Positions 1 through 64,000 of a DNA stretch of 64,000 nt are shown here, piece by piece. This DNA is from Vreelandella titanicae BH1 (GTDB taxonomy: Bacteria > Pseudomonadota > Gammaproteobacteria > Pseudomonadales > Halomonadaceae). The stretch covers positions 930,001 to 994,000 of the forward strand of contig NZ_AOPO01000001.1 in the NCBI RefSeq assembly GCF_000336575.1, in the 5' to 3' direction. Position numbers and translations under genes: made by a program. The first letter of the stretch is position 1. The number at the start of each line of letters is the position of its first letter. The notes below the pieces were generated by a model that saw nothing but the letters and a program-made list of their open reading frames with translations, ran no database searches and was not told the origin of the DNA.

Positions 1-1206
1 TGCCGAGATAAGCCCCAGCACCACGTTCGCCCACACCGGGTTCCAACTGCCGTAGAGCGTTTCGGAAAGCAGGCTGAGGTAGCCCATAAAGCCAAGGCCA
101 CCCACACACATTACAACCCCGTAGAAGAACAGCAGTGTATCCCACTCGGAACGAGCGATACGGCTGAAAATATCGAAGGGAACCACGCTACCCAGCTGCT
201 CCAGCTTCTTCCAATCGCCCCGGCGGGAGTAGCGCTCACGCTTGCGTTCAAGCGAACGCGGCAGGCTGCGGCGTAGGTAGTAACCAAAGAACTGCAGCAG
301 GCCTAAACCAAACATCATGCCCATGGCAGGCGGTAAGTAGAGGATAGAATGGCACAGTACCGAGATGGCCACGGTAATCAAAAACAGTACGATAATTCGC
401 CGTGCGCCGCGCTTGAGCCAGACATTCTCTTTAAGCGAAGCAGGCTGACGATTGACGATAAAGAAATTCATGATAACCGCAGGCACCATGAAATTAACCA
501 CCGCCGGAAGCAGCAGCGCGAAGAAGCCTTCAAATGGTACTTGGCCCGCCTGCCACACCATCAGCGTGGTGATATCGCCAAATGGGCTAAAAGCACCACC
601 CGCGTTAGAAGCTACCACCACATTGACACAGCAAAGGCCGATAAACTTATTATCACCCTCGGCCACTTTGAGTACCACGGCGCACATCAGCATGGCGGTG
701 GTCATATTGTTGGCAATCGCCGAAATACCGAATGCCATGACACCGGTAATCCAGAACAAGGAGCGATAGCTGAAGCCTTTACGCACTAGCCAAGAACGTA
801 GCGCATCAAATACCCGACGCTCTTCCATGGCGTTGATATAGGTCATTGCCACCAGCAAAAACAGCAGTAGCTCAGCGTATTCAAGCAGTGTTTCACGGAA
901 GGCGGTTTCCGCCTCTTCCGGCATCCCCGCTTGTACATAGACCCAGGCCACTAGCGCCCAGATAAGCCCTGCCGCAACCAGCACCGGCTTAGACTTACGC
1001 ATATGCAGTAGCTCTTCACTCATCACCAACGCATAGGCGAGCACGAAGATCACGACAGAAGAGATACCGGCAAGCGAAAGAGTAAGATCAAGGGGCCCAG
1101 CGGCGGCATAAGAGAGGGAAGGAAAGACAAAAAGCGTGCAGGCGAGCAACAACCAAGCGACCCGGCTAGCATAATGCCGGGTTACGTGGACGTTTGGTGG
1201 TTTCAT
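1..1206 (-). CDS. nhaD: Na+/H+ antiporter NhaD (3' part outside window)
   Basis: This is an inner-membrane antiporter that expels Na+ (or Li+) in exchange for protons, a typical salt- and alkali-tolerance function of halophiles. Only the N-terminal 402 codons are present, because the gene runs off the left edge. The frame is open from the ATG at 1206 with no stop. Residues 17-35 form a first hydrophobic segment that looks like a signal or anchor helix, and further hydrophobic segments follow. The NhaD/ArsB-type motifs NNMTTAMLM (about residues 166-174) and SNAGGAFSPFGDITT (about 200-214) identify the family. It lies 157 bp downstream of glmS on the same strand with no U-tract terminator between them, so readthrough is possible, although an own promoter is more likely. 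The family call is firm; the ion preference is inferred. Confidence 0.9.
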   Translation of the reverse strand, partial: MKPPNVHVTRHYASRVAWLLLACTLFVFPSLSYAAAGPLDLTLSLAGISSVVIFVLAYALVMSEELLHMRKSKPVLVAAGLIWALVAWVYVQAGMPEEAETAFRETLLEYAELLLFLLVAMTYINAMEERRVFDALRSWLVRKGFSYRSLFWITGVMAFGISAIANNMTTAMLMCAVVLKVAEGDNKFIGLCCVNVVVASNAGGAFSPFGDITTLMVWQAGQVPFEGFFALLLPAVVNFMVPAVIMNFFIVNRQPASLKENVWLKRGARRIIVLFLITVAISVLCHSILYLPPAMGMMFGLGLLQFFGYYLRRSLPRSLERKRERYSRRGDWKKLEQLGSVVPFDIFSRIARSEWDTLLFFYGVVMCVGGLGFMGYLSLLSETLYGSWNPVWANVVLGLISA

Positions 1207-1274
1207 GGCGATGTTATCCAATCAGAAGGGAAAAAGACCGCCACGATCATAAGCACCCTAATGACATGCTGCAA

Positions 1275-1314
1275 CGCAACGGTTGCGCATAAGATGCGAC
1301 TTATTGCCGCATCT
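1275..1314. repeat. Palindrome and hairpin between glmS and nhaD
   Basis: CGCAACGGTTGCG (1275-1287) is a 13-bp palindrome, symmetrical except for its central base. A 7-bp stem AGATGCG/CGCATCT with a 9-nt loop follows at 1292-1314. Neither is followed by a U-run in the minus direction, so neither looks like a glmS terminator. The short palindrome has the form of an operator upstream of nhaD, but no regulator can be named. Confidence 0.35.
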
Positions 1315-1363
1315 CGTAAAGCGTTTTTATTAGTTCAACTACTCACAAGGTTTGGCGTCGTCG

Positions 1364-3190
1364 TCACTCCACCGTCACGCTCTTGGCCAGATTACGGGGC
1401 TGGTCAACATCTGTACCCTTGAGCACGGCCACGTGGTAACTCAATAGCTGTAGCGGCAGGGTATACAGCAGCGGCGCCAGCGCTTCGTGCACGTGTGGCA
1501 GGGTCAGCACACGAATATCTTCCTGAACGTCGATACCCACGCTTTCATCGGCGAACACAAACAGTTTGCCGCCGCGGGCACGGACTTCCTGAAGGTTGGA
1601 TTTTAGCTTTTCAAGCAGATCATCGTTGGGGGCGACCGATATTACTGGCATTTCGCTATCCACTAGCGCCAGCGGGCCATGCTTTAACTCCCCTGCGGGA
1701 TACGCCTCGGCATGAATATAGGAAATCTCTTTGAGCTTTAACGCCCCTTCAAGGGCAATCGGATAGTGAGCTCCGCGCCCCAAGAAGAGCGCATGATGTT
1801 TCTCTGCAAACGCTTGGGAAAGTATTTCGATCTGGCTATCCAACGCCAACACCCGCTGACACACCTCCGGCAACGTGCGCAGCGCAGCGATAATATCCAG
1901 ATACTCAACCTGATTTTTGGCTTTACTGACCGAAAGCGTCAGCAGCATTAACGCCACTAACTGGGTAGTAAAGGCTTTGGTAGAGGCCACGCCAATTTCA
2001 GGGCCCGCGCGGGTCATCAGAGACATATCCGACTCCCGCACCAGCGAACTACCGGGCACGTTACAAATCGCCAGCGAGCCCACATAATTGAGGGTTTTAG
2101 CAAAGCGTAACGCGGCCAGGGTATCGGCGGTTTCGCCGGACTGGGAGAGGGTGACAAACAGCGTGCCTTCGGGCACGACCGGGTGGCGGTAGCGATATTC
2201 AGAGGCCACCTCGACCTGCACCGGCACCCCCGCATAGCGCTCCAGCCAATAACGTGCCACCAGCCCCGCATGGTAGCTGGTGCCGCAGGCAATGATATGC
2301 ATGTGGCGAGTGCGCTGGAAAAGCGCCAGCGCATCGGGGCCAAAGCTCTCTATTAACACGCTTTGAGCACTCAGCCGCCCCTCTAATGCCGCCTCAATCA
2401 CCGTTGGCTGCTCGAAAATCTCTTTGAGCATATAGTGGCGATAATCGCCCTTACTGGCCGCGCCATCGCCGTGCTCAAAGGTATGGATAGGGCGCTCGAC
2501 GTCGTTACCGTGGCGATCCACAATGCGAATGGCACCCTGCTCGCGCAGCTCGACCAAATCGCCCTCTTCAAGGTAAATAAAACGATCTGTGACCGGCAGC
2601 AGCGCCAGCGGGTCAGAGGCTAAAAAGGCCTCATTAATCCCCACACCGACCACCAGCGGACTACCTTGGCGCGCGCCAACCACCACGCCAGGTTCTTGAG
2701 CACACATTACGCCCAGTGCGTAGGCGCCGCCTAAGCCGTTAACGATCTGCTGGGTAGCATCAAACAGGCTGAGCCCATCAGCCAGCTTTTCGGAGAGTAA
2801 GTGAGCAATTACTTCGGTGTCGGTTTCTGAGCTAAACGCATAGCCACTGCGCTGGAGGCTCTCTTTTATAGCCTCGTAGTTCTCAATGATACCGTTATGC
2901 ACAACGGCAACCTGATCGCTACTGTGGTGCGGGTGCGCATTGGCCTCAGAGGGTTTACCGTGGGTTGCCCAGCGGGTATGCGCGATACCCGAAAAACCCG
3001 GTAGCGCGGCCTTATCCAATTGAGCGGTAAGCGCCGCCACTTTTCCAAGCGCACGATGGCGGGTTAATACGCCGTCGTTGAACACCGTCATACCGGCTGA
3101 ATCGTAGCCGCGATATTCCAGGCGTTTTAGTCCTTCTAATAGAATTTCTTGGACGTTGCGCTGGGCAACGGCGGCTACAATGCCACACAT
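1364..3190 (-). CDS. glmS: Glutamine--fructose-6-phosphate aminotransferase
   Basis: GlmS makes glucosamine-6-phosphate from fructose-6-phosphate and glutamine, the first committed step to UDP-GlcNAc for peptidoglycan and LPS. The product is 608 residues, against about 609 in E. coli. The start is placed at the ATG giving MCGIVAA, because the Cys exposed after Met removal is the glutaminase nucleophile; an ATG two codons upstream would bury it. The glutaminase domain (about 1-240) contains HTRWATHG. Two SIS sugar-isomerase domains follow, with SQSGETADT in the first. The C-terminal PRNLAKSVTVE is the family signature. It follows glmU on the same strand after 188 bp. No glmS ribozyme core was recognised in that gap. 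Confidence 0.97.
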   Translation of the reverse strand: MCGIVAAVAQRNVQEILLEGLKRLEYRGYDSAGMTVFNDGVLTRHRALGKVAALTAQLDKAALPGFSGIAHTRWATHGKPSEANAHPHHSSDQVAVVHNGIIENYEAIKESLQRSGYAFSSETDTEVIAHLLSEKLADGLSLFDATQQIVNGLGGAYALGVMCAQEPGVVVGARQGSPLVVGVGINEAFLASDPLALLPVTDRFIYLEEGDLVELREQGAIRIVDRHGNDVERPIHTFEHGDGAASKGDYRHYMLKEIFEQPTVIEAALEGRLSAQSVLIESFGPDALALFQRTRHMHIIACGTSYHAGLVARYWLERYAGVPVQVEVASEYRYRHPVVPEGTLFVTLSQSGETADTLAALRFAKTLNYVGSLAICNVPGSSLVRESDMSLMTRAGPEIGVASTKAFTTQLVALMLLTLSVSKAKNQVEYLDIIAALRTLPEVCQRVLALDSQIEILSQAFAEKHHALFLGRGAHYPIALEGALKLKEISYIHAEAYPAGELKHGPLALVDSEMPVISVAPNDDLLEKLKSNLQEVRARGGKLFVFADESVGIDVQEDIRVLTLPHVHEALAPLLYTLPLQLLSYHVAVLKGTDVDQPRNLAKSVTVE

Positions 3191-3378
3191 AATCACTCTC
3201 CTAGTTTATTAACCAGAGCTCTTCACAAACGCTACTCGACCAACCCGCTGAACGGTAGAACGACGACCATTGATTATAAATACGTCTTTTTAATGATTCT
3301 TAGCACCATTTAAAAACGATTTTAAGCGCTGTTTTAAGGACTGACTCAAGAGCCCTCTTTAATTGCTTCCTTCCCGCC
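3191..3378 (-). promoter_or_regulatory. glmU-glmS intergenic region with possible glmS promoter
   Basis: This AT-rich gap holds a perfect TATAAT on the minus strand (3273-3278), about 80 bp before the glmS start. No good -35 hexamer sits 16-18 bp upstream of it. An AGGAG ribosome binding site precedes the glmS ATG. The promoter call is weak. Confidence 0.3.
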
Positions 3379-4749
3379 CTATGGCTTTGTCACTTTACTG
3401 GGACGCAGCCAATCAATTTTTTCTAGCTGACGGCCTCGCGTAACGGCCAACGCATAGTCGGTGACATCTTTAGCAATCGTAGACCCAGCTCCTATGGTAG
3501 CGCCTTTGCCTACTGAAACAGGTGCGACCAAGGCGGTGTTCGAGCCGATGAAGGCGTTATCACCAATGTCGGTGTGGTGCTTGTTAGCGCCGTCGTAGTT
3601 ACAGGTGATCGTGCCTGCCCCCACGTTCACGTCACGCCCCAATCGGGCATCACCGACGTAGCTTAAGTGATTAATCTTACTGCCCTCACCAACATCGGCG
3701 TTTTTGGTTTCAACGAAATTGCCCACCTTGGCTTTTACTGCTAGCCGCGTGCCGGGGCGAAGTCGCGCAAAGGGGCCAACCTGGTTCAGGCCAGCTGCCA
3801 CGGTGCCGTCTATCACGCTGTGGGGCTCTATCACGCTCTCTGCACCAATGGTGCTGTTTTTGATCACGCAGTAGGGGCCAATGCGCACACCCTCGCCTAG
3901 TTCCACCTCGCCTTCAAATACACAACCCACGTCGATAAACACATCGTGACCGCAGGTCAAACGTCCGCGCACATCGAGCCGTTCGGGGTCGGCAAGTGCC
4001 ACTCCTTGTGCCATTAACTTATCGGCCAACTGGCGTTGATAAACGCGCTCTAAGCGAGCCATTTGCGCTCGATTATTAACCCCTTCCACTTCAACGGCGG
4101 AGGCCGGTTGGGCAGTGCATACCTTGATGCCTTCCGCTGCGGCCATGGCAATTACATCGGTCAGATAGTACTCACCCTGGGCATTTTCTGCGGAGAGCTG
4201 CGGTAACCAGCGTTTAAGCTGGGCACTCGTCATGGCCATAATACCGGTATTGCATTCGGTAATCGCAAGCTCGGCACTGCTGGCATCTTTTTGCTCAACA
4301 ATCGCCACTGCTTCGCCTGCGTCGTCACGCACAATTCGCCCATAGCCCGAGGGGTCAGCTAGCGTTACCGTCAACAGCCCCATGTGCTGCTCATCCACAT
4401 GGGCCAACAGCTCGCTCAGGGATTCCCGCTGCAGCAGCGGTACATCGCCGTAAAGGATTAACACCTTACCGCTCCCTAACTGCTCGAGCGCTTGCGCCAC
4501 CGCGTGTCCGGTGCCCTTCTGCTCGGCCTGAACGGCAAACTTTACAGGCTTTTCTGCCAGCACTTCGCGCAGTTGGTCAGCGCCATGACCAATAACGACA
4601 TGGGTGCGATCCGGCTGCAACCCTGAAGCGGTATCCAGCACGTGCTGCACCATTGGCTTGCCGGCCAAGGGATGCAACACTTTAGGAATTTGTGAACGCA
4701 TCCGCGTGCCTTTACCCGCGGCGAGAATGACAATATCCAGTTCTTGCAT
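3379..4749 (-). CDS. glmU: Bifunctional UDP-GlcNAc pyrophosphorylase / GlcN-1-P acetyltransferase
   Basis: GlmU acetylates glucosamine-1-phosphate and then couples it to UTP to give UDP-GlcNAc. The protein is 456 residues, like E. coli GlmU. The N-terminal nucleotidyltransferase domain has LAAGKGTRM. The C-terminal half is a left-handed beta-helix of hexapeptide repeats, with GAGTITCNYDG near the acetyl-CoA site. The ATG at 4749 is preferred over a GTG at 4758 because an AGG lies 8 nt before the ATG, while the GTG has no ribosome binding site. The apbE stop (4751-4753) lies 1 nt before this start, so translation of glmU is probably coupled to apbE. Confidence 0.96.
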   Translation of the reverse strand: MQELDIVILAAGKGTRMRSQIPKVLHPLAGKPMVQHVLDTASGLQPDRTHVVIGHGADQLREVLAEKPVKFAVQAEQKGTGHAVAQALEQLGSGKVLILYGDVPLLQRESLSELLAHVDEQHMGLLTVTLADPSGYGRIVRDDAGEAVAIVEQKDASSAELAITECNTGIMAMTSAQLKRWLPQLSAENAQGEYYLTDVIAMAAAEGIKVCTAQPASAVEVEGVNNRAQMARLERVYQRQLADKLMAQGVALADPERLDVRGRLTCGHDVFIDVGCVFEGEVELGEGVRIGPYCVIKNSTIGAESVIEPHSVIDGTVAAGLNQVGPFARLRPGTRLAVKAKVGNFVETKNADVGEGSKINHLSYVGDARLGRDVNVGAGTITCNYDGANKHHTDIGDNAFIGSNTALVAPVSVGKGATIGAGSTIAKDVTDYALAVTRGRQLEKIDWLRPSKVTKP

Positions 4750-4750
4750 A

Positions 4751-5920
4751 CTATTCACCTATTACTGATGGGTCAGCGGGCGCCGGGCTGTCTGTGGCAG
4801 GGCTGTTGGTCGCTGGGGTTCGTCGTTGTTCAATGCCCAACTCATTAACCAGCGTTTCCCCAAAATAATTAACAAATTCCGGGCTAGCAATGCTGCGCCA
4901 CTGCTCGCCATCACGCACGAGCAAAAGCACTTTAAGGTTATTCTCAATGGCCAGTTGCATCGCCTCCTGTTCGCCAACCACCAGTAGCGCCGTCGCCCAG
5001 GCATCTGCCCAGGCATTGGAGGGATGGAAAACAGACACCGAGGCAAGCTGGTGGGTCACCGGCCGCCCCGTGCGCGGATCAATGGTGTGGGAAAAGCGCT
5101 GGCCATCCACTTCAAAATAGTTGCGGTAATCACCCGAGGTGGCCACCGACATACTCTCTAACGGGATAATATGCTGAGCACGCTGCCGGCCATTTTCAGG
5201 CACCTCAATGCCAATCTGCCAGGGCGTTTGTTCTTCCTCATCACGCAGGCCGCGGGCGATCAGTTCTCCGCCAATATTGACTAAGTAGTGCTCCAGCCCC
5301 TGCTGCTCCAGGTAAGCAGCTACGCGGTCAGTTCCATGCCCTTTTGCCACGCCGGAAAGGTCGACAAACACATCGCGGGTACGCCGCGCCTGCATATTTT
5401 GGGTGTCGATTTCTAGCGCATCAATGCCTACCTGGGCAAGCTCCTCGGACAGGGCATCGTCGGAAGGGACGGTTTCAGGCCGTGCACCGGGGCCAAAGCT
5501 CCATAAATTGACCAGGTCGCCTACAGTAATATCAAAAGCGCCGTGGCTGGCTTCCGCGACGGATTGGCTAATCGCAAGCACGTCAATAAGCTCATTGGAG
5601 AGCGGCTGCCACTCATCTAAAGGCGCTTCGTTGAAGGCGATCAGCTCCGAGTCATCCCGGTAGGTCGACATCGCCTGATCAACGCTCTCCAGCTCTGCTT
5701 TAAAGCCCTCTTCCAATTCAAGAGACTCGCCCTGAGTAAGCGGATCCATAATGGTCACCTGGTAGAAGGTGCCGAAAATATTGCCATCAAAGCGTACCGG
5801 TGGTTCCAGCGGTCGATCACTCTCTGAGCAGCCTGCCACGCCTAACCCCAAGCCCAGCAGTGAGACCGTTACGATCAGTGCACGTCCCCACCTTGCTGTG
5901 CGTTCAACAGCCTTTTTCAT
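4751..5920 (-). CDS. apbE: FAD:protein FMN transferase, lipoprotein
   Basis: ApbE attaches FMN covalently to Thr or Ser of target proteins such as NqrB, NqrC and RnfG/RnfD on the periplasmic side of the membrane. The protein is 389 residues. Residues 1-31 are a lipoprotein signal ending in the lipobox GVAGC (Cys31). SGVAKGHGTD, ATSGDYRNYF and HTIDPRTGRP match the conserved FAD- and metal-binding stretches of the family. The C-terminal tail is rich in Pro, Ala, Thr and Ser and looks unstructured. The gene lies 12 bp downstream of uppP and abuts glmU, away from any nqr or rnf genes in the window. Its targets are presumably encoded elsewhere. Confidence 0.93.
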   Translation of the reverse strand: MKKAVERTARWGRALIVTVSLLGLGLGVAGCSESDRPLEPPVRFDGNIFGTFYQVTIMDPLTQGESLELEEGFKAELESVDQAMSTYRDDSELIAFNEAPLDEWQPLSNELIDVLAISQSVAEASHGAFDITVGDLVNLWSFGPGARPETVPSDDALSEELAQVGIDALEIDTQNMQARRTRDVFVDLSGVAKGHGTDRVAAYLEQQGLEHYLVNIGGELIARGLRDEEEQTPWQIGIEVPENGRQRAQHIIPLESMSVATSGDYRNYFEVDGQRFSHTIDPRTGRPVTHQLASVSVFHPSNAWADAWATALLVVGEQEAMQLAIENNLKVLLLVRDGEQWRSIASPEFVNYFGETLVNELGIEQRRTPATNSPATDSPAPADPSVIGE

Positions 5921-5932
5921 CGTTGCTTTATC

Positions 5933-6733
5933 CTAAAAATAAAAGAACCACAGCAGCCAGGCGCCGAACAGCACGCGATAAATCACAAAGGGCTGCATTC
6001 CCAATTTTTTTATAACCACCAGAAAGTAGTGAATACACAAATACGCGCTTACTCCCGATAACAGGGTGCCCGCCAACATCGCGATCCAATCAATCGACTG
6101 TGGATCGCTAAACAGCCCTACTGCTTCTAGGCCACCTGCCAGCACAATCACCGGGATTGACAGTAAGAAAGAGAAGCGCGAGGCGCCTTCTCGGTTCATG
6201 CCCACCATCAGCGCCGCGGTAATGGTAATCCCCGAGCGCGAGGTTCCTGGGATGAGTGCTAGCGCCTGGGCACCACCAATAATAAGCACATCCTTCAAAC
6301 GCAGTTGGTACTCGCTGCGCGTACCCTCTTTACGCCAATCGGCATACCCCAACAATAGCCCGAAACCAATTAAACTGAAGCCGATAATCAGCGTAGAGCG
6401 CATAAAATGAGAAATAACATCGTGCATTAGTAACCCAATAAGCCCCACCGGGATGGTCGCTAACGTCACCCATAAAGCCAGTCGTGCGTCTTCGTTCACT
6501 CCTTTGCCGCTGAGCGCAGCCAAGCTGCTAATGACCATCTGCCAAATTTCCTGCCGGAAATAGATAATCACCGCGGAGAGGCTGCCTAAATGTAGGGCAA
6601 CATCAAAGGCTAGGCCTTGATCTTGCCACTCTGTCAGCACAGGCACCAAGATTAGGTGGGCAGAGCTTGAAACGGGTAAAAATTCTGACACTCCCTGAAC
6701 AACCGCTAACACCACCACCTGGAGCCAATCCAT
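5933..6733 (-). CDS. uppP: Undecaprenyl-diphosphatase UppP (BacA)
   Basis: UppP dephosphorylates undecaprenyl pyrophosphate so that the lipid carrier of peptidoglycan and O-antigen units can be reused. The 266-residue product is an integral membrane protein. It has the two family signatures: EFLPVSSSAH (Glu17 to His26) and PGTSRSG (residues 162-168, with the catalytic Arg at about 166). The start is set at the ATG at 6733, giving MDWLQ, with AGGA 7 nt upstream. It heads the uppP-apbE-glmU-glmS run. A divergent transporter gene begins about 217 bp away, so the gap between them must hold both promoters. Confidence 0.95.
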   Translation of the reverse strand: MDWLQVVVLAVVQGVSEFLPVSSSAHLILVPVLTEWQDQGLAFDVALHLGSLSAVIIYFRQEIWQMVISSLAALSGKGVNEDARLALWVTLATIPVGLIGLLMHDVISHFMRSTLIIGFSLIGFGLLLGYADWRKEGTRSEYQLRLKDVLIIGGAQALALIPGTSRSGITITAALMVGMNREGASRFSFLLSIPVIVLAGGLEAVGLFSDPQSIDWIAMLAGTLLSGVSAYLCIHYFLVVIKKLGMQPFVIYRVLFGAWLLWFFYF

Positions 6734-6950
6734 AAAAAAATCCTGTGCATAGAAACAATTTAATGGTTGCAATGGCGCTTAAGGATACACATCCACCTAT
6801 TCGTTGTCCGCCATTGCCTTTGCTGAGACTAGCCACCACTGACACACAAAGGTATCGTTTCACAGCCTGAAAGCAGTGGAGGCTATAGAGGATATAAGGA
6901 GTGCGCTACAATAGGCGTCTATTGAATGCGTGCGTCCTTGCAAGGTACCC

Positions 6951-8144
6951 ATGACTCAGACCATCGATACGCCAGTGGTTCACGACCAAGCGCGACTTAG
7001 CCAAGAGGCCAAGCGCGTTACCTACATCGGAGCATGGCTGGATGCCCTGTTGAGCATCGTCAAAGTCGCGATCGGTTTTATGGTCGGCTCAGCGGCGTTG
7101 ATTGCCGACGGCATTCACTCCCTATCAGACTTAGTCACCGACGGCTTTGTCCTGGCGGCCATTCACTATGGGCGTCAGGAGCCCGATAAAGACCACCACT
7201 ACGGCCACGGCCGTATCGAAACCCTGACGACCCTGCTGCTGGGAAGCGTACTGATTTTCGTGGCTGGCGCGATTGCCTGGTCGAGCCTGGATCGCCTGTT
7301 TAGCGGCGCCGACGTTAACGCCCCTGGCGCGCTGGCAATCGTGATTACTGTCATCGCGCTGTTTAGCAAAGAGTGGATTTTTCGCTACACCATGCGGGTT
7401 GCCAAGCGGGTAAAGTCAAAGTTACTCGAAGCCAACGCCTGGCACTCGCGCAGTGATGCATTATCCACTGCCGTGGTGTTAGTAGCCTTGGTGGGCGCCC
7501 AGTTTGGTTTGGGTTGGCTGGATGCCGTGGCCGCCATCATTGTGGGTTTATTAGTCGGCAAGGTAGGTTTGGACTTGCTGTGGGAGTCGGCGCGGGAATT
7601 GGTGGATACCGCGCTACCAGAGGACGTACAGGATCAGATGCACGATGTTGCCTGCAGCGTTCCGGGTGTGGATAGTGTTCACGATCTGCGTACCAGGCAA
7701 TCCGCCGGCTGGGTAATGGTCGACCTACACGTGGTGGTCGGGCCGAAAATTACCGTGTCGGAAGCCCACGAAATAGGTAATGAAGTCAGCCGTCGCCTAC
7801 GCCATGAGTTTCCCGCACTCACCGACGTGATATTCCACGTTGACCCCGAAGACGACGCCGGGGCGGGTGATCCTAGCCGCCTTCCCGGCCTTCCGCTCCG
7901 CCCTGAAGTAGAGGCAGCCCTGGATGCACGCTGGTACAAACACCCTGTGTGGCGCACCCTGAACGAGCTCCAGTTGCACTACTTGGAAGATAAGGTGTCG
8001 GTATCATTGATCATTGATGACGCAGTGCATCAGCCGCCCCAGTGCCTCGCTAGCCAACTAAAAGCGCTGGCTAGCGATATTGAGTGGCTCGGCCACGTCG
8101 AGGTGCTGTTTATCACCCGCGCCGCCAGTAGCTCGATGCGCTAG
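6951..8144 (+). CDS. Cation diffusion facilitator family transporter (FieF-like)
   Basis: This is an inner-membrane divalent metal/H+ antiporter of the CDF family, exporting ions such as Zn2+, Fe2+ or Cd2+. The product is 397 residues from the ATG at 6951, which is preceded by AAGG; a GTG seven codons upstream lacks a ribosome binding site. The transport-site motifs are present: D53 and D60 around ADGIHSLSD in the second helix, and HSRSD (His165, Asp169) in the fifth. A His-rich stretch, HHYGHGRIE, links helices 2 and 3. The cytoplasmic dimerisation domain is about 100 residues longer than in FieF and ends in a region I do not recognise. The metal cannot be assigned from sequence. Confidence 0.9.
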   Translation: MTQTIDTPVVHDQARLSQEAKRVTYIGAWLDALLSIVKVAIGFMVGSAALIADGIHSLSDLVTDGFVLAAIHYGRQEPDKDHHYGHGRIETLTTLLLGSVLIFVAGAIAWSSLDRLFSGADVNAPGALAIVITVIALFSKEWIFRYTMRVAKRVKSKLLEANAWHSRSDALSTAVVLVALVGAQFGLGWLDAVAAIIVGLLVGKVGLDLLWESARELVDTALPEDVQDQMHDVACSVPGVDSVHDLRTRQSAGWVMVDLHVVVGPKITVSEAHEIGNEVSRRLRHEFPALTDVIFHVDPEDDAGAGDPSRLPGLPLRPEVEAALDARWYKHPVWRTLNELQLHYLEDKVSVSLIIDDAVHQPPQCLASQLKALASDIEWLGHVEVLFITRAASSSMR

Positions 8145-8170
8145 AGCCTCTACCCGCTGGTTGTTTCCTC

Positions 8171-9553
8171 TTATAACCCTGTCAACAGCAGTGTGGCGAT
8201 GCTGAAGTAGATCACCACCCCAGAAGCATCAATAAGCGTGGTCACCAGCGGTGCCGATGCCGTGGCAGGGTCGACCTTAAAGCGCTCGAGTACGAACGGC
8301 AGGCACATCCCCAACAGGCTGCCAAACAGCACGATGGTCACCATGCTCAAGGCGACCACCATTGCCAGCTCTTCTCCCCCGCGCATAATGCCAATAGGCG
8401 TTACCGCGATGGCCATGGTGATACCCAGTGACCCGGCGACAAGTAGCTCGCGGCCCAGTAGTTTGCCCCAATCTTTGACGCCAACGTCACCGGTCGCCAT
8501 GCCGCGCACCATCAACGTGGCTGCCTGAGCCCCGGCGTTACCGCCACTACCGATCAATAACGGTAAAAAGAATACCAGCGCTACCTGGGCGGCAATGGTC
8601 TCTTCAAAATAGGCAATCCCGGCCCCCGAAAACAGATTGGCAAAGACCAGCAGTACCAGCCAGAACACGCGCTTACGGTAGAGGCTCCAGAGCTTCACAC
8701 GGCTTACGCCATCTTCCAGTTGGCCGATCGACATCCCCTTGTGGAAATCCTCTGTCGCCTCGGATTCAGCGACATCCATCGCGTCATCGTGGGTCACGAT
8801 ACCGACCATGCGTTCATCGGCATCGATCACTGGCAGCGCCAACAGGTCATACTTCGCCACAATACGGGCGACATCTTCCTGGGCACTATCAACCCGTGTA
8901 CTGATGACATCCTTGATCATAATGTCATCAACAATGGCGCCGGGGCGTGCCACCATAAGCTGACGCAGCGACATGGTACCGATCAGTTGTCCGTCGCTAT
9001 CCAGGATATACAGCTGATAGACCGTTTCCGCATCCGGAGCGGTCTGGCGTACCCTCATCATCGCCTGCGACACCGTCATGCCACTGGCTATGGAGACATA
9101 GTCAGAGGTCATGATGGCGCCGGCGGTACCCTCTTCGTAGCTGGCAAGCCGCTTCAGGTCTTCTCGCTCGCGGTGAGCCATGCGACGCAGCAGTGCCTCA
9201 CGACGGTCTTCGTTGAGAAGATTGAACAGATCGGCACGTTCGTCCGACCCCATTTCTTCGAGCAGCTTGAGAACCTGGCTGTCATCCAGCTTTCCTACCA
9301 CCTCGAGCTGGCTCTCCCCAGGCAAATAGCCCAGCACATTGGCTGCCCGTTCCGCAGAAAGAATATCCAGAAGGGCGAGCGCCGCAGGCAGCTCTTCGTC
9401 ATCCTCGATCATCTCTTCGAGCACTTCACCGATATCCGCGGAGCGGGTTTCGGCCAAACGCAAAGAGAGCACCGATTTACTGGGCACTTCCTTGCCCAAC
9501 TCGTCGAGCAGCTCGGCTTTTAATTCCTGTAGGCTTTCATCATTCAGTGCCAT
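8171..9553 (-). CDS. mgtE: Magnesium transporter MgtE
   Basis: MgtE is a Mg2+-gated Mg2+ channel of the inner membrane. The 460-residue protein has the family's domain order: an acidic N domain (about 1-130), a CBS pair (about 135-255), a connecting helix, and five transmembrane helices (about 285-460). NAGAQAATLMVRG lies in the pore region. The start ATG follows a strong AGGGGGAGA site. It converges on the CDF transporter gene with only 26 bp between the two stop codons and no visible terminator, so the two transcripts probably overlap. Confidence 0.95.
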   Translation of the reverse strand: MALNDESLQELKAELLDELGKEVPSKSVLSLRLAETRSADIGEVLEEMIEDDEELPAALALLDILSAERAANVLGYLPGESQLEVVGKLDDSQVLKLLEEMGSDERADLFNLLNEDRREALLRRMAHREREDLKRLASYEEGTAGAIMTSDYVSIASGMTVSQAMMRVRQTAPDAETVYQLYILDSDGQLIGTMSLRQLMVARPGAIVDDIMIKDVISTRVDSAQEDVARIVAKYDLLALPVIDADERMVGIVTHDDAMDVAESEATEDFHKGMSIGQLEDGVSRVKLWSLYRKRVFWLVLLVFANLFSGAGIAYFEETIAAQVALVFFLPLLIGSGGNAGAQAATLMVRGMATGDVGVKDWGKLLGRELLVAGSLGITMAIAVTPIGIMRGGEELAMVVALSMVTIVLFGSLLGMCLPFVLERFKVDPATASAPLVTTLIDASGVVIYFSIATLLLTGL

Positions 9554-9653
9554 GATTCTCCCCCCTTGCGCTTACAAGCGTCGTGCTGCCGAGCTAATCC
9601 ATCACCCAGCCCATTCTACTGACCAAACTCATCATACTTACTTATTTGACTGC

Positions 9654-9702
9654 CAAACAAAAAAACGCCCCTTAAACCCTGGTAGCGGGTTTAAGGGGCG
9701 TT
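9654..9702 (-). terminator. Terminator of the atp operon
   Basis: A perfect 16-bp stem (9664-9679 with 9687-9702) closes a 7-nt loop. On the minus strand it is followed by a run of seven T then GTTTG. It lies 24 bp after the atpC stop and is a textbook intrinsic terminator. Confidence 0.93.
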
Positions 9703-9726
9703 GGACACACGCCAAGTGCGTGAGTA

Positions 9727-10155
9727 TTAGCCTTTACCCGCCTTTTTACGCAGCTGCTGAATCGTTCGCAGCTGTGCAACGGCTTCGGCAAGTTCAGCGG
9801 CAGCACGAGTATAATCGAGCTCCGATGACTTCTCATTAAAGGCTCTCAGCGCCTGCTGACGCGCTTCTTCGGCAGCGGCCTCGTTGAGGTCGCTGGCACG
9901 TGATGCAGAGTCGGCCAGAATCGTCACGACATTCGGCTGGACTTCCATGAAGCCCCCCGAGACAAAGAAGTTCTCTTCCTTGCCGCCATCGTGAATCACG
10001 CGTACCGGACCCGGCTGAAGCTCGGTCAGCAGCGGGGCATGACCCGGCAAAACACCCAGGTCACCCATAATCCCGGAAGCAATCACCTGCTCAACGGTAC
10101 CTGAGAAGATCGATGCTTCAGCGCTGACGATATTGCAAGTAAAGCTATTCGCCAT
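9727..10155 (-). CDS. atpC: ATP synthase F1 epsilon subunit
   Basis: This is the rotor subunit that links gamma to the c-ring and inhibits ATP hydrolysis through its C-terminal helices. It has 142 residues, against about 139 in E. coli. The N-terminal beta-sandwich holds GDLGVLPGHAPLLT, and the C-terminal half is an Ala/Glu/Arg-rich helical hairpin. It is the last gene of the atp operon and is followed by a strong terminator. Confidence 0.96.
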   Translation of the reverse strand: MANSFTCNIVSAEASIFSGTVEQVIASGIMGDLGVLPGHAPLLTELQPGPVRVIHDGGKEENFFVSGGFMEVQPNVVTILADSASRASDLNEAAAEEARQQALRAFNEKSSELDYTRAAAELAEAVAQLRTIQQLRKKAGKG

Positions 10156-10179
10156 AGCGAATCCCCCTAATGGACGGGA

Positions 10180-11571
<1,392 letters not shown>

Positions 11572-11600
11572 CTAAAACCTGCAAATGAAACCTGTCTGCC

Positions 11601-11626
11601 GGGAGTCGCTTAAGTAGTCGACTCCC
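11601..11626 (-). repeat. Hairpin between atpG and atpD
   Basis: GGGAGTCG (11601-11608) pairs with CGACTCCC (11619-11626) across a 10-nt loop, just after the atpG stop codon. There is no U-tract, so it is more likely an mRNA processing or stability element than a terminator. Confidence 0.5.
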
Positions 11627-11632
11627 TAGGCG

Positions 11633-12520
11633 TTATACGGCAGCAGCGCCGCCGACGATCTCAGAAATTTCCTGGGTGATGGCGGCCTGACGGGCCTTGT
11701 TGTAGACCATCTCCAGATCGTCGATAAGGCCGCCTGCGTTGTCAGTGGCACTTTTCATAGCGATCATTCGGGCGGCTTGTTCGCAAGCGCCGTTTTCCAC
11801 TACCGCCTGATACACCTGCGATTCGATGAAACGAACCAGCAGGCTATCGAGCAACGCCTTGGCATCCGGTTCATACAGGTAGTCCCAGCTTCCGGGACGG
11901 GCGTTTTCGTCGTCTTGCTCAGCGTCTGCGCCCATATCAGGCGACAGCGGAAGAAGCTGACGAACCACTGGCTTTTGGGTCATGGTGTTCACAAACTCGT
12001 TGTGCACCACGTAAAGCCGGTCGAGACGTCCTTCATCGTACGCTTCGAGCATGACCTTAATACTGCCAATCAGACCTTCAACGGTCGGGGCTTCGCCTAA
12101 ACCACTCTTCGCCGCCACCAAATTGCCACCGTAGTTGCGGAAAAAGGTGCTGGCCTTAGCGCCCAAAGCGCAAAAATCCTGCTCTGCGCCCTGCTTTTTC
12201 CACTCGCTGGCCTGTTTAAGTAAGGCTTTGAAGAGGTTGTGGTTCAAGCCACCGCACAGACCACGGTCTGTAGAGACCACAATGTAACCAACGCGCTTAA
12301 CCTCGCTACGCTCGACCATATAGTCGTGCCTGTACTCGGGGTTCGCGTCGGCAATGTGGCCGACCACATTGCGGATCTGCTTAGCGTAAGGCTGACTAGC
12401 TCTCATCAGATCTTGCGCTTTACGCATTTTAGATGCAGCCACCATTTCCATGGCGCTGGTGATCTTCTGCGTATTTTTAATGCTCCCGATCTGGGTGCGT
12501 ATCTCTTTTGCAGCTGCCAT
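11633..12520 (-). CDS. atpG: ATP synthase F1 gamma subunit
   Basis: Gamma is the central shaft that rotates inside the alpha3beta3 head. It has 295 residues, slightly longer than the 287 of E. coli. The N-terminal helix [17 protein letters not shown] and the C-terminal [20 protein letters not shown] form the coiled-coil shaft. [11 protein letters not shown] lies in the Rossmann-like domain. An acidic insertion around residue 200 ([16 protein letters not shown]) accounts for the extra length and fits a halophile's acidic bias. Confidence 0.96.
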
Positions 12521-12562
12521 AGCGATCTACCCTTCGTTCGTGGCTCTCAGAAAGCATGCAAA

Positions 12563-12581
12563 CCCGTCCATCACAGACGGG
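12563..12581 (-). repeat. Hairpin between atpA and atpG
   Basis: CCCGTC (12563-12568) pairs with GACGGG (12576-12581), with a 7-nt loop and three T after it on the minus strand. The stem is short and weak, in the same relative position as the other intercistronic hairpins of the operon. Confidence 0.4.
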
Positions 12582-12588
12582 CTAGACA

Positions 12589-14133
12589 TTACCAGCTCTG
12601 AGTCGCCTTGAACTTCTCGAGACCCGACTTCAAGCTGTCTTGAATCTCACCATTGTAGTCGCCGCTCTGGTTGATCTTGTCGAGTAGATCAGCGTGCTCA
12701 GACTTCATGTAGTCATGCAAGGCACGCTCGAAGTCCAGCACCTTGTTCACTTCGACATCATCCAGGAAGCCTTCGTTGGCGGCATACAGCGACAGCGCCA
12801 TTTCAGCGATCGACATCGGCGAGTACTGGTTCTGCTTCATCAGCTCGGTGACACGTTGGCCGTGCTCAAGCTGCTTACGCGTGGCTTCGTCAAGATCAGA
12901 GGCAAACTGCGAGAACGCCGCCAGTTCACGGTACTGAGCCAGCGCCAGACGGACACTACCGCCGAGCTTCTTGATGATTTTGGTCTGCGCCGAACCACCT
13001 ACACGAGAAACCGATAGACCGGCGTTAATCGCCGGACGAATACCCGAGTTAAACAGGTTGGTTTCCAGGAAGATCTGACCATCGGTGATCGAGATCACGT
13101 TGGTCGGTACAAACGCGGAGACGTCGCCGCCCTGGGTTTCGATGATCGGCAGCGCGGTCAAGGAACCGGTTTTGCCTTTCACTTCGCCGTTGGTGAACTT
13201 CTCAACGTAGTCGACATTAACTCGTGCAGCACGCTCAAGTAGACGCGAGTGGAGATAGAAGACGTCACCAGGATAGGCTTCACGACCCGGCGGGCGACGC
13301 AGCAGCAGCGATACCTGGCGGTAGGCGACGGCCTGCTTGGAGAGGTCGTCATACACAATCAGCGCGTTCTCGCCGCGGTCGCGGAAGTATTCGCCCATGG
13401 TGCAGCCAGAGTAAGCGGCCAGGAACTGCATGGGAGCCGGATCGGCAGCGCCAGCGGCGACGACGATGGTGTGCTCCATGGCGCCGTGCTCTTCAAGCTT
13501 GCGTACCACGTTGGCAATGGTCGACTGCTTCTGGCCAATCGCCACGTAGACACAGGTCACGCCTTTGCCTTTCTGGTTGATGATCGCATCAATGGCAATG
13601 GCGGACTTACCGATTTGACGGTCACCGATGATCAGCTCACGCTGACCACGACCGATCGGCACCATGGCATCGATCGATTTCAGACCGGTTTGAATCGGCT
13701 CATCGACGGACTGACGGGTAATAACGCCCGGCGCCACTTTCTCAACGGCGTCGGTCATGGTGGTGTTAATGTCGCCTTTACCATCAATGGGGTTACCCAG
13801 CGCATCGACCACACGACCAATCAGCTCAGGGCCTACCGGCACTTCGAGAATACGACCGGTACACTTGGCGGTCATGCCCTCTTCGAGCTGCAGGTAGTCA
13901 CCCAGCACTACGGCACCCACGGAGTCACGCTCCAGGTTGAGTACCATGCCAAAGATGCTGTTGGGGAATTCGATCATTTCACCAAACATCGCGTCTTCGA
14001 GGCCGTGAATTTTCACGATACCGTCGGAAACGGTCACGATGGTGCCCTGATTATGGGCTTCGGATGCGACGTCAAGCTTTTCAATTCGCTGCTTGATGAT
14101 GTCGCTGATCTCGGAAGGATTCAGTTGCTGCAT
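12589..14133 (-). CDS. atpA: ATP synthase F1 alpha subunit
   Basis: Alpha is the non-catalytic nucleotide-binding subunit of the F1 head. It has 514 residues. Its P-loop reads GDRQIGKSA where E. coli has GDRQTGKTA, and the essential Lys is kept. The C-terminal region contains [10 protein letters not shown] with the arginine finger. The N-terminal [17 protein letters not shown] is the delta-contact segment. The gene order atpH-atpA-atpG is standard. Confidence 0.98.
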
Positions 14134-14149
14134 GCCATGTCCCTCAGAC

Positions 14150-14686
14150 TCAAGCGGTTAGCGCTTCGGAAAGGCGGTTCAATCGACCACGTACGGAGCC
14201 GTCAATAACGGTATCGCCAGCACGCAGGATGACACCGCCAATAAGCGACTTGTCCACCTGAGTAGTAATAGAGATTTCGCGATTCAGACGTTTCTTAAGC
14301 GCGTTCGCTAGTTTGGTCTTCTGCTTACTATCTAACTTGTAAGCAGAGGTGACGTTCACTTCAACCCGCTGCTCGTGTTCGGCACGCAGGTGCTCGAACT
14401 GATCAGCAATGGAGGCCAACGCCATCAGGCGGCCCTGGTCAGCCAAAACAGTCAAAAATCGCTGTAAAGCCTCATCCTGTTGCTCAGGAATAAGCTCGAC
14501 AAGCAGCGACACTTTTTGCTCGCTGTCTAATTTGGGACTGCTTAGCCGATGGCGCACGACGTCATCTGCTACCGCAACACTTAAAAAACCTAGCGCTTGT
14601 GACCAACTATCAAGCGCCTCATGATCACGCGCGTATTCAAACGCTGCCTTAGCGTAAGGACGAGCGACGGTAAGTAATTCCGCCAT
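14150..14686 (-). CDS. atpH: ATP synthase F1 delta subunit
   Basis: Delta joins the peripheral b-subunit stalk to the top of the alpha3beta3 head. The 178-residue protein has the expected all-helical N domain ([18 protein letters not shown]) and the C-terminal signature [20 protein letters not shown]. The intergenic space to atpF is 11 bp and to atpA 16 bp, consistent with one transcript. Confidence 0.96.
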
Positions 14687-14697
14687 GGTTCACCTCC

Positions 14698-15168
14698 TTA
14701 CAGTTCAGCAGCAAGCTCATCGAGTAACTTGCGATGGGCTTGTTCGTCGACCGACGCTTCAAGAACACGCTCGGCACCCATAACGGCGAGATAAGAGACC
14801 TGGGCACGAAGTTCATCCTTAGCGCGATTCACTTCTTGCTCAATCTCGGAACGTGCACTCGCTACTAGGCGTTCGCCTTCGGCGCGGGCCTGTTCGCGGG
14901 CTTCTTCAACTATCTGGGCAGAGCGTTTGTTGGCCTGCTCAAGAATCTGAGAAGCTTGCTCCTTGCTTTCGCGCAGCGTCTGCTCCGCCCGCTCTTGAGC
15001 AAGCTCAAGATCACGGTTAGCACGGCTGGCTGCATCCAAGCCATCAGCAATTTTTTTCTGACGCTCATGAAGCGCGTTGCTGATCGGAGGCCACACATAC
15101 TTTAAGCAAAACCAGACAAAGATCGCGAAGGCGATCGTCTGCCCGATTAGCGTCATGTTGATATTCAC
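14698..15168 (-). CDS. atpF: ATP synthase Fo b subunit
   Basis: Subunit b is the peripheral stalk. It has 156 residues, the same as E. coli. A single membrane helix (about residues 5-25) is followed by the [20 protein letters not shown] start of a long, charged coiled coil that ends in the delta-binding C-terminus. The start ATG lies 76 bp after the atpE stop, in a gap that contains a terminator-like hairpin. Confidence 0.97.
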
Positions 15169-15206
15169 AGGAATGTACCTCTGACAAGTTCGTGGCGACC
15201 GGAGTG

Positions 15207-15233
15207 AAACAAAACCGAGCGCTTAACGCTCGG
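15207..15233 (-). terminator. Terminator-like hairpin between atpE and atpF
   Basis: CCGAGCG (15215-15221) pairs with CGCTCGG (15227-15233) over a 5-nt loop. On the minus strand the stem is followed by TTTTGTTT. It starts about 12 bp after the atpE stop codon, inside the operon, so it would act as a partial terminator or as a 3' stabiliser of the atpBE segment. Confidence 0.65.
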
Positions 15234-15244
15234 CTGAGCTGTCA

Positions 15245-15490
<246 letters not shown>

Positions 15491-15548
15491 TCAAGTTAAA
15501 GGTCGAGGGTTGAGGTTAAGGGTTAATGTGTTTCAAGCATTGCTCGGA

Positions 15549-16388
<840 letters not shown>

Positions 16389-16408
16389 TCAATCAGTTGT
16401 GCAATTTT

Positions 16409-16801
16409 CTAGGCATTAGCGTTTTTTGGCATTAACCAAGGCGTAAGCCAATGCGTTAGAACAACTGCAACATAAGCATAAAAAAAGAAAGTAGGGTTTG
16501 AGGGGGGCGCTGCCACGAACACTGCAACAAACAGTGCCACCGTCAAACCAAACTTGCCTGCCTCGGCGCGAAACAGGCGCATCGCTGCCTTTGAAGGGCT
16601 ACTCGCGCGTAAAACCCCCATTCGTTTGATAAAAAAGGCGTGCGGTAATAAGGCTACCAGCGCCCCTTTAAAAACCGATGACACGCCTTCTAAATCGGCG
16701 ACTAGATAGGCGGCCAACATACCAACGAAGGTGATCATCAGTTGCGCGATCGTGAGCCGAACGATGTAGGCTTTTCGACGCTGGGTTTCGTATCGCTGCA
16801 T
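16409..16801 (-). CDS. atpI: ATP synthase accessory protein AtpI
   Basis: AtpI is a small membrane protein at the head of atp operons. In several bacteria it helps assemble the c-ring or supports Mg2+ uptake. The 130-residue product has four hydrophobic segments (about 18-37, 42-58, 83-100 and 103-123) separated by basic loops. The identity rests on position and overall pattern, since the family is poorly conserved. It is the first gene after the atp promoter. Confidence 0.88.
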   Translation of the reverse strand: MQRYETQRRKAYIVRLTIAQLMITFVGMLAAYLVADLEGVSSVFKGALVALLPHAFFIKRMGVLRASSPSKAAMRLFRAEAGKFGLTVALFVAVFVAAPPSNPTFFFYAYVAVVLTHWLTPWLMPKNANA

Positions 16802-16886
16802 ACCGGCCCAGCCTCACTGATAAAAACCAATACCTCGACCAGCTAATAGCTAGACAAACCAAGGCAACCTGCACAAATCTTGCGCG

Positions 16887-16915
16887 ATTATAGGGAAGCG
16901 CTATCACACCTTCAA
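16887..16915 (-). promoter_or_regulatory. atp operon promoter
   Basis: On the minus strand TTGAAG (16910-16915) and a perfect TATAAT (16887-16892) are separated by exactly 17 bp, about 85 bp upstream of atpI. This is a near-consensus sigma-70 promoter, as expected for a highly expressed operon. Confidence 0.85.
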
Positions 16916-17006
16916 CCGAAGTCGCACCGATTTTGCCCGCTTAAGGGCTGATTTGCGACCAAAGGGGGAAAACGTGTGCGCTTCTTACGTGATATTGAAT
17001 AGCCTG

Positions 17007-17936
17007 CTATTTAATATGATTCAAGATGCCATCCAATTCTTCGAGGCTGGTATAACGTATCGTTAACTTACCTTTGCCTTTTTGACCATGATCAATGGAG
17101 ACAGGCGCACCGAGCAGTTCGCCAAGATGTGTTTCAAGCTTGGCCACATCGGGCTGCTTGCTTTGACGGTTAGGCGTTTTGGTTGGTGTTTGACTGGTTT
17201 GGACTTTTTTCACCAGCGCTTCGGTGGCCCGCACCGTCATATCGTTATTGACCACCTCATGAGCCACCTGCCGCTGCTGGGTGCTGTTCAGCGTCAGCAA
17301 AGCTCTTGCGTGGCCCATATCCAGGTCACCCCGTTCGAGCAGGGTTTGCACTTCCGGATCTAGCGCCAGCAGGCGCAACAGGTTGGCTACCTGGGTGCGC
17401 GATTTACCCACTGCGTCGGCAATCTGCTGCTGGGTAAGCTCAAACTCTTCGCCCAGGCGCTTGAGCGCCATGGCTTCTTCGATGGCGTTGAGGTTTTCAC
17501 GCTGAATGTTTTCGATCAGCGCCAGCGCCAGGGCAACTTCATCGCTGACTTCCCGGATCACCGCCGGGATAACGTCTAGCTCAGCAAGTTGGGCTGCCCG
17601 CCAGCGACGCTCACCGGCAATAATTTCGTAGCGATCCACGCCAATTGGACGCACGACGATGGGCTGCATCACGCCCTGGGCGCGAATGGAGTCTGCCAGC
17701 TCTTCTAGCGCTTCGGGCTGAATATCCCGGCGCGGCTGATATTTACCTCGCGTTAATTGCCCTAACGGCAGACGTTCAAGGCGATCTTCGCTAACGTCAT
17801 CGGCCGCGGCACTACGCGCGGCGTCAGAAAGCTCCAACGGGGTGCCGCTACCGGCAAGTTCTAAGCTGTCACGGCGACGGGCACCGGCACCAATCAGGGC
17901 ATCCAGGCCACGTCCCAGCGCGGGTTTACGCGTCAT
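17007..17936 (-). CDS. parB: Chromosome partitioning protein ParB
   Basis: ParB is a CTP-dependent DNA clamp that loads at parS and spreads, organising the origin region for segregation by ParA. The 309-residue protein begins with the ParA-stimulating segment around KPALGRGLDALIG. The ParB/Spo0J domain follows, with the CTP-binding boxes GERRWRAA and ENIQREN. The helix-turn-helix is at LTQQQIADAVGKSRTQVANL, and a C-terminal dimerisation domain ends the protein. Its likely targets are the four parS palindromes at 46.7-50.7 kb. The gene is 15 bp downstream of parA. Confidence 0.97.
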   Translation of the reverse strand: MTRKPALGRGLDALIGAGARRRDSLELAGSGTPLELSDAARSAAADDVSEDRLERLPLGQLTRGKYQPRRDIQPEALEELADSIRAQGVMQPIVVRPIGVDRYEIIAGERRWRAAQLAELDVIPAVIREVSDEVALALALIENIQRENLNAIEEAMALKRLGEEFELTQQQIADAVGKSRTQVANLLRLLALDPEVQTLLERGDLDMGHARALLTLNSTQQRQVAHEVVNNDMTVRATEALVKKVQTSQTPTKTPNRQSKQPDVAKLETHLGELLGAPVSIDHGQKGKGKLTIRYTSLEELDGILNHIK

Positions 17937-17951
17937 TCGCTTTTCCTCATT

Positions 17952-18719
17952 TTATAACGCTAGGCGACGAATCATCTCTTTCGCCAACACACGATAGGCC
18001 TGGCTACCACGGGAGAACCGGGCATATTGCGTAACGGGTAATCCGTGGCTCGGCGCTTCGGCAACTTTGACGTTGCGAGGAATGGTCGTTTTCAACAGCA
18101 TGTCGCCAAAATAGTCACGCAACTGCTTATCCACTTCCCGCGTTAAGCTGGTGCGCTTGTCATACATAGTGCGCAAAATGCCCGCAATGGCAAGATCAGG
18201 ATTCACATTTTGCTTAATCTGCTCAACGGTATCGAGCAGGGCCGACAGCCCCTCCAGGGCGTAAAATTCGCACTGAAGAGGGATCAGCACGCTATCGGAA
18301 GCCGTTAATGCATTCACGGTTAGCATGTTCAAAGAGGGCGGGCAGTCGATCAACACTACGTCATAGGCATCCGAGACCGAAGCTAGTGCGTTGGTTAAGC
18401 AGCTCTCGCTTTTATCGCGATCTAGCAGCTCGACTTCGGCGGCGGTGAGATCACCGTTACCCGGCAGTACGTCGTACTTGACCGCCAGCTTTTTGACAAT
18501 CGTATCAGCGGCCGTTGCTTCGCCCAGTAGAACGTCAAGCACGCTTTTATCGAGCTCGTATTTATCGATGCCGCTGCCCATGCTGGCATGGCCTTGGGGG
18601 TCAAGATCCACCAGCAGTACGCGACGGTCGAGCGCAGCGAGACTGGCCGCCAGGTTAACGGCCGAGGTGGTCTTGCCCACGCCGCCTTTTTGGTTGGTCA
18701 GGGCAATGATCTGGCTCAC
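17952..18719 (-). CDS. parA: Chromosome partitioning ATPase ParA
   Basis: ParA is a Walker-type ATPase that binds DNA non-specifically and moves ParB-parS complexes. The 255-residue protein has the deviant Walker A KGGVGKTTSAVNLAA near the N-terminus and the Walker B region DVVLIDCPPSLN. The start is a GTG at 18719, giving MSQIIALTNQ; no in-frame ATG fits better. It lies 47 bp downstream of rsmG, in the conserved order mnmG-rsmG-parA-parB-atp. Confidence 0.97.
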   Translation of the reverse strand: MSQIIALTNQKGGVGKTTSAVNLAASLAALDRRVLLVDLDPQGHASMGSGIDKYELDKSVLDVLLGEATAADTIVKKLAVKYDVLPGNGDLTAAEVELLDRDKSESCLTNALASVSDAYDVVLIDCPPSLNMLTVNALTASDSVLIPLQCEFYALEGLSALLDTVEQIKQNVNPDLAIAGILRTMYDKRTSLTREVDKQLRDYFGDMLLKTTIPRNVKVAEAPSHGLPVTQYARFSRGSQAYRVLAKEMIRRLAL

Positions 18720-18766
18720 TTACTCAACTCCTTCTGGGGGTCAGAATCAACGTTCAGCTTTCACAT

Positions 18767-19426
18767 TTAGCTTTCAACATCCAAGATCAGCAGCTGCCGC
18801 TGGGCCGCTTCAAAGGGTACTTCCAATAGGTGACGCTGATATAAACGTATACCGGCGGGCAGGTCGCGCAGTTCATCATCCGCCCCCGGGCCTTTCATGG
18901 CTAACCACTGGCCATCGGCGCTGGGTAGCTGGCGGGTCAAGGTGACAAAATCGACCAAGCTGGCAAATGCTCGGGAAATCACCTGATCAAAAGCGGCGGC
19001 TTCAAACTGTTCCACCCGCGCCTGTACGGGAGTGACGTTTTCAAGCCCTAACTCCATTACCGCCTGACGCTGAAAGCGCACCTTTTTGCCATTACTATCC
19101 AGCAGTGTTACATCAAGCTGGGGGGCTAATATCGCTAATACGATACCTGGAAGCCCAGGACCCGCACCTACATCCAGTAGCCGCGGCCCCTGCACATAGG
19201 GCAACACAGCGGCGCTATCCAACACATGACGCGACACCATGTCGTCCACATCGCGCACCGCTGTGAGGTTATAAGCCCGATTCCACTTGTGCAACAGTGC
19301 CAATAAGCCTAGCAGCTGTTGGCGTTGATGTTCGTCAACGGCGATGCCTAATTGGGTAAGGCCTTGATCGAGCCGTGGTGCAACGCTTGTAGGTAGCGTC
19401 TTCAACAGTGGGTTCAACGAACTCAT
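18767..19426 (-). CDS. rsmG: 16S rRNA m7G527 methyltransferase RsmG
   Basis: RsmG (GidB) methylates N7 of G527 in 16S rRNA. It has 219 residues, slightly longer than the 207 of E. coli. The SAM-binding motif [15 protein letters not shown] is intact, and the N-terminal [11 protein letters not shown] is typical of the family. Its ATG overlaps the mnmG stop as ATGA, so the two genes are translationally coupled. Confidence 0.95.
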
Positions 19427-21327
19427 CCGTTAACTACCTCAGCTGCGGCTACCAACCGGCGCTTTTTCAGATGCACCAGCAAAATAGAGACGGCCGCCGG
19501 TGTAACGCCTGAAATCCGCGCCGCATGAGCAAGCGTTTCCGGCCGCGCTTCAGCCAGCTTTTGGCGAATTTCGTTAGACAAACCTTCGACTTTTAAATAA
19601 TCCAGCTCCGCAGGCAGTGGCGTGGCTTCGTGGCGCTTGAGTTTATCGATCTCATGCTGCTGACGATCGATATAGCCTTGGTACTTAGCCTGAATCTGCA
19701 CCTGCTCGGCGACTGCTGGGTCAGTGACCAGGGTGCCCTCAATGCCGGGCAGATTGGCCAAATCGCTGTAATTCAATTCAGGGCGTTTAAGCAGATCACT
19801 CAAGCAATACTCGCGAGTGAGCGGTGCCCCGGTTTTTTCGGCCACTTGCTCAGCCGCTGGGCTTCCCGGTTGTATCCACAGGGTGCTTAGCCGCGCGCTC
19901 TCTTGTTCGATAGCCTCGCGTTTTTGGCTAAACGCTGCCCAGCGCGTGTCGTCGACAAGACCCAATTCCCGGCCCGCTTCGGTTAAGCGCAAATCCGCGT
20001 TGTCTTCCCGCAACAGCAGGCGGTACTCCGCACGGGAAGTAAACATCCGGTAGGGCTCTTTGGTACCCATAGTGATCAGATCATCAACCAGTACACCGAG
20101 ATAGGCTTCATCGCGGCGGGGATACCAGGCGTCCAGCTCCTGAGCGCGGCGGGCGGCATTCAGGCCTGCGAGCAAACCTTGAGCACCGGCTTCTTCGTAG
20201 CCGGTAGTGCCGTTGATTTGACCGGCAAAAAACAGGTTGTGGATAAATTTAGTTTCCAGCGAGTGTTTTAAGTCTCGTGGGTCAAAAAAGTCGTACTCAA
20301 TGGCGTAGCCAGGCCGGGTGATATGGGCGTTTTCCAAGCCTTTGATGGAACGCACCACCTGAATCTGCACGTCAAAGGGCAGCGAAGTCGAGATACCGTT
20401 GGGGTAGAGCTCATGGGTATCCAAGCCTTCGGGTTCGATAAACACCTGGTGGCTGGATTTATCGGCAAAGCGATGAACCTTGTCTTCTATCGATGGGCAG
20501 TAACGTGGCCCAATCCCTTCGATGACGCCGGAATACATCGGCGAGCGATCAAGATTGGCCAGAATCAGATCGTGGGTGTGCTGATTGGTGTGAGCAATGT
20601 GGCAACTCACCTGCTGAGGGTGCATCTCCCGCGATCCCAGGTAGGACATAACCGGCGTTGGGCTATCACCGGGCTGCTCTTCCAACTGGGAAAAATCCAC
20701 GCTTTTGGCATCGATGCGCGGCGGCGTACCGGTTTTTAGGCGGTCAACCCGAAACGGGAGGGCGCGCAGACGTTCAGCCAGCGCGTTGGAAGGCGGGTCG
20801 CCCGCTCGGCCGCCTTTGCTTTGATCCAAACCAATATGAATCACGCCACCCAAAAATGTCCCGGTACACAGCACGACGCTGTCGGCATGAAAACGAATGC
20901 CGGTTTCCGTGACGACGCCTCGTACGGTGTCGTTATCCACAATCAGATCACCAGCGGCTTGCTGGAAAATCGTTAAGTTGGGCTGGTTTTCCAGCATTCC
21001 GCGGATCGCTGACTTGTAACGGATGCGGTCAGCCTGGGCACGGGTGGCCCGAACGGCGGGCCCTTTGCTGGCATTGAGCACACGAAACTGGATACCACCC
21101 AAGTCCGTGGCAAGCCCCATGGCGCCGCCCAGTGCATCAATTTCCTTGACCAAGTGACTTTTGCCGATGCCGCCAATCGCGGGATTACACGACATTTGGC
21201 CCAGAGTTTCGATGTTATGGGTGAGCAGCAGGGTCTGACAGCCCATGCGAGCAGAGGCCAGTGCGGCTTCAGTTCCCGCATGGCCACCGCCGATGACAAT
21301 CACGTCAAAGCGGTCGGGGTAATTCAA
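19423..21327 (-). CDS. mnmG: tRNA cmnm5U34 synthesis enzyme MnmG (GidA)
   Basis: MnmG is an FAD protein that, with MnmE, adds the carboxymethylaminomethyl group to U34 of several tRNAs. The product is 634 residues, close to the 629 of E. coli. The N-terminal Rossmann motif is [34 protein letters not shown] and the C-terminal helical domain ending in [15 protein letters not shown] are family signatures. The start is a TTG at 21327 with GAGG upstream. This matches the family N-terminus ([10 protein letters not shown]) better than a GTG 69 bp upstream. Its 5' flank is a DnaA-box cluster. Its partner mnmE is at 39-40 kb. Confidence 0.96.
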
Positions 21328-21429
21328 GAGACACCTCGTCTTGTGCCTGTCGGCACGGATGATGTGGCCAATGCAGTCGATTCTAGACGCAGCCACCTTA
21401 GATCAATGAGTCGGCAAGTATAAACCCCC

Positions 21430-21828
21430 TGTGGGTAACCGTCAGGTTTTTCCACACCTCAAATCGCTAAACCGCCTCTATTAATAACAACATAAATATA
21501 AAATAAGAGAAGTTCTGTAAATGTTGTAACTACTAGTGTGGACAATTTCTGTGTATAAGCGATTAATTATTAATTATTTCATCAACTTATATTGTTGACT
21601 TCTACATGTTTGAAGGCGGGAGTGCCTGGGTAGAAAGGGTGCTAAGCCTGTGGATGAAATAGCGCCTTATCCACAGATGCAATTGGCCACGGCTTATCCA
21701 CCGGCCAGTACCTGGGTTGTTACCGCAGCTGTGAACAAGCAACGTTGGGTGTGGAGCTAACGCTGAGAGACGCCCATGGTAGGCCTTGCGGAGATAAAAA
21801 CGATTAATGTAAAAAAAGTTTATCCACA
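21430..21828. other. oriC: Candidate replication origin (DnaA-box cluster beside mnmG)
   Basis: This is the gene-free, AT-rich gap between mnmG and the glnQ terminator. Perfect DnaA boxes (TTATNCACA on either strand) lie at 21550-21558, 21667-21675 and 21820-21828. One-mismatch boxes lie at 21430-21438, 21448-21456, 21537-21545, 21649-21657, 21694-21702 and 21730-21738. Very AT-rich tracts at 21477-21520 and 21559-21600 could be the unwinding element. The position beside gidA matches the E. coli oriC. Only one GATC was noticed here, so a Dam/SeqA-type control is unlikely. The boxes are seen directly; origin function is inferred. Confidence 0.65.
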
Positions 21829-21831
21829 GGC

Positions 21832-21860
21832 AAAAAAATGGCCTGTCGTGTCGACAGGCC
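21832..21860 (-). terminator. Terminator of glnHPQ
   Basis: GGCCTGTCG (21840-21848) pairs perfectly with CGACAGGCC (21852-21860) over a 3-nt loop. On the minus strand the stem is followed by A then seven T. It lies about 85 bp after the glnQ stop and separates that operon from the DnaA-box region. Confidence 0.88.
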
Positions 21861-21944
21861 GGTAAAAAAGCGTCATTTCGCATTAGCGAACGCGTTATTT
21901 AGGTGCCAAGCGCAGGTCTACGCGAGGGCATTGAGTGTTCACAT

Positions 21945-22715
21945 CTAGTGTTTAAGCACCCGCGCAAGGAAGGATTGAGTACGTTCATGTTGCGGTGAAT
22001 CGAACAGTTTTTCCGGGTGTCCCTGCTCGGTAATCTCGCCTTTATGGATAAAAATCACCCGGTCGGCAACCTCACGGGCAAAGCCCATTTCATGGGTAAC
22101 AATCACCATGGTCATGCCCTCTTTGGCCAGTTCACGCATGGCATCGAGCACTTCACCGATCATTTCCGGGTCAAGCGCCGATGTGGGCTCGTCAAATAGC
22201 ATCAGCCGGGGTTCCATGGCCAAGGCACGAGCGAGCGCCACACGCTGCTGCTGGCCGCCTGAGAGCTGGCTGGGGTACTTATCGGCCTGGTCGGCGATAC
22301 CCACCCGGTCAAGCAAACGTTTGGCATTGCTGACCGCGTCGTCACGGCTTAAACCGCGCACTTTCATCGGCGCCAGTGTGACATTATCGATGACGCTGAG
22401 ATGGGGAAACAGGTTGAATTGCTGAAAAACCATGCCCACTTCGGTGCGGATGGTTTGCAGTGCTTGGGTGCTCTTTCCATAGGGCAGCAGTTCATTGTCA
22501 TCGACCACCAGACTGCCTGATTGGAACTCTTCCAGGCCGTTAATACAGCGAATCAGCGTCGATTTACCTGAGCCACTGGCGCCGATGATCACGACAACTT
22601 CACCGGGCACAATCGTAAGGTCAATATCGTTGAGTACGTGCAGGCTGCCAAAGTGCTTGTTGAGCTGCTGCATACGCACAATTGGTTGCGTTGTGTTGTT
22701 CAATGTCTCGCTCAT
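21945..22715 (-). CDS. glnQ: Glutamine-type amino acid ABC transporter, ATP-binding protein
   Basis: This is the ATPase of a polar amino acid importer. It has 256 residues. The Walker A is GASGSGKST, the ABC signature [15 protein letters not shown], and the Walker [15 protein letters not shown] followed by the H-loop VTHEMGFA. It is closely similar to GlnQ/ArtP-type proteins. The glutamine assignment comes from the binding protein encoded two genes upstream. It lies 11 bp after glnP. Confidence 0.92.
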
Positions 22716-22726
22716 TGCGCGTGTCC

Positions 22727-23398
22727 TTATTGTCCGGCCAGGCCTCTGCGCTCAAGTTGGCGCAGGATGATGGAGAGCGTCCAGGTGATCGCCAGATACA
22801 TCAGGGCGACCATAAAGTAGACCTCAAGGGCCGTGAAGGTGGTGGCGATATAGATCTGCCCTTGGCGCACCAGCTCACTGACGCCAATCACTGAAAACAG
22901 GGAGGTATCTTTGATACTGATGATGCCCTGGTTACCAAGAGGCGGGATCATGCGCCGAAACGCCTGGGGCCAGATAACGTAGCGAAACGCCTGAGTGCGG
23001 GAAAGGCCCAGAGAGAGCGAAGCTTCCCCTTGACCGCGCTCAATTGACTGCACACCGCCACGCACGATTTCAGAGATGTAAGCGCCGGAATTAACGGCGA
23101 TCGCGGCAATACCGGCGACCAGGGCGTTAATTGGCCCACCCAGCAGTTGTGGTAAGCCGTAAAAAATAAACAGTACTTGAACCAGAATCGGCGTGCCGCG
23201 GAACACTTCGACATAAATGATGGCCGGCCAGCGTAGCCAGCGCAGGGGGCTAATGCGTAACAGGCCAAAGAATATGCCGATAAAAAAACCAATGGCCAAG
23301 CCGCCAAATGAGATAAGTAGCGTCCAGGGAATACCCGGCAGCAGGTAAGGGATAGACCCAAACGCCGCCGACCAATCAAACTGAAAATTGACGTCCAC
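22727..23398 (-). CDS. glnP: Glutamine-type amino acid ABC transporter, permease
   Basis: This is the inner-membrane permease of the importer. It has 223 residues and about five hydrophobic helices, with the HisM/GlnP-type [20 protein letters not shown] region and the cytoplasmic EAA-like loop around [15 protein letters not shown] that contacts the ATPase. The start is a GTG at 23398, supported by AGGAG upstream. A stable hairpin lies between it and the upstream glnH. Confidence 0.92.
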
Positions 23399-23452
23399 GC
23401 GTAGACTCCTGAAACAAAAAAGCAGTTGGCAAAAAACACATGATCAACGCAG

Positions 23453-23483
23453 CAGGGCCGGGGGTTTTGGCCACCCGGCCCTG
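23453..23483 (-). repeat. Intercistronic hairpin between glnH and glnP
   Basis: CAGGGCCGGG (23453-23462) pairs perfectly with CCCGGCCCTG (23474-23483) around an 11-nt loop. There is no U-tract on the minus strand. Hairpins in this position commonly protect the binding-protein mRNA from 3' decay and keep that protein in excess over the membrane subunits. Confidence 0.7.
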
Positions 23484-23516
23484 TAATGGCGTTACGCTAT
23501 TATAGAGGTTTTACAC

Positions 23517-24293
23517 TCACTCTTCGCTGGGGGCTTCACCAAACCATTTGGTGTAGATCTCATCGTAAGTGCCGTCTTCTTTCATCGCGGCGAGCGCTTC
23601 GTTGGTGGGTTCCACCCACTCGCTGCCTTTGTGGAAGACGATGCCGTACTGCTGACCTTCATATAGCGGGCCAACAACCTTGGTACGGCCTTCGCCACGG
23701 GTTTGCGAGAAGTAGGCAACGTTAGGGGCGTCATAGAGCACCGCGTCAACGTTGCGGCCTAGCAGCGCCATGTACATGTCGGCAGTACCCGGGAAGGGGG
23801 TGATGTCAGCATCTTCGCCAAGCTCTTGCTGCAGGTAGTCGTAGCTGGTGGAACCAATTTTGGTACCAACGGCGAGATCCTGAAGGTCTTCTAGTGTTTC
23901 GACGCTGTCATTGTCGGCACGCACAATAATGCGAAGACCGGAATCGTAGTAGGGGTCGGAGAAGTCGACAACTTCGGCACGCTCTTCCGTAATGGTGGTA
24001 CCGGCAATGGCGATTTCCTGGCTGCCGGTTTGCACGGCGGGAATGATGCCGGAGAACTCCATGGTCGTGAGGTTGACTTCAAAACCTGCGCGTTCGGCGA
24101 CTTCGTTGATGATATCCATATCGAAGCCGACCATTTCGCCGGTCTCTTGATCCATCATTTCAAACGGCACAAAGCTTGGGTCAGTGGCCACGTTCACCGA
24201 TGGCGTTTGGGCCATGGCGGCAGTGGCGCTGCCCAATCCCAGTGCAAGCGCCAGCGTTGTTTTGGTTAGGCTGAGTGGTAGTGCTATTTTCAT
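23517..24293 (-). CDS. glnH: Periplasmic glutamine-binding protein
   Basis: This is the substrate-binding protein of the importer. It has 258 residues, with a Sec signal peptide of about 28 residues ending in AAMAQ. The mature part closely follows E. coli GlnH in motif order: [68 protein letters not shown] and [13 protein letters not shown]. The gene order glnH-glnP-glnQ is the same as in E. coli. A related polar amino acid cannot be excluded. I did not find a convincing sigma-54 promoter upstream. Confidence 0.9.
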
Positions 24294-24454
24294 AAGTTTC
24301 CCCGTGCTTTATATGGCTGATGGCGGGTTACAAAGCGGTTTTTTACCGTTTGATGCTCTTTATAAACCGTTATTTAAGCCGTTGTTGACCTATTAACCTT
24401 GGCGAGAAACCGTCAGGGCGTCAAGTCACGGGGAGCGCTGCGGGCCAACGCTGT

Positions 24455-24808
24455 TTAGACCATAAAGGAGGCGCCGCAGCCGCAGGTGGTGGTGGCATTA
24501 GGATTTTGAACGCGAAAACGTGCGCCCGCCAGGCCCTCTTCGTAGTCGACGGTGGAGCCTACCAAGTATTGGTAGGAGAGGGGGTCAACCACTAGGGCTG
24601 CGTTACCGAACTCTATTACGGTGTCATCGTCGGCGACGTTTTCGGCAAAGTCGAAACCGTACTGAAAACCTGAACAGCCGCCACCAGTTACATAGACCCG
24701 CAGTTTAAGGGATGGGTTATTTTCTTCTGCAATCAGCGCATTAATACGTTTTCGTGCGCTATCAGAGAGCAGTAGTGGAGTAGGAACAAAGGCTTCTGCA
24801 CCGCTCAT
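24455..24808 (-). CDS. erpA: Iron-sulfur cluster insertion protein ErpA
   Basis: ErpA is an A-type carrier that delivers Fe-S clusters to apoproteins, including IspG/IspH. The 117-residue protein has the three cluster ligands of the family: Cys45 in GGGCSGFQ, and Cys109 and Cys111 in TTCGCGASF. ErpA is preferred over IscA because the gene stands alone, away from isc genes, as erpA usually does. A strong GGGAGG site precedes the ATG. Its promoter contains a long perfect inverted repeat. Confidence 0.93.
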
Positions 24809-24857
24809 GGGTACCTCCCGCGAGCTTTAAGAACGAATAAATCGGCATTGGGGGATG

Positions 24858-24903
24858 ATTATGGGTAATTCCCAGCAAATTGGTCAACTATTGCTGGGAA
24901 TTA
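24858..24903 (-). promoter_or_regulatory. erpA promoter with embedded inverted repeat
   Basis: On the minus strand TTGACC (24882-24887) and CATAAT (24858-24863) are spaced by 18 bp, about 50-75 bp before erpA. A perfect 13-bp inverted repeat, with half-sites 24866-24878 and 24891-24903 and a 12-bp centre, is built into it. One half is just upstream of the -35 and the other lies between -35 and -10. That arrangement fits an operator. The sequence does not match the IscR consensus as I know it. Confidence 0.6.
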
Positions 24904-24957
24904 GTTAGGAACGTCTAGGTTAGCTACCGATCCCCTCGGTGGCGAGGATAGGTTTGC

Positions 24958-25020
24958 GCGAGGGCGCTGTGAACCCGTCCATGGGCGCTACTTTCGACAT
25001 CCATGTCGAAAGACCCTCGC
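24958..25020. repeat. Nested hairpin element between argC and erpA
   Basis: An outer stem GCGAGGG/CCCTCGC (24958-24964 with 25014-25020) encloses a perfect 10-bp inverted repeat CTTTCGACAT/ATGTCGAAAG (24991-25000 with 25003-25012) and a CCC/GGG minor stem around GTCCAT. GGGCGCT is directly repeated at 24962 and 24983. It resembles a dispersed REP-like unit of the genome. That is inference from form, since only one copy is visible in this window. Confidence 0.5.
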
Positions 25021-25098
25021 TCCAACCTGCCCTCGCACCACGTTAACTGCCTTGGTAAAGAAACCTTTTGAAGTACCCTCTGCATACTGGTATCTGGT

Positions 25099-26133
25099 TC
25101 AAGGCATCAGCGCAGGGGCGGTGAGTCCTGTGTTCTCGTCAAAGCCAAACATTAAGTTGAGGTTTTGGATTGCTTGGCCTGAAGCGCCTTTGACCAGGTT
25201 ATCGATCACTGAGAGCACGACGACGGTGTTGCCATTGCCCGGCCGGTGCACTGCCAAGCGGCAGGTGTTGATGCCTTTGACACTGCGCGTTTCAGGGTGG
25301 CTCCCCGCGGGCATCACATCGACAAAGGGTTCGTCGGCGTAGCGCTGCTCAAAGAGTGTCTGCAGGTCGCCCGGCTCAGCGGTTAGCTGGCCGTAGAGTG
25401 TGGAGTGAATGCCGCGAATCATCGGCGTTAGGTGGGGCACAAAGGTTAAACCCACTGTGGATTGCTGGATATCCCTAAGTCCTTGGCTAATTTCCGGCAG
25501 GTGGCGGTGGCCCGAAGCGCCGTAGGCCTTCATCGACTCGCTGGCTTCGGCAAGCAGTGAACCCACTTTAGCGCCACGGCCTGCGCCGGTAACGCCGGAT
25601 TTGCAGTCAGCAATGAGTTGGCTTGGGTCGATCAAACCCGCTTCCAGAAGCGGCAGGTAGCCCAACTGAACGCTGGTGGGGTAGCAACCGGGAACCGCAA
25701 TTAAACGTGCGTTTTTGATTTTCTCTCGGTGCATTTCCGGCAGCCCGTATACTGCCTCTTGCAACAATTCCGGGGCACCGTGGGCCTGGCCGTACCAGCG
25801 GCTCCACTCGTCAGCATCGCGCAGCCGGAAATCGGCCGATAGATCAATCACCCGAGTGCCGTTTTCGAGTAGCTCACCGGCTAGGGCATGGGCAACGCCA
25901 TGGGGTGTGGCAAAAAATACCGCATCCATGTCGCCCAGCTGTTTGGCGTCCGGCTCGCTAAACGCCAAGGTGTCGTAATGGCCGCGCAGGTTGGGGTACA
26001 TATCGCACACCTTGACGCCGGTTTCCGAGCGCGAGGTAATCATGGCTACGTTGACTTGGGGGTGCTGGGCGAGTAGCCGCAGTAGTTCAACGCCGGTGTA
26101 ACCTGTACCGCCAACAATGCCGACCTTAATCAC
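25099..26133 (-). CDS. argC: N-acetyl-gamma-glutamyl-phosphate reductase
   Basis: ArgC makes N-acetylglutamate semialdehyde, using NADPH, in arginine synthesis. The 344-residue protein has the N-terminal nucleotide-binding [17 protein letters not shown], the catalytic Cys in [11 protein letters not shown], and the HRHLPEI segment. The start is a GTG at 26133 with AAGGAG upstream. Expression with erpA is possible, but erpA has its own promoter and 290 bp separate the genes. Confidence 0.96.
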
Positions 26134-26267
26134 AAATCACTCCTTACGGATGCTGCTGAGTAGAAAACCAAATTCGCTATTAGCTTAAGCATAGGACACC
26201 AAGCTGTTTAAGCGTATCCAGCTATGATACACAAGAGTGTAAAGATACAAGAGTAAGGAAGGTCGCT

Positions 26268-28103
26268 GTGGCGCGTTTTTCCCGATCGGATTTTACCTTA
26301 GAGAGTTTTCGTCGCCAGTTGGCCAATGTCGACGCCCTTCCGCAACTCTGTTTGCTGGGCCTTGTCTCGGGGGTTATTACCGGCGCTGTGATGGTGGCGT
26401 TTCGGCTGCTATTGGAAGCGGGCGCCGCGCTCTACATGACCGATGGCGACCCAGAAGCGTTTGAAAGCATGGTGCCCTGGCTGCGTGCGCTGCTACCTAT
26501 GTTGGCGGTTACCCTTGTGGGTGTGCTGCTGTACCGGCAAAAACCGGCAGCGCGCAAGCTGGGCGTTGGCCATGTAATTGAGCGGCTTACCTATCATCAG
26601 GGCCGTTTTCCGTTACGCAATTGGTTAAATCAGTGGTGGGTAGGTGTTGTGGTGGTATTGGGCGGGCTCTCTGCTGGGCGCGAGGGCCCGGCGATTCATT
26701 TGGGCGCGGCGGCGGCCAGTGGACTAGGCCAACAGATGCGTTTGCCCAATAATAGTCTCAGGGTACTGGTGGCGTGCGGTACCGCAGCAGCTATTTCCGC
26801 TTCTTTTAACACGCCTATCGCGGGTGTCATCTTTGCCATGGAAGTGGTGATGATGGAGTACACCTTGGTGAGCTTTATGCCCGTGATTTTGGCCTCTACC
26901 ATGGGTGCGCTGGTAGCACAGTTGGCTTATGGCAATGAACCCGCTTTTCGTATCCCCGAGATAGCACTAGGTTCACTGATCAACTTGCCGTGGATTGTGG
27001 TTACCGGGCTGGTGATTGGTCTGTTAGCGGGGCTGTTTATTCATATTTCACGCAACCAGCGGATTATGCTGTGGCCGCTCTGGATGCGCCTTGGCTTGGT
27101 GGGTGTGGCAACTGGCGCGGTGGCTTGGTGGTTCCCCCAGGTTCAGGGCATCGGTTATGACAGCGTGGCGGCGGCGCTCAATAACCAGCTGGAAATTAAA
27201 GTGCTGCTGGCGCTGATGATCGTCAAACTATTGCTTACATCGCTAACTGTCGCTGGCGGTGTACCCATCGGTATTATCGGCCCGGTGTTGGTCATAGGTG
27301 CTGCCACAGGTGCACTGTTTGGTTTACTGGGAGGCTGGCTTTGGTCTGATAAAGCCGCGGATCCTGGTATTTACGCGATGCTAGGCATGGCCGCAATGAT
27401 GGGGGCGGTGTTACAAGCGCCTCTTGCTGCCCTAATGGCGCTTTTGGAGTTAACCCATACGCCGAGTATCATGCTTCCCGGCATGCTGGCGGTGGTGGTG
27501 GCGTGCTTAACCTCGCGTCAATTGACCGGCTGTGAAGGTTTCTTTATTAGCACGGTGCGCTACGGGCTGCACCCGCTTCAGCAGCCATTGATGCAGGCAC
27601 TCTCACGGGTTTCGGTGCCTGCGGTGATGGAGCGTCAACTGGTGCGCACCGAGCGAATGATCACCCCTGATCAAGCGCGGCTTTTATTAGAGAAGAACCC
27701 AGTGTGGTTAGTGATTGAGCGGTCAACAGAGGAAAAACCAGTGCTGGCGCTAAAAGCCGCTGAATTGGCGCGTTGGCTGCTCGAACACGATGAGGCGTTG
27801 CAGGGGGAAGAACCGCCTACGGATGAACTGATCGACTTACTGGAAATCCCAGGACAGCGCCTGGAGCTGGCGCCGATTGGTTTACAGGCGACGCTTTCCG
27901 AAGCGTTTCTAAAACTGCAGGATAACGCTCTGGGGGCGCTCTACGTCGTTCATGGCTATCGCCCAAAGCAGCGGCGTATTTCAGGTATTATCACCCGTGG
28001 CGCCATCGAACGTTATTATCACTACACTGACCCCCGTGGTGCCGACCTTCGTGACAATGAAGTACGAGAGAATGATACCCGTAAGAAGGACTCATCACTT
28101 TAA
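26268..28103 (+). CDS. ClC-family chloride channel or antiporter with CBS pair
   Basis: This is a membrane protein of the voltage-gated chloride channel superfamily. It has 611 residues starting at a GTG with AAGGAAGG upstream. The membrane domain covers about residues 25-450. The GREGP motif with the gating glutamate (Glu139) is kept. The usual GSGIP segment is replaced by GVGHV (99-103), and the third motif reads GGVPIGIIGP. The C-terminal 150 residues look like two CBS domains, with LKLQDNALGALYVV and ISGIITRGAIERYY at the end. The ion it carries and whether it is a channel or an H+ antiporter are open. Confidence 0.88.
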   Translation: MARFSRSDFTLESFRRQLANVDALPQLCLLGLVSGVITGAVMVAFRLLLEAGAALYMTDGDPEAFESMVPWLRALLPMLAVTLVGVLLYRQKPAARKLGVGHVIERLTYHQGRFPLRNWLNQWWVGVVVVLGGLSAGREGPAIHLGAAAASGLGQQMRLPNNSLRVLVACGTAAAISASFNTPIAGVIFAMEVVMMEYTLVSFMPVILASTMGALVAQLAYGNEPAFRIPEIALGSLINLPWIVVTGLVIGLLAGLFIHISRNQRIMLWPLWMRLGLVGVATGAVAWWFPQVQGIGYDSVAAALNNQLEIKVLLALMIVKLLLTSLTVAGGVPIGIIGPVLVIGAATGALFGLLGGWLWSDKAADPGIYAMLGMAAMMGAVLQAPLAALMALLELTHTPSIMLPGMLAVVVACLTSRQLTGCEGFFISTVRYGLHPLQQPLMQALSRVSVPAVMERQLVRTERMITPDQARLLLEKNPVWLVIERSTEEKPVLALKAAELARWLLEHDEALQGEEPPTDELIDLLEIPGQRLELAPIGLQATLSEAFLKLQDNALGALYVVHGYRPKQRRISGIITRGAIERYYHYTDPRGADLRDNEVRENDTRKKDSSL

Positions 28104-28112
28104 GGAGCGACA

Positions 28113-28544
28113 ATGTACCTATGGGTAAAGGCCATTCACTTAATGGCCGTAGTGACGTGGTTCGCTGCGCTGTTCTATTTACCCCGCCTGTATGTGTATC
28201 ACGCCACTGCGCGGGATAACGGCGACGAACAGGCCATCAGCTATTTCAAAACCATGGAGCGTAAGCTCTACCGTGGCATCATGACCCCATCGATGATTGC
28301 GGTACTCATTTTTGGTGGCTGGATGCTCTATCTGGTGCCCGAATGGTTTAGCCAGGGCTGGATGCATGCCAAGCTGGCGCTAGTGGTTCTGCTTATCGCC
28401 TATCATCACGTTTGTTTGATCTATTTGAAGCAGTTTGCCCAGGATCGTTGTACCAAAGGCCATGTGTTTTTTCGCTGGTTTAATGAGGCGCCGGTGATTG
28501 CGCTCGTGGCGATTATTCTGCTTGCCGTTGTGAAGCCCTTTTGA
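28113..28544 (+). CDS. hemJ: Protoporphyrinogen IX oxidase HemJ
   Basis: HemJ oxidises protoporphyrinogen IX to protoporphyrin IX in the membrane. The 143-residue protein has four hydrophobic helices and the family's conserved His in KAIHLMAVVTWFAALFYLPRLYVYH, plus KLYRGIMTPSM and HAKLALVVLLIAYH. It lies 9 bp after the ClC gene, overlaps thiD by one base (TGATG), and is close to hemL, another heme-pathway gene. Confidence 0.92.
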   Translation: MYLWVKAIHLMAVVTWFAALFYLPRLYVYHATARDNGDEQAISYFKTMERKLYRGIMTPSMIAVLIFGGWMLYLVPEWFSQGWMHAKLALVVLLIAYHHVCLIYLKQFAQDRCTKGHVFFRWFNEAPVIALVAIILLAVVKPF

Positions 28545-29353
28545 TGCGCCAACCGCTTCCCCCCGTGGTGTTGGTACTCGCCGGACATGATCCGACTGGT
28601 GGCGCTGGGTTGATCGCTGACAGTGAAGCCATTGCGGCCTGTGGTGGTTGGGCGGTAACGATCCCCACTGCGCTGACGGTACAGAATTGTCATAATGTGA
28701 CCCGCGTGATCCCTGCTGAGCCGACCGCGATGCGCCAAATGGCCGAGGCAATTAGTGAGATGCAGGTCGCGGCGATTAAGATTGGCCTACTCGCTGACGA
28801 AGACACCCTGCGCGCAGCGGAGCAAATTATTCGTCGTTTTCCAGGCATTCCCGTGGTGGCCGATCCGGTCTTTAAGGCCGGTGGCGGAACTGAGTTATCC
28901 ACACCTGCTTTGCGACAATTGTTTATTGATCGCTTGTTACCGCTTGTGGATATCTTAACCCCGAATCGCGCTGAGTTGGCTCAGCTTACGCCCGACATCA
29001 TCACTCCTTTCGATGATACGGCCCGTGCGGTGGCACTGATGTCACAGGGGTGCCAAGCCATTCTGGTCACTGCCACGGATGAGCCGCTGCCCGGCAACGA
29101 CCAACAGGTGGTGCACACCCTGCACTCGCCTGATACTACTCGCCAGTGGCAGTGGCCACGTTTGCCTGAATTGTTCCATGGTTCTGGCTGCACGCTGGCA
29201 TCGTCTCTAGCTGCTCGTCTCGCTGTTGGTGAGCGCTTACCAACAGCTTGTGAGCAGGCTCAGCACTTTACTTGGCAAAGTTTGTCTCAAGGCTTTCAAC
29301 CGCCCAGCGGCCAGTGTTTGCCACATCGTTTTTCACGGGCTGCCCGTTTTTGA
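28544..29353 (+). CDS. thiD: Hydroxymethylpyrimidine/phosphomethylpyrimidine kinase
   Basis: ThiD phosphorylates HMP and HMP-P in thiamine synthesis. The product is 269 residues from the ATG at 28544; a TTG one codon upstream is less likely. GHDPTGGAGLIAD near the N-terminus, VADPVFKAGGG, and the C-terminal FHGSGCTLASSLAA with the anion-hole glycines are family signatures. It overlaps the hemJ stop by one base. No thiamine pyrophosphate riboswitch was recognised upstream, as expected for an internal operon gene. Confidence 0.92.
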   Translation: MRQPLPPVVLVLAGHDPTGGAGLIADSEAIAACGGWAVTIPTALTVQNCHNVTRVIPAEPTAMRQMAEAISEMQVAAIKIGLLADEDTLRAAEQIIRRFPGIPVVADPVFKAGGGTELSTPALRQLFIDRLLPLVDILTPNRAELAQLTPDIITPFDDTARAVALMSQGCQAILVTATDEPLPGNDQQVVHTLHSPDTTRQWQWPRLPELFHGSGCTLASSLAARLAVGERLPTACEQAQHFTWQSLSQGFQPPSGQCLPHRFSRAARF

Positions 29354-29389
29354 TCCTATCTTCTGTACGCCATTGACCGAGAGGATGCC

Positions 29390-30670
29390 ATGACTACATC
29401 AGCTGAACTGTTCGATCTTGCCAGTCGCCATATACCGGGCGGAGTAAACTCACCCGTCCGGGCGTTTAAAGGGTTGCACCGCCCGCCGGTCTTTATGGAG
29501 CGTGCTCAAGGTGCCTTTCTGTTTGACGTCGAAGGCAATCGCTACGTGGATTATGTCGGCTCCTGGGGGCCCATGATCACTGGGCATGCCGACCAAGACG
29601 TATTGGCAGCCGTACGGGCGCGATTAGACAACGGCCTGTCCTTTGGTACCCCTACCGCAGTCGAAACCACCATGGCGGATTTGATCTGCGAGATGATCCC
29701 CTCCATGGATATGGTGCGTATGACCAGCTCGGGCACCGAAGCCACCATGTCGGCGATTCGCCTGGCGCGAGGTACCACCGGCCGCGATAAGATCGTTAAG
29801 TTCGAGGGTAACTACCACGGCCACTCTGATTCACTGCTGGTTAAGGCGGGCTCTGGCGCGCTTACCCACGGCGAACCCAGCTCACCGGGCGTGCCCACGT
29901 CGCTGGCTGAACACACTATTACCCTGTCGTTTAACGACCCTGAAGGGGTTGAAGCGTGTTTTAGCGAAATTGGCGATCAGATTGCCTGCATCATTGTTGA
30001 ACCCGTTGCCGGCAATATGAATTGTATTCCGCCTCAACCGGGCTTTTTGGAAACGCTGCGCCGAGTATGTAACGAGTATGGCAGCGTGCTGATTTTTGAC
30101 GAAGTGATGACTGGTTTTCGAGTGGCATTGGGCGGTGCCCAAGCCCACTACGGTATAGTGCCTGATCTAACCTGCTTGGGAAAAATTGTCGGTGGCGGCA
30201 TGCCGGTGGGCGCCTTTGGTGGCAAGCGCGAGATAATGCAAAACATCTCCCCCCTGGGGCCGGTTTACCAAGCGGGCACATTGTCGGGTAACCCGTTGGC
30301 GATGGCTGCAGGTGTGGCACTGCTAACCAAACTACAGGTACCGGGCTTCCACGATGCGCTTACCCAGCGGGTTAACACCCTTTGTGCGGGCCTTCAGGAG
30401 CGTGCCAATGCCGCACGGGTGCCGATGATGACGCAGTCGGCGGGCGGTATGTTTGGACTTTTCTTCACCTCTCAAAGCCGTGTGGATAACTTTGCCCAAG
30501 CCACCGCCTGTAACCCGGATGCCTTCCGCCGCTTCTTTGGCGCGATGCTTGATCACGGCGTTTACTTGGCGCCATCAGCTTACGAAGCTGGCTTTATGTC
30601 CAGCGCTCATACTCCGGAAGATATTCAGTTCACCCTGGATGCCGCAGAAAAAGCCTTCGCAGTTATGTAA
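29390..30670 (+). CDS. hemL: Glutamate-1-semialdehyde 2,1-aminomutase
   Basis: HemL converts glutamate-1-semialdehyde to 5-aminolevulinate with PLP as cofactor. It has 426 residues, the same as E. coli. The PLP lysine is Lys265 in [39 protein letters not shown]-type [10 protein letters not shown], and [16 protein letters not shown] complete the signature set. It follows thiD after 36 bp and has a GAGAGG site. A perfect hairpin lies just downstream. Confidence 0.97.
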
Positions 30671-30700
30671 CGGCAGGTAACTAAAAGCCCGCTATACTGC

Positions 30701-30727
30701 AAGAGCCGCTCACCTGGAGCGGCTCTT
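30701..30727 (+). repeat. Hairpin after hemL
   Basis: AAGAGCCGCTC (30701-30711) pairs perfectly with GAGCGGCTCTT (30717-30727) over a 5-nt loop. The following bases are GGCTTAG, not a clean U-tract. It may terminate hemL transcripts inefficiently. It ends only 7 bp before the first possible start codon of the next gene. Confidence 0.6.
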
Positions 30728-30734
30728 GGCTTAG

Positions 30735-31112
30735 ATGAGAGCTACACTCATGACACGACCAACGGCTTGGCGATACGTGATTTGCGCAGCGGGGCTGCTA
30801 GCCTGTTTCCCGCTGGCTGCACAGTCGCCTCAGGAGCAGGACATGACCCAGATCCATATCACCATGAGCGGTTCGCCGGGTGCTGCGTTTTCCGCCCATT
30901 GGCGCATTACCCATGAAGGCGAAACCACCGAACACGTTGAAGAGAGTGGGACGGTACCTGCTGAATACACCTTTACCGGTACAGAACTCGAAGGCACGGT
31001 AAAGCTGTTAAGTGACGATGAGCGGCTAGAGGTGGACATTCAAAAGGGCAGTAACCGGTCGCGTTCGTCGACTCAGGGGGCAGGGGGGACATTGACGTTG
31101 ATGATTCGTTAA
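30735..31112 (+). CDS. Small secreted protein of unknown function
   Basis: I do not recognise a family. The product is 125 residues from the ATG at 30735, or 120 from a second in-frame ATG at 30750, which has GAGAG closer upstream. Residues 12-31 form a Sec signal peptide with likely cleavage near PLAAQ. The mature part is about 95 residues, polar and rich in Glu, Ser and Thr, with short alternating stretches (TQIHITMSGSPG, YTFTGTEL, VKLLSDDERLEVDI) that suggest a beta-sandwich. It ends in an Arg/Ser-rich segment and TLTLMIR. No cysteines occur in the mature part. It is flanked by hairpins and stands alone. Confidence 0.75.
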   Translation: MRATLMTRPTAWRYVICAAGLLACFPLAAQSPQEQDMTQIHITMSGSPGAAFSAHWRITHEGETTEHVEESGTVPAEYTFTGTELEGTVKLLSDDERLEVDIQKGSNRSRSSTQGAGGTLTLMIR

Positions 31113-31133
31113 TGTTTGCATTCTTACAGTGAT

Positions 31134-31161
31134 AAAAAAACCGCCCCTTAAGGGGCGGTTT
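31134..31161. terminator. Terminator after the csgA-like gene
   Basis: AAACCGCCCC and GGGGCGGTTT pair around TTAA. Seven A on the plus strand give a U-tract for minus-strand transcripts, so it ends the csgBA transcript. It may also stop plus-strand transcripts from the small secreted-protein gene, where the U-tract is only TTTA. Confidence 0.9.
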
Positions 31162-31177
31162 ACATGAACTCGATTTA

Positions 31178-31936
31178 TTACCACTGAGTAGAGATAGCGG
31201 AGTTGTTATTGCCAACTTGCACATGAGTAGCTACTGCGGCGGTGGAATTCTGACGGATAGTAGATACGTTCTCCATACCATACTGACCCACATTCGCCAC
31301 ATGACCAACGCCGTCTTGATAAATGTAAGATGCACTTAAGTCAGCATTAACCTGGATTACATTCGCATCGTTGTCATTACCGTTCTGGCTAATTAAACTC
31401 CAAGTTTCATCAGTACTGAGCGTTTGGTAAACATCGGCTGAGTTGCCATTACCTGTTTGCTCAATGATGGAGTCACTTTTATCAGAGTTTAATACTTGTC
31501 TTACATTTGCAGTATTGTGACTGCCGTCTTGCAGTATATAAGAATCATTTAGCTCTCCACCGGATTGCACGACAGAGGCATCATTGCTAGTACCAATTTG
31601 GTAAACAATTGACTCATGCTTTGCGCCGGTTTGGTATACCGACGAAGTGTTATCATCACCCAATTGCCCAACGCGTGAGTATTGTTTGCTACCGCCTTGG
31701 GTAGTTTCAGCATCGTTACCGTTACCAGATTGAAGGATTAATGATGTACGTGTTGGATCACGGTCAAATCCATTTAATCCAGAGCGAATACCCAGCTGCG
31801 CATCGAACACGGGTTTAGTTGTAGTGTTCGCACTTGGCGTTGTAGTTGAGTTTTGATAGTCTCGCGGATCAGCAGAAGCTGAAAATGCGCTAACTAGTGC
31901 GATGGCGGCAGCGAGAGTAGCGATTTGAGTTTTCAT
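31178..31936 (-). CDS. csgA: Curlin repeat protein, CsgA-like major subunit
   Basis: This is a secreted amyloid subunit of curli fibres. It has 252 residues, against 151 in E. coli CsgA. Residues 1-22 are a signal peptide (SASADP). About residues 23-62 are a Thr/Ser/Asn-rich leader. Eight curlin repeats of the form S-x5-Q-x-G-x-x-N-x-A-x3-Q then start near residues 65, 87, 109, 132, 156, 180, 203 and 225. A final half repeat, GNNNSAISTQW, ends the protein. The last full repeat has lost its Gly and Asn. Which of the two curlins is the major subunit is inferred from repeat number and regularity. Confidence 0.87.
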   Translation of the reverse strand: MKTQIATLAAAIALVSAFSASADPRDYQNSTTTPSANTTTKPVFDAQLGIRSGLNGFDRDPTRTSLILQSGNGNDAETTQGGSKQYSRVGQLGDDNTSSVYQTGAKHESIVYQIGTSNDASVVQSGGELNDSYILQDGSHNTANVRQVLNSDKSDSIIEQTGNGNSADVYQTLSTDETWSLISQNGNDNDANVIQVNADLSASYIYQDGVGHVANVGQYGMENVSTIRQNSTAAVATHVQVGNNNSAISTQW

Positions 31937-31995
31937 GGTGTTTCCCCTTGGTTTGATCGTCTTGCGCTGGTTGTTACTGAGAAGCTAAATGCGAC

Positions 31996-32547
31996 TCAGT
32001 AGGTATCGATAGCGACCGGTCGTGCATTGCCCGAGTAACTTTGTTGTTCGACGCTAATGCTGCGTTGGCCACTGCCCGATTGTGAAATTGATATATCTCC
32101 GCTAATACCTAATTGATGAATATCAGCCCTAAAGGATAAATTGTTTCCTTGTTGGGAAATATTGGCAGCGTTGTCGTTACCCACTTGCCAAATCACGCCA
32201 ACATTGTCACCACTACTTTGCGTAATATTGGCTTGGTTATTATTGCCAAGTTGATTAATATGTGAAAAGTTTGCGAATTGATAACTTGAAGAGCGTGATT
32301 GGGTTACATTAGCTTGGTTGTTATAACCTTGTTGTTGAATAATGCTAACATTTCCTGCTAATACTGAGTTATCCACTTGAGCTGCATATTGATAAACTCG
32401 TGAACTTTCTACTAAATTTGTTGAAAATTTATCGTTAGCTTCGGCTGTAGTAATTGCCACTATCATAAGAACGGCTGCTACAAGAGAGTAGTGCCAGTTC
32501 TTATTGGCTTTACATTTTGTAATTTTGTAGCTGTCTGAAAGTTGCAT
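31996..32547 (-). CDS. csgB: Curlin repeat protein, CsgB-like nucleator
   Basis: This is probably the minor curlin that nucleates fibre growth on the outer membrane. It has 183 residues. A long charged n-region precedes a hydrophobic core (about 21-37) ending in TTAEA, which acts as the signal peptide. Clear repeats start near residues 68 (SIIQQQGYNNQANVTQ), 95 (SHINQLGNNNQANITQ) and 117. Two degenerate repeats follow near 142 and 163, lacking the conserved Asn. The irregular last repeats resemble the membrane-anchoring end of E. coli CsgB. It lies 59 bp upstream of the csgA-like gene and shares its promoter region. Confidence 0.8.
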   Translation of the reverse strand: MQLSDSYKITKCKANKNWHYSLVAAVLMIVAITTAEANDKFSTNLVESSRVYQYAAQVDNSVLAGNVSIIQQQGYNNQANVTQSRSSSYQFANFSHINQLGNNNQANITQSSGDNVGVIWQVGNDNAANISQQGNNLSFRADIHQLGISGDISISQSGSGQRSISVEQQSYSGNARPVAIDTY

Positions 32548-32731
32548 ACATTGTCCCTTTGAAACTAATTGTATCTTTTTGTTTCATGGGTTGAGTTTGG
32601 ACTAATTTGAGATAATTTCTATCATATTTTTTATTAAGACTTAGTTTGTTATTGTAGTAATTTATATTTAATAATTGTTTAGGTTTGTGGTTTTTGATTT
32701 ACCATTTTTCTAATGCCAGTAGCTTTTGAAT
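32548..32731 (-). promoter_or_regulatory. AT-rich promoter region of csgBA
   Basis: This very AT-rich stretch lies between the csgG terminator and the csgB-like gene and must hold the csgBA promoter. AAAGGGACA precedes the ATG as ribosome binding site. I could not single out one promoter with confidence because many AT-rich hexamers fit. Confidence 0.5.
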
Positions 32732-32756
32732 AAAAAAAGCTGCTCAATGAGCAGCT
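32732..32756 (-). terminator. Terminator after csgG
   Basis: AGCTGCTC (32738-32745) pairs with GAGCAGCT (32749-32756) over a 3-nt loop, followed on the minus strand by a run of T. It lies 47 bp after the csgG stop. It separates csgDEFG from csgBA as two transcription units in tandem. Confidence 0.88.
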
Positions 32757-32802
32757 ATAGTCAATATCGCTAATGCTTTTTTAGTGTTTTATAAAAGTAC
32801 GT

Positions 32803-33633
32803 TTAAAGCATTGGTATGGAGGCGTTAAGATATTCACTTAAAATAGTATTTTGAATATTTGTATCCGGTGCTAAATTCCAAAGTTGGTTTTCAATACCTC
32901 TTGCGATGAGGTGAATTACGGAAGATTCAATCGCTGACATGACCGCTAACTGAACAGGCTCATTCGTGGTAAGGCCTACCTCAGCCTCGAGTAGACGACG
33001 AAAATCGATAAAACGATAAACTCCTGCTCGCATCTCTTTAGAGTAAATTGTTTTTGTAGTGGTTACGTTAGCCAAGACTTCCCCGGTGGATATTTCAACC
33101 GCACGTAAATTGACCGTTACCTGATCAACTTGGTATTGACCTGAGGCGCCAATACCGAAATATTCAGCGCCAGCTCCCCCTGTGCGTACGTTGGATTCAT
33201 AAGCGATAATACCTCCTTCCAACATCACTGAGGCAGCACGCAGCGACGGAAGTGTATCGGGCTGACCAAAGCGTTCGAATTCGGCGCGGATAATGCGTCT
33301 CTCGGTAAGCAGGTTTTGTAACCCCACACGCTCAAGCGGTATAAACCAACCAGAATCCGCCAATGCACCGGTCAGCATTGCTGCGGCACCTTGGGTAACA
33401 GCGGTCGAGAACGTGCTTGCGGGGGCTGGGCGATATTGGCCAGTTTGATCACGAAAGTCATAAACTGAAACAAAAATGCGCCCTGCCGGTGGCGGTAAAG
33501 AGACCAGATCTTGGTAAGTGGCGCCTCTTGGAGTGAGAGTTGGTTGTGCACCTTCCAAGTTTTCAGACGTCGCGACCATACCTGCACAGCCAGTGAGTAA
33601 ACTGGCTAGTATGATAGATACAATAATTTTCAT
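32803..33633 (-). CDS. csgG: Curli secretion channel CsgG
   Basis: CsgG is a nonameric outer-membrane lipoprotein pore that exports curlin subunits. The 276-residue protein has a lipoprotein signal with lipobox LTGC (Cys16). Strong matches to E. coli CsgG include YQDLVSLP, GRIFVSVYDF, WFIPLERVGLQNLLTERRIIRA, YESNVRTGGAGAEYFGIGA and RFIDFRRLLEAEVG. In the constriction loop, E. coli Tyr51 and Asn55 (mature numbering) correspond here to Ala70 and Thr74 of the precursor, while Phe56 is kept as Phe75. The pore lining may therefore differ. csgF lies 70 bp upstream. Confidence 0.95.
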   Translation of the reverse strand: MKIIVSIILASLLTGCAGMVATSENLEGAQPTLTPRGATYQDLVSLPPPAGRIFVSVYDFRDQTGQYRPAPASTFSTAVTQGAAAMLTGALADSGWFIPLERVGLQNLLTERRIIRAEFERFGQPDTLPSLRAASVMLEGGIIAYESNVRTGGAGAEYFGIGASGQYQVDQVTVNLRAVEISTGEVLANVTTTKTIYSKEMRAGVYRFIDFRRLLEAEVGLTTNEPVQLAVMSAIESSVIHLIARGIENQLWNLAPDTNIQNTILSEYLNASIPML

Positions 33634-33703
33634 GGTGTTCCCCTGATGAAACAGGTTGGGTTTGTCTTTTTTAATTTCTTTGGAATTGTTGTTTAACTAT
33701 TTT

Positions 33704-34117
33704 TTAAGGATTGAATAGGCCACCCACACTGATTTCTGTAACGTCACCAGTTATTTTATCAACAACGCGTACGACGAGTTGCCCACTATTATCACTCACC
33801 ACTACCCCAAACTCATCACTATCAAAACTTCCTTCACTGACCTCTCCACGACTGACGTCAGAAATTAGCTGGGAAATAAGTCTACTTTCCAAATTTTGTA
33901 ACAAGCGTTCAGTTGAAGATAGGCTTTGAAAATTGCGTGTATTTGGATCTTTATTTGTATCTTGCGCCTGCGCTTTCCCTAGCAAATAGCTGCCCACAAA
34001 GGGGTCGCCCCCAAAGGATGGATTAAGTGGCTTGTAGATTAAATCCCCAGCCTGGGATGTTGCGCATAGTAAAGCGGACAACCCGGTTACGACTAAGCCA
34101 TTTTTTATAGATTTCAT
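33704..34117 (-). CDS. csgF: Curli assembly factor CsgF
   Basis: CsgF binds the outer mouth of the CsgG pore and links export to fibre nucleation by CsgB. The 137-residue protein has a signal peptide ending in SQAG. The CsgG-binding N-terminal segment contains NPSFGGDP and LLGKAQAQ, matching the E. coli NPxFGGNP motif. The rest is a short helix and a C-terminal beta-rich part. Its start overlaps the csgE stop as TAATG. Confidence 0.92.
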   Translation of the reverse strand: MKSIKNGLVVTGLSALLCATSQAGDLIYKPLNPSFGGDPFVGSYLLGKAQAQDTNKDPNTRNFQSLSSTERLLQNLESRLISQLISDVSRGEVSEGSFDSDEFGVVVSDNSGQLVVRVVDKITGDVTEISVGGLFNP

Positions 34118-34638
34118 TAGAATAACTCCTCTTTCCCCAAGTCTTGGTCGGAAGATACCGCTGCGGATATTTGCCGTTCAATCAGTGCTCTTTCGACGGT
34201 CTGCACGGCTTCCCCAGCCGCCCTATCGGCTTCATTTATTCTTGGGGAGAGCTGTGTGCGGAAATACATACGATTGCCTTCCATTACCCATATTTGGCTA
34301 CCCCATCGGGCATCTGGGCGCTCTTTAATGGTGATGGTGGCATTGCCAATAATCAGGTTATCCATCGCCCGTTGGCTAAAGGCACGATAAAAGGTTTTAC
34401 CGGCCATGGTGATCGTGCGGTCTACCATGACGCCAGTCAGCTCACTTCCCCCGTTAGCGTTGCCGCGCACTTCAGGCCCATCAGGGCTTGAGAGCTGATT
34501 AATCGCGTCGATGGCCGCTTGTTCGTTAGCGGGCAACGCTTCGTCCGAAGGAACTGGCTCGTTGGCCAGTACTAAAGACGACATGATCCACATCGCTATG
34601 GTTAAAGAGCCGATGCTCAAACGGCGTATTGATGGCAT
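34117..34638 (-). CDS. csgE: Curli chaperone and gate CsgE
   Basis: CsgE caps the periplasmic side of CsgG and directs curlin subunits into it. The 173-residue protein has a signal peptide (about 1-25, ending LVLAN). An acidic linker of about 40 residues, absent from the 129-residue E. coli protein, follows. The conserved core includes GVMVDRTITMAGKTFYRAF, TITIKERPDARWGSQIWV and the YFRTQLSPR stretch. It lies 24 bp after csgD and overlaps csgF. Confidence 0.9.
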   Translation of the reverse strand: MPSIRRLSIGSLTIAMWIMSSLVLANEPVPSDEALPANEQAAIDAINQLSSPDGPEVRGNANGGSELTGVMVDRTITMAGKTFYRAFSQRAMDNLIIGNATITIKERPDARWGSQIWVMEGNRMYFRTQLSPRINEADRAAGEAVQTVERALIERQISAAVSSDQDLGKEELF

Positions 34639-34662
34639 GACAGTTACCCTTGCGCATTAGCG

Positions 34663-35355
34663 CTAACGATGTCGTTGAAGACTGCGTGCGGTCTCAATAT
34701 TGGGCAGAATCGGGCCCAGGTTCTGATGAATCCAGTTGAGCGCTTGAATGCGGTTGTGAACGTTAATTTTGCGAAAAATGTTGTATAGGTGTGACTTAAC
34801 GGTGTGTTCGCTAACAAACAGCTTTTCGGCAATTTGTTGATTAGAAGAGCCAGCACTAAGTAGGGAAATAATTTCCATTTCCCGGTTAGTGAGTCCGCAG
34901 GCTGGGCGGAAAGCATTACTTTGGTATTTGCGATAAAACAGAATTAAACGCGCCATTAAATCTCGTGACATCCACAGCTCCCCTTCAAGCAGCGAGTGGA
35001 TGCCTTTACAAATTACCTCAAGGCTTTCATTGCGATAAAAAACGCCTTTTAACTGAGCGCACGAAAGTGCTTCAAGGGCGTGATCCATATCATGAATATT
35101 GAAGGCCGCTAGAGGAGTTTTAGTTAACGTGTCGGGTAACTTATCTTGCCACTCTGGCAGTGCATCAATGCCAATATGATCGCTGTCAATGAGAATCAGC
35201 AAGTTGCCCGATGCGGAAATAGGTAATGCTGTATGAGGAGAATGGATACTAATTTGACAGCCGGTGTGCTTGTTCAAGTACTCAGCGAACAACTGAACCT
35301 GGGGACTTTTTTCGGTAACGACATACACCGTTCCGGTAGACTTTTCCTGCGACAT
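34663..35355 (-). CDS. csgD: LuxR-family regulator CsgD
   Basis: CsgD activates curli genes and other matrix functions. The 230-residue protein has a degenerate receiver-like N-terminal domain (about 1-130) and a C-terminal LuxR-type helix-turn-helix (about 150-215): LTNREMEIISLLSAGSSNQQ, then IAEKLFVSEHTVKSHLYNIF. The order csgD-csgE-csgF-csgG matches the E. coli csgDEFG operon. A long AT-rich region with a repeated motif lies upstream, as expected for a heavily regulated gene. Confidence 0.93.
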   Translation of the reverse strand: MSQEKSTGTVYVVTEKSPQVQLFAEYLNKHTGCQISIHSPHTALPISASGNLLILIDSDHIGIDALPEWQDKLPDTLTKTPLAAFNIHDMDHALEALSCAQLKGVFYRNESLEVICKGIHSLLEGELWMSRDLMARLILFYRKYQSNAFRPACGLTNREMEIISLLSAGSSNQQIAEKLFVSEHTVKSHLYNIFRKINVHNRIQALNWIHQNLGPILPNIETARSLQRHR

Positions 35356-35636
35356 TGGGTGGCCCTCGTGGAAAGAAAGAGTGAGCAGGTAACCACTGAA
35401 GTGTTGACCATAAGATACGTTTCGTAAAGTTTTGTTATTAAATATATGGTAAAAATATTTTTCATCTCTTCAATATTTTTATTAATATGGAAAATATTGT
35501 TATTTAACAAATGTTTATTATTAATTAAGCAATAAATTAATTACCTAATTATTAGATACGTTATGTAACATTTTGATGGCTTTTGATACCAGCAGTGAGC
35601 GCGTAAACTGCAGTTCTACTGTTAGGAGTACATACC
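35356..35636. promoter_or_regulatory. csgD-rdgB intergenic regulatory region
   Basis: This stretch of about 280 bp is strikingly AT-rich and serves divergent csgD and rdgB. A 15-bp motif occurs twice in the same orientation, at 35413-35427 and 35554-35568, with 13 of 15 identical bases. Each copy is itself an imperfect palindrome around TACGTT. This suggests binding sites for one regulator. The AT-richness would suit H-NS-like or IHF binding. The rdgB ribosome binding site AGGAG lies at the right end. Confidence 0.55.
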
Positions 35637-36245
35637 ATGGCCGCCGTCAATACCCTTGTACTTGCCAGTGGCAATACAGGAAAATTAAGAGAATTCAGTC
35701 AGTTACTTTCACCTTTGGGGTTCGATGTTCGCCCCCAGGCGGATTTTGGCGTCACGGATGTGGAAGAGACGGGGCTAACCTTCGTCGAAAATGCACTGTT
35801 AAAAGCGCGTGAAGCGAGCCTCATCAGTGGATTACCTGCATTAGCTGACGATTCTGGGCTTGAAGTAGACGCACTCAATGGTGCGCCCGGTATCTATTCC
35901 GCTCGGTATGGCGGTGAGCCGAGAAGCGACGAGAAAAATAACCAAACGTTGTTAGCCGCATTAAGTGACTGTGCGGAAGGGCAGAGAAGTGGACGTTACT
36001 GGTGTGTGCTGGTTTATTTGCGCCATCCGAAGGATCCGGTGCCGGTCATTGTGCAACGGAGTTGGGAAGGCGAAATTCTTGCTCATCCCCGAGGGAAGGA
36101 GGGGTTTGGCTATGATCCGCTTTTCTGGTTACCTGATCAGGGTATGAGCGTCGCCGAGCTGCCCAGCGAAAGTAAAAATCGCCTTAGCCATCGTGGTCGC
36201 GCGTTGCAGGGGTTAGTGGAGTTACTGAAGGTGGCGCATGGCTGA
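35637..36245 (+). CDS. rdgB: XTP/dITP diphosphatase RdgB
   Basis: RdgB hydrolyses non-canonical purine nucleotides (ITP, dITP, XTP) to monophosphates, keeping them out of nucleic acids. The 202-residue protein has LVLASGNTGKLREF near the N-terminus. DDSGLEVDALNGAPGIYSAR covers the active-site acids, and GFGYDPLFW with SHRGRAL is at the C-terminal end. It overlaps hemW by 8 bp. Confidence 0.95.
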   Translation: MAAVNTLVLASGNTGKLREFSQLLSPLGFDVRPQADFGVTDVEETGLTFVENALLKAREASLISGLPALADDSGLEVDALNGAPGIYSARYGGEPRSDEKNNQTLLAALSDCAEGQRSGRYWCVLVYLRHPKDPVPVIVQRSWEGEILAHPRGKEGFGYDPLFWLPDQGMSVAELPSESKNRLSHRGRALQGLVELLKVAHG

Positions 36246-37422
36246 TACGTTGCCGCCACTCTCTCTCTATATCCACACGCCCTGGTGTGTCCGTAAATGT
36301 CCGTACTGTGATTTCAATTCTCATGAGCCGGGCACACACGGTTTTACACCGCGAGATTTACCTGAAGCCGCCTATCTATATGCGCTGTTACAAGACCTGG
36401 ATAGTGATCTTGACCTGGCGGCTGGTCGAGAAATTAAAACCATCTTTATAGGCGGTGGGACTCCCAGCCTGCTGTCCCCCGCATTTTATGAACGATTACT
36501 GAAAGAGATCCGGATCCGTTTACCCTTCTCTAAAGAGATAGAAATTACCTTAGAGGCTAATCCAGGTACCACGGAGCAAGAGCGTTTCATTGGTTACCGG
36601 AAAGCAGGCATTAACCGTCTTTCGCTGGGTATTCAAAGTTTTCAGCCTGATCAACTGCATGCGCTGGGGCGAATTCATAGCGGTGATGAAGCGATTACTG
36701 CGGTAGCACAGGCGCGCCAGGCAGGCTTTACCAACATTAACATTGACCTTATGCACGGTTTGCCTGATCAAACGCCTCAATTGGCGATGGATGATATTGC
36801 CCAAGCGCTGGCATTGGCACCTGAACATCTCTCTTGGTATCAGTTGACCCTTGAACCGAATACCGCCTTTCACTCCCACCCCCCGGTACTGCCAGAGGAA
36901 GAGGCGCTTTGGGATATTCAGGATAAAGGGCATCAGCTCCTAGAGCAGGCGGGCTTCAAACGCTACGAGATCTCGGCTTACGCTAGTGCCGGTCACCAGA
37001 GTCGCCATAACCTTAATTACTGGCAGTTTGGTGACTACCTAGGGATTGGCGCTGGTGCCCATGGCAAGCTTAGCCGTATTGACTCAAATGGAGAGTGGCA
37101 CATTGAACGGCGCTGGAAAACTCGCCAGCCAGACGCCTACCTAAAGCGCGTAGATGATCTGCGTGGCTTTATCGCCGGTAAACAGCTGATAAAAACGGAT
37201 GAGCTACCGTTGGAGTTTGCCATGAACGCTTTACGTCTCACCGACGGGGTGTCGCTTGAAACATGGAGAGCTAACACCGGTGAAGCGCCTGCAAGGTTAC
37301 TCACGCGTTTACAATCTGCCGAGAAAAAAGGACTTTTGATGCAAATGCCTGAAAAACTGCGTGCATCGCCTCAAGGTCTATTATTCTTGAATGAGTTGCT
37401 AGCTTTGATCAGTGATGATTGA
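36238..37422 (+). CDS. hemW: Heme chaperone HemW (radical SAM)
   Basis: HemW is a radical SAM protein related to HemN that inserts heme into respiratory enzymes; it was formerly named as a coproporphyrinogen oxidase. The 394-residue product has CVRKCPYCDFNSH, the C-x3-C-x2-C cluster motif, within the first 30 residues. GGGTPSLL and LSLGIQSF are further family motifs. It lacks the N-terminal extension of HemN. It follows rdgB as in many gammaproteobacteria. A weak CAGAAA/TTTCTG hairpin follows the stop. Confidence 0.93.
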   Translation: MADTLPPLSLYIHTPWCVRKCPYCDFNSHEPGTHGFTPRDLPEAAYLYALLQDLDSDLDLAAGREIKTIFIGGGTPSLLSPAFYERLLKEIRIRLPFSKEIEITLEANPGTTEQERFIGYRKAGINRLSLGIQSFQPDQLHALGRIHSGDEAITAVAQARQAGFTNINIDLMHGLPDQTPQLAMDDIAQALALAPEHLSWYQLTLEPNTAFHSHPPVLPEEEALWDIQDKGHQLLEQAGFKRYEISAYASAGHQSRHNLNYWQFGDYLGIGAGAHGKLSRIDSNGEWHIERRWKTRQPDAYLKRVDDLRGFIAGKQLIKTDELPLEFAMNALRLTDGVSLETWRANTGEAPARLLTRLQSAEKKGLLMQMPEKLRASPQGLLFLNELLALISDD

Positions 37423-37498
37423 CCAGCAATCTACAGAAATTTTTTTCTGAAATAACAGACTTGAACCATCAAGCTTGACGACTTACAAGGAGTGAGTG

Positions 37499-38173
37499 AT
37501 GCGAATTTCTCGACTACTGACACCGTTGGCGGCTGCTATTCTACTGGCCGGTTGTGCTACATCGGATCCTTACGGTGGCCAAACGCAGCGCTCTAGCACC
37601 GCTATGGGCACCGGGATTGGTGCCGCCGTGGGGGCCGCTGCAGGCGCTCTGTCTGGTGATGGCAGCACCAGCCGTCGTGACCGTGCACTAATTGGTGCTG
37701 CCGTGGGCGCAGCAGCGGGCGCTGGTATTGGTGTTTATATGGATCGCCAAGAGCAGCAGCTACGTGAAAACCTACAGGGGTCACGCATTGAAATCGATCG
37801 CCGTGGCGACGATATCGTGCTCAATATGCCCAGCGGCGTTACCTTTGGCTTTGACTCTGCTGAGTTGACTAGTGAAGCGCGTGGCTCACTCAATGAAGTT
37901 GCTAACGTACTTTCTCAGTACCAGGATACCCGCGTTAGTATCGCTGGCCACACCGATAGTACCGGTGACGCGAGCTATAACCAGCGTCTATCTGAGCGCC
38001 GTGCCCAAGCCGTCTCCAGCTACTTGTCTCAGAACGGCGTTTCATCCATGCGCCTGAATACTTCTGGTTACGGTGCTACTCAGCCAGTCGCCAGCAACGA
38101 CAATGAGCAGGGCCGTGCTCAAAACCGTCGGGTAGAAATTACCTTGACGCCTACCGGTAACGGCCAGGGCTAA
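37499..38173 (+). CDS. OmpA-family lipoprotein with glycine zipper (YiaD-like)
   Basis: This is an outer-membrane lipoprotein that probably anchors the membrane to peptidoglycan. It has 224 residues from the ATG at 37499, which follows AAGGAGTGAG. A lipobox, LLAGC, ends the signal at about residue 19. Two glycine-zipper blocks follow (GTGIGAAVGAAAGAL and ALIGAAVGAAAGAGIG), which may insert into the membrane. The OmpA C-terminal domain (about 110-220) has GFDSAELTSEARGSLNEVA, IAGHTDSTGDASYNQRLSER and NRRVEITL. It resembles E. coli YiaD. A terminator follows. Confidence 0.92.
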   Translation: MRISRLLTPLAAAILLAGCATSDPYGGQTQRSSTAMGTGIGAAVGAAAGALSGDGSTSRRDRALIGAAVGAAAGAGIGVYMDRQEQQLRENLQGSRIEIDRRGDDIVLNMPSGVTFGFDSAELTSEARGSLNEVANVLSQYQDTRVSIAGHTDSTGDASYNQRLSERRAQAVSSYLSQNGVSSMRLNTSGYGATQPVASNDNEQGRAQNRRVEITLTPTGNGQG

Positions 38174-38200
38174 GCCTCTTAAAGCTGCACATTGCCGTTC

Positions 38201-38233
38201 AAAGCCCGCTATGCTCCTATAGCGGGCTTTTTT
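38201..38233 (+). terminator. Terminator after the OmpA-family gene
   Basis: AAAGCCCGCTAT (38201-38212) pairs with ATAGCGGGCTTT (38219-38230) over a 6-nt loop, and more T follow on the plus strand. Confidence 0.92.
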
Positions 38234-38256
38234 CGTTCACCTGTTTACGAGCTACC

Positions 38257-39102
38257 ATGCTGTCCTACCAACACGCCTACCACGCCGGTAATTTTGCCGA
38301 TGTACACAAACATCTGACGCTTTACGCCGTCACTGATTACCTATTACGTAAAAAAACACCTATTACATATATAGACACACATGCCGGTAGAGGGCTTTAT
38401 CCATTAGCCACCAAAGAGACCCAGCGACTCCAAGAGTACCGTGAGGGCATCTGGCCACTGTGGCAGAAGCGTGAACAGCTAACCGACGCGCTGCTGGGAA
38501 GCTGGTTAAACGCTATTGTTGGGGCGCAGCCAGATCATAATGAATTGACCCTCTACCCAGGCTCGCCCTGGTGGCTGAGCCAGCCGCTGCGCGAGCACGA
38601 TCGTCTGTGCCTGTTTGAGCTGCACCCGGGCGAACACCAGCACTTGAATGGCCAGGCGCTCCCTGCGCAGGTCAAGCGCGTGTATGGCGACGGGCTGGCA
38701 GGGCTTAGAGCGATGCTGCCGGTAGCAACACCCAGGGTATGCGTGCTGATTGACCCAAGCTTTGAGCGCAAGGTGGAGTACCAGGAGGTCGCTGACACTG
38801 CTATCCAGGCCCTGGAAAAGGCTCGCCATGCGGTGATGATGATCTGGTACCCGCTGCTGCCTGCCGGGCATCACCAAATGCTGTTGGACGTGCTGCAGGC
38901 CAGTGGAATACGCAAGATATGGCGCAGCGAGCTGCTGCTGCGCGAACCTGGCGAGCAGGCTCACGGCATGTTCGGTAGCGGTATGCTGGTGATCAATCCG
39001 CCCTGGGGGTTGGATAAACGCCTGGCAGCAGCGATGGCAGAAATTACCCCGCTGCTCGGCGCTGATAGCCGCTATCAGGCGGATTGGTGGGTGGGAGAGT
39101 AG
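38257..39102 (+). CDS. rlmJ: 23S rRNA m6A2030 methyltransferase RlmJ
   Basis: RlmJ methylates N6 of A2030 in 23S rRNA. The 281-residue protein has the family start MLSYQHAYHAGNFADVHKH, a SAM-binding region around YIDTHAGRGLY, and the catalytic DPSFE (DPPY-like) motif. The C-terminal HGMFGSGMLVINPPWGL is also conserved. It converges on mnmE with 18 bp between stops. Confidence 0.94.
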   Translation: MLSYQHAYHAGNFADVHKHLTLYAVTDYLLRKKTPITYIDTHAGRGLYPLATKETQRLQEYREGIWPLWQKREQLTDALLGSWLNAIVGAQPDHNELTLYPGSPWWLSQPLREHDRLCLFELHPGEHQHLNGQALPAQVKRVYGDGLAGLRAMLPVATPRVCVLIDPSFERKVEYQEVADTAIQALEKARHAVMMIWYPLLPAGHHQMLLDVLQASGIRKIWRSELLLREPGEQAHGMFGSGMLVINPPWGLDKRLAAAMAEITPLLGADSRYQADWWVGE

Positions 39103-39120
39103 TTGTCGAAAAAAGTAACT

Positions 39121-40491
39121 CTATTTGCCGATGCAAAAACTGCCAAAAATTTCGCCCAATAAATCATCGGCGCTGAATTCGCCAGTGATCTCGCCTAAGG
39201 CTTGTTGGGCGTCGCGCAAATCTTCCGCCAGCAGTTCCCCTGCGCCATATCCATCCAACTGAGCACGGCCGGTATCAAGGGCTGCCATGGCGCGATCTAG
39301 GGCGTCCAGGTGCCTTCGGCGGGCGGAGAAGCGACCCTCGGTGGTGGCGGCAAAACCCATCACATCCTTCAGATGCGCTTTCAAGTTATCCACACCCGTA
39401 CCGGTTTTCGCCGATAGGCGCACAATGGGTATGGTTGTGGATAAATCAATGCCCGCCGGCTCGGCACTGGTATCGATTTTATTACGCACCAGGGTTAAGC
39501 GGCTCTGGTCGGGCAGGCGAGCGACAAACTCCGGCCAGATGGCCATGGGGTCGGTTGAAGTAGTGGTGCTGGCATCAACGAGTAGCAGCACTCGGTCGGC
39601 TTTCTCTATTTCGGCCCAGGCACGTGCGACACCAATTTTCTCCACCGCATCAGGCGTATCGCGCAATCCAGCGGTGTCGATGATATGTAGGGGCATACCA
39701 TCAATATGAATGTGCTCACGGAGCACGTCCCGGGTCGTGCCCGCGATATCCGTCACAATGGCGGTATCTTGTTCGGTCAGCGCATTTAGCAGGCTCGACT
39801 TCCCCGCATTGGGTCGCCCGGCAATGACCACGCTCATTCCTTCTCGCAGCAGTGCACCTTGGCCTGCCGCCTGGCGTACGTCGCTCAGCGCTTGCTGGAC
39901 GCTGCTTAAGTGCTGGGCAACGTGACCGTCGGCAAGAAAGTCGATCTCCTCTTCGGGGAAGTCGATCGCCGCTTCAACGTAAACGCGCAGTTCGATCAAG
40001 CGCTCCACCAGCGCAGAAACGCGCTTCGAGAACTCACCCTGGAGCGAGCGTACAGCGTTTTCTGCCGCCGAGCGTGAGGTGGCATCGATGAGATCGGCAA
40101 TCGCTTCCGCCTGAGCCAGATCGAGCTTATCGTTCAAAAATGCCCGTTCGGAAAACTCTCCCGGCCGCGCCAGGCGGGCACCCAAGACCACACAGCGCTC
40201 CAGCAGCATATCCATAATAATCGGGCCGCCGTGTCCCTGGAGTTCCAGTACGTCTTCACCGGTAAACGAATGGGGGCCGTTGAAGAACAGGGCGATGCCT
40301 TCATCAATGCTCCCTTCTGCGCCTTGGAATGGGCCGTAGTGAGCGTATCGCGGGGCAGGGCAATGCCCAACCATGGCTTGAGCGATTTCGCGGCAGGCGG
40401 GCCCGGAGACGCGGATAATACCCACGCCGCCGCGTCCTGGGGGAGTTGCCAGCGCCGCAATGGTGTCAGGCGTATAGAGGCGTTCGGCCAT
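39121..40491 (-). CDS. mnmE: tRNA modification GTPase MnmE
   Basis: MnmE works with MnmG to modify U34 of tRNA. The product is 456 residues from the ATG at 40491 ([19 protein letters not shown]). The N-terminal domain is the folate-binding part. The G domain has [30 protein letters not shown] and NKID. The C-terminus CIGK holds the essential cysteine. It lies downstream of yidC, beyond a terminator-like hairpin. Confidence 0.97.
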
Positions 40492-40573
40492 GGTGAATCT
40501 CTTAGTCAATTGGCAGAAGTAGCATTTGATCGGTCTAGCATCGATCTACATAGTTTGGATTTGTCGACCTTAA

Positions 40574-40605
40574 AACGCCAGACCCCCGCTCGGGGCGGGG
40601 GTCTG
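40574..40605 (-). terminator. Terminator between yidC and mnmE
   Basis: CAGACCCCCGC (40579-40589) pairs perfectly with GCGGGGGTCTG (40595-40605) over a 5-nt loop. On the minus strand the stem is followed by GCGTTTTAA. It is GC-rich with a short U-tract, so termination after yidC is probably partial or good. Confidence 0.75.
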
Positions 40606-40626
40606 AAGGGCGATGACAAAGGCAGT

Positions 40627-42315
40627 CTATTTGGTTTTCATGCCTTTGCCGATACTCGGATCATTTTCGATTTTGCGCGTGATGTAGTACTGCTGCGCCA
40701 CCGAAATGATGTTGTTGACCACCCAGTAAATAACCAGACCGGCCGGGAACCACAGGAAGAAGAAAGTAAAGATGATGGGTAGCATCTTCATGATCTTCGC
40801 CTGCATAGGATCCGGAGGTGTCGGGTTCAACATTTGCTGAACGAACATCGAAATGCCCATCAGAATCGGCAGAATGAAGTACGGATCCTTCACCGATAGA
40901 TCCTGAATCCAGAAGATAAACGGCGCATGCCGCAGTTCAACCGACTCCAGCAACATCCAGTAGAGAGCGATGAAGACAGGCATCTGAATCACAATAGGTA
41001 GACAGCCCCCCAGCGGATTAATCTTCTCCTTCTGGTAGAACTTCATCATCTCTTGCGACATTTTCTGCCGGTCGTCGCCATACATCTCTTTCAGGCGCTG
41101 CATTTCCGGGCCGAGTTTACGCATCCTACCCATGGATTTGTAAGCTTTGGCTGAAAGCGGGAACAGCACTGTCTTAACCAGTATGGTCAACAGGACAATC
41201 GACCAACCCCAGTTACCGACTACCTCGTGGATATGATCCAGCAGCCAGAAGAGGGGGTTAGCAATAAACCATAACCAGCCATAATCTACGGTTAATTGCA
41301 GGTTGGGAGCGACTTGTTCCAGATAGTCCTGCACTTTTGGCCCGACGTACAGAGTGGCGCCTAGAGTGGTTTCACTATCGGCGGCCACAGTGCTGGTGGG
41401 GCCAGCAAAGGCTACGACGTTACGATTACTGGAGTCGGTGGTGACGTAGAAAAGGTTTTGCTGATCCTGCTGAGGCGCCCATGCCGACACAAAGTAGTGC
41501 TGAATAATGGCTATCCAGCCGCCCTGTGCTTCACGGTTTTCGAAGTTATGGCTTTGAATATCCTCAAAGTCGATCTTCTCGTAGCGTGCATCTGGCGTTG
41601 AGTAAGCGGCCCCTAAGTAGGATTTCATACCCATGGAGACACCGCTTGATGGGTCAGGGCTATTGTCGCGTGCCAACTGACCAATAAAGCGCGCACTAAC
41701 CGGTGCGTCGGTGTTATTGGCCAGGTAGTAGTTGACGTTGACCGCATAGCTGCCGCGCTCAAAGGTAAGCCGCTTAATGACCTCAACGCCGTTAACATCA
41801 GCGGTTAGATCAACGCTTAGCTCGTCATCGTTATCGCCTAAACGATACTCCGAGTTTTCAGGCGTGAACGCGATACGGCTGGCTTGGCCATCGAGCTGCA
41901 GGCCTGAGCGAGCCACGTAACTACGGCTGCTGTTATCGGATAACAGCACATAGTTACGGTCTGAATCCAGAGAGAGTTTGTGCTGCGGTAACGCGGCATA
42001 AACAATATCGCCACCGTGTGGATCAATACGCACATCCAGAACATCGGTGGTCACGGCAATGAAGTCGCGGCTTGATGTCTCGCTTTCGGTATCAGGAATA
42101 CCTTCACCTACCGCACTTTGCTGTGAAGACGTGCTCGGCACCGCTAAGCCGCTTTCTCCATCTTCAGCATTGCTAGGAGACGTGGAATTGCTGCGTTGCG
42201 TCGTTTCAGGCACTGAATCGTAATTCGGCTGCCCGTAATCCTGATTCCACTGGACGACTAGCAAGTAAGCGAGTACGGCTAGTGGAATCAGTAATAAAAG
42301 TCGTTTTACGTCCAT
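40627..42315 (-). CDS. yidC: Membrane protein insertase YidC
   Basis: YidC inserts and folds inner-membrane proteins, alone or with SecYEG; the Fo c subunit is a classic substrate. The 562-residue protein has an N-terminal anchor helix (about 7-25), a low-complexity Ser/Glu/Thr-rich linker, and the large periplasmic beta domain (about 60-340). The conserved five-helix core (about 350-545) includes the NPLGGCLPIVIQMPVFIALY hairpin and the hydrophilic-groove region. It ends in a short basic tail. rnpA lies 121 bp upstream; the usual yidD between them is missing. Confidence 0.97.
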   Translation of the reverse strand: MDVKRLLLLIPLAVLAYLLVVQWNQDYGQPNYDSVPETTQRSNSTSPSNAEDGESGLAVPSTSSQQSAVGEGIPDTESETSSRDFIAVTTDVLDVRIDPHGGDIVYAALPQHKLSLDSDRNYVLLSDNSSRSYVARSGLQLDGQASRIAFTPENSEYRLGDNDDELSVDLTADVNGVEVIKRLTFERGSYAVNVNYYLANNTDAPVSARFIGQLARDNSPDPSSGVSMGMKSYLGAAYSTPDARYEKIDFEDIQSHNFENREAQGGWIAIIQHYFVSAWAPQQDQQNLFYVTTDSSNRNVVAFAGPTSTVAADSETTLGATLYVGPKVQDYLEQVAPNLQLTVDYGWLWFIANPLFWLLDHIHEVVGNWGWSIVLLTILVKTVLFPLSAKAYKSMGRMRKLGPEMQRLKEMYGDDRQKMSQEMMKFYQKEKINPLGGCLPIVIQMPVFIALYWMLLESVELRHAPFIFWIQDLSVKDPYFILPILMGISMFVQQMLNPTPPDPMQAKIMKMLPIIFTFFFLWFPAGLVIYWVVNNIISVAQQYYITRKIENDPSIGKGMKTK

Positions 42316-42387
42316 GAGGGTTCTGCCCGCTGGGTGGTGAACATGCTAATGGCGCAGTGTCATTTACTCGACTCTTGACACACGAAA

Positions 42388-42405
42388 GCCTGCCAGTTGG
42401 CAGGC
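42388..42405. repeat. Short palindrome in the yidC-rnpA gap
   Basis: GCCTGCCA and TGGCAGGC are separated by 2 bp in the 121-bp gap where yidD is usually found. As RNA it would form a stem of about 7 bp, followed on the minus strand by TTTCG, which is weak for a terminator. Confidence 0.4.
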
Positions 42406-42436
42406 CGAGGTCGAGCGGCGAGGGGTGCACCAAAGG

Positions 42437-42835
42437 TCACGTGTCACGCTTAGGCGTTGGTGCTGCGATCACCGCCTGTGCGTCACGCTGTAGTCGTTTC
42501 CACATGCCGTGTAACTGGCGATGCAAGGTGTCGTTATCGAGATCCTGAACGCCACGTCGCGCAAGTACCACTATATCCACAGAGGGTAGGTGATCTTGAC
42601 GAAGGCGAACGGATTCTCGAACCAGACGCTTGAAACGGTTGCGATCTACGGCGCGCTTAACATTTTTTTTGCTGACCACCAGTCCAAGGCGGGGGTGTCC
42701 CCGAGTACTAAAGCGAACTAACGCCATCATACCTTTGCCATGCACTTTCAGGTCGGCTTGCTCAAACACGTGACTAAAGTCCCCAGCATTTAGTAACCGT
42801 AATTGCCGGGGAAAGCCTTGCTGCGGTACACGCAA
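42437..42835 (-). CDS. rnpA: Ribonuclease P protein component
   Basis: RnpA is the protein subunit of RNase P, which matures tRNA 5' ends. The 132-residue basic protein has FPRQLRLLNAGDFSHVFEQ, matching the family N-terminus, and the RNA-binding RNR motif KKNVKRAVDRNRFKRLVRES. The start is taken as the TTG at 42835, because a stop lies just upstream in frame and no ATG or GTG is available before the conserved region. It lies 7 bp after rpmH. Confidence 0.94.
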   Translation of the reverse strand: MRVPQQGFPRQLRLLNAGDFSHVFEQADLKVHGKGMMALVRFSTRGHPRLGLVVSKKNVKRAVDRNRFKRLVRESVRLRQDHLPSVDIVVLARRGVQDLDNDTLHRQLHGMWKRLQRDAQAVIAAPTPKRDT

Positions 42836-42842
42836 TCTGAGA

Positions 42843-42977
42843 TCAGGCGCTCAGACGCTTGCGGCCCTTGGCACGGCGACGTGCGAGGACGGCGCGACCG
42901 TTTTTGGTTGCCATACGAGCACGGAAGCCATGCGCGCGCTTGCGCTTGAGAACGCTAGGTTGAAAAGTGCGTTTCAT
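42843..42977 (-). CDS. rpmH: 50S ribosomal protein L34
   Basis: L34 is a 44-residue, highly basic ribosomal protein. The translation begins [18 protein letters not shown] and ends [12 protein letters not shown], which is the universal pattern of the family. It heads the rpmH-rnpA-yidC group and has its own near-consensus promoter about 90 bp upstream. Confidence 0.98.
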
Positions 42978-43073
42978 AACTCGTTATTCCCACGTGGTTT
43001 AGGACGGAAAGTGAATTCCAAAAAGCCCGGTCCAGTGAGGAACTAGCCGGGGAGATTCAATTCAAGACCGGAA

Positions 43074-43102
43074 ATTGTAGAGACTTCCTCTGCTGGGTGC
43101 AA
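43074..43102 (-). promoter_or_regulatory. rpmH promoter
   Basis: On the minus strand TTGCAC (43097-43102) and TACAAT (43074-43079) are separated by exactly 17 bp. This fits a strong sigma-70 promoter for rpmH-rnpA. Confidence 0.85.
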
Positions 43103-43235
43103 TTTTTCCTTGCATAAAAGCGTTATCACGCCTCAACCAGCGTGCTTGATACGGAAAGAGTAGCCATTAATAAAGTCACTATTATTACTAATAGGTAGTT
43201 CTAAAACTGTTGTTATTAATAGTGGGGATACTATT

Positions 43236-43457
43236 TGTGGATAAGTGGTTTTAAACGATATTTTTCAATTGCCTATAACAATAAAAAATCTGTGTGTAAG
43301 TCCCGTATAAGCCGTCTACAAGGTGTTGGCGAGATGTGATTAACCCGTGTGTAAGACACGTATTTAACGATTATCCCCGTCCCTCCACAAGGTTTTCCCA
43401 TGGGCTCATCGCTAGTTGTCCACAGGCCAATATTGAGGGCTAAACCCGTGTGGATAA
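43236..43457. other. DnaA-box region upstream of dnaA
   Basis: This lies within the 530-bp gap between rpmH and dnaA. Perfect DnaA boxes (as TGTGGATAA) lie at 43236-43244 and 43449-43457, and one-mismatch boxes at 43291-43299 and 43416-43424. An AT-rich tract (about 43160-43290) lies to the left. In Pseudomonas the origin is in this position. Here it has fewer boxes than the region beside mnmG. It may be an origin, or only the control region of dnaA. Confidence 0.6.
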
Positions 43458-43479
43458 CCGAGGCTTTGGGCGCTACAAT
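43451..43479 (+). promoter_or_regulatory. dnaA promoter overlapped by a DnaA box
   Basis: TGGATA (43451-43456) and TACAAT (43474-43479) are spaced by 17 bp, ending 31 bp before the dnaA start. The perfect DnaA box at 43449-43457 covers the -35 hexamer. DnaA bound there would block RNA polymerase. Confidence 0.65.
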
Positions 43480-43510
43480 GGTCGGCCGTTTTCAACCGAT
43501 GGTGAGATGA

Positions 43511-44977
43511 GTGTCACTGACGCTTTGGCAACAGTGCCTGGACAACCTGCAGGATGAGCTGAATTCACAGCAGTTCAATACCTGGATACGCCCGCTGCAG
43601 GCAGAAGAAGGAGAGTCCAACGAGCTGCGCTTATTGGCGCCGAATCGTTTTGTGCGCGATTGGGTGAGCGATAAGTATGCCAAGCGGATTAGTGAGCTGA
43701 TGCGTGAACTCGCACCGGCCAAGCCGCCAAAGGTCAGCCTGACGGTGGGTAGTCGCCGTTTGGCAGCCCAGGCCCCTCAGCATCGTGATTTAGGTAATCC
43801 TGTATCGGCTTCGCCGTCGCGGCCAGCATCGCCAGCGGTACATACGCCGCCACGCGGCGATATTGCTGATGAGCGTGAAATCGATAGGCTGTGCGATGAA
43901 GCGCCGAGTCGGCGTAATAATGAACGTCAGGTACAGGTAGAAGGCAGTCTGAAACATGGCAGCGGGCTCAATCCGAATTTTACTTTCGATACGTTCGTGG
44001 AAGGTAAGTCTAACCAGTTGGCTCGTGCTGCCTCCCGCCAGGTGTCTGAAAACCCTGGTGGCGCTTATAACCCCTTGTTTTTATACGGCGGCGTAGGCTT
44101 GGGTAAAACCCACTTAATGCATGCAGTGGGGAACGCATTGGCAACCCGGCGTGAAAACGCCCGGGTGGTATACCTGCACTCAGAGCGGTTTGTCGCCGAT
44201 ATGGTTAAAGCGCTCCAGCTTAATGCGATTAATGATTTTAAGCGTTTTTATCGCAGTGTTGATGCGTTACTTATTGATGACATTCAGTTTTTTGCTGGAA
44301 AAGAGCGCTCTCAAGAAGAGTTTTTTCATACCTTCAATGCGTTATTAGAAGGTGGTCAGCAAATGATCCTGACCTCTGATCGCTATCCTAAAGAGATCAG
44401 TGGGGTAGAGGAGCGCCTTAAATCACGCTTTGGTTGGGGGCTTACGGTCGCGATAGAGCCGCCTGAGCTTGAAACCCGTGTGGCCATCTTGATGAAAAAG
44501 GCCGACCAGGCTAAGGTCGATTTGCCTCACGATGCGGCTTTCTTCATTGCGCAAAAAATTCGTTCCAACGTGCGCGAATTGGAAGGTGCGCTGAAAAAAG
44601 TCATTGCTGATTCGCACTTTATGGGTAAAACGATTACCCAAGACTTTATTCGTGAGTCTCTGAAAGATCTGTTAGCGCTTCAGGATAAGCAGGTAGGGGT
44701 AGATAATATTCAGCGTACGGTCGCCGAATATTACAAGATTAAGGTGGCGGATCTGCTTTCGAAGCGCCGTTCACGCTCAGTTGCCCGCCCTCGTCAGGTG
44801 GCGATGGCGCTTGCTAAAGAGCTCACCAATCACAGCTTACCTGAGATTGGCGATGCCTTTGGCGGGCGTGACCACACAACGGTGTTGCACGCTTGCCGAA
44901 AAGTGAAATCATTGCAGGAAGAGAGCGCGGATATTCGTGAGGATTACAAGAATTTACTGCGCCTGTTGACCAGTTAA
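43511..44977 (+). CDS. dnaA: Chromosomal replication initiator DnaA
   Basis: DnaA binds DnaA boxes and melts the origin. The 488-residue protein has domain I (about 1-80), a Pro/Ala/Ser-rich domain II, the AAA+ domain III with Walker [14 protein letters not shown] and Walker [10 protein letters not shown], and domain IV with the signature [15 protein letters not shown]. The start is a GTG giving [13 protein letters not shown]; an ATG 4 bp upstream is out of frame. It heads dnaA-dnaN-recF-gyrB. Confidence 0.98.
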
Positions 44978-45037
44978 TCATTCCATGGGACGGGCCTGTT
45001 ATACGCAGGTCTTTCAGGATATAGAACCGGAGTATTG

Positions 45038-46141
45038 ATGAAATTTTCGATTTCCCGAGAGGCGCTGCTACGTCCGCTGACTCTGGTCGCTGGTGTTGTT
45101 GAGCGCCGTCAAACGCTGCCAGTACTGTCTAATGTGCTGATTCAGGTAGAGGGTGACCAGGTGTCGCTCACCGGTACTGACTTAGAAGTCGAGCTCGTGG
45201 GCCGCACGGTGGCAAGCCAGGTCGATCAGGCGGGCTCCGCGACAGTGCCAGCGCGTAAGCTGATGGATATCTGTAAATCATTGCCCGATCAGTCCGACAT
45301 TCAGCTCGCCGTTGAAGAGGGCCGCGCGGTACTACGCAGTGGCCGTTCACGTTTTACGTTGTCGACGCTCCCGGTCGCTGAATTCCCCAATATCGAAGAT
45401 GCGGACGGCAGCCAGGAGATTAGCGTACCCCGCGGTACCCTAAAGCACCTGATAGAAGCGACCTCGTTTGCCATGGCGCAGCAGGATGTGCGGTACTACC
45501 TCAACGGTATGCTGCTGGAAATTCAAAGCAATTTGCTTCGCACGGTCGCTACTGACGGGCACCGTTTGGCGATGTGCTCGCGGCCAATCGAGGTCTCTGT
45601 GAGCCAGTCTCAAAAGTTGATTGTGCCCCGGAAGGGGATTTTAGAGCTGTCGCGCTTGCTAGACGATAGCGATGAGCCTGTCAGCTTAACGCTTGGCTCC
45701 AGCCATGTGCGTGCTCATACAGGCGACTTTACCTTCACCTCCAAGTTAATCGACGGTAAATTTCCTGACTATGAGCGTGTCGTGCCGCGCAATGGCGATA
45801 AAGTATTGATTGCCGAGCGTGCGGAGCTTCGCCAAGTACTTTCACGTACTGCTATCCTCTCTAATGAGAAGTACCGTGGAGTGCGCCTTTATCTTGAAGA
45901 GAACAACCTTAAGGTAATGGCCAACAACCCCGAGCAGGAGGAAGCGGAGGAGAATATCGCCGTTGAGTATAACGGCGGGGCAATGGAAGTTGGTTTTAAC
46001 GTCGGCTATTTAGTTGATGTACTAACAGTGCTAAATGAAGATCGCGTGCAGATTACCCTGGCCGATCCCAATAGTAGCGCGCTGCTGGAAGAGCCCGGCG
46101 GCGGTGATGCGCTTTATGTCGTTATGCCGATGCGCCTGTAA
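45038..46141 (+). CDS. dnaN: DNA polymerase III beta sliding clamp
   Basis: DnaN is the processivity clamp of the replicase. It has 367 residues, against 366 in E. coli, and forms three similar domains. The N-terminus MKFSISREALLRPLTLVAGV and the C-terminal YVVMPMRL, part of the ligand-binding pocket, are typical. The ATG at 45038 has GGAG 7 nt upstream. It lies 60 bp after dnaA. A strong hairpin follows it. Confidence 0.98.
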   Translation: MKFSISREALLRPLTLVAGVVERRQTLPVLSNVLIQVEGDQVSLTGTDLEVELVGRTVASQVDQAGSATVPARKLMDICKSLPDQSDIQLAVEEGRAVLRSGRSRFTLSTLPVAEFPNIEDADGSQEISVPRGTLKHLIEATSFAMAQQDVRYYLNGMLLEIQSNLLRTVATDGHRLAMCSRPIEVSVSQSQKLIVPRKGILELSRLLDDSDEPVSLTLGSSHVRAHTGDFTFTSKLIDGKFPDYERVVPRNGDKVLIAERAELRQVLSRTAILSNEKYRGVRLYLEENNLKVMANNPEQEEAEENIAVEYNGGAMEVGFNVGYLVDVLTVLNEDRVQITLADPNSSALLEEPGGGDALYVVMPMRL

Positions 46142-46179
46142 ACGCTTTGGGCGGGTAACAGCAATACGTAAGCAAGCTA

Positions 46180-46217
46180 CGTTAGCGGCGCTTCTGGTAG
46201 CAGAAGCGCCGCTAACG
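46180..46217. repeat. Perfect 17-bp hairpin between dnaN and recF
   Basis: The stem 46180-46196 pairs perfectly with 46201-46217 around the tetraloop GTAG. No T-run follows on either strand, so it is not an intrinsic terminator. It lies 38 bp after the dnaN stop and 49 bp before recF. It may set the low expression of recF relative to dnaN by mRNA processing or protection. Confidence 0.8.
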
Positions 46218-46266
46218 CGTTGGAATACTCCCTTTTTTCGAGGATATTTTAAGTGGTGATAATAGG

Positions 46267-47370
46267 ATGAGCCTGACACTGCTTAATTTCCACGCTTTGC
46301 GCAATCTCAGACCGGTTGAGATGACGCCCTCTTCGCATATCAACGTCATTAGCGGTGCTAATGGCAGCGGTAAAACCAGTCTGTTGGAGGGGGTACATAT
46401 TCTTGGCATGGGCCGCTCTTTTCGTACTCGCCAGTTAAAAAACGCGATCCAAACAGATGAGCCGTATATGACGCTGTACGGGCGTTTAAGTGGTGAGCCT
46501 GAGGTTACCCTTGGTGTGCGTCGTTTAAGAGCTCAGCGGGAGCTGGAGCTTCGTTTAAAGGGAGATAAAAACGCTCGGTTGGCGGAACTGGTAGAGGCTA
46601 TGCCGCTTCAATTAATTAACCCAGATGCTTTTCGATTGCTTGAAGGTTCTCCAGCCGGACGTCGTGAGTTTCTCGACTGGGGCGTGTTTCACGTGAAACA
46701 TGACTTTTTAGCAATCTGGAAGCGCACCCGGCGTGCGTTGAAACATCGGAATGCACTGCTCAGGCGTGGTAGAATACTACCTCAGGAAATGGCGGTGTGG
46801 GAGCATGAACTAGCCCTTTGGGGTGAACAGATGGACTCGTTACGCCGTGCTTGGTTTAGTGACTTTTTGCCTGTCTTTGAAGAGACACTTAAGGTGTTGC
46901 TTCCCTTGCCGGGATTATCGCTTCACTACGCCAGAGGTTGGGATAAAGAGCGAACTCTTGCGACTGTGTTACACGATAGTCGGCCAACTGATCAGCAGAT
47001 GGGGTTTACTCAGCAAGGTCCGCAGCGCGCTGACTTACGTATCAGGATAAACAAACAGCCTGCTGTAGAAGTGCTTTCCAGAGGCCAGCAAAAGTTAGTG
47101 GTGAGTGCATTAAAGCTTGCCCAAGGGCGGTTTCTGGAAAGAACAGCACAGCGGCACTGTATTTATCTTATCGATGATTTGCCCGCAGAACTTGACGAGC
47201 AAAACCGTTACCAGTTTTGTGGTTTACTCGAAGATATGCAGTGCCAAGCATTTATTACCAGTGTCGAACCTTCTGCATTGAAGAATGCCTGGCGAACTGA
47301 TACCCCCGTAAATATGTTTCACGTGAAACATTGCAAGGAGGGGTTTAGTGGTTTAGAGAAAGTCAGCTAG
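46267..47370 (+). CDS. recF: DNA replication and repair protein RecF
   Basis: RecF is an SMC-like ATPase that helps load RecA at single-strand gaps through RecFOR. The 367-residue protein has Walker A GANGSGKTSLLEG near the N-terminus, a signature-like LSRGQQKLVVSALKLAQ and the Walker B LIDDLPAELD. Two perfect parS palindromes lie in the coding sequence and both are read as Phe-His-Val-Lys-His, at about codons 140-144 and near the C-terminus. The ribosome binding site is weak, which suits its low expression. Confidence 0.96.
   Translation: MSLTLLNFHALRNLRPVEMTPSSHINVISGANGSGKTSLLEGVHILGMGRSFRTRQLKNAIQTDEPYMTLYGRLSGEPEVTLGVRRLRAQRELELRLKGDKNARLAELVEAMPLQLINPDAFRLLEGSPAGRREFLDWGVFHVKHDFLAIWKRTRRALKHRNALLRRGRILPQEMAVWEHELALWGEQMDSLRRAWFSDFLPVFEETLKVLLPLPGLSLHYARGWDKERTLATVLHDSRPTDQQMGFTQQGPQRADLRIRINKQPAVEVLSRGQQKLVVSALKLAQGRFLERTAQRHCIYLIDDLPAELDEQNRYQFCGLLEDMQCQAFITSVEPSALKNAWRTDTPVNMFHVKHCKEGFSGLEKVS
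46685..46700. other. parS: parS site 1 (within recF)
   Basis: TGTTTCACGTGAAACA, a perfect 16-bp palindrome identical to the canonical chromosomal parS consensus. It lies inside the recF coding sequence. Confidence 0.93.
47315..47330. other. parS: parS site 2 (within recF)
   Basis: A second perfect copy of the 16-bp parS palindrome lies near the 3' end of recF, again in the frame that encodes Phe-His-Val-Lys-His. Confidence 0.93.
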
Positions 47371-49848
<2,478 letters not shown>

Positions 49849-49869
49849 GGTGGATTGCATTCGTTAAGA

Positions 49870-49885
49870 TGTTTCACGTGAAACA
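49870..49885. other. parS: parS site 3 (after gyrB)
   Basis: A perfect 16-bp parS palindrome begins 22 bp after the gyrB stop, ahead of the gyrB terminator. Confidence 0.93.
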
Positions 49886-49934
49886 CTGCTTTAACGATCC
49901 TTAGCCTCAATATGGTTTAATGCCACTATGATAG

Positions 49935-49970
49935 GCGTCGCTATGAATTTCATAGCGACGCTTTTTTTAT
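49935..49970 (+). terminator. gyrB terminator
   Basis: GCGTCGCTATGA pairs with TCATAGCGACGC around a 3-nt loop (49935-49961). The stem is followed by TTTTTTTATT on the plus strand. Confidence 0.93.
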
Positions 49971-50104
49971 TCATAGATAGATTGACAGGATCAGGATACG
50001 TGTAGCAGAAGCAGAAGAGGGTAGTTAGTTTCAGCCAAATTTCTCATGCAACAGTTACTCATGCAACGCAGAGCGATCATGACTACCAGCTCGGTGTCGC
50101 TTAG

Positions 50105-50653
50105 TTATTTAATGAGCCATTCAACAAATTGCGCTAAATCATCGAAGATATCGCTCTTTTCAAGACCAGCGCCTGCTTGCTCCGTTTTACTTCCCTTTCC
50201 AGTTCTGACCAGCGTTGTTTCGCAACCTACGGCTTCGCCCGCCTGGAGATCGCGAAGGCTATCACCGACCATCCAGCTTCCCGTTAAACTTTCTAGCCCC
50301 AGGATCTGCTGGATCTGTATTAGCATTCCTGGCAATGGTTTACGGCATTGGCAATTATCATTTGGCCCATGGGGGCAGTAAGCAATATGAGCAATATGCC
50401 CGCCTTCCGCTTCTACTAACGAAATTAAGTGTTCATGCATCGTATGGAGGGTTGCTTCATCATAATAGCCTCGGGCAATCCCGGATTGATTCGTTGCGAC
50501 GGCAACGGTGTATCCCGCGCGGGTGAGGCGGGCAATGGCAGTGATTGAAGAGGGGTAGGGTACCCACTCCTCGAGAGATTTGATGTAGTTATCAGAGTCA
50601 TGGTTGATGACGCCGTCTCGATCCAGGATGACAAGGTTATCGGCACTTAGCAT
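50105..50653 (-). CDS. gmhB: D-glycero-beta-D-manno-heptose-1,7-bisphosphate 7-phosphatase
   Basis: GmhB removes the C7 phosphate in ADP-heptose synthesis for the LPS inner core. The 182-residue HAD-family protein has the nucleophile and acid Asp pair in LDRDGVIN (Asp11, Asp13). The zinc site is in CPHGPNDNCQCRKP. KPLPGML and MVGDSLRDLQAG complete the HAD motifs. It is separated from glyS by a terminator and a parS site, so it has its own promoter. hldD, which acts later in the same pathway, is at 54 kb. Confidence 0.94.
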   Translation of the reverse strand: MLSADNLVILDRDGVINHDSDNYIKSLEEWVPYPSSITAIARLTRAGYTVAVATNQSGIARGYYDEATLHTMHEHLISLVEAEGGHIAHIAYCPHGPNDNCQCRKPLPGMLIQIQQILGLESLTGSWMVGDSLRDLQAGEAVGCETTLVRTGKGSKTEQAGAGLEKSDIFDDLAQFVEWLIK

Positions 50654-50732
50654 AGTGATCCTATTGGTACGGTTGTCGGCGATACTTTCTGCCCGCGAGA
50701 TTTAAGACTATTTTACCCCGATCTAACAAAGA

Positions 50733-50748
50733 TGTTTCACGTGAAACA
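50733..50748. other. parS: parS site 4 (between gmhB and glyS)
   Basis: The fourth perfect 16-bp parS palindrome lies in the intergenic space, just beyond the glyS terminator. Confidence 0.93.
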
Positions 50749-50763
50749 CGTACTCCCCAAACA

Positions 50764-50795
50764 ATAAAAAAAGCCCAGCCGTTAGGGCTGGGCTT
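50764..50795 (-). terminator. glyS terminator
   Basis: AAGCCCAGCC (50771-50780) pairs with GGCTGGGCTT (50786-50795) over a 5-nt loop. On the minus strand the stem is followed by TTTTTATTG. It lies 26 bp after the glyS stop. Confidence 0.92.
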
Positions 50796-50820
50796 GGATT
50801 TGCGATCCATTAGTCGACGA

Positions 50821-52887
50821 CTACTGAGGGAGCAGCGAAATATCGGCGACTTCTAAAAACAGCGCTTGAAGGCTTGCAAGAAGCGCTAACCGATTACGCT
50901 GAATAGCCGGGTCATCCGCCATCACCATTACTTGGTCAAAGAAGGCATCCACTGGATCTCGCAGTGTGGCAAGTGCGTCGAGTGCACGCTGGTAGTCACC
51001 CGCAGCAAATAGGGGTGCCACCTGTGCTTGGCTACCTGTCACAGCGTCGAACAGTGCCCGCTCGGCATCTTCCTGCAGCAAGTGTTGATCGACCTGTGTG
51101 CTGCCGTCATGCTCCTGCTTGCTTAAAATATTCGAAACGCGCTTGTTAGCCGCCGCCAGCGCTGTGGCTTCGTCACGCTGGGCAAAGGCCTTCACAGCGC
51201 GCAGGCGGCGAGCGAAGTCGAGCGGGTTTGTGACTGGGCGCGCACGAACAGCAAGGTACATTTCTGCGCTGATGCCTTCATCCTGGCCCCAGGCGCGGAA
51301 GCGATCCAACATGTACGTCAGCACGTCCTCAACCAGCCCGTCAGCTTTGGGGAGGCCCGGGTGCTGCTCAGAGGCAACCGTAAGCAGCTCGCGCAGGTCA
51401 AGATCCAGCTCGCCTTTGACCAGAATGTTAAGCACGCCAATCGAAGCACGACGTAAAGCGAAAGGATCTTTCGCACCGGTTGGGCGTTGGCCTATCCCGA
51501 AGATGCCTACCAGGGTATCCAGTCGATCCGCCAGGGCTAATGCCTTGCCTGTAGCACTTTGGGGAATCGCATCAGTAGCAAAGCGGGGCAGGTACTGCTC
51601 TTCAAGGGCTTGGGCAACCTCCGCGGGTTCGCCATCTTGCTGCGCATAGTAGCGTCCCATAATGCCCTGAAGTTCAGGGAATTCGAGCACCATCTCCGTC
51701 ACAAGGTCGCACTTGGCGAATGCCACGGCGCGCTGAGCGTGAGCCACGTCGCCATTGATACGTTCGGCAATAAATGTCGCAATAACCGAACTGCGGCGAG
51801 CTTTATCCGCCAGGGTGCCTAGCTGCTGCTGGAATACCACGCTCTCTAACTGTGGGATGCGTGACGCTAATGTGTACTTGCGATCGGTGTCGTAGAAAAA
51901 CGCTGCATCGGCTAAGCGCGGACGAATGACTTTCTCGTTACCGGCAATGACCTGGTCGGGGTCAGCGCTGTCGATATTGGCAATGGTGATAAATAGCGGT
52001 TTCAGCTTGCCAGCGTCGTCCAACAGGTGAAAATATTTCTGGTTAGCCTTCATCGAAGAGATCAAGCACTCGGCGGGCACTTCCAGAAAGCGCTCATCAA
52101 AGCTCCCGGTAAGGGCGACTGGCCATTCCACCAAGCCGCTCACTTCTACCAGAAGCTCTTCGTCGATAACCGCATTGGCCTCCTGCACTTCGGCCTCTGC
52201 TAATACCTGTTCGCGGATGCGCTCGCGGCGTTGCTCACGATCCACCAGTACATAGGCATTTTCCAGCGTAGCCACATACTCATCAGCGTGCGCCAACTGA
52301 ATGGCATCAGGGGCGTGGAAGCGGTGACCGTAGGTCGTGCAGCTAGCCTCTAGGCCAAGTGCCTCGGCGGCCACTACGTCGCTACCGTAAATGGCTACCA
52401 GCCAATGAACGGGACGGGAAAACTCAACCCGTGAAGCGCCCCAGCGCATGTTTTTAGGCACAGGGAGGGTGCTGATTGATTTGCGGATAATCTCAGGCAG
52501 CAGCGCTTGAATAGATTCTCCCTGCTGCTGCTCACGAAAACCTAACCAAGTACCTTTATCGGTTTCTAAATGAATCAGCTCGTCGACGCTTACACCGCAA
52601 GAGCGGGCAAAGCCTTCCGCGGCTTTAGTGGCAACGCCATCCTTAAAGGCAGCCGCCAGCGCTGGGCCACGGCGCTCAACGTCACGATCAGGCTGTTTGT
52701 CGGCCAGTTCATGCACCTGTACCGCTAAACGCCGTGGTGTCGCAAAAGCGGTAACGTTGGTGAAGGGAACATCGGCTTCTTGCAGGCCTTTCTCGATGCT
52801 CGCGGCGAACGCATCGGAAAGAGCGTCCAGGGCCGTGGGCGGCAGCTCTTCTGCACCTAGTTCTAGTAAAAGCGTATTAACAGCCAT
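50821..52887 (-). CDS. glyS: Glycine--tRNA ligase beta subunit
   Basis: This is the beta subunit of the heterotetrameric bacterial glycyl-tRNA synthetase. It has 688 residues, close to the 689 of E. coli. LLLELGAEELPP at the N-terminus, the MRWG and RPVHWLVAIYG stretches, and the C-terminal anticodon-binding region with DPVDAFFDQVMVM are typical. Its start overlaps the glyQ stop by one base (TAATG), so the two subunits are made together. Confidence 0.97.
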   Translation of the reverse strand: MAVNTLLLELGAEELPPTALDALSDAFAASIEKGLQEADVPFTNVTAFATPRRLAVQVHELADKQPDRDVERRGPALAAAFKDGVATKAAEGFARSCGVSVDELIHLETDKGTWLGFREQQQGESIQALLPEIIRKSISTLPVPKNMRWGASRVEFSRPVHWLVAIYGSDVVAAEALGLEASCTTYGHRFHAPDAIQLAHADEYVATLENAYVLVDREQRRERIREQVLAEAEVQEANAVIDEELLVEVSGLVEWPVALTGSFDERFLEVPAECLISSMKANQKYFHLLDDAGKLKPLFITIANIDSADPDQVIAGNEKVIRPRLADAAFFYDTDRKYTLASRIPQLESVVFQQQLGTLADKARRSSVIATFIAERINGDVAHAQRAVAFAKCDLVTEMVLEFPELQGIMGRYYAQQDGEPAEVAQALEEQYLPRFATDAIPQSATGKALALADRLDTLVGIFGIGQRPTGAKDPFALRRASIGVLNILVKGELDLDLRELLTVASEQHPGLPKADGLVEDVLTYMLDRFRAWGQDEGISAEMYLAVRARPVTNPLDFARRLRAVKAFAQRDEATALAAANKRVSNILSKQEHDGSTQVDQHLLQEDAERALFDAVTGSQAQVAPLFAAGDYQRALDALATLRDPVDAFFDQVMVMADDPAIQRNRLALLASLQALFLEVADISLLPQ

Positions 52888-53846
52888 TAGTCGTCTCCCT
52901 GATCGGCGAGTAGTTCGCGGCGAAGTATTTCTGGCGCCATGGGGAAACCTTCGGCCTTACGCGACTCAAAGTAAGCAGTGGCGACATCCCGGGCCATAGT
53001 GCGAACGCGCAGGATAAAGCGCTGACGCTCGGTGACCGAGATAGCGTGACGGGCATCTAATAGGTTGAACGTGTGTGATGCCTTCAGGACTTGTTCGTAG
53101 GCCGGCAGCGGCAGGCTGGCAGCGAGCAGCTTGCTGCACTCTTTTTCCTGATGGTCAAAGTTAGCAAATAGCTGATCGACATCGGCATGTTCGAAATTGT
53201 AGGCGGACTGTTCGCGCTCGTTTTGCAGATAGACATCGCCATAAGTCACTTTGCTGCCATCGGGGGCAATGGCCCAGACGAGGTCATACACACTGTCGAC
53301 GTCCTGCAGGTACATGGCGATGCGCTCAAGCCCATAGGTCAGTTCGCCGGTGACCGGATAGCATTCGATGCCACCGGCCTGCTGAAAGTAGGTAAACTGG
53401 GTCACTTCCATGCCGTTTAACCAGATTTCCCAGCCCAGGCCCCAGGCGCCCAAAGTAGGAGATTCCCAGTTATCTTCGACAAAGCGCACATCGTGAACCA
53501 GCGGATCAAGACCCAGGCGTTTGAGTGAGCCCAGGTAGAGATCCTGCAAGTTGCTTGGCGATGGCTTCATCACCACCTGGAATTGGTAGTAGTGCTGAAG
53601 GCGGTTAGGGTTCTCGCCATAGCGGCCGTCAGTAGGGCGGCGGGAAGGCTGTACATAGGCAGCATTCCAGGTTTCGGGACCAATCGCCCGCAGGAAGGTA
53701 GCGGGGTGGAAGGTGCCCGCGCCGACTTCCATATCGAGCGGCTGAAGGATGACACAACCCTGTTCTGCCCAGTACTGCTGCAGAGCAAGGATCAAGCCTT
53801 GAAAGGTCGACACATCGGGTGTCGATTGGTTTGTCGAGACACTCAT
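52887..53846 (-). CDS. glyQ: Glycine--tRNA ligase alpha subunit
   Basis: This is the catalytic alpha subunit that activates glycine. From the ATG at 53846 (MSVSTNQ) it is 319 residues; a second ATG at 53876 would add 10 residues. [39 protein letters not shown] and [20 protein letters not shown] are near-invariant in the family. A TATACT at about 53883-53888 on the minus strand could be the -10 of its promoter. That would leave little or no leader for the upstream ATG and favours 53846. Confidence 0.95.
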
Positions 53847-53955
53847 CGCGGAAAGCACCGTTGGCCATGAATTCATAAGGCGTCAAGTATACAATCCTAG
53901 GCAGATGGGTTATAGGCACGTATGCCAACAAGCTGCTTTAGGTAAGGAGAACAGT

Positions 53956-54912
53956 ATGATTGTGGTAACAGGCGGTGCCGGTTTTATCGGGGCCAACATA
54001 GTTAAAGCATTGAACGCCCGCGGTCGAAACGATGTGATGGTCGTTGACGATCTACGCGATGGTACCAAATTCGTCAATTTAGCCGACTGCACGCTGGCTG
54101 ATTATCTCGATAAAGATGATTTCCTCGCCAGGGTAAAAGCTGCCCTGCGCGGTGAAAGCGTCGAGCTACCTAAAATCGATGCTATTTTCCATGAAGGCGC
54201 CTGCTCGGATACTACCGAATGGGATGGCCACTACATGATGGAGAATAACTTCGAGTACTCCAAAGTGCTGCTTAATTACTGCGAGCAGCAGAGTATTCCT
54301 TTTTTATACGCCTCGTCAGCCGCCACCTATGGCGGCAGCGAGGTATTTAAAGAGGTACCCGAATGCGAAAAGCCGCTTAACGTTTACGGCTATTCCAAGC
54401 TGCTGTTTGATCAGCACGTGCGTTCGCGCTGGAGCGAGTTAACCACTCAAGTAGTGGGCTTTCGTTACTTTAATGTCTATGGCCCCCGTGAACAGCACAA
54501 GGGCAAAATGGCCAGTGTGGCCTATCACAACCACTTGCAAATTCGTAATGGTGAAACGCTCAAGCTGTTTGGCGGCTATGACGGCTACGAGGCAGGCATG
54601 CAGAGTCGTGACTTTGTTTATGTGGGCGATGTAGTCGATGTGAATCTTTGGTTTTTGGATCATCCTGACAAGTCAGGAATCTTCAATCTTGGCACTGGTC
54701 GGGCTGAACCTTTTAAAGCCATTGGCGAGGCGGTTATCGACTTTTACGGTAAAGGTGAGATCGACTACATTGCCTTCCCCGAAGAACTCAAAGGACGCTA
54801 TCAGAGCTATACCCGAGCTGACATTGGTCAGCTACGTGAGAGCGGCTGCGATGTTGAGTTTAAAACCGTTGCTCAAGGGGTGAAGGCCTACTTGGGGTGG
54901 TTAAATGGCTAA
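53956..54912 (+). CDS. hldD: ADP-L-glycero-D-manno-heptose-6-epimerase
   Basis: HldD (RfaD) epimerises ADP-D,D-heptose to the L,D form used in the LPS inner core. The 318-residue protein is a short-chain dehydrogenase-like epimerase. It has the NADP-binding [11 protein letters not shown] at the N-terminus, [10 protein letters not shown], and the YGYSK catalytic pair. The start is the ATG at 53956, which follows TAAGGAG. It overlaps waaF by 8 bp and is divergent from glyQ. Confidence 0.95.
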
Positions 54913-55948
54913 TTCAGCTCAGCGCTTGCTGGTGATTGGCCCTTCGTGGGTCGGTGACATGGTCATGGCACAAAGCCTGTTTATGACCTTAAAAGCCCGC
55001 CAGCCAGGCGCGACGATAGGGGTGGTTGCACCAAAGTGGTCACAGCCTATTTTAGAGCGTATGCCCGAAGTGGATGAAGTGCTGCCGCTGGCAGTGGGGC
55101 ACGGTGAATTTGGCTTGGCCAGCCGCCGTGAACTGGCCAACCGTTTGCGTGGCCGTTTTGACCGAGCCATTGTCTTGCCACGCTCTTGGAAGGCAGCGCT
55201 GGTGCCCTTTATGGCGCGCATTCCTGAACGCATAGGCTTTTTAGGCGAACACCGCTATGGGCTTCTCAAGGAGCGCCGCAAACTCGATAAACAGGTGCTG
55301 GATCAAACGGTAAAGCGCTTTGTATCGCTCGGCCTGCCTCTGGAAGAAGCGGCTAGCGGCGCCTTTGCGCTGCCCAAACCGAGACTGCAGATTGACCGTG
55401 ATAACTTGGTCAATTTGCGGCTAACTCACTCGCTTTCTTCGCGCACGGCGATTGGTATGATGCCGGGCGCTGAATACGGTCCCGCCAAGCAGTGGCCGGT
55501 CAGCTACTTTCACAGCTTAGCCAAACGGCTGGTGGAAGAGGGTTTTGAAGTACGCGTACTCGGGGGGGCAAAGGATCACCCGGCGGGCGAGGAGATCACA
55601 CAGGGGCTTTCCCATGCCCATAACCTGTGTGGTAAGACGCAGCTGGCTGATGCGGTCGATCTGTTGGCGGATTGCCGGCAGGTAGTCACCAACGACTCGG
55701 GGTTAATGCATGTGGCTGCAGCGGTAGGTGTTCGTGTCCATGCGCTGTATGGCTCCTCATCGCCCGCCTACACGCCGCCGCTGACTGATAACGCCGTCAT
55801 TCACTACCTAGCGCTCTCTTGCTCTCCTTGCTTTCAGCGTACCTGCCCATTGGGGCATACCAATTGCTTGAATCTGCTCAGCGTTGAGCAAGTCTACCAA
55901 CAGATTCACGCGGCTCATCAGTGGGAGAGCGTGATCGTTAATGGATGA
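54905..55948 (+). CDS. waaF: ADP-heptose--LPS heptosyltransferase II
   Basis: WaaF adds the second heptose to the LPS inner core at the inner membrane. The 347-residue GT9 protein begins [19 protein letters not shown]. It has [14 protein letters not shown] and the nucleotide-sugar site [16 protein letters not shown]. WaaF is preferred over WaaC because of these motifs and the pairing with hldD, but the sequence alone does not fully settle this. Its stop codon overlaps the end of the convergent sulfatase-fold gene by 11 bp. Confidence 0.9.
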
Positions 55949-57560
55949 GCTCGACTTCGTCTGCCGCGTCAGCAGGCGTCTCTAGGGTTTGCTCTTGAGT
56001 AACTTCTTGAGAAGGCTCGTCGGACTCACGCCGCTGAGGGGATATGCCCTCCCAAAGGCGGTGCTGAAGCGCCGTCTCTTCCCGTAAACGCTCATTAAGC
56101 ACTTCGATACCGTGGGCCTCTACCAGCGTACGATTATTACTGAAAAGCGAAGTGCCCAATCCAGCGCGGTCGCGCTCTAAACTAAAGCCCAGCGCATCGA
56201 GTATCGTGGGGAAAACATCCAGCATGGTAGCGTCTCGGCGAATACGCTGTGGCTCGATATCGTTGCCGAGCATTATCAGCGTGTTGTCGCGGTCTAGCGC
56301 GGTCAATTGATCCCACACAGAAACGCGCATCGTCAGATGGTCGCTCAGTATGACCACCAAGGTATTATCGAGAAGACCCTCAGAATCCAACCGTTCAACC
56401 AAATCTTGAGCCAGCCAAGTCGCGCATTCCACCGAATAAAGAATATCCTGGCCGTCAAACTCTCCTTGACGTTCCACGCACGACTGGGAGGGATAACCAT
56501 TAGGCGCATGACCCGCCAGATTGAGGCTAATTACACCCCAGGGGCCGCTATTCTGGCTATCTAAATGCCGGATCTCATCGGCGGTGATGTCATACAGCGT
56601 GTCGTCATACAGGCCCCAGCTATTTACATACTCAGGATTCTCTAGCAGGGGCTCTAAATCTTCACGTCCTTTCACCGTATCGAATTGGTGGCCGCGATAG
56701 AATAGTCCTTTACCCGCGAATTGTGTGCTAGCACCGCCTAGATAGCTTAGTTGGTAGCCCTGTGCAGCAAGAATGTCGCCGAGACAATCGACCCCGGGAA
56801 CAACCTTGGAAAGAGGCTCGAACTGGCTGTCGTGAAGGAGTCCAGCAGGCATCAATGGCACGCCGCACTGGCTGGCAATCATGCCCGCCATTGTCCAGCC
56901 CGTATTATCCATCTGGCGCACGCCCTCAAAAACGGCACCTCGTTCCCCTAGGGCGTTGAGACTGGCGTAGGCATCCCCAAATATGTCATTAGAGTAGGTA
57001 CGCTCTATGCTTTCCAAATACAGAATGAGTAAGTTAGGGGCGTCCCTAAGTTCCTCGGCAGGGGGCGGCTTGTAGCGTCGATCCAGCCAGGCGCCGTCAT
57101 CAGTGACAATGGCCGCGCTGCGTTGGCTTATGCCATAAAGTAGCGGGTTGCTAGCCAATAATATAATAGCGAAAAAGCGCTCGGCTAACCGCCAGCGCTG
57201 GTCGTGGCGTGATAGCCACGTCACGGCCGCCAGTACGCCAATCATTATTAACGTATAGAGCACCGCGGAAATCATTTTGCCTGCGCCACCATGCTTGGCT
57301 ATGCCTGCCTGGAGGTGAAAAAACACCGCACCCAAATCGACAATGCCAAAGCTGTCCGCCAAGTAAACGTACACACCCCAAAGACTTAACGGTACAAGCG
57401 ACCAGGGCCACATTTTACGATAGCGAGCATTGGCAGGCTGGCCCCAGCGCAGCTTAAGCCCCACACCAATCCATGCGGCCGCTACTAAAAATAGCGTCCA
57501 CCAGGGCAGACGGGTCATTACCGTGACCGTGTAACCCAGGCTGAGGCCAATTAGTGTCAA
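55938..57560 (-). CDS. OpgB-like phosphoglycerol transferase (sulfatase fold)
   Basis: This is a membrane enzyme of the LtaS/OpgB family, likely adding phosphoglycerol or a similar group to a periplasmic glucan or LPS. From a TTG at 57560 it is 540 residues; an ATG at 57518 is an alternative. Four or five hydrophobic segments (about 1-160) are followed by the sulfatase-like domain. Motifs shared with E. coli OpgB are LYLESIERTY, GWTMAGMIASQCGVPL with the predicted Thr nucleophile, YLGGASTQFAGKG, WGLYDDT and ILSDHLTM. It lacks about 220 residues of the OpgB C-terminal part. The frame stays open upstream of the TTG, so the true start is uncertain. Confidence 0.82.
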   Translation of the reverse strand: MTLIGLSLGYTVTVMTRLPWWTLFLVAAAWIGVGLKLRWGQPANARYRKMWPWSLVPLSLWGVYVYLADSFGIVDLGAVFFHLQAGIAKHGGAGKMISAVLYTLIMIGVLAAVTWLSRHDQRWRLAERFFAIILLASNPLLYGISQRSAAIVTDDGAWLDRRYKPPPAEELRDAPNLLILYLESIERTYSNDIFGDAYASLNALGERGAVFEGVRQMDNTGWTMAGMIASQCGVPLMPAGLLHDSQFEPLSKVVPGVDCLGDILAAQGYQLSYLGGASTQFAGKGLFYRGHQFDTVKGREDLEPLLENPEYVNSWGLYDDTLYDITADEIRHLDSQNSGPWGVISLNLAGHAPNGYPSQSCVERQGEFDGQDILYSVECATWLAQDLVERLDSEGLLDNTLVVILSDHLTMRVSVWDQLTALDRDNTLIMLGNDIEPQRIRRDATMLDVFPTILDALGFSLERDRAGLGTSLFSNNRTLVEAHGIEVLNERLREETALQHRLWEGISPQRRESDEPSQEVTQEQTLETPADAADEVELIH

Positions 57561-57688
57561 TGCAATGGTGGCTAGCCTAGCGGTATCCCATGCAATGAAA
57601 GAGCGATAACGTATGATGACATTTACCTAATATAAACAGTGAAAAAGGGGACACTACAGAAAATTGATAGCTCTGATGATAACGGCTA

Positions 57689-58666
57689 CTACGGGAGAAG
57701 TTGATGGGTGCGCTCGAAATATTTCTGCATAACCAAAAGACCCATCAAGCGTTCTTTATCAGCATTCATAAATTGAGCGAAGTAGCGGTTAGCATTACCG
57801 ATAATTTTTTTTGCCGCCACGGGGTTTTCAAGGTAATAGGTGACTTTCTCCTCAAGGTCTGAGTAATCATCTTTGAGCTGCACATAGTGATAGTCAGGTA
57901 ACAAAGTGCCTTCCATAAACCATGTTTCAAAGCGCGGTTGTCGCATAAAACAGAGTGAATTAGAGGCCATTATCCATTTGAGATTCGTTGCAACATCTTT
58001 GCCTTCGATACTGAGTACGAATTTATATTTCAGTTGCTCCAGTACCGACATAAATTGGCTATGCCAGGGCTGACCTTGCGCATTTTTGTGAATATCGCCC
58101 ACATTACATAGCGGGTGATCATAAAAGTCTCGAATGAATTGTCGCCGATGTTCTTGATGACAAGAACCACGCCATACCACAAGGTCAAGCTTGTCATCAT
58201 AGCGGTGAGGGTCTTTCACCGTGTAGTAATGACGAACACGGTTTAACTTAAGTAAAACTGAGTTTTGATTGTGGTCATTAATGGGCCGGCTTTTCACTAA
58301 GGTAGGTGCATCCGGCACGGTGGTTACATCACCAAAGCGATGGCAGAAGCGTAGTTCAGGCGGAAAATAGCGCAGCACACTGAGCAAATCCAAGTAATAA
58401 GTGCCGCTTTTCTCGCGTTTGAAAATAGATAAACTTATAGCCTCCTTAGGCAGTTCAACGTTGTTTTCCAGTTGATTACAGTAGTTAACTCGGAGAAGTA
58501 ACTGCTGCTGCTCCTCTTTTGACAATTGCTTTAATGAGCGAAGTAAATTTAATCTTTGCCGTTGCAGAAACGTACTGGGAATTAGGCGGTGAACGGTATG
58601 TTGCGCATAAAAGCCTAGTTTATGAAGATTTTTATGCGCTTTTGCAGAAGCTGCAAGCATAATCAT
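57689..58666 (-). CDS. GT90/CAP10-type glycosyltransferase (LpsA-like)
   Basis: This is a predicted LPS glycosyltransferase with a CAP10 (glycosyltransferase family 90) domain. It has 325 residues. The domain covers about 100-320 and includes LVWRGSCHQEHRR, KYKFVLSIEGKDVATNLKWI and SLCFMRQPRFETWFMEG, the usual CAP10 signatures. No signal peptide or membrane segment is seen, so it acts in the cytoplasm or at the membrane face. The start overlaps the previous stop as TAATG. Donor and acceptor sugars cannot be told. 128 bp separate it from the OpgB-like gene. Confidence 0.85.
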   Translation of the reverse strand: MIMLAASAKAHKNLHKLGFYAQHTVHRLIPSTFLQRQRLNLLRSLKQLSKEEQQQLLLRVNYCNQLENNVELPKEAISLSIFKREKSGTYYLDLLSVLRYFPPELRFCHRFGDVTTVPDAPTLVKSRPINDHNQNSVLLKLNRVRHYYTVKDPHRYDDKLDLVVWRGSCHQEHRRQFIRDFYDHPLCNVGDIHKNAQGQPWHSQFMSVLEQLKYKFVLSIEGKDVATNLKWIMASNSLCFMRQPRFETWFMEGTLLPDYHYVQLKDDYSDLEEKVTYYLENPVAAKKIIGNANRYFAQFMNADKERLMGLLVMQKYFERTHQLLP

Positions 58667-59703
58667 TAACTCACTATTGTTTGATAGAGGTGCCAGTACG
58701 CTGCAGTCATTGACTGAGGGCTATAATAATCTAAACGTTCAGTGGCTCCTTGGGCCAATCGTTGCCGAAGAGCGGGATCCTGCCTTAATCGCATAATGTC
58801 GTTAGCCAGTGCATCGGCGTCGCCGGACGGTATCAGCAACCCCGTTTGTTCGTGCTTGACGATATCGGGTATGCCGCCAACCTTGGTAGCAATGACAGGA
58901 ACGCCTAGCTGCATGACATCCAGCAGCACAGAGCCCAGGCCTTCATTGCGTGAAGGAAATGCAAACACATCCAGGCCAGCTAGATAGTCGGCAATATTGC
59001 TTTTAAATCCCAGCCAGGAAACATTGCTAAGTGACGAGGATTCTGCTTTTAGCGTTTCTGCATCTTCACCGTCACCTAGAAAAATAAACTGTATATCAGG
59101 CGCTTGATGCTCAAGCTTCTGCGCAGCCTGCAATAGCACTCGCTGACCTTTATGACGGTCAACCATGGCGCCTGCATGGCCGACCAAAAATTTATCGGCA
59201 AAATCATTGCGAAAACTTTTGGTCGCCTCAGGCGAGGGCGTTAAGCGCGCATAGGCACTGGGTATCAAGGTAACGTCGCCACACTGATTGTCTTCCAGCA
59301 GACGCTTTATGACGTGGGAGAGGGCAACCCTGGCGGATGCTTGAGAGTAACACTGCTGATTAAACCACTTACGTTTGACGGGCGAGTCGACACGGCGTGT
59401 AATTAAATAGGGCGTGCCTTTTAAACGGTAGTGTAAGTAAGCCCAATGAACGCCTTTTGCATCGTGGGCATGTACCAGCTGTGTCCCGCCGAGATCAAAA
59501 TGCCCCGCTAACTGGTGATTGGCTGCTTGAAAGTTGAGTCGCGCTACACTCTGCAGGTGCTGGCGCATGGGCGAGTCTCGACGGCAAACCAGCGTTTGTG
59601 CAATATCGTTTGGTGCATGCTCTGCTAACGTTTTAATTAATAACTCAGTTTGACGCTCTCCACCGCGAAAACCACGCGCCAAATTTACATGAGTAATATG
59701 CAT
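58666..59703 (-). CDS. GT4-family glycosyltransferase
   Basis: This is a predicted LPS or exopolysaccharide glycosyltransferase of the GT-B fold. It has 345 residues from the ATG at 59703. The acceptor-side ARGFRGGERQTELLIKTL and the donor-side DVFAFPSRNEGLGSVLLDVM (an E-x7-E type motif) followed by PVIATKVGGIPDIV define the GT4 family. The sugar is not predictable. It lies 3 bp after the GT2 gene and overlaps the GT90 gene by one base, all in one operon. Confidence 0.88.
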   Translation of the reverse strand: MHITHVNLARGFRGGERQTELLIKTLAEHAPNDIAQTLVCRRDSPMRQHLQSVARLNFQAANHQLAGHFDLGGTQLVHAHDAKGVHWAYLHYRLKGTPYLITRRVDSPVKRKWFNQQCYSQASARVALSHVIKRLLEDNQCGDVTLIPSAYARLTPSPEATKSFRNDFADKFLVGHAGAMVDRHKGQRVLLQAAQKLEHQAPDIQFIFLGDGEDAETLKAESSSLSNVSWLGFKSNIADYLAGLDVFAFPSRNEGLGSVLLDVMQLGVPVIATKVGGIPDIVKHEQTGLLIPSGDADALANDIMRLRQDPALRQRLAQGATERLDYYSPQSMTAAYWHLYQTIVS

Positions 59704-59706
59704 CAA

Positions 59707-60489
59707 TCACCAAACCTTATTAAAGTCTTCCGCTTCAAGCACTTTGGGATCGCGTTGATATTCGAGTAGCTTGGCATACTTCAAGTAGCTATTGAGACCT
59801 GCGCTGATCGCAACGGTCATGCCGTCTACTCCGCCCATGAAGCCTCGCTGGAATATGTATTTGCGTACAAAGGCATTCAGGCCATGCGCAAACGGTGAAA
59901 AGGAGTTGGCCCGCTTCCCCTTTTGAAACATGATTTTGGCCGCACGACCGCTGAAGTTTCGCCCTGGCTTGGCAAATAACTGACCTAAGTTAGCAAAGGA
60001 GTAATGCACTATATCTGCGTTAAGTCGCTTGGGGTTGGCAGCCCCTATGCTGGCATGCTGTTTTACATCAGCAAAGCGAGCATGGTGCCGGTTGTAGAGC
60101 CGAATACAGTAATCGGGATACCAGCCACAGACTCTAATCCAGCGTGAGCCAATCATATTGCGGCGACGAAAGGCAAAGGCGTCATGCTCGGTTGCAGCTA
60201 GGTCTAGTTGTCCAATCGCTTCGACCATCTCTGGCGTTAGGCGTTCATCGGCGTCTAAGCTGAGCACCCAGTCGTACTTTACGTGCGCTAGCGCGATATT
60301 TTTTTGAACGCCGTCACCTAAATAGGCTTGTTGAACCACCTTGGCACCTAACTCACGCGCGATAGCGGTGGTGCGGTCTTGGCTGCCTGAATCCACCACA
60401 ACGATGTCTTCACATACTTGGCGAGCGGAAGCAATACAGTCCGCAATATTGGCTTCTTCGTTAAAGGTAATAATATTAGCCGATATCAT
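59707..60489 (-). CDS. GT2-family LPS core glycosyltransferase (WaaE/KdtX-like)
   Basis: This is a GT-A fold transferase resembling WaaE/KdtX, which adds glucose to the LPS inner core in Klebsiella, Serratia and relatives. The product is 260 residues from the ATG at 60489. MISANIITFNEEANIADCI, VVVDSGSQDRT, QAYLGDGVQKN and the DxD-like LSLDADERLTPEM are diagnostic. The start overlaps the upstream gene's stop as ATGA. Its exact linkage is inferred from the family. Confidence 0.88.
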   Translation of the reverse strand: MISANIITFNEEANIADCIASARQVCEDIVVVDSGSQDRTTAIARELGAKVVQQAYLGDGVQKNIALAHVKYDWVLSLDADERLTPEMVEAIGQLDLAATEHDAFAFRRRNMIGSRWIRVCGWYPDYCIRLYNRHHARFADVKQHASIGAANPKRLNADIVHYSFANLGQLFAKPGRNFSGRAAKIMFQKGKRANSFSPFAHGLNAFVRKYIFQRGFMGGVDGMTVAISAGLNSYLKYAKLLEYQRDPKVLEAEDFNKVW

Positions 60490-61640
60490 GAAGCAGGCAT
60501 CTCTTGCAAAAAGGCAGTAGTAATGTGCGCTGGAGAAAAACGTTCCAGCCAACGTTCATCAATAGCATAGCCGTCAGCATCAAGAATGGCATCGACACGG
60601 GCTGCTAACGCCTCCGGTGTCATTTCACAAAGGTAAGCTTCCAGCTCATCGGCCATAATATCACGTACCCCGCCTGGGCAATCGACCGAGACAATCGGTG
60701 TTTGGCAGGCCAGCGCTTCAAGTAATACGATGCCAAGACCTTCGTGGGCAGAGCTCAAGATGAATAGGCGTGCATGATGCATCCAAGGGTAAGGGTTTAG
60801 TTGGCGACCGGTAAACGTAACCCGTGCCGCAATACCCAGCTCAACGGCTAGTGCTTCCAGTTCTTTGCGCAGTGGCCCCTCGCCGACAATCACCAGCGGA
60901 AGCGTTGTGCGCATCTTGGCGTACGCCCGCAGTAGAAGGTGATGGTTTTTCTGCGGTACCAAGCGGGCTACATTGAGTAGATATGGAGAATTGGGCCGCT
61001 CCGGAAAGTCTTCGCACATGGCCTTTCGGATAGACTCTAAAGGGCATGGATTGGTGATGGTTCTCAGCGAGGACGGCTTGACTTGTAGCGTCTGCATGGC
61101 AGTGGCGATTTGCTTTTCGACGCCGTGGGATACGGTTACTAAGTGTTTGTTATGAAAAAGACAGCGTGCTTTTAGTCGCTCTAGCCAAGGGGCATGACTT
61201 CCGGTAGTTTTGACGATATTTTCCAGAACATAACAGGCGCGGGGGTCTTGGAAGGACCATACCGTTTCAAAGGTACCAATGCCGCGGAAAATGATCCGAT
61301 CAAAAGCGCCATATTGGCGCTCAAGGCGACGTACTTCGCGACGAAAAAGTTTTCCACCCCACCAGCCTGATAATAAAAAATAGCTTTTCCTTAACACGCT
61401 ATTGAGCAGGCGTGCTACCACCTCAATAATGCCGCCTACACCCGATCTCCACATGGCACGAGACAGTGCGAAATGGTGAACTTTGACTTGCTCATTGCTC
61501 GGTTCTAGCTGGGGGGGGCGCGGTTTAAAGTACATCAAATGGCTCTCATGGCCGTGTTCCGCAAAGGCGTCCGCAAGGTTCACCGCTACCCGTTCCATGC
61601 CACCAATTTTTAACGTACGCACGACAATCAATACCTTCAT
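60486..61640 (-). CDS. GT4-family glycosyltransferase
   Basis: This is a second GT-B fold transferase in the LPS operon. It has 384 residues from the ATG at 61640, which overlaps the GT8 stop as ATGA. The N-terminus VLIVVRTLKIGGMERVAVNL is the typical glycine-rich acceptor region. The donor part has LLNVARLVPQKNHHLLLRAY, SSAHEGLGIVLLEALACQ and PIVSVDCPGGVRDI. The sugar is unknown. Confidence 0.88.
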   Translation of the reverse strand: MKVLIVVRTLKIGGMERVAVNLADAFAEHGHESHLMYFKPRPPQLEPSNEQVKVHHFALSRAMWRSGVGGIIEVVARLLNSVLRKSYFLLSGWWGGKLFRREVRRLERQYGAFDRIIFRGIGTFETVWSFQDPRACYVLENIVKTTGSHAPWLERLKARCLFHNKHLVTVSHGVEKQIATAMQTLQVKPSSLRTITNPCPLESIRKAMCEDFPERPNSPYLLNVARLVPQKNHHLLLRAYAKMRTTLPLVIVGEGPLRKELEALAVELGIAARVTFTGRQLNPYPWMHHARLFILSSAHEGLGIVLLEALACQTPIVSVDCPGGVRDIMADELEAYLCEMTPEALAARVDAILDADGYAIDERWLERFSPAHITTAFLQEMPAS

Positions 61641-62581
61641 GTGGGCGAGTCCTTTTGGTGGGGCGGAAGTTGCATCACAGGACTGCACTGCAACCGCTGG
61701 CGACGCCGCCGATTCTTAAACCACGCCAGCATTTGCTTCAGACGTCGTTGCAGGGAAGGATGAGTAGCTTGTACAGATGTCTGCCACGGTGTTAACGAAA
61801 GATAGTGCCGATACAAATAGGCAAGCGGGTGGCGGCTGTCGGCGTGCCATGGTTTACGTGCGCCAATAAAATGTATGATCGCGGGTTCACGGATAGCGTG
61901 TTCAAGTTCCTTCTGCCAATCAGCATAGTGAGCTGCTTTTTTTTCTACGGCCGGATAAGCGTATGGCTGCATATTCCAGCGCATGGGTAGTCGATACCAG
62001 TCTTGGAAAATGAGATTTAATGCGTCCTGATCGGGATAACTTAAGGTGTAATCGTGCTGCTTTAATATTTGCTCTACTTGATCTAGCACATTGCGAGCTT
62101 TCCATCCTTCTAGATCCACCAGAAGGACGCCGGAATTAAAATAGTGTTGATAACCAAGGCCCATTCTACTCTGCTCGGTTCCTTGTAGATTAGCCACACT
62201 AGCGATGGGAGCGCCCTGTATGTCGAATGCCAACAAATTGGCGATATCGTCTAGCACTACAAGGTCACAGTCTAAATAAATAACTTTCTGGCAGCTTGGT
62301 GGCAGCCAATTGTGCATGCCTAGGCGCAGCATGGCGGCAGGCCCAAAACGGCCCAATGTTAACTCGGGCCAGCGACTATTCTCAGCTTCAATGATTGTTA
62401 GCTCAGCAGGCAGTGTCGTAAACCAGTTGTGCAGCTTTTGATGAGTATTTGCAGATAGTTTGTATCCTAATATATAGAAATGCAGCGCCTCAGGTGTCTC
62501 GCTGTGACAAACGGTTGACGCTATCACGGCAGCGGCTTTATCTATATAAACCTCATCGGAGCACAGGACAATATTAATCAT
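61637..62581 (-). CDS. GT8-family glycosyltransferase
   Basis: This is a retaining GT-A fold transferase of the family that includes the LPS enzymes WaaI, WaaJ, WaaO and LgtC, which usually add galactose or glucose. The 314-residue protein has INIVLCSDEVYIDKAAAVI at the N-terminus, the DxD motif in VIYLDCDLVVLDD, NSGVLLVDLEGW, and IHFIGARKPW near the C-terminus, all family signatures. A basic C-terminal tail may bind the membrane. It overlaps both neighbours as ATGA. Confidence 0.9.
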   Translation of the reverse strand: MINIVLCSDEVYIDKAAAVIASTVCHSETPEALHFYILGYKLSANTHQKLHNWFTTLPAELTIIEAENSRWPELTLGRFGPAAMLRLGMHNWLPPSCQKVIYLDCDLVVLDDIANLLAFDIQGAPIASVANLQGTEQSRMGLGYQHYFNSGVLLVDLEGWKARNVLDQVEQILKQHDYTLSYPDQDALNLIFQDWYRLPMRWNMQPYAYPAVEKKAAHYADWQKELEHAIREPAIIHFIGARKPWHADSRHPLAYLYRHYLSLTPWQTSVQATHPSLQRRLKQMLAWFKNRRRRQRLQCSPVMQLPPHQKDSPT

Positions 62582-63951
62582 TTGCGATCCTTTTCTGATA
62601 TAACAGAAGGTGTTGAACTGTTAGTGCGCAATGTGGGTTTCCATATATGGACGAGGCCGCCCGCCATAACAACATTAAACAGAAATACACCTGTCCAAAA
62701 TATCAAATATGATTCAAAAAGATTAATCACACTCCAAAAACATAGAAAAGCATAGAGAAATAGCAGGACATCACCTGGCATATCCCCCCGCTTCCAAGCA
62801 AACCATGCGTTTGCTATAAACCACCCTAGTAGATAAAAGTAAGCAGCTAGACCTAACAAGCCATACTGTAGTGTGATTTCAAGATAGAGGTTATGTAGAT
62901 GACCAAAATTTAAAGCTTGATAGTGTGCTTGATTATATTGGATGTTATCAAATAGATAATCAATTCCTTGCTCACCCCAGCCTAGCAAGGGGCGTTGGGC
63001 AATCATATCGATCGCGGCGCGCCAACTATATAGTCGCTCCCCTACACTAGAGCGTACTTCACTGGTTGATAGGGGAACAGAACTCCAGTCACCTCTCAGT
63101 AGTGCCTGAATGGTATCCAATTCTGCAGTAGCTCTTTCAATGACTAAAGAGCTATTGGTAATAATAAGAATCGCCAGGCATGCTGATAAAATAAAAAATA
63201 TGAGTAGATATTTTTTTGAAAAACTTTTCCGATGCTCAATAAAGATTAAGAAAAGTGCCGTTAATAAGCCTGCTATCACACCCAGCCAAGTGGCGCGAGT
63301 TTGTGAAATGATAACGCCAGCTATAATGATAATAAAAGCGAGTACCCATAAACTTAGTTTGCCATAGTGTTGTAGAGGAGCCCTTAACAGCCGTGGTAAA
63401 AAAATAAGCAATCCAAGCAGTACTGTGCCGAAAAACATCGCTGAATGCTGAACGTTACGAATACCAAACCCAATGCGTTCGCCGAGAAAACCACGCTGAA
63501 AATCAGCGAGGCCATCGCCAGCGATCCATGGCGCCAATACGACAGCTGCGCTAGCAATACTCCAGAAAAGTAGCGTGTTCTGTGTGCTGCCAGCAAGCCA
63601 CCATGCAAATATAATAAATACAAACAGTCGGGCAATGTGATCCAGTTTAGGGTAGTCACCTGCCAGATCAGGAAGTGCTAGTGTTAAAAAAAACCAATGA
63701 CACACTGCTAATAGTAAGGCCCACCAAAACATATGAAAAACAGGGTGTTTCCATACTGGTGCGGCATAAATTTTAATGCTAATTAAACCAGAGACAGATA
63801 GTACTAATTTATTGAAGTCGCTAAAATCATCAAAGTGAGGCTTTGAAAAAACATAAAACAACGTAGTTAATACGCCTATCGCTATTAAGGGTAGGGGCGT
63901 TTTTCCAAAATAATGTGTTTCCCATAAGCCTGAAGGGATCTTTCTTAACAT
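62578..63951 (-). CDS. O-antigen ligase-like membrane protein (WaaL/Wzy family)
   Basis: This is a polytopic inner-membrane protein of 457 residues, with about a dozen hydrophobic helices and the Wzy_C/O-antigen ligase region. Key features are SQTRATWLGVIAGL, a large periplasmic loop (about 265-345) ending GWGEQGIDY, and HLHNLYLEITLQYGLLGLAAY. In a core-LPS operon, WaaL (joining O-antigen to lipid A-core) is more likely than the Wzy polymerase, but the two families overlap in sequence. It heads the visible GT operon. Its promoter lies in the last bases of the window or beyond. Confidence 0.82.
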   Translation of the reverse strand: MLRKIPSGLWETHYFGKTPLPLIAIGVLTTLFYVFSKPHFDDFSDFNKLVLSVSGLISIKIYAAPVWKHPVFHMFWWALLLAVCHWFFLTLALPDLAGDYPKLDHIARLFVFIIFAWWLAGSTQNTLLFWSIASAAVVLAPWIAGDGLADFQRGFLGERIGFGIRNVQHSAMFFGTVLLGLLIFLPRLLRAPLQHYGKLSLWVLAFIIIIAGVIISQTRATWLGVIAGLLTALFLIFIEHRKSFSKKYLLIFFILSACLAILIITNSSLVIERATAELDTIQALLRGDWSSVPLSTSEVRSSVGERLYSWRAAIDMIAQRPLLGWGEQGIDYLFDNIQYNQAHYQALNFGHLHNLYLEITLQYGLLGLAAYFYLLGWFIANAWFAWKRGDMPGDVLLFLYAFLCFWSVINLFESYLIFWTGVFLFNVVMAGGLVHIWKPTLRTNSSTPSVISEKDRK

Positions 63952-64000
63952 ATACTCAGTTTCTCAGTTGTTTTCTGCATCTATGAAAAATTAATGTTCA

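Follow-up and report, generated by a model that had tools for sequence, protein, structure and literature searches.

The curli locus of the 64,000-nucleotide stretch analysed here (the window) lacks csgC, and we tentatively propose, with a little less than even confidence, that the niche of CsgC is most likely filled by orfX, a neighbouring gene convergent with csgA that encodes a candidate periplasmic amyloid-control protein. Computation supports the existence and conservation of this gene, shows it linked to csg in other genera and retained next to Fap operons, and predicts a β-fold with confidence. Curli without csgC are made by many non-enteric bacteria, which raises the question of how periplasmic amyloid is avoided, and orfX is a small, concrete and testable candidate for that control. 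We judge it better placed for the role than the CsgE linker or the CsgA leader that the first-pass annotation had put forward.

The curli locus and the missing csgC

The gene calls place csgD, E, F, G, B and A in that order on the minus strand (31178–35355), in agreement with the collinear arrangement and coordinates first proposed. The CsgG channel, CsgE, CsgF and curlin-repeat subunits, recognized with Pfam and NCBIfam, occur together in the window. Specifically, the terminator suggested to split csgDEFG from csgBA exists as a stem with a T tail, though its z-score is not exceptional, and the AT-rich region before csgB is indeed poor in GC relative to the window (53% GC). The stem that follows csgA, absent from the earlier reading, is stronger. 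Across the genus the site is flanked by two genes that we take to be hemL and rdgB; the name thiD is likewise presumed.

Features of the curli locus and its flanks in the window
Feature	Coordinates	Strand	Evidence or remark
hemL, one flank of the site across the genus	29390..30670	+	synteny
orfX, 125-aa predicted secreted β-sandwich protein, convergent with csgA	30735..31112	+	candidate amyloid-control protein
Terminator-like stem after csgA, between csgA and orfX	31138..31161	-	T tail; -19.2 kcal/mol, z -3.5
csgA-like major curlin, 252 aa	31178..31936	-	PF07012 2e-24, PRK10051 4.1e-28
CsgA leader, about 40 residues, 5' of repeats	31748..31870	-	variable among relatives
csgB-like minor curlin, 183 aa	31996..32547	-	PF07012 3e-10, PRK10101 2.6e-13
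AT-rich intergenic stretch 5' of csgB	32548..32730		25% GC
Terminator-like stem between csgG and csgB	32738..32756	-	T tail; -13.4 kcal/mol, z -1.45
csgG	32803..33633	-	PF03783 5.9e-78
csgF	33704..34117	-	PF10614 1.1e-28
csgE, 173 aa, CsgE domain at residues 67-171	34117..34638	-	PF10627 3.1e-24
CsgE acidic linker, about residues 25-66	34441..34566	-	long N-region in 51/51 genus CsgE loci
csgD-like LuxR-family regulator	34663..35355	-	PRK10100 1.2e-41, under its cut-off
rdgB, opposite flank of the site	35637..36245	+	synteny

The absence of csgC extends to the whole genome, where the best match to PF10610 reaches 11.9 bits (E 0.88, cut-off 25), in an ORF unlike CsgC when inspected by eye, and the best match to the CsgH profile PF21112 reaches 12.4 bits (E 0.65, cut-off 27); with neither profile above its cut-off, we reject a csgC elsewhere in the genome. 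Among 117 relatives, PF10610 exceeds its cut-off only in G079, a member of another family. According to the portion of PMC3521004 (Dueholm 2012) available to us, collinear csg operons are known in Oceanospirillales and csgC is confined to Enterobacteriales and Aeromonadales, so that the collinearity and the missing csgC are largely published already for Oceanospirillales. By its gene content, the locus is an unremarkable example of curli (type VIII secretion) in Halomonadaceae.

orfX and its linkage to amyloid operons

Overlooked in the first-pass annotation, orfX starts 64 bp downstream of hemL on the same strand. Nothing in Pfam, PF10610 included, or in PHROGs matches it, NCBIfam gives no hit close to a cut-off, and PDB sequence searches returned nothing useful. 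Its signal peptide was called by visual inspection and with a crude rule, and the AlphaFold2 model comprises eight strands with pLDDT 94–98 over residues 41–125. In the C-terminal hairpin the lysine K104 is conserved (33/36 aligned sequences), with mostly basic neighbours (R110 in 27/36, R108 in 24/36). The omega of orfX is low in the 49 csg-positive nearest-relative comparisons (median 0.064) and shows no rise in ten loci that lack csg (0.03–0.16), three of which carry fap; L075, L077 and L097 are excluded from these values and from the cysteine counts below, and L074 also from the csg-positive set.

orfX is present in 63 of the 117 relatives' genomes, every one within the genus. csgE occurs in 52 genus genomes, and all of them have orfX except G071, where only a csgD/csgE remnant is left. 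Among 175 genomes from the rest of the family, orfX was found in 22, csgE in 38 and both in 20 (Fisher p 6e-14, ancestry uncorrected); in all 20 with both genes orfX is convergent to csgA, and in G648 and G668 it is present without csgE. Within the genus, orfX reads open through both signal and domain in 53 of the 54 loci that contain an amyloid operon (csg 50/51, fap 3/3) versus three of nine loci without csg or fap, or four of nine counting the doubtful G030 (Fisher p 1e-4 using 4/9, ancestry uncorrected). The scripted rule gives 49 of 51 csg loci, having missed L135, where the pattern matched inside the signal and orfX is intact by eye. G053 (L075, frameshifted, poor assembly) is left out of these counts and G045 (L097, frameshift, 86% complete) is scored as not intact; nine genomes of the genus that lack both csgE and orfX lie outside them (G008, G015, G031, G034, G041, G048, G050, G056 and G067, four of them less than 90% complete).

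In three Vreelandella/Halomonas genomes (L069, L072 and L120), fapBCDEF replaces csgEFGBA between csgD and an intact orfX. The L072 genes match the NCBIfam models for fapB, C, D, E and F in order (E 7.3e-33, 5.9e-34, 2e-76, 7.5e-33 and 1.9e-107), all five below the curated cut-offs, and those of L069 and L120 were found by tblastn from L072. No ORF of at least 110 aa lies between orfX and fapB in L072. Such a swap would offer a natural test of whether a single control protein is able to act on two unrelated amyloids.

An unlikely alternative is that orfX belongs to the hemL neighbourhood and is unrelated to amyloid, its co-occurrence with csg reflecting shared ancestry at one chromosomal site. 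Consistent with this, the order hemL-orfX is constant across all genus loci in which both genes were read, and the orfX domain alone remains open in seven of the nine genus loci without an amyloid operon, with low omega, which would fit either recent loss or another role. However, 20 of the 22 orfX carriers outside the genus also have csgE, and in eight of these 20 loci orfX adjoins csgA and neither hemL nor rdgB occurs in the DNA that was read, whereas in the other 12 hemL and orfX are separated by 1.3–2.3 kb. Moreover, in five of the nine genus loci without an amyloid operon the signal region is lost or the gene is broken or absent. The view of orfX as a simple hemL partner is weakened.

Fold and profile comparisons of orfX

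Profile comparison suggests, and at an hhalign probability of about 50% does no more than suggest, that orfX may be a circularly permuted relative of CsgC and CsgH. The orfX profile (36 sequences) scores 26.7 against 33 CsgC/CsgH sequences, and 30.7 with a doubled profile allowing permutation. Reversals included, decoys reach at most 15.4 for 70 windows from neighbouring genes and 16.8 for 33 windows from E. coli fimbrial proteins, a decoy set with few unrelated Ig-like families, and reversed orfX reaches up to 18.0. These real-protein decoys replaced a column-shuffle null, which was too lenient (0/150 shuffles reached the observed score). Against CsgH alone orfX scores 24.5 (30%), with no help from doubling (24.4), and against eight CsgC-like sequences alone the comparison fails (14.0, doubled 16.9, versus 14.5 and 17.4 for reversed orfX). 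The hhalign probability of the best alignment with CsgC and CsgH jointly is 42–72% for the orfX family as a whole or for its genus half and 30–43% for orfX of other genera alone; it is 14–30% against CsgH alone, about 1% against CsgC-like sequences alone and 0.4% with the single E. coli CsgC sequence. The CsgH-only result and the domain-only count of seven in nine weaken two arguments for orfX.

Among 18,950 NCBIfam models, only CsgH (NF041112) is matched by more than one of the 36 orfX members, namely by two related sequences, L262 (E 0.018) and L266 (E 0.058), in the same permuted register as in hhalign; these matches, at 15.1 and 13.5 bits, fall under the cut-off of 35, and unrelated models give better E values for single members (0.0071 both for FixL, matched by the window protein, and for CV39L lectin). 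A HMMER ranking of CsgC/H profiles over 7043 ORFs was discarded for lack of discrimination (AUC of orfX 0.986 native, 0.980 permuted, 0.974 reversed). The CxC motif of CsgC is absent from the cysteine-free mature orfX, and the two distant cysteines by which CsgH staples its first and last strands are missing from the last 90 residues, which contain no cysteine in 60/60 genus and 22/22 other sequences.

At the level of the CsgC/CsgH fold, a seven-stranded Ig-like β-sandwich, CsgH (2n59) aligns with two orfX models at Z 4.6 (2.8 Å, 71 residues) and Z 4.7 (2.5 Å, 67 residues), ranking 33rd in both listings, tied with generic sandwiches and without a permuted alignment, and CsgC is not among the best 50 matches listed for either model (VIA-align). 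The closest fold among the matches listed is MmpS5, the mycobacterial MmpL5 accessory protein (Z 11.0, rmsd 2.0 Å over 85 residues for one model; Z 11.0, rmsd 1.9 Å over 84 residues for the second), with 10–12% identity; the modelled resemblance probably reflects a shared fold and no more.

Proposed role and comparison with known systems

We infer that orfX is periplasmic, contacts subunits and inhibits nucleation. Specifically, orfX would be exported and then folded as a small β-sandwich, and would maintain periplasmic amyloid subunits in an unfolded state until they enter the secretion channel, while its C-terminal hairpin, with K104 and mostly basic neighbours, may make transient subunit contacts. 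We predict that orfX probably serves whichever amyloid operon, curli or Fap, occupies the site. A broader proposal, that orfX founds a Halomonadaceae-specific amyloid-control family, a permuted, cysteine-free and salt-adapted offshoot of CsgC/CsgH held at a fixed site with csgD and serving swapped curli or Fap operons, appears doubtful.

orfX is not a universal requirement for curli, because in 18 genomes of the family beyond the genus csgE was detected and orfX was not. In the 17 of these loci that were read (L273–L289, which do not include that of G572), L281 is the only one whose read DNA contains an ORF resembling CsgC/H. These genomes favour the notion, which we nevertheless find improbable, that no dedicated inhibitor is needed, since the acidic CsgA of halophiles would nucleate slowly in salt and general chaperones would be enough. 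The pI of 4.3 and net charge of -14 of mature CsgA fit such a view, as does the loss of CsgC potency with rising NaCl reported in the available part of PMC4838910, but the persistence of orfX beside two different amyloid operons is left unexplained by it. The same swap of fap for csg would bear on whether an electrostatic inhibitor can work in halophiles, given this weakening of CsgC with NaCl.

The first-pass annotation had instead proposed that the acidic CsgE linker, by itself or together with the CsgA leader, could take the place of CsgC. The linker exists as described and is kept in relatives: 52–82 residues precede the CsgE domain in 51/51 genus loci versus 26 in E. coli, lengths that depend on start codons picked by a crude rule, with a mean net linker charge of about -7, and a long linker also marks 36 of the 37 loci from other genera of the family, genomes without orfX among them. 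Short N-regions (26–42 aa) characterize the five loci where a CsgC-like gene occurs (E. coli, L079, L080, L081 and L281), of which the calls in L080, L081 and L281 fall below Pfam or NCBIfam cut-offs, and CsgE is reported, in the sections of PMC5135000 available, to inhibit CsgA at a 1:1 ratio. A short linker beside a CsgC-like gene and a long one elsewhere fits the earlier proposal, but the pattern is confounded by ancestry, which linker length follows as much as it follows CsgC; L281 is the sole contrast within the family, and L082 has no CsgC-like match yet has a short linker by our reading of its start. Acidic segments are, in addition, common in halophile proteins. We give the linker little credence as a replacement for CsgC. 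The CsgA leader, present as described in the window, is ruled out as a generally conserved element by its variable length, since 29–147 aa separate the start from the first repeat over genus curlins and, among close relatives, L086, L088 and L089 share it (66–68 aa) whereas L087 and L090 do not (33 aa). Taken together, the collinearity, the absence of csgC and the conserved linker of the original reading hold, whereas its leader is variable and the adjacent orfX had escaped it.

Compared with csgDEFG/csgBAC of E. coli, the window shares csgA, B, D, E, F and G, but its operons are collinear rather than divergent, csgC is absent, and it has a long acidic CsgE linker and a convergent orfX downstream. 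Like CsgC and CsgH, orfX is a small, predicted exported β-sandwich gene adjoining csgA, has a weak permuted profile similarity to them, and carries a conserved-lysine hairpin that aligns to β3-β4 of CsgC/H, where a positive patch is reported in the available text of PMC5135000. It differs in lying on the strand opposite csgA, in being cysteine-free, acidic and under all family cut-offs and, if related, in its permuted strand order; its mature pI is 4.8, versus 4.3 for CsgA, and the accessible text of PMC4838910 gives CsgC/H pIs on average two units above that of CsgA. CsgC and CsgH are reported to inhibit FapC as well in vitro (PMC4838910 and PMC5135000, both in part). Fap operons without fapA are described as common in the extracts of PMC6173800 and PMC12822426 at hand, and the latter reports that FapA restrains the aggregation of FapC and FapB. 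Where fap occupies the site (three loci), orfX immediately precedes fapB and shares its strand, thereby sitting where Pseudomonas has fapA; unlike FapA, which that same extract of PMC12822426 describes as intrinsically disordered, orfX is predicted to be well folded.

The curli locus and the CsgE and CsgA extensions

Gene calls and profile matches place all six curli genes on the minus strand in the order D-E-F-G-B-A, as the first-pass annotation had described. The terminator and AT-rich region that it had reported are also found: a terminator-like stem follows csgG, and the region upstream of csgB is 25% GC. The csg genes have a GC content of 44% against 53% for the window, and orfX, a small gene for a predicted secreted β-sandwich protein of 125 aa, has 56%, close to hemL (57%). 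In the relatives' loci L105 and L129, csgG is broken into two far-apart pieces. Between those of L129 sits a 482-aa ORF, and another ORF of the same length is found close to the split csgG; the arrangement looks like a mobile-element insertion.

The reported lack of csgC extends to the whole genome (5.34 Mb, 48 contigs), in which the best CsgC match reaches 11.9 bits against a cut-off of 25. CsgH reaches at best 12.4 bits in this genome, against a cut-off of 27. Among 117 relatives, CsgC exceeds the cut-off in one, a member of another family. The available part of Dueholm and others (PMC3521004) already describes collinear csg operons in Oceanospirillales, restricts csgC to Enterobacteriales and Aeromonadales, lists Halomonas among curli carriers and states that curli and Fap operons can share one Pseudomonas genome. 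The collinear order and lack of csgC are therefore real but ordinary.

An acidic CsgE linker and a CsgA leader, each of about 40 residues, had been proposed to replace CsgC; within the genus the linker is consistently long, and the leader varies in length. Specifically, the region before the CsgE domain spans 52-82 aa (median 66; the start codons follow a crude rule and are unclear in five genus rows) in 51 genus loci with CsgE, against 26 aa in E. coli, and the genus linkers have a mean net charge of about -7. It is at least 53 aa, sometimes overestimated, in 36 of 37 loci of other family genera; the 33-aa exception, L281, from another genus of the family, has, next to the curlin genes, an ORF resembling CsgC/CsgH (E 0.0023; NCBIfam CsgH 9.7e-5, below cut-off). 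The region is 38-42 aa in L079, with CsgC over cut-off, and in L080 and L081, with CsgC-like matches below it. A long linker without CsgC and a short one with a CsgC-like gene fits the proposal, and is confounded by ancestry. The CsgA start-to-first-repeat distance ranges from 29 to 147 aa across genus curlins; it is 66-68 aa in L086, L088 and L089, and 33 aa in L087 (G005) and L090 (G070).

orfX beside csg and fap operons

The end of orfX lies 65 bp from that of csgA, to which it is convergent, and 64 bp separate it from the end of hemL; orfX has no match in Pfam or PHROGs. It occurs in 63 of 73 genus genomes and nowhere else among the 117 relatives; csgE is present in 52 of the genus genomes. 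Of 312 genomes from the wider order, 7 have an orfX match, every one within the family. Across 250 family genomes, 88 carry orfX and 95 csgE; in the 175 outside the genus, orfX is present in 22, csgE in 38 and both in 20 (Fisher p 6e-14, uncorrected for ancestry), and orfX was not detected in 18 csgE-bearing genomes. The two csgE-less carriers among the 22, G648 and G668, retain csgD next to orfX. All 20 non-genus loci with both genes have orfX convergent to csgA, at about 1 kb or less in 15 and about 6 kb in L253, L260, L262, L266 and L272. In L262, the one such gap read, pgaABC polysaccharide genes lie in the interval, forming a matrix-gene cluster. The flanking genes hemL and rdgB are absent from the DNA read in eight of the 20 (L250, L251, L252, L255, L256, L258, L267, L269), and in the other 12 the hemL-orfX distance is 1.3-2.3 kb. 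Named orfX loci belong to Vreelandella or Halomonas in 46 of 47 cases. The orfX and csg sequences of L154, a 4.2-kb contig labelled as a Cellvibrionaceae MAG, are close to Halomonas, and the contig is possibly misbinned. In g253 loci without orfX, a different small lipoprotein-like ORF is convergent near csgA.

Features of the window and of relatives' loci (L numbers)
Feature	Coordinates	Strand	Remark
orfX	window 30735-31112	+	
csg genes	window 31178-35355	-	
terminator-like stem	window 32756-32738		after csgG
fapBCDEF operon	L072:3357-7890		between orfX and csgD
fapBCDEF operon	L069:4014-8643		between orfX and csgD
fapBCDEF operon	L120:592-5205		between orfX and csgD
lipoprotein-like ORF	L274:5587-6141		near csgA, g253 locus
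lipoprotein-like ORF	L276:4577-4993		near csgA, g253 locus
lipoprotein-like ORF	L289:4722-5159		near csgA, g253 locus
CsgC/CsgH-like ORF	L281:5287-5889	-	
pgaABC	L262:7705-13387		csgA-orfX gap

In three genomes (G013, G037, G072), the genes of a different amyloid operon, fapB, C, D, E and F, replace csgEFGBA; NCBIfam assigns all five in L072, every one under its curated cut-off; for the other two loci the assignment comes from tblastn. Among the 47 named loci, these three correspond to the Vreelandella subterranea record L160, the V. arcis record L175 and L170, from Halomonas sp. HL-48. A tree of hemL and thiD kept 59 of the 62 genus loci supplied, a length filter having removed three along with one of two outgroups. 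In it, fap tips fall among csg tips within one clade, and a Fitch count on this topology gives 10 or more changes of the site state (csg, fap or none). Open-licence papers listed for Halomonas amyloid, curli or Fap and for CsgC permutation mention neither orfX nor the csg/fap swap.

Among the 54 genus loci that have an amyloid operon, 53 keep both the orfX signal region and its domain open; the exception, G045, is a poor assembly. Some csg loci in this set are disrupted or truncated at a contig end, such as L105 and L129 with their split csgG. Without an amyloid operon, both are open in 3 of the 9 loci read (G053 excluded), or 4 of 9 with the doubtful G030: the signal region is lost in G009, G064 and G025, the gene is broken in G069 and absent in G071. 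Considered alone, the domain is open in 7 of these 9, and omega in csg-negative loci (0.03-0.16) is not raised against the median of 0.064, so the tie between orfX and an amyloid operon is not strict.

Fold and possible distant similarity to CsgC and CsgH

By hhalign, the mature orfX family (36 sequences) matches 33 sequences of the periplasmic amyloid inhibitors CsgC and CsgH with a score of 26.7 over 28 columns (49%), and doubling the profile, which allows circular permutation, gives 30.7 over 71 columns (53%). The genus-only half scores 27.4 single and 30.5 doubled, and the half from other genera 24.1 and 29.1 (60 and 61 columns doubled). Decoys reach at most 15.1 (reversed 15.4) for 70 neighbour-gene family windows and 16.3 (reversed 16.8) for 33 E. 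coli windows drawn from fimbrial chaperones, pilins and ushers; reversed orfX scores 18.0. CsgH alone gives 24.5 with no gain from doubling, and the eight CsgC-like sequences alone give no match. In the permuted register, the orfX C-terminal hairpin (K104 in 33 of 36) aligns to the positive-patch hairpin of CsgC/CsgH, placed at β3-β4 in the available part of PMC5135000, and the N-terminal hairpin to the last strands of CsgH. CsgH is also the sole NCBIfam model matched by more than one of the 36 members, again permuted (L262 residues 34-68 to CsgH 53-87, E 0.018; L266 residues 41-64 to 62-85, E 0.058; both far below cut-off), and single members match unrelated models at 0.0071. The lack of cysteines, the acidic pI and a HMMER ranking test with a nearly equal reversed control weigh against homology. 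Taken together, homology of orfX to CsgC/CsgH is suggestive.

The AlphaFold2 model of orfX has eight strands (pLDDT 94-98, residues 41-125), as does that of a divergent member. For both models, MmpS5 is the top solved-structure match (Z 11.0), and CsgH ranks 33rd (Z 4.6 and 4.7) amid generic β-sandwiches.

A candidate amyloid-control role

We propose that orfX may encode a control protein retained beside whichever amyloid operon is present, csg or fap, with a candidate role like that of CsgC, CsgH or FapA; such retention would fit an inhibitor-type role. The available part of PMC4838910 reports that both CsgC and CsgH suppress amyloid formation by CsgA and by FapC in vitro, that nucleation is the main target of CsgC and that CsgC potency declines with NaCl (its Fig. 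6), so a halophile inhibitor might differ in appearance from CsgC. For FapA, a restraining effect on FapC and FapB is reported (PMC12822426, available part). In all three fap loci orfX is intact, with fapB following it on the same strand; this place upstream of fapB is the one that fapA occupies in Pseudomonas.
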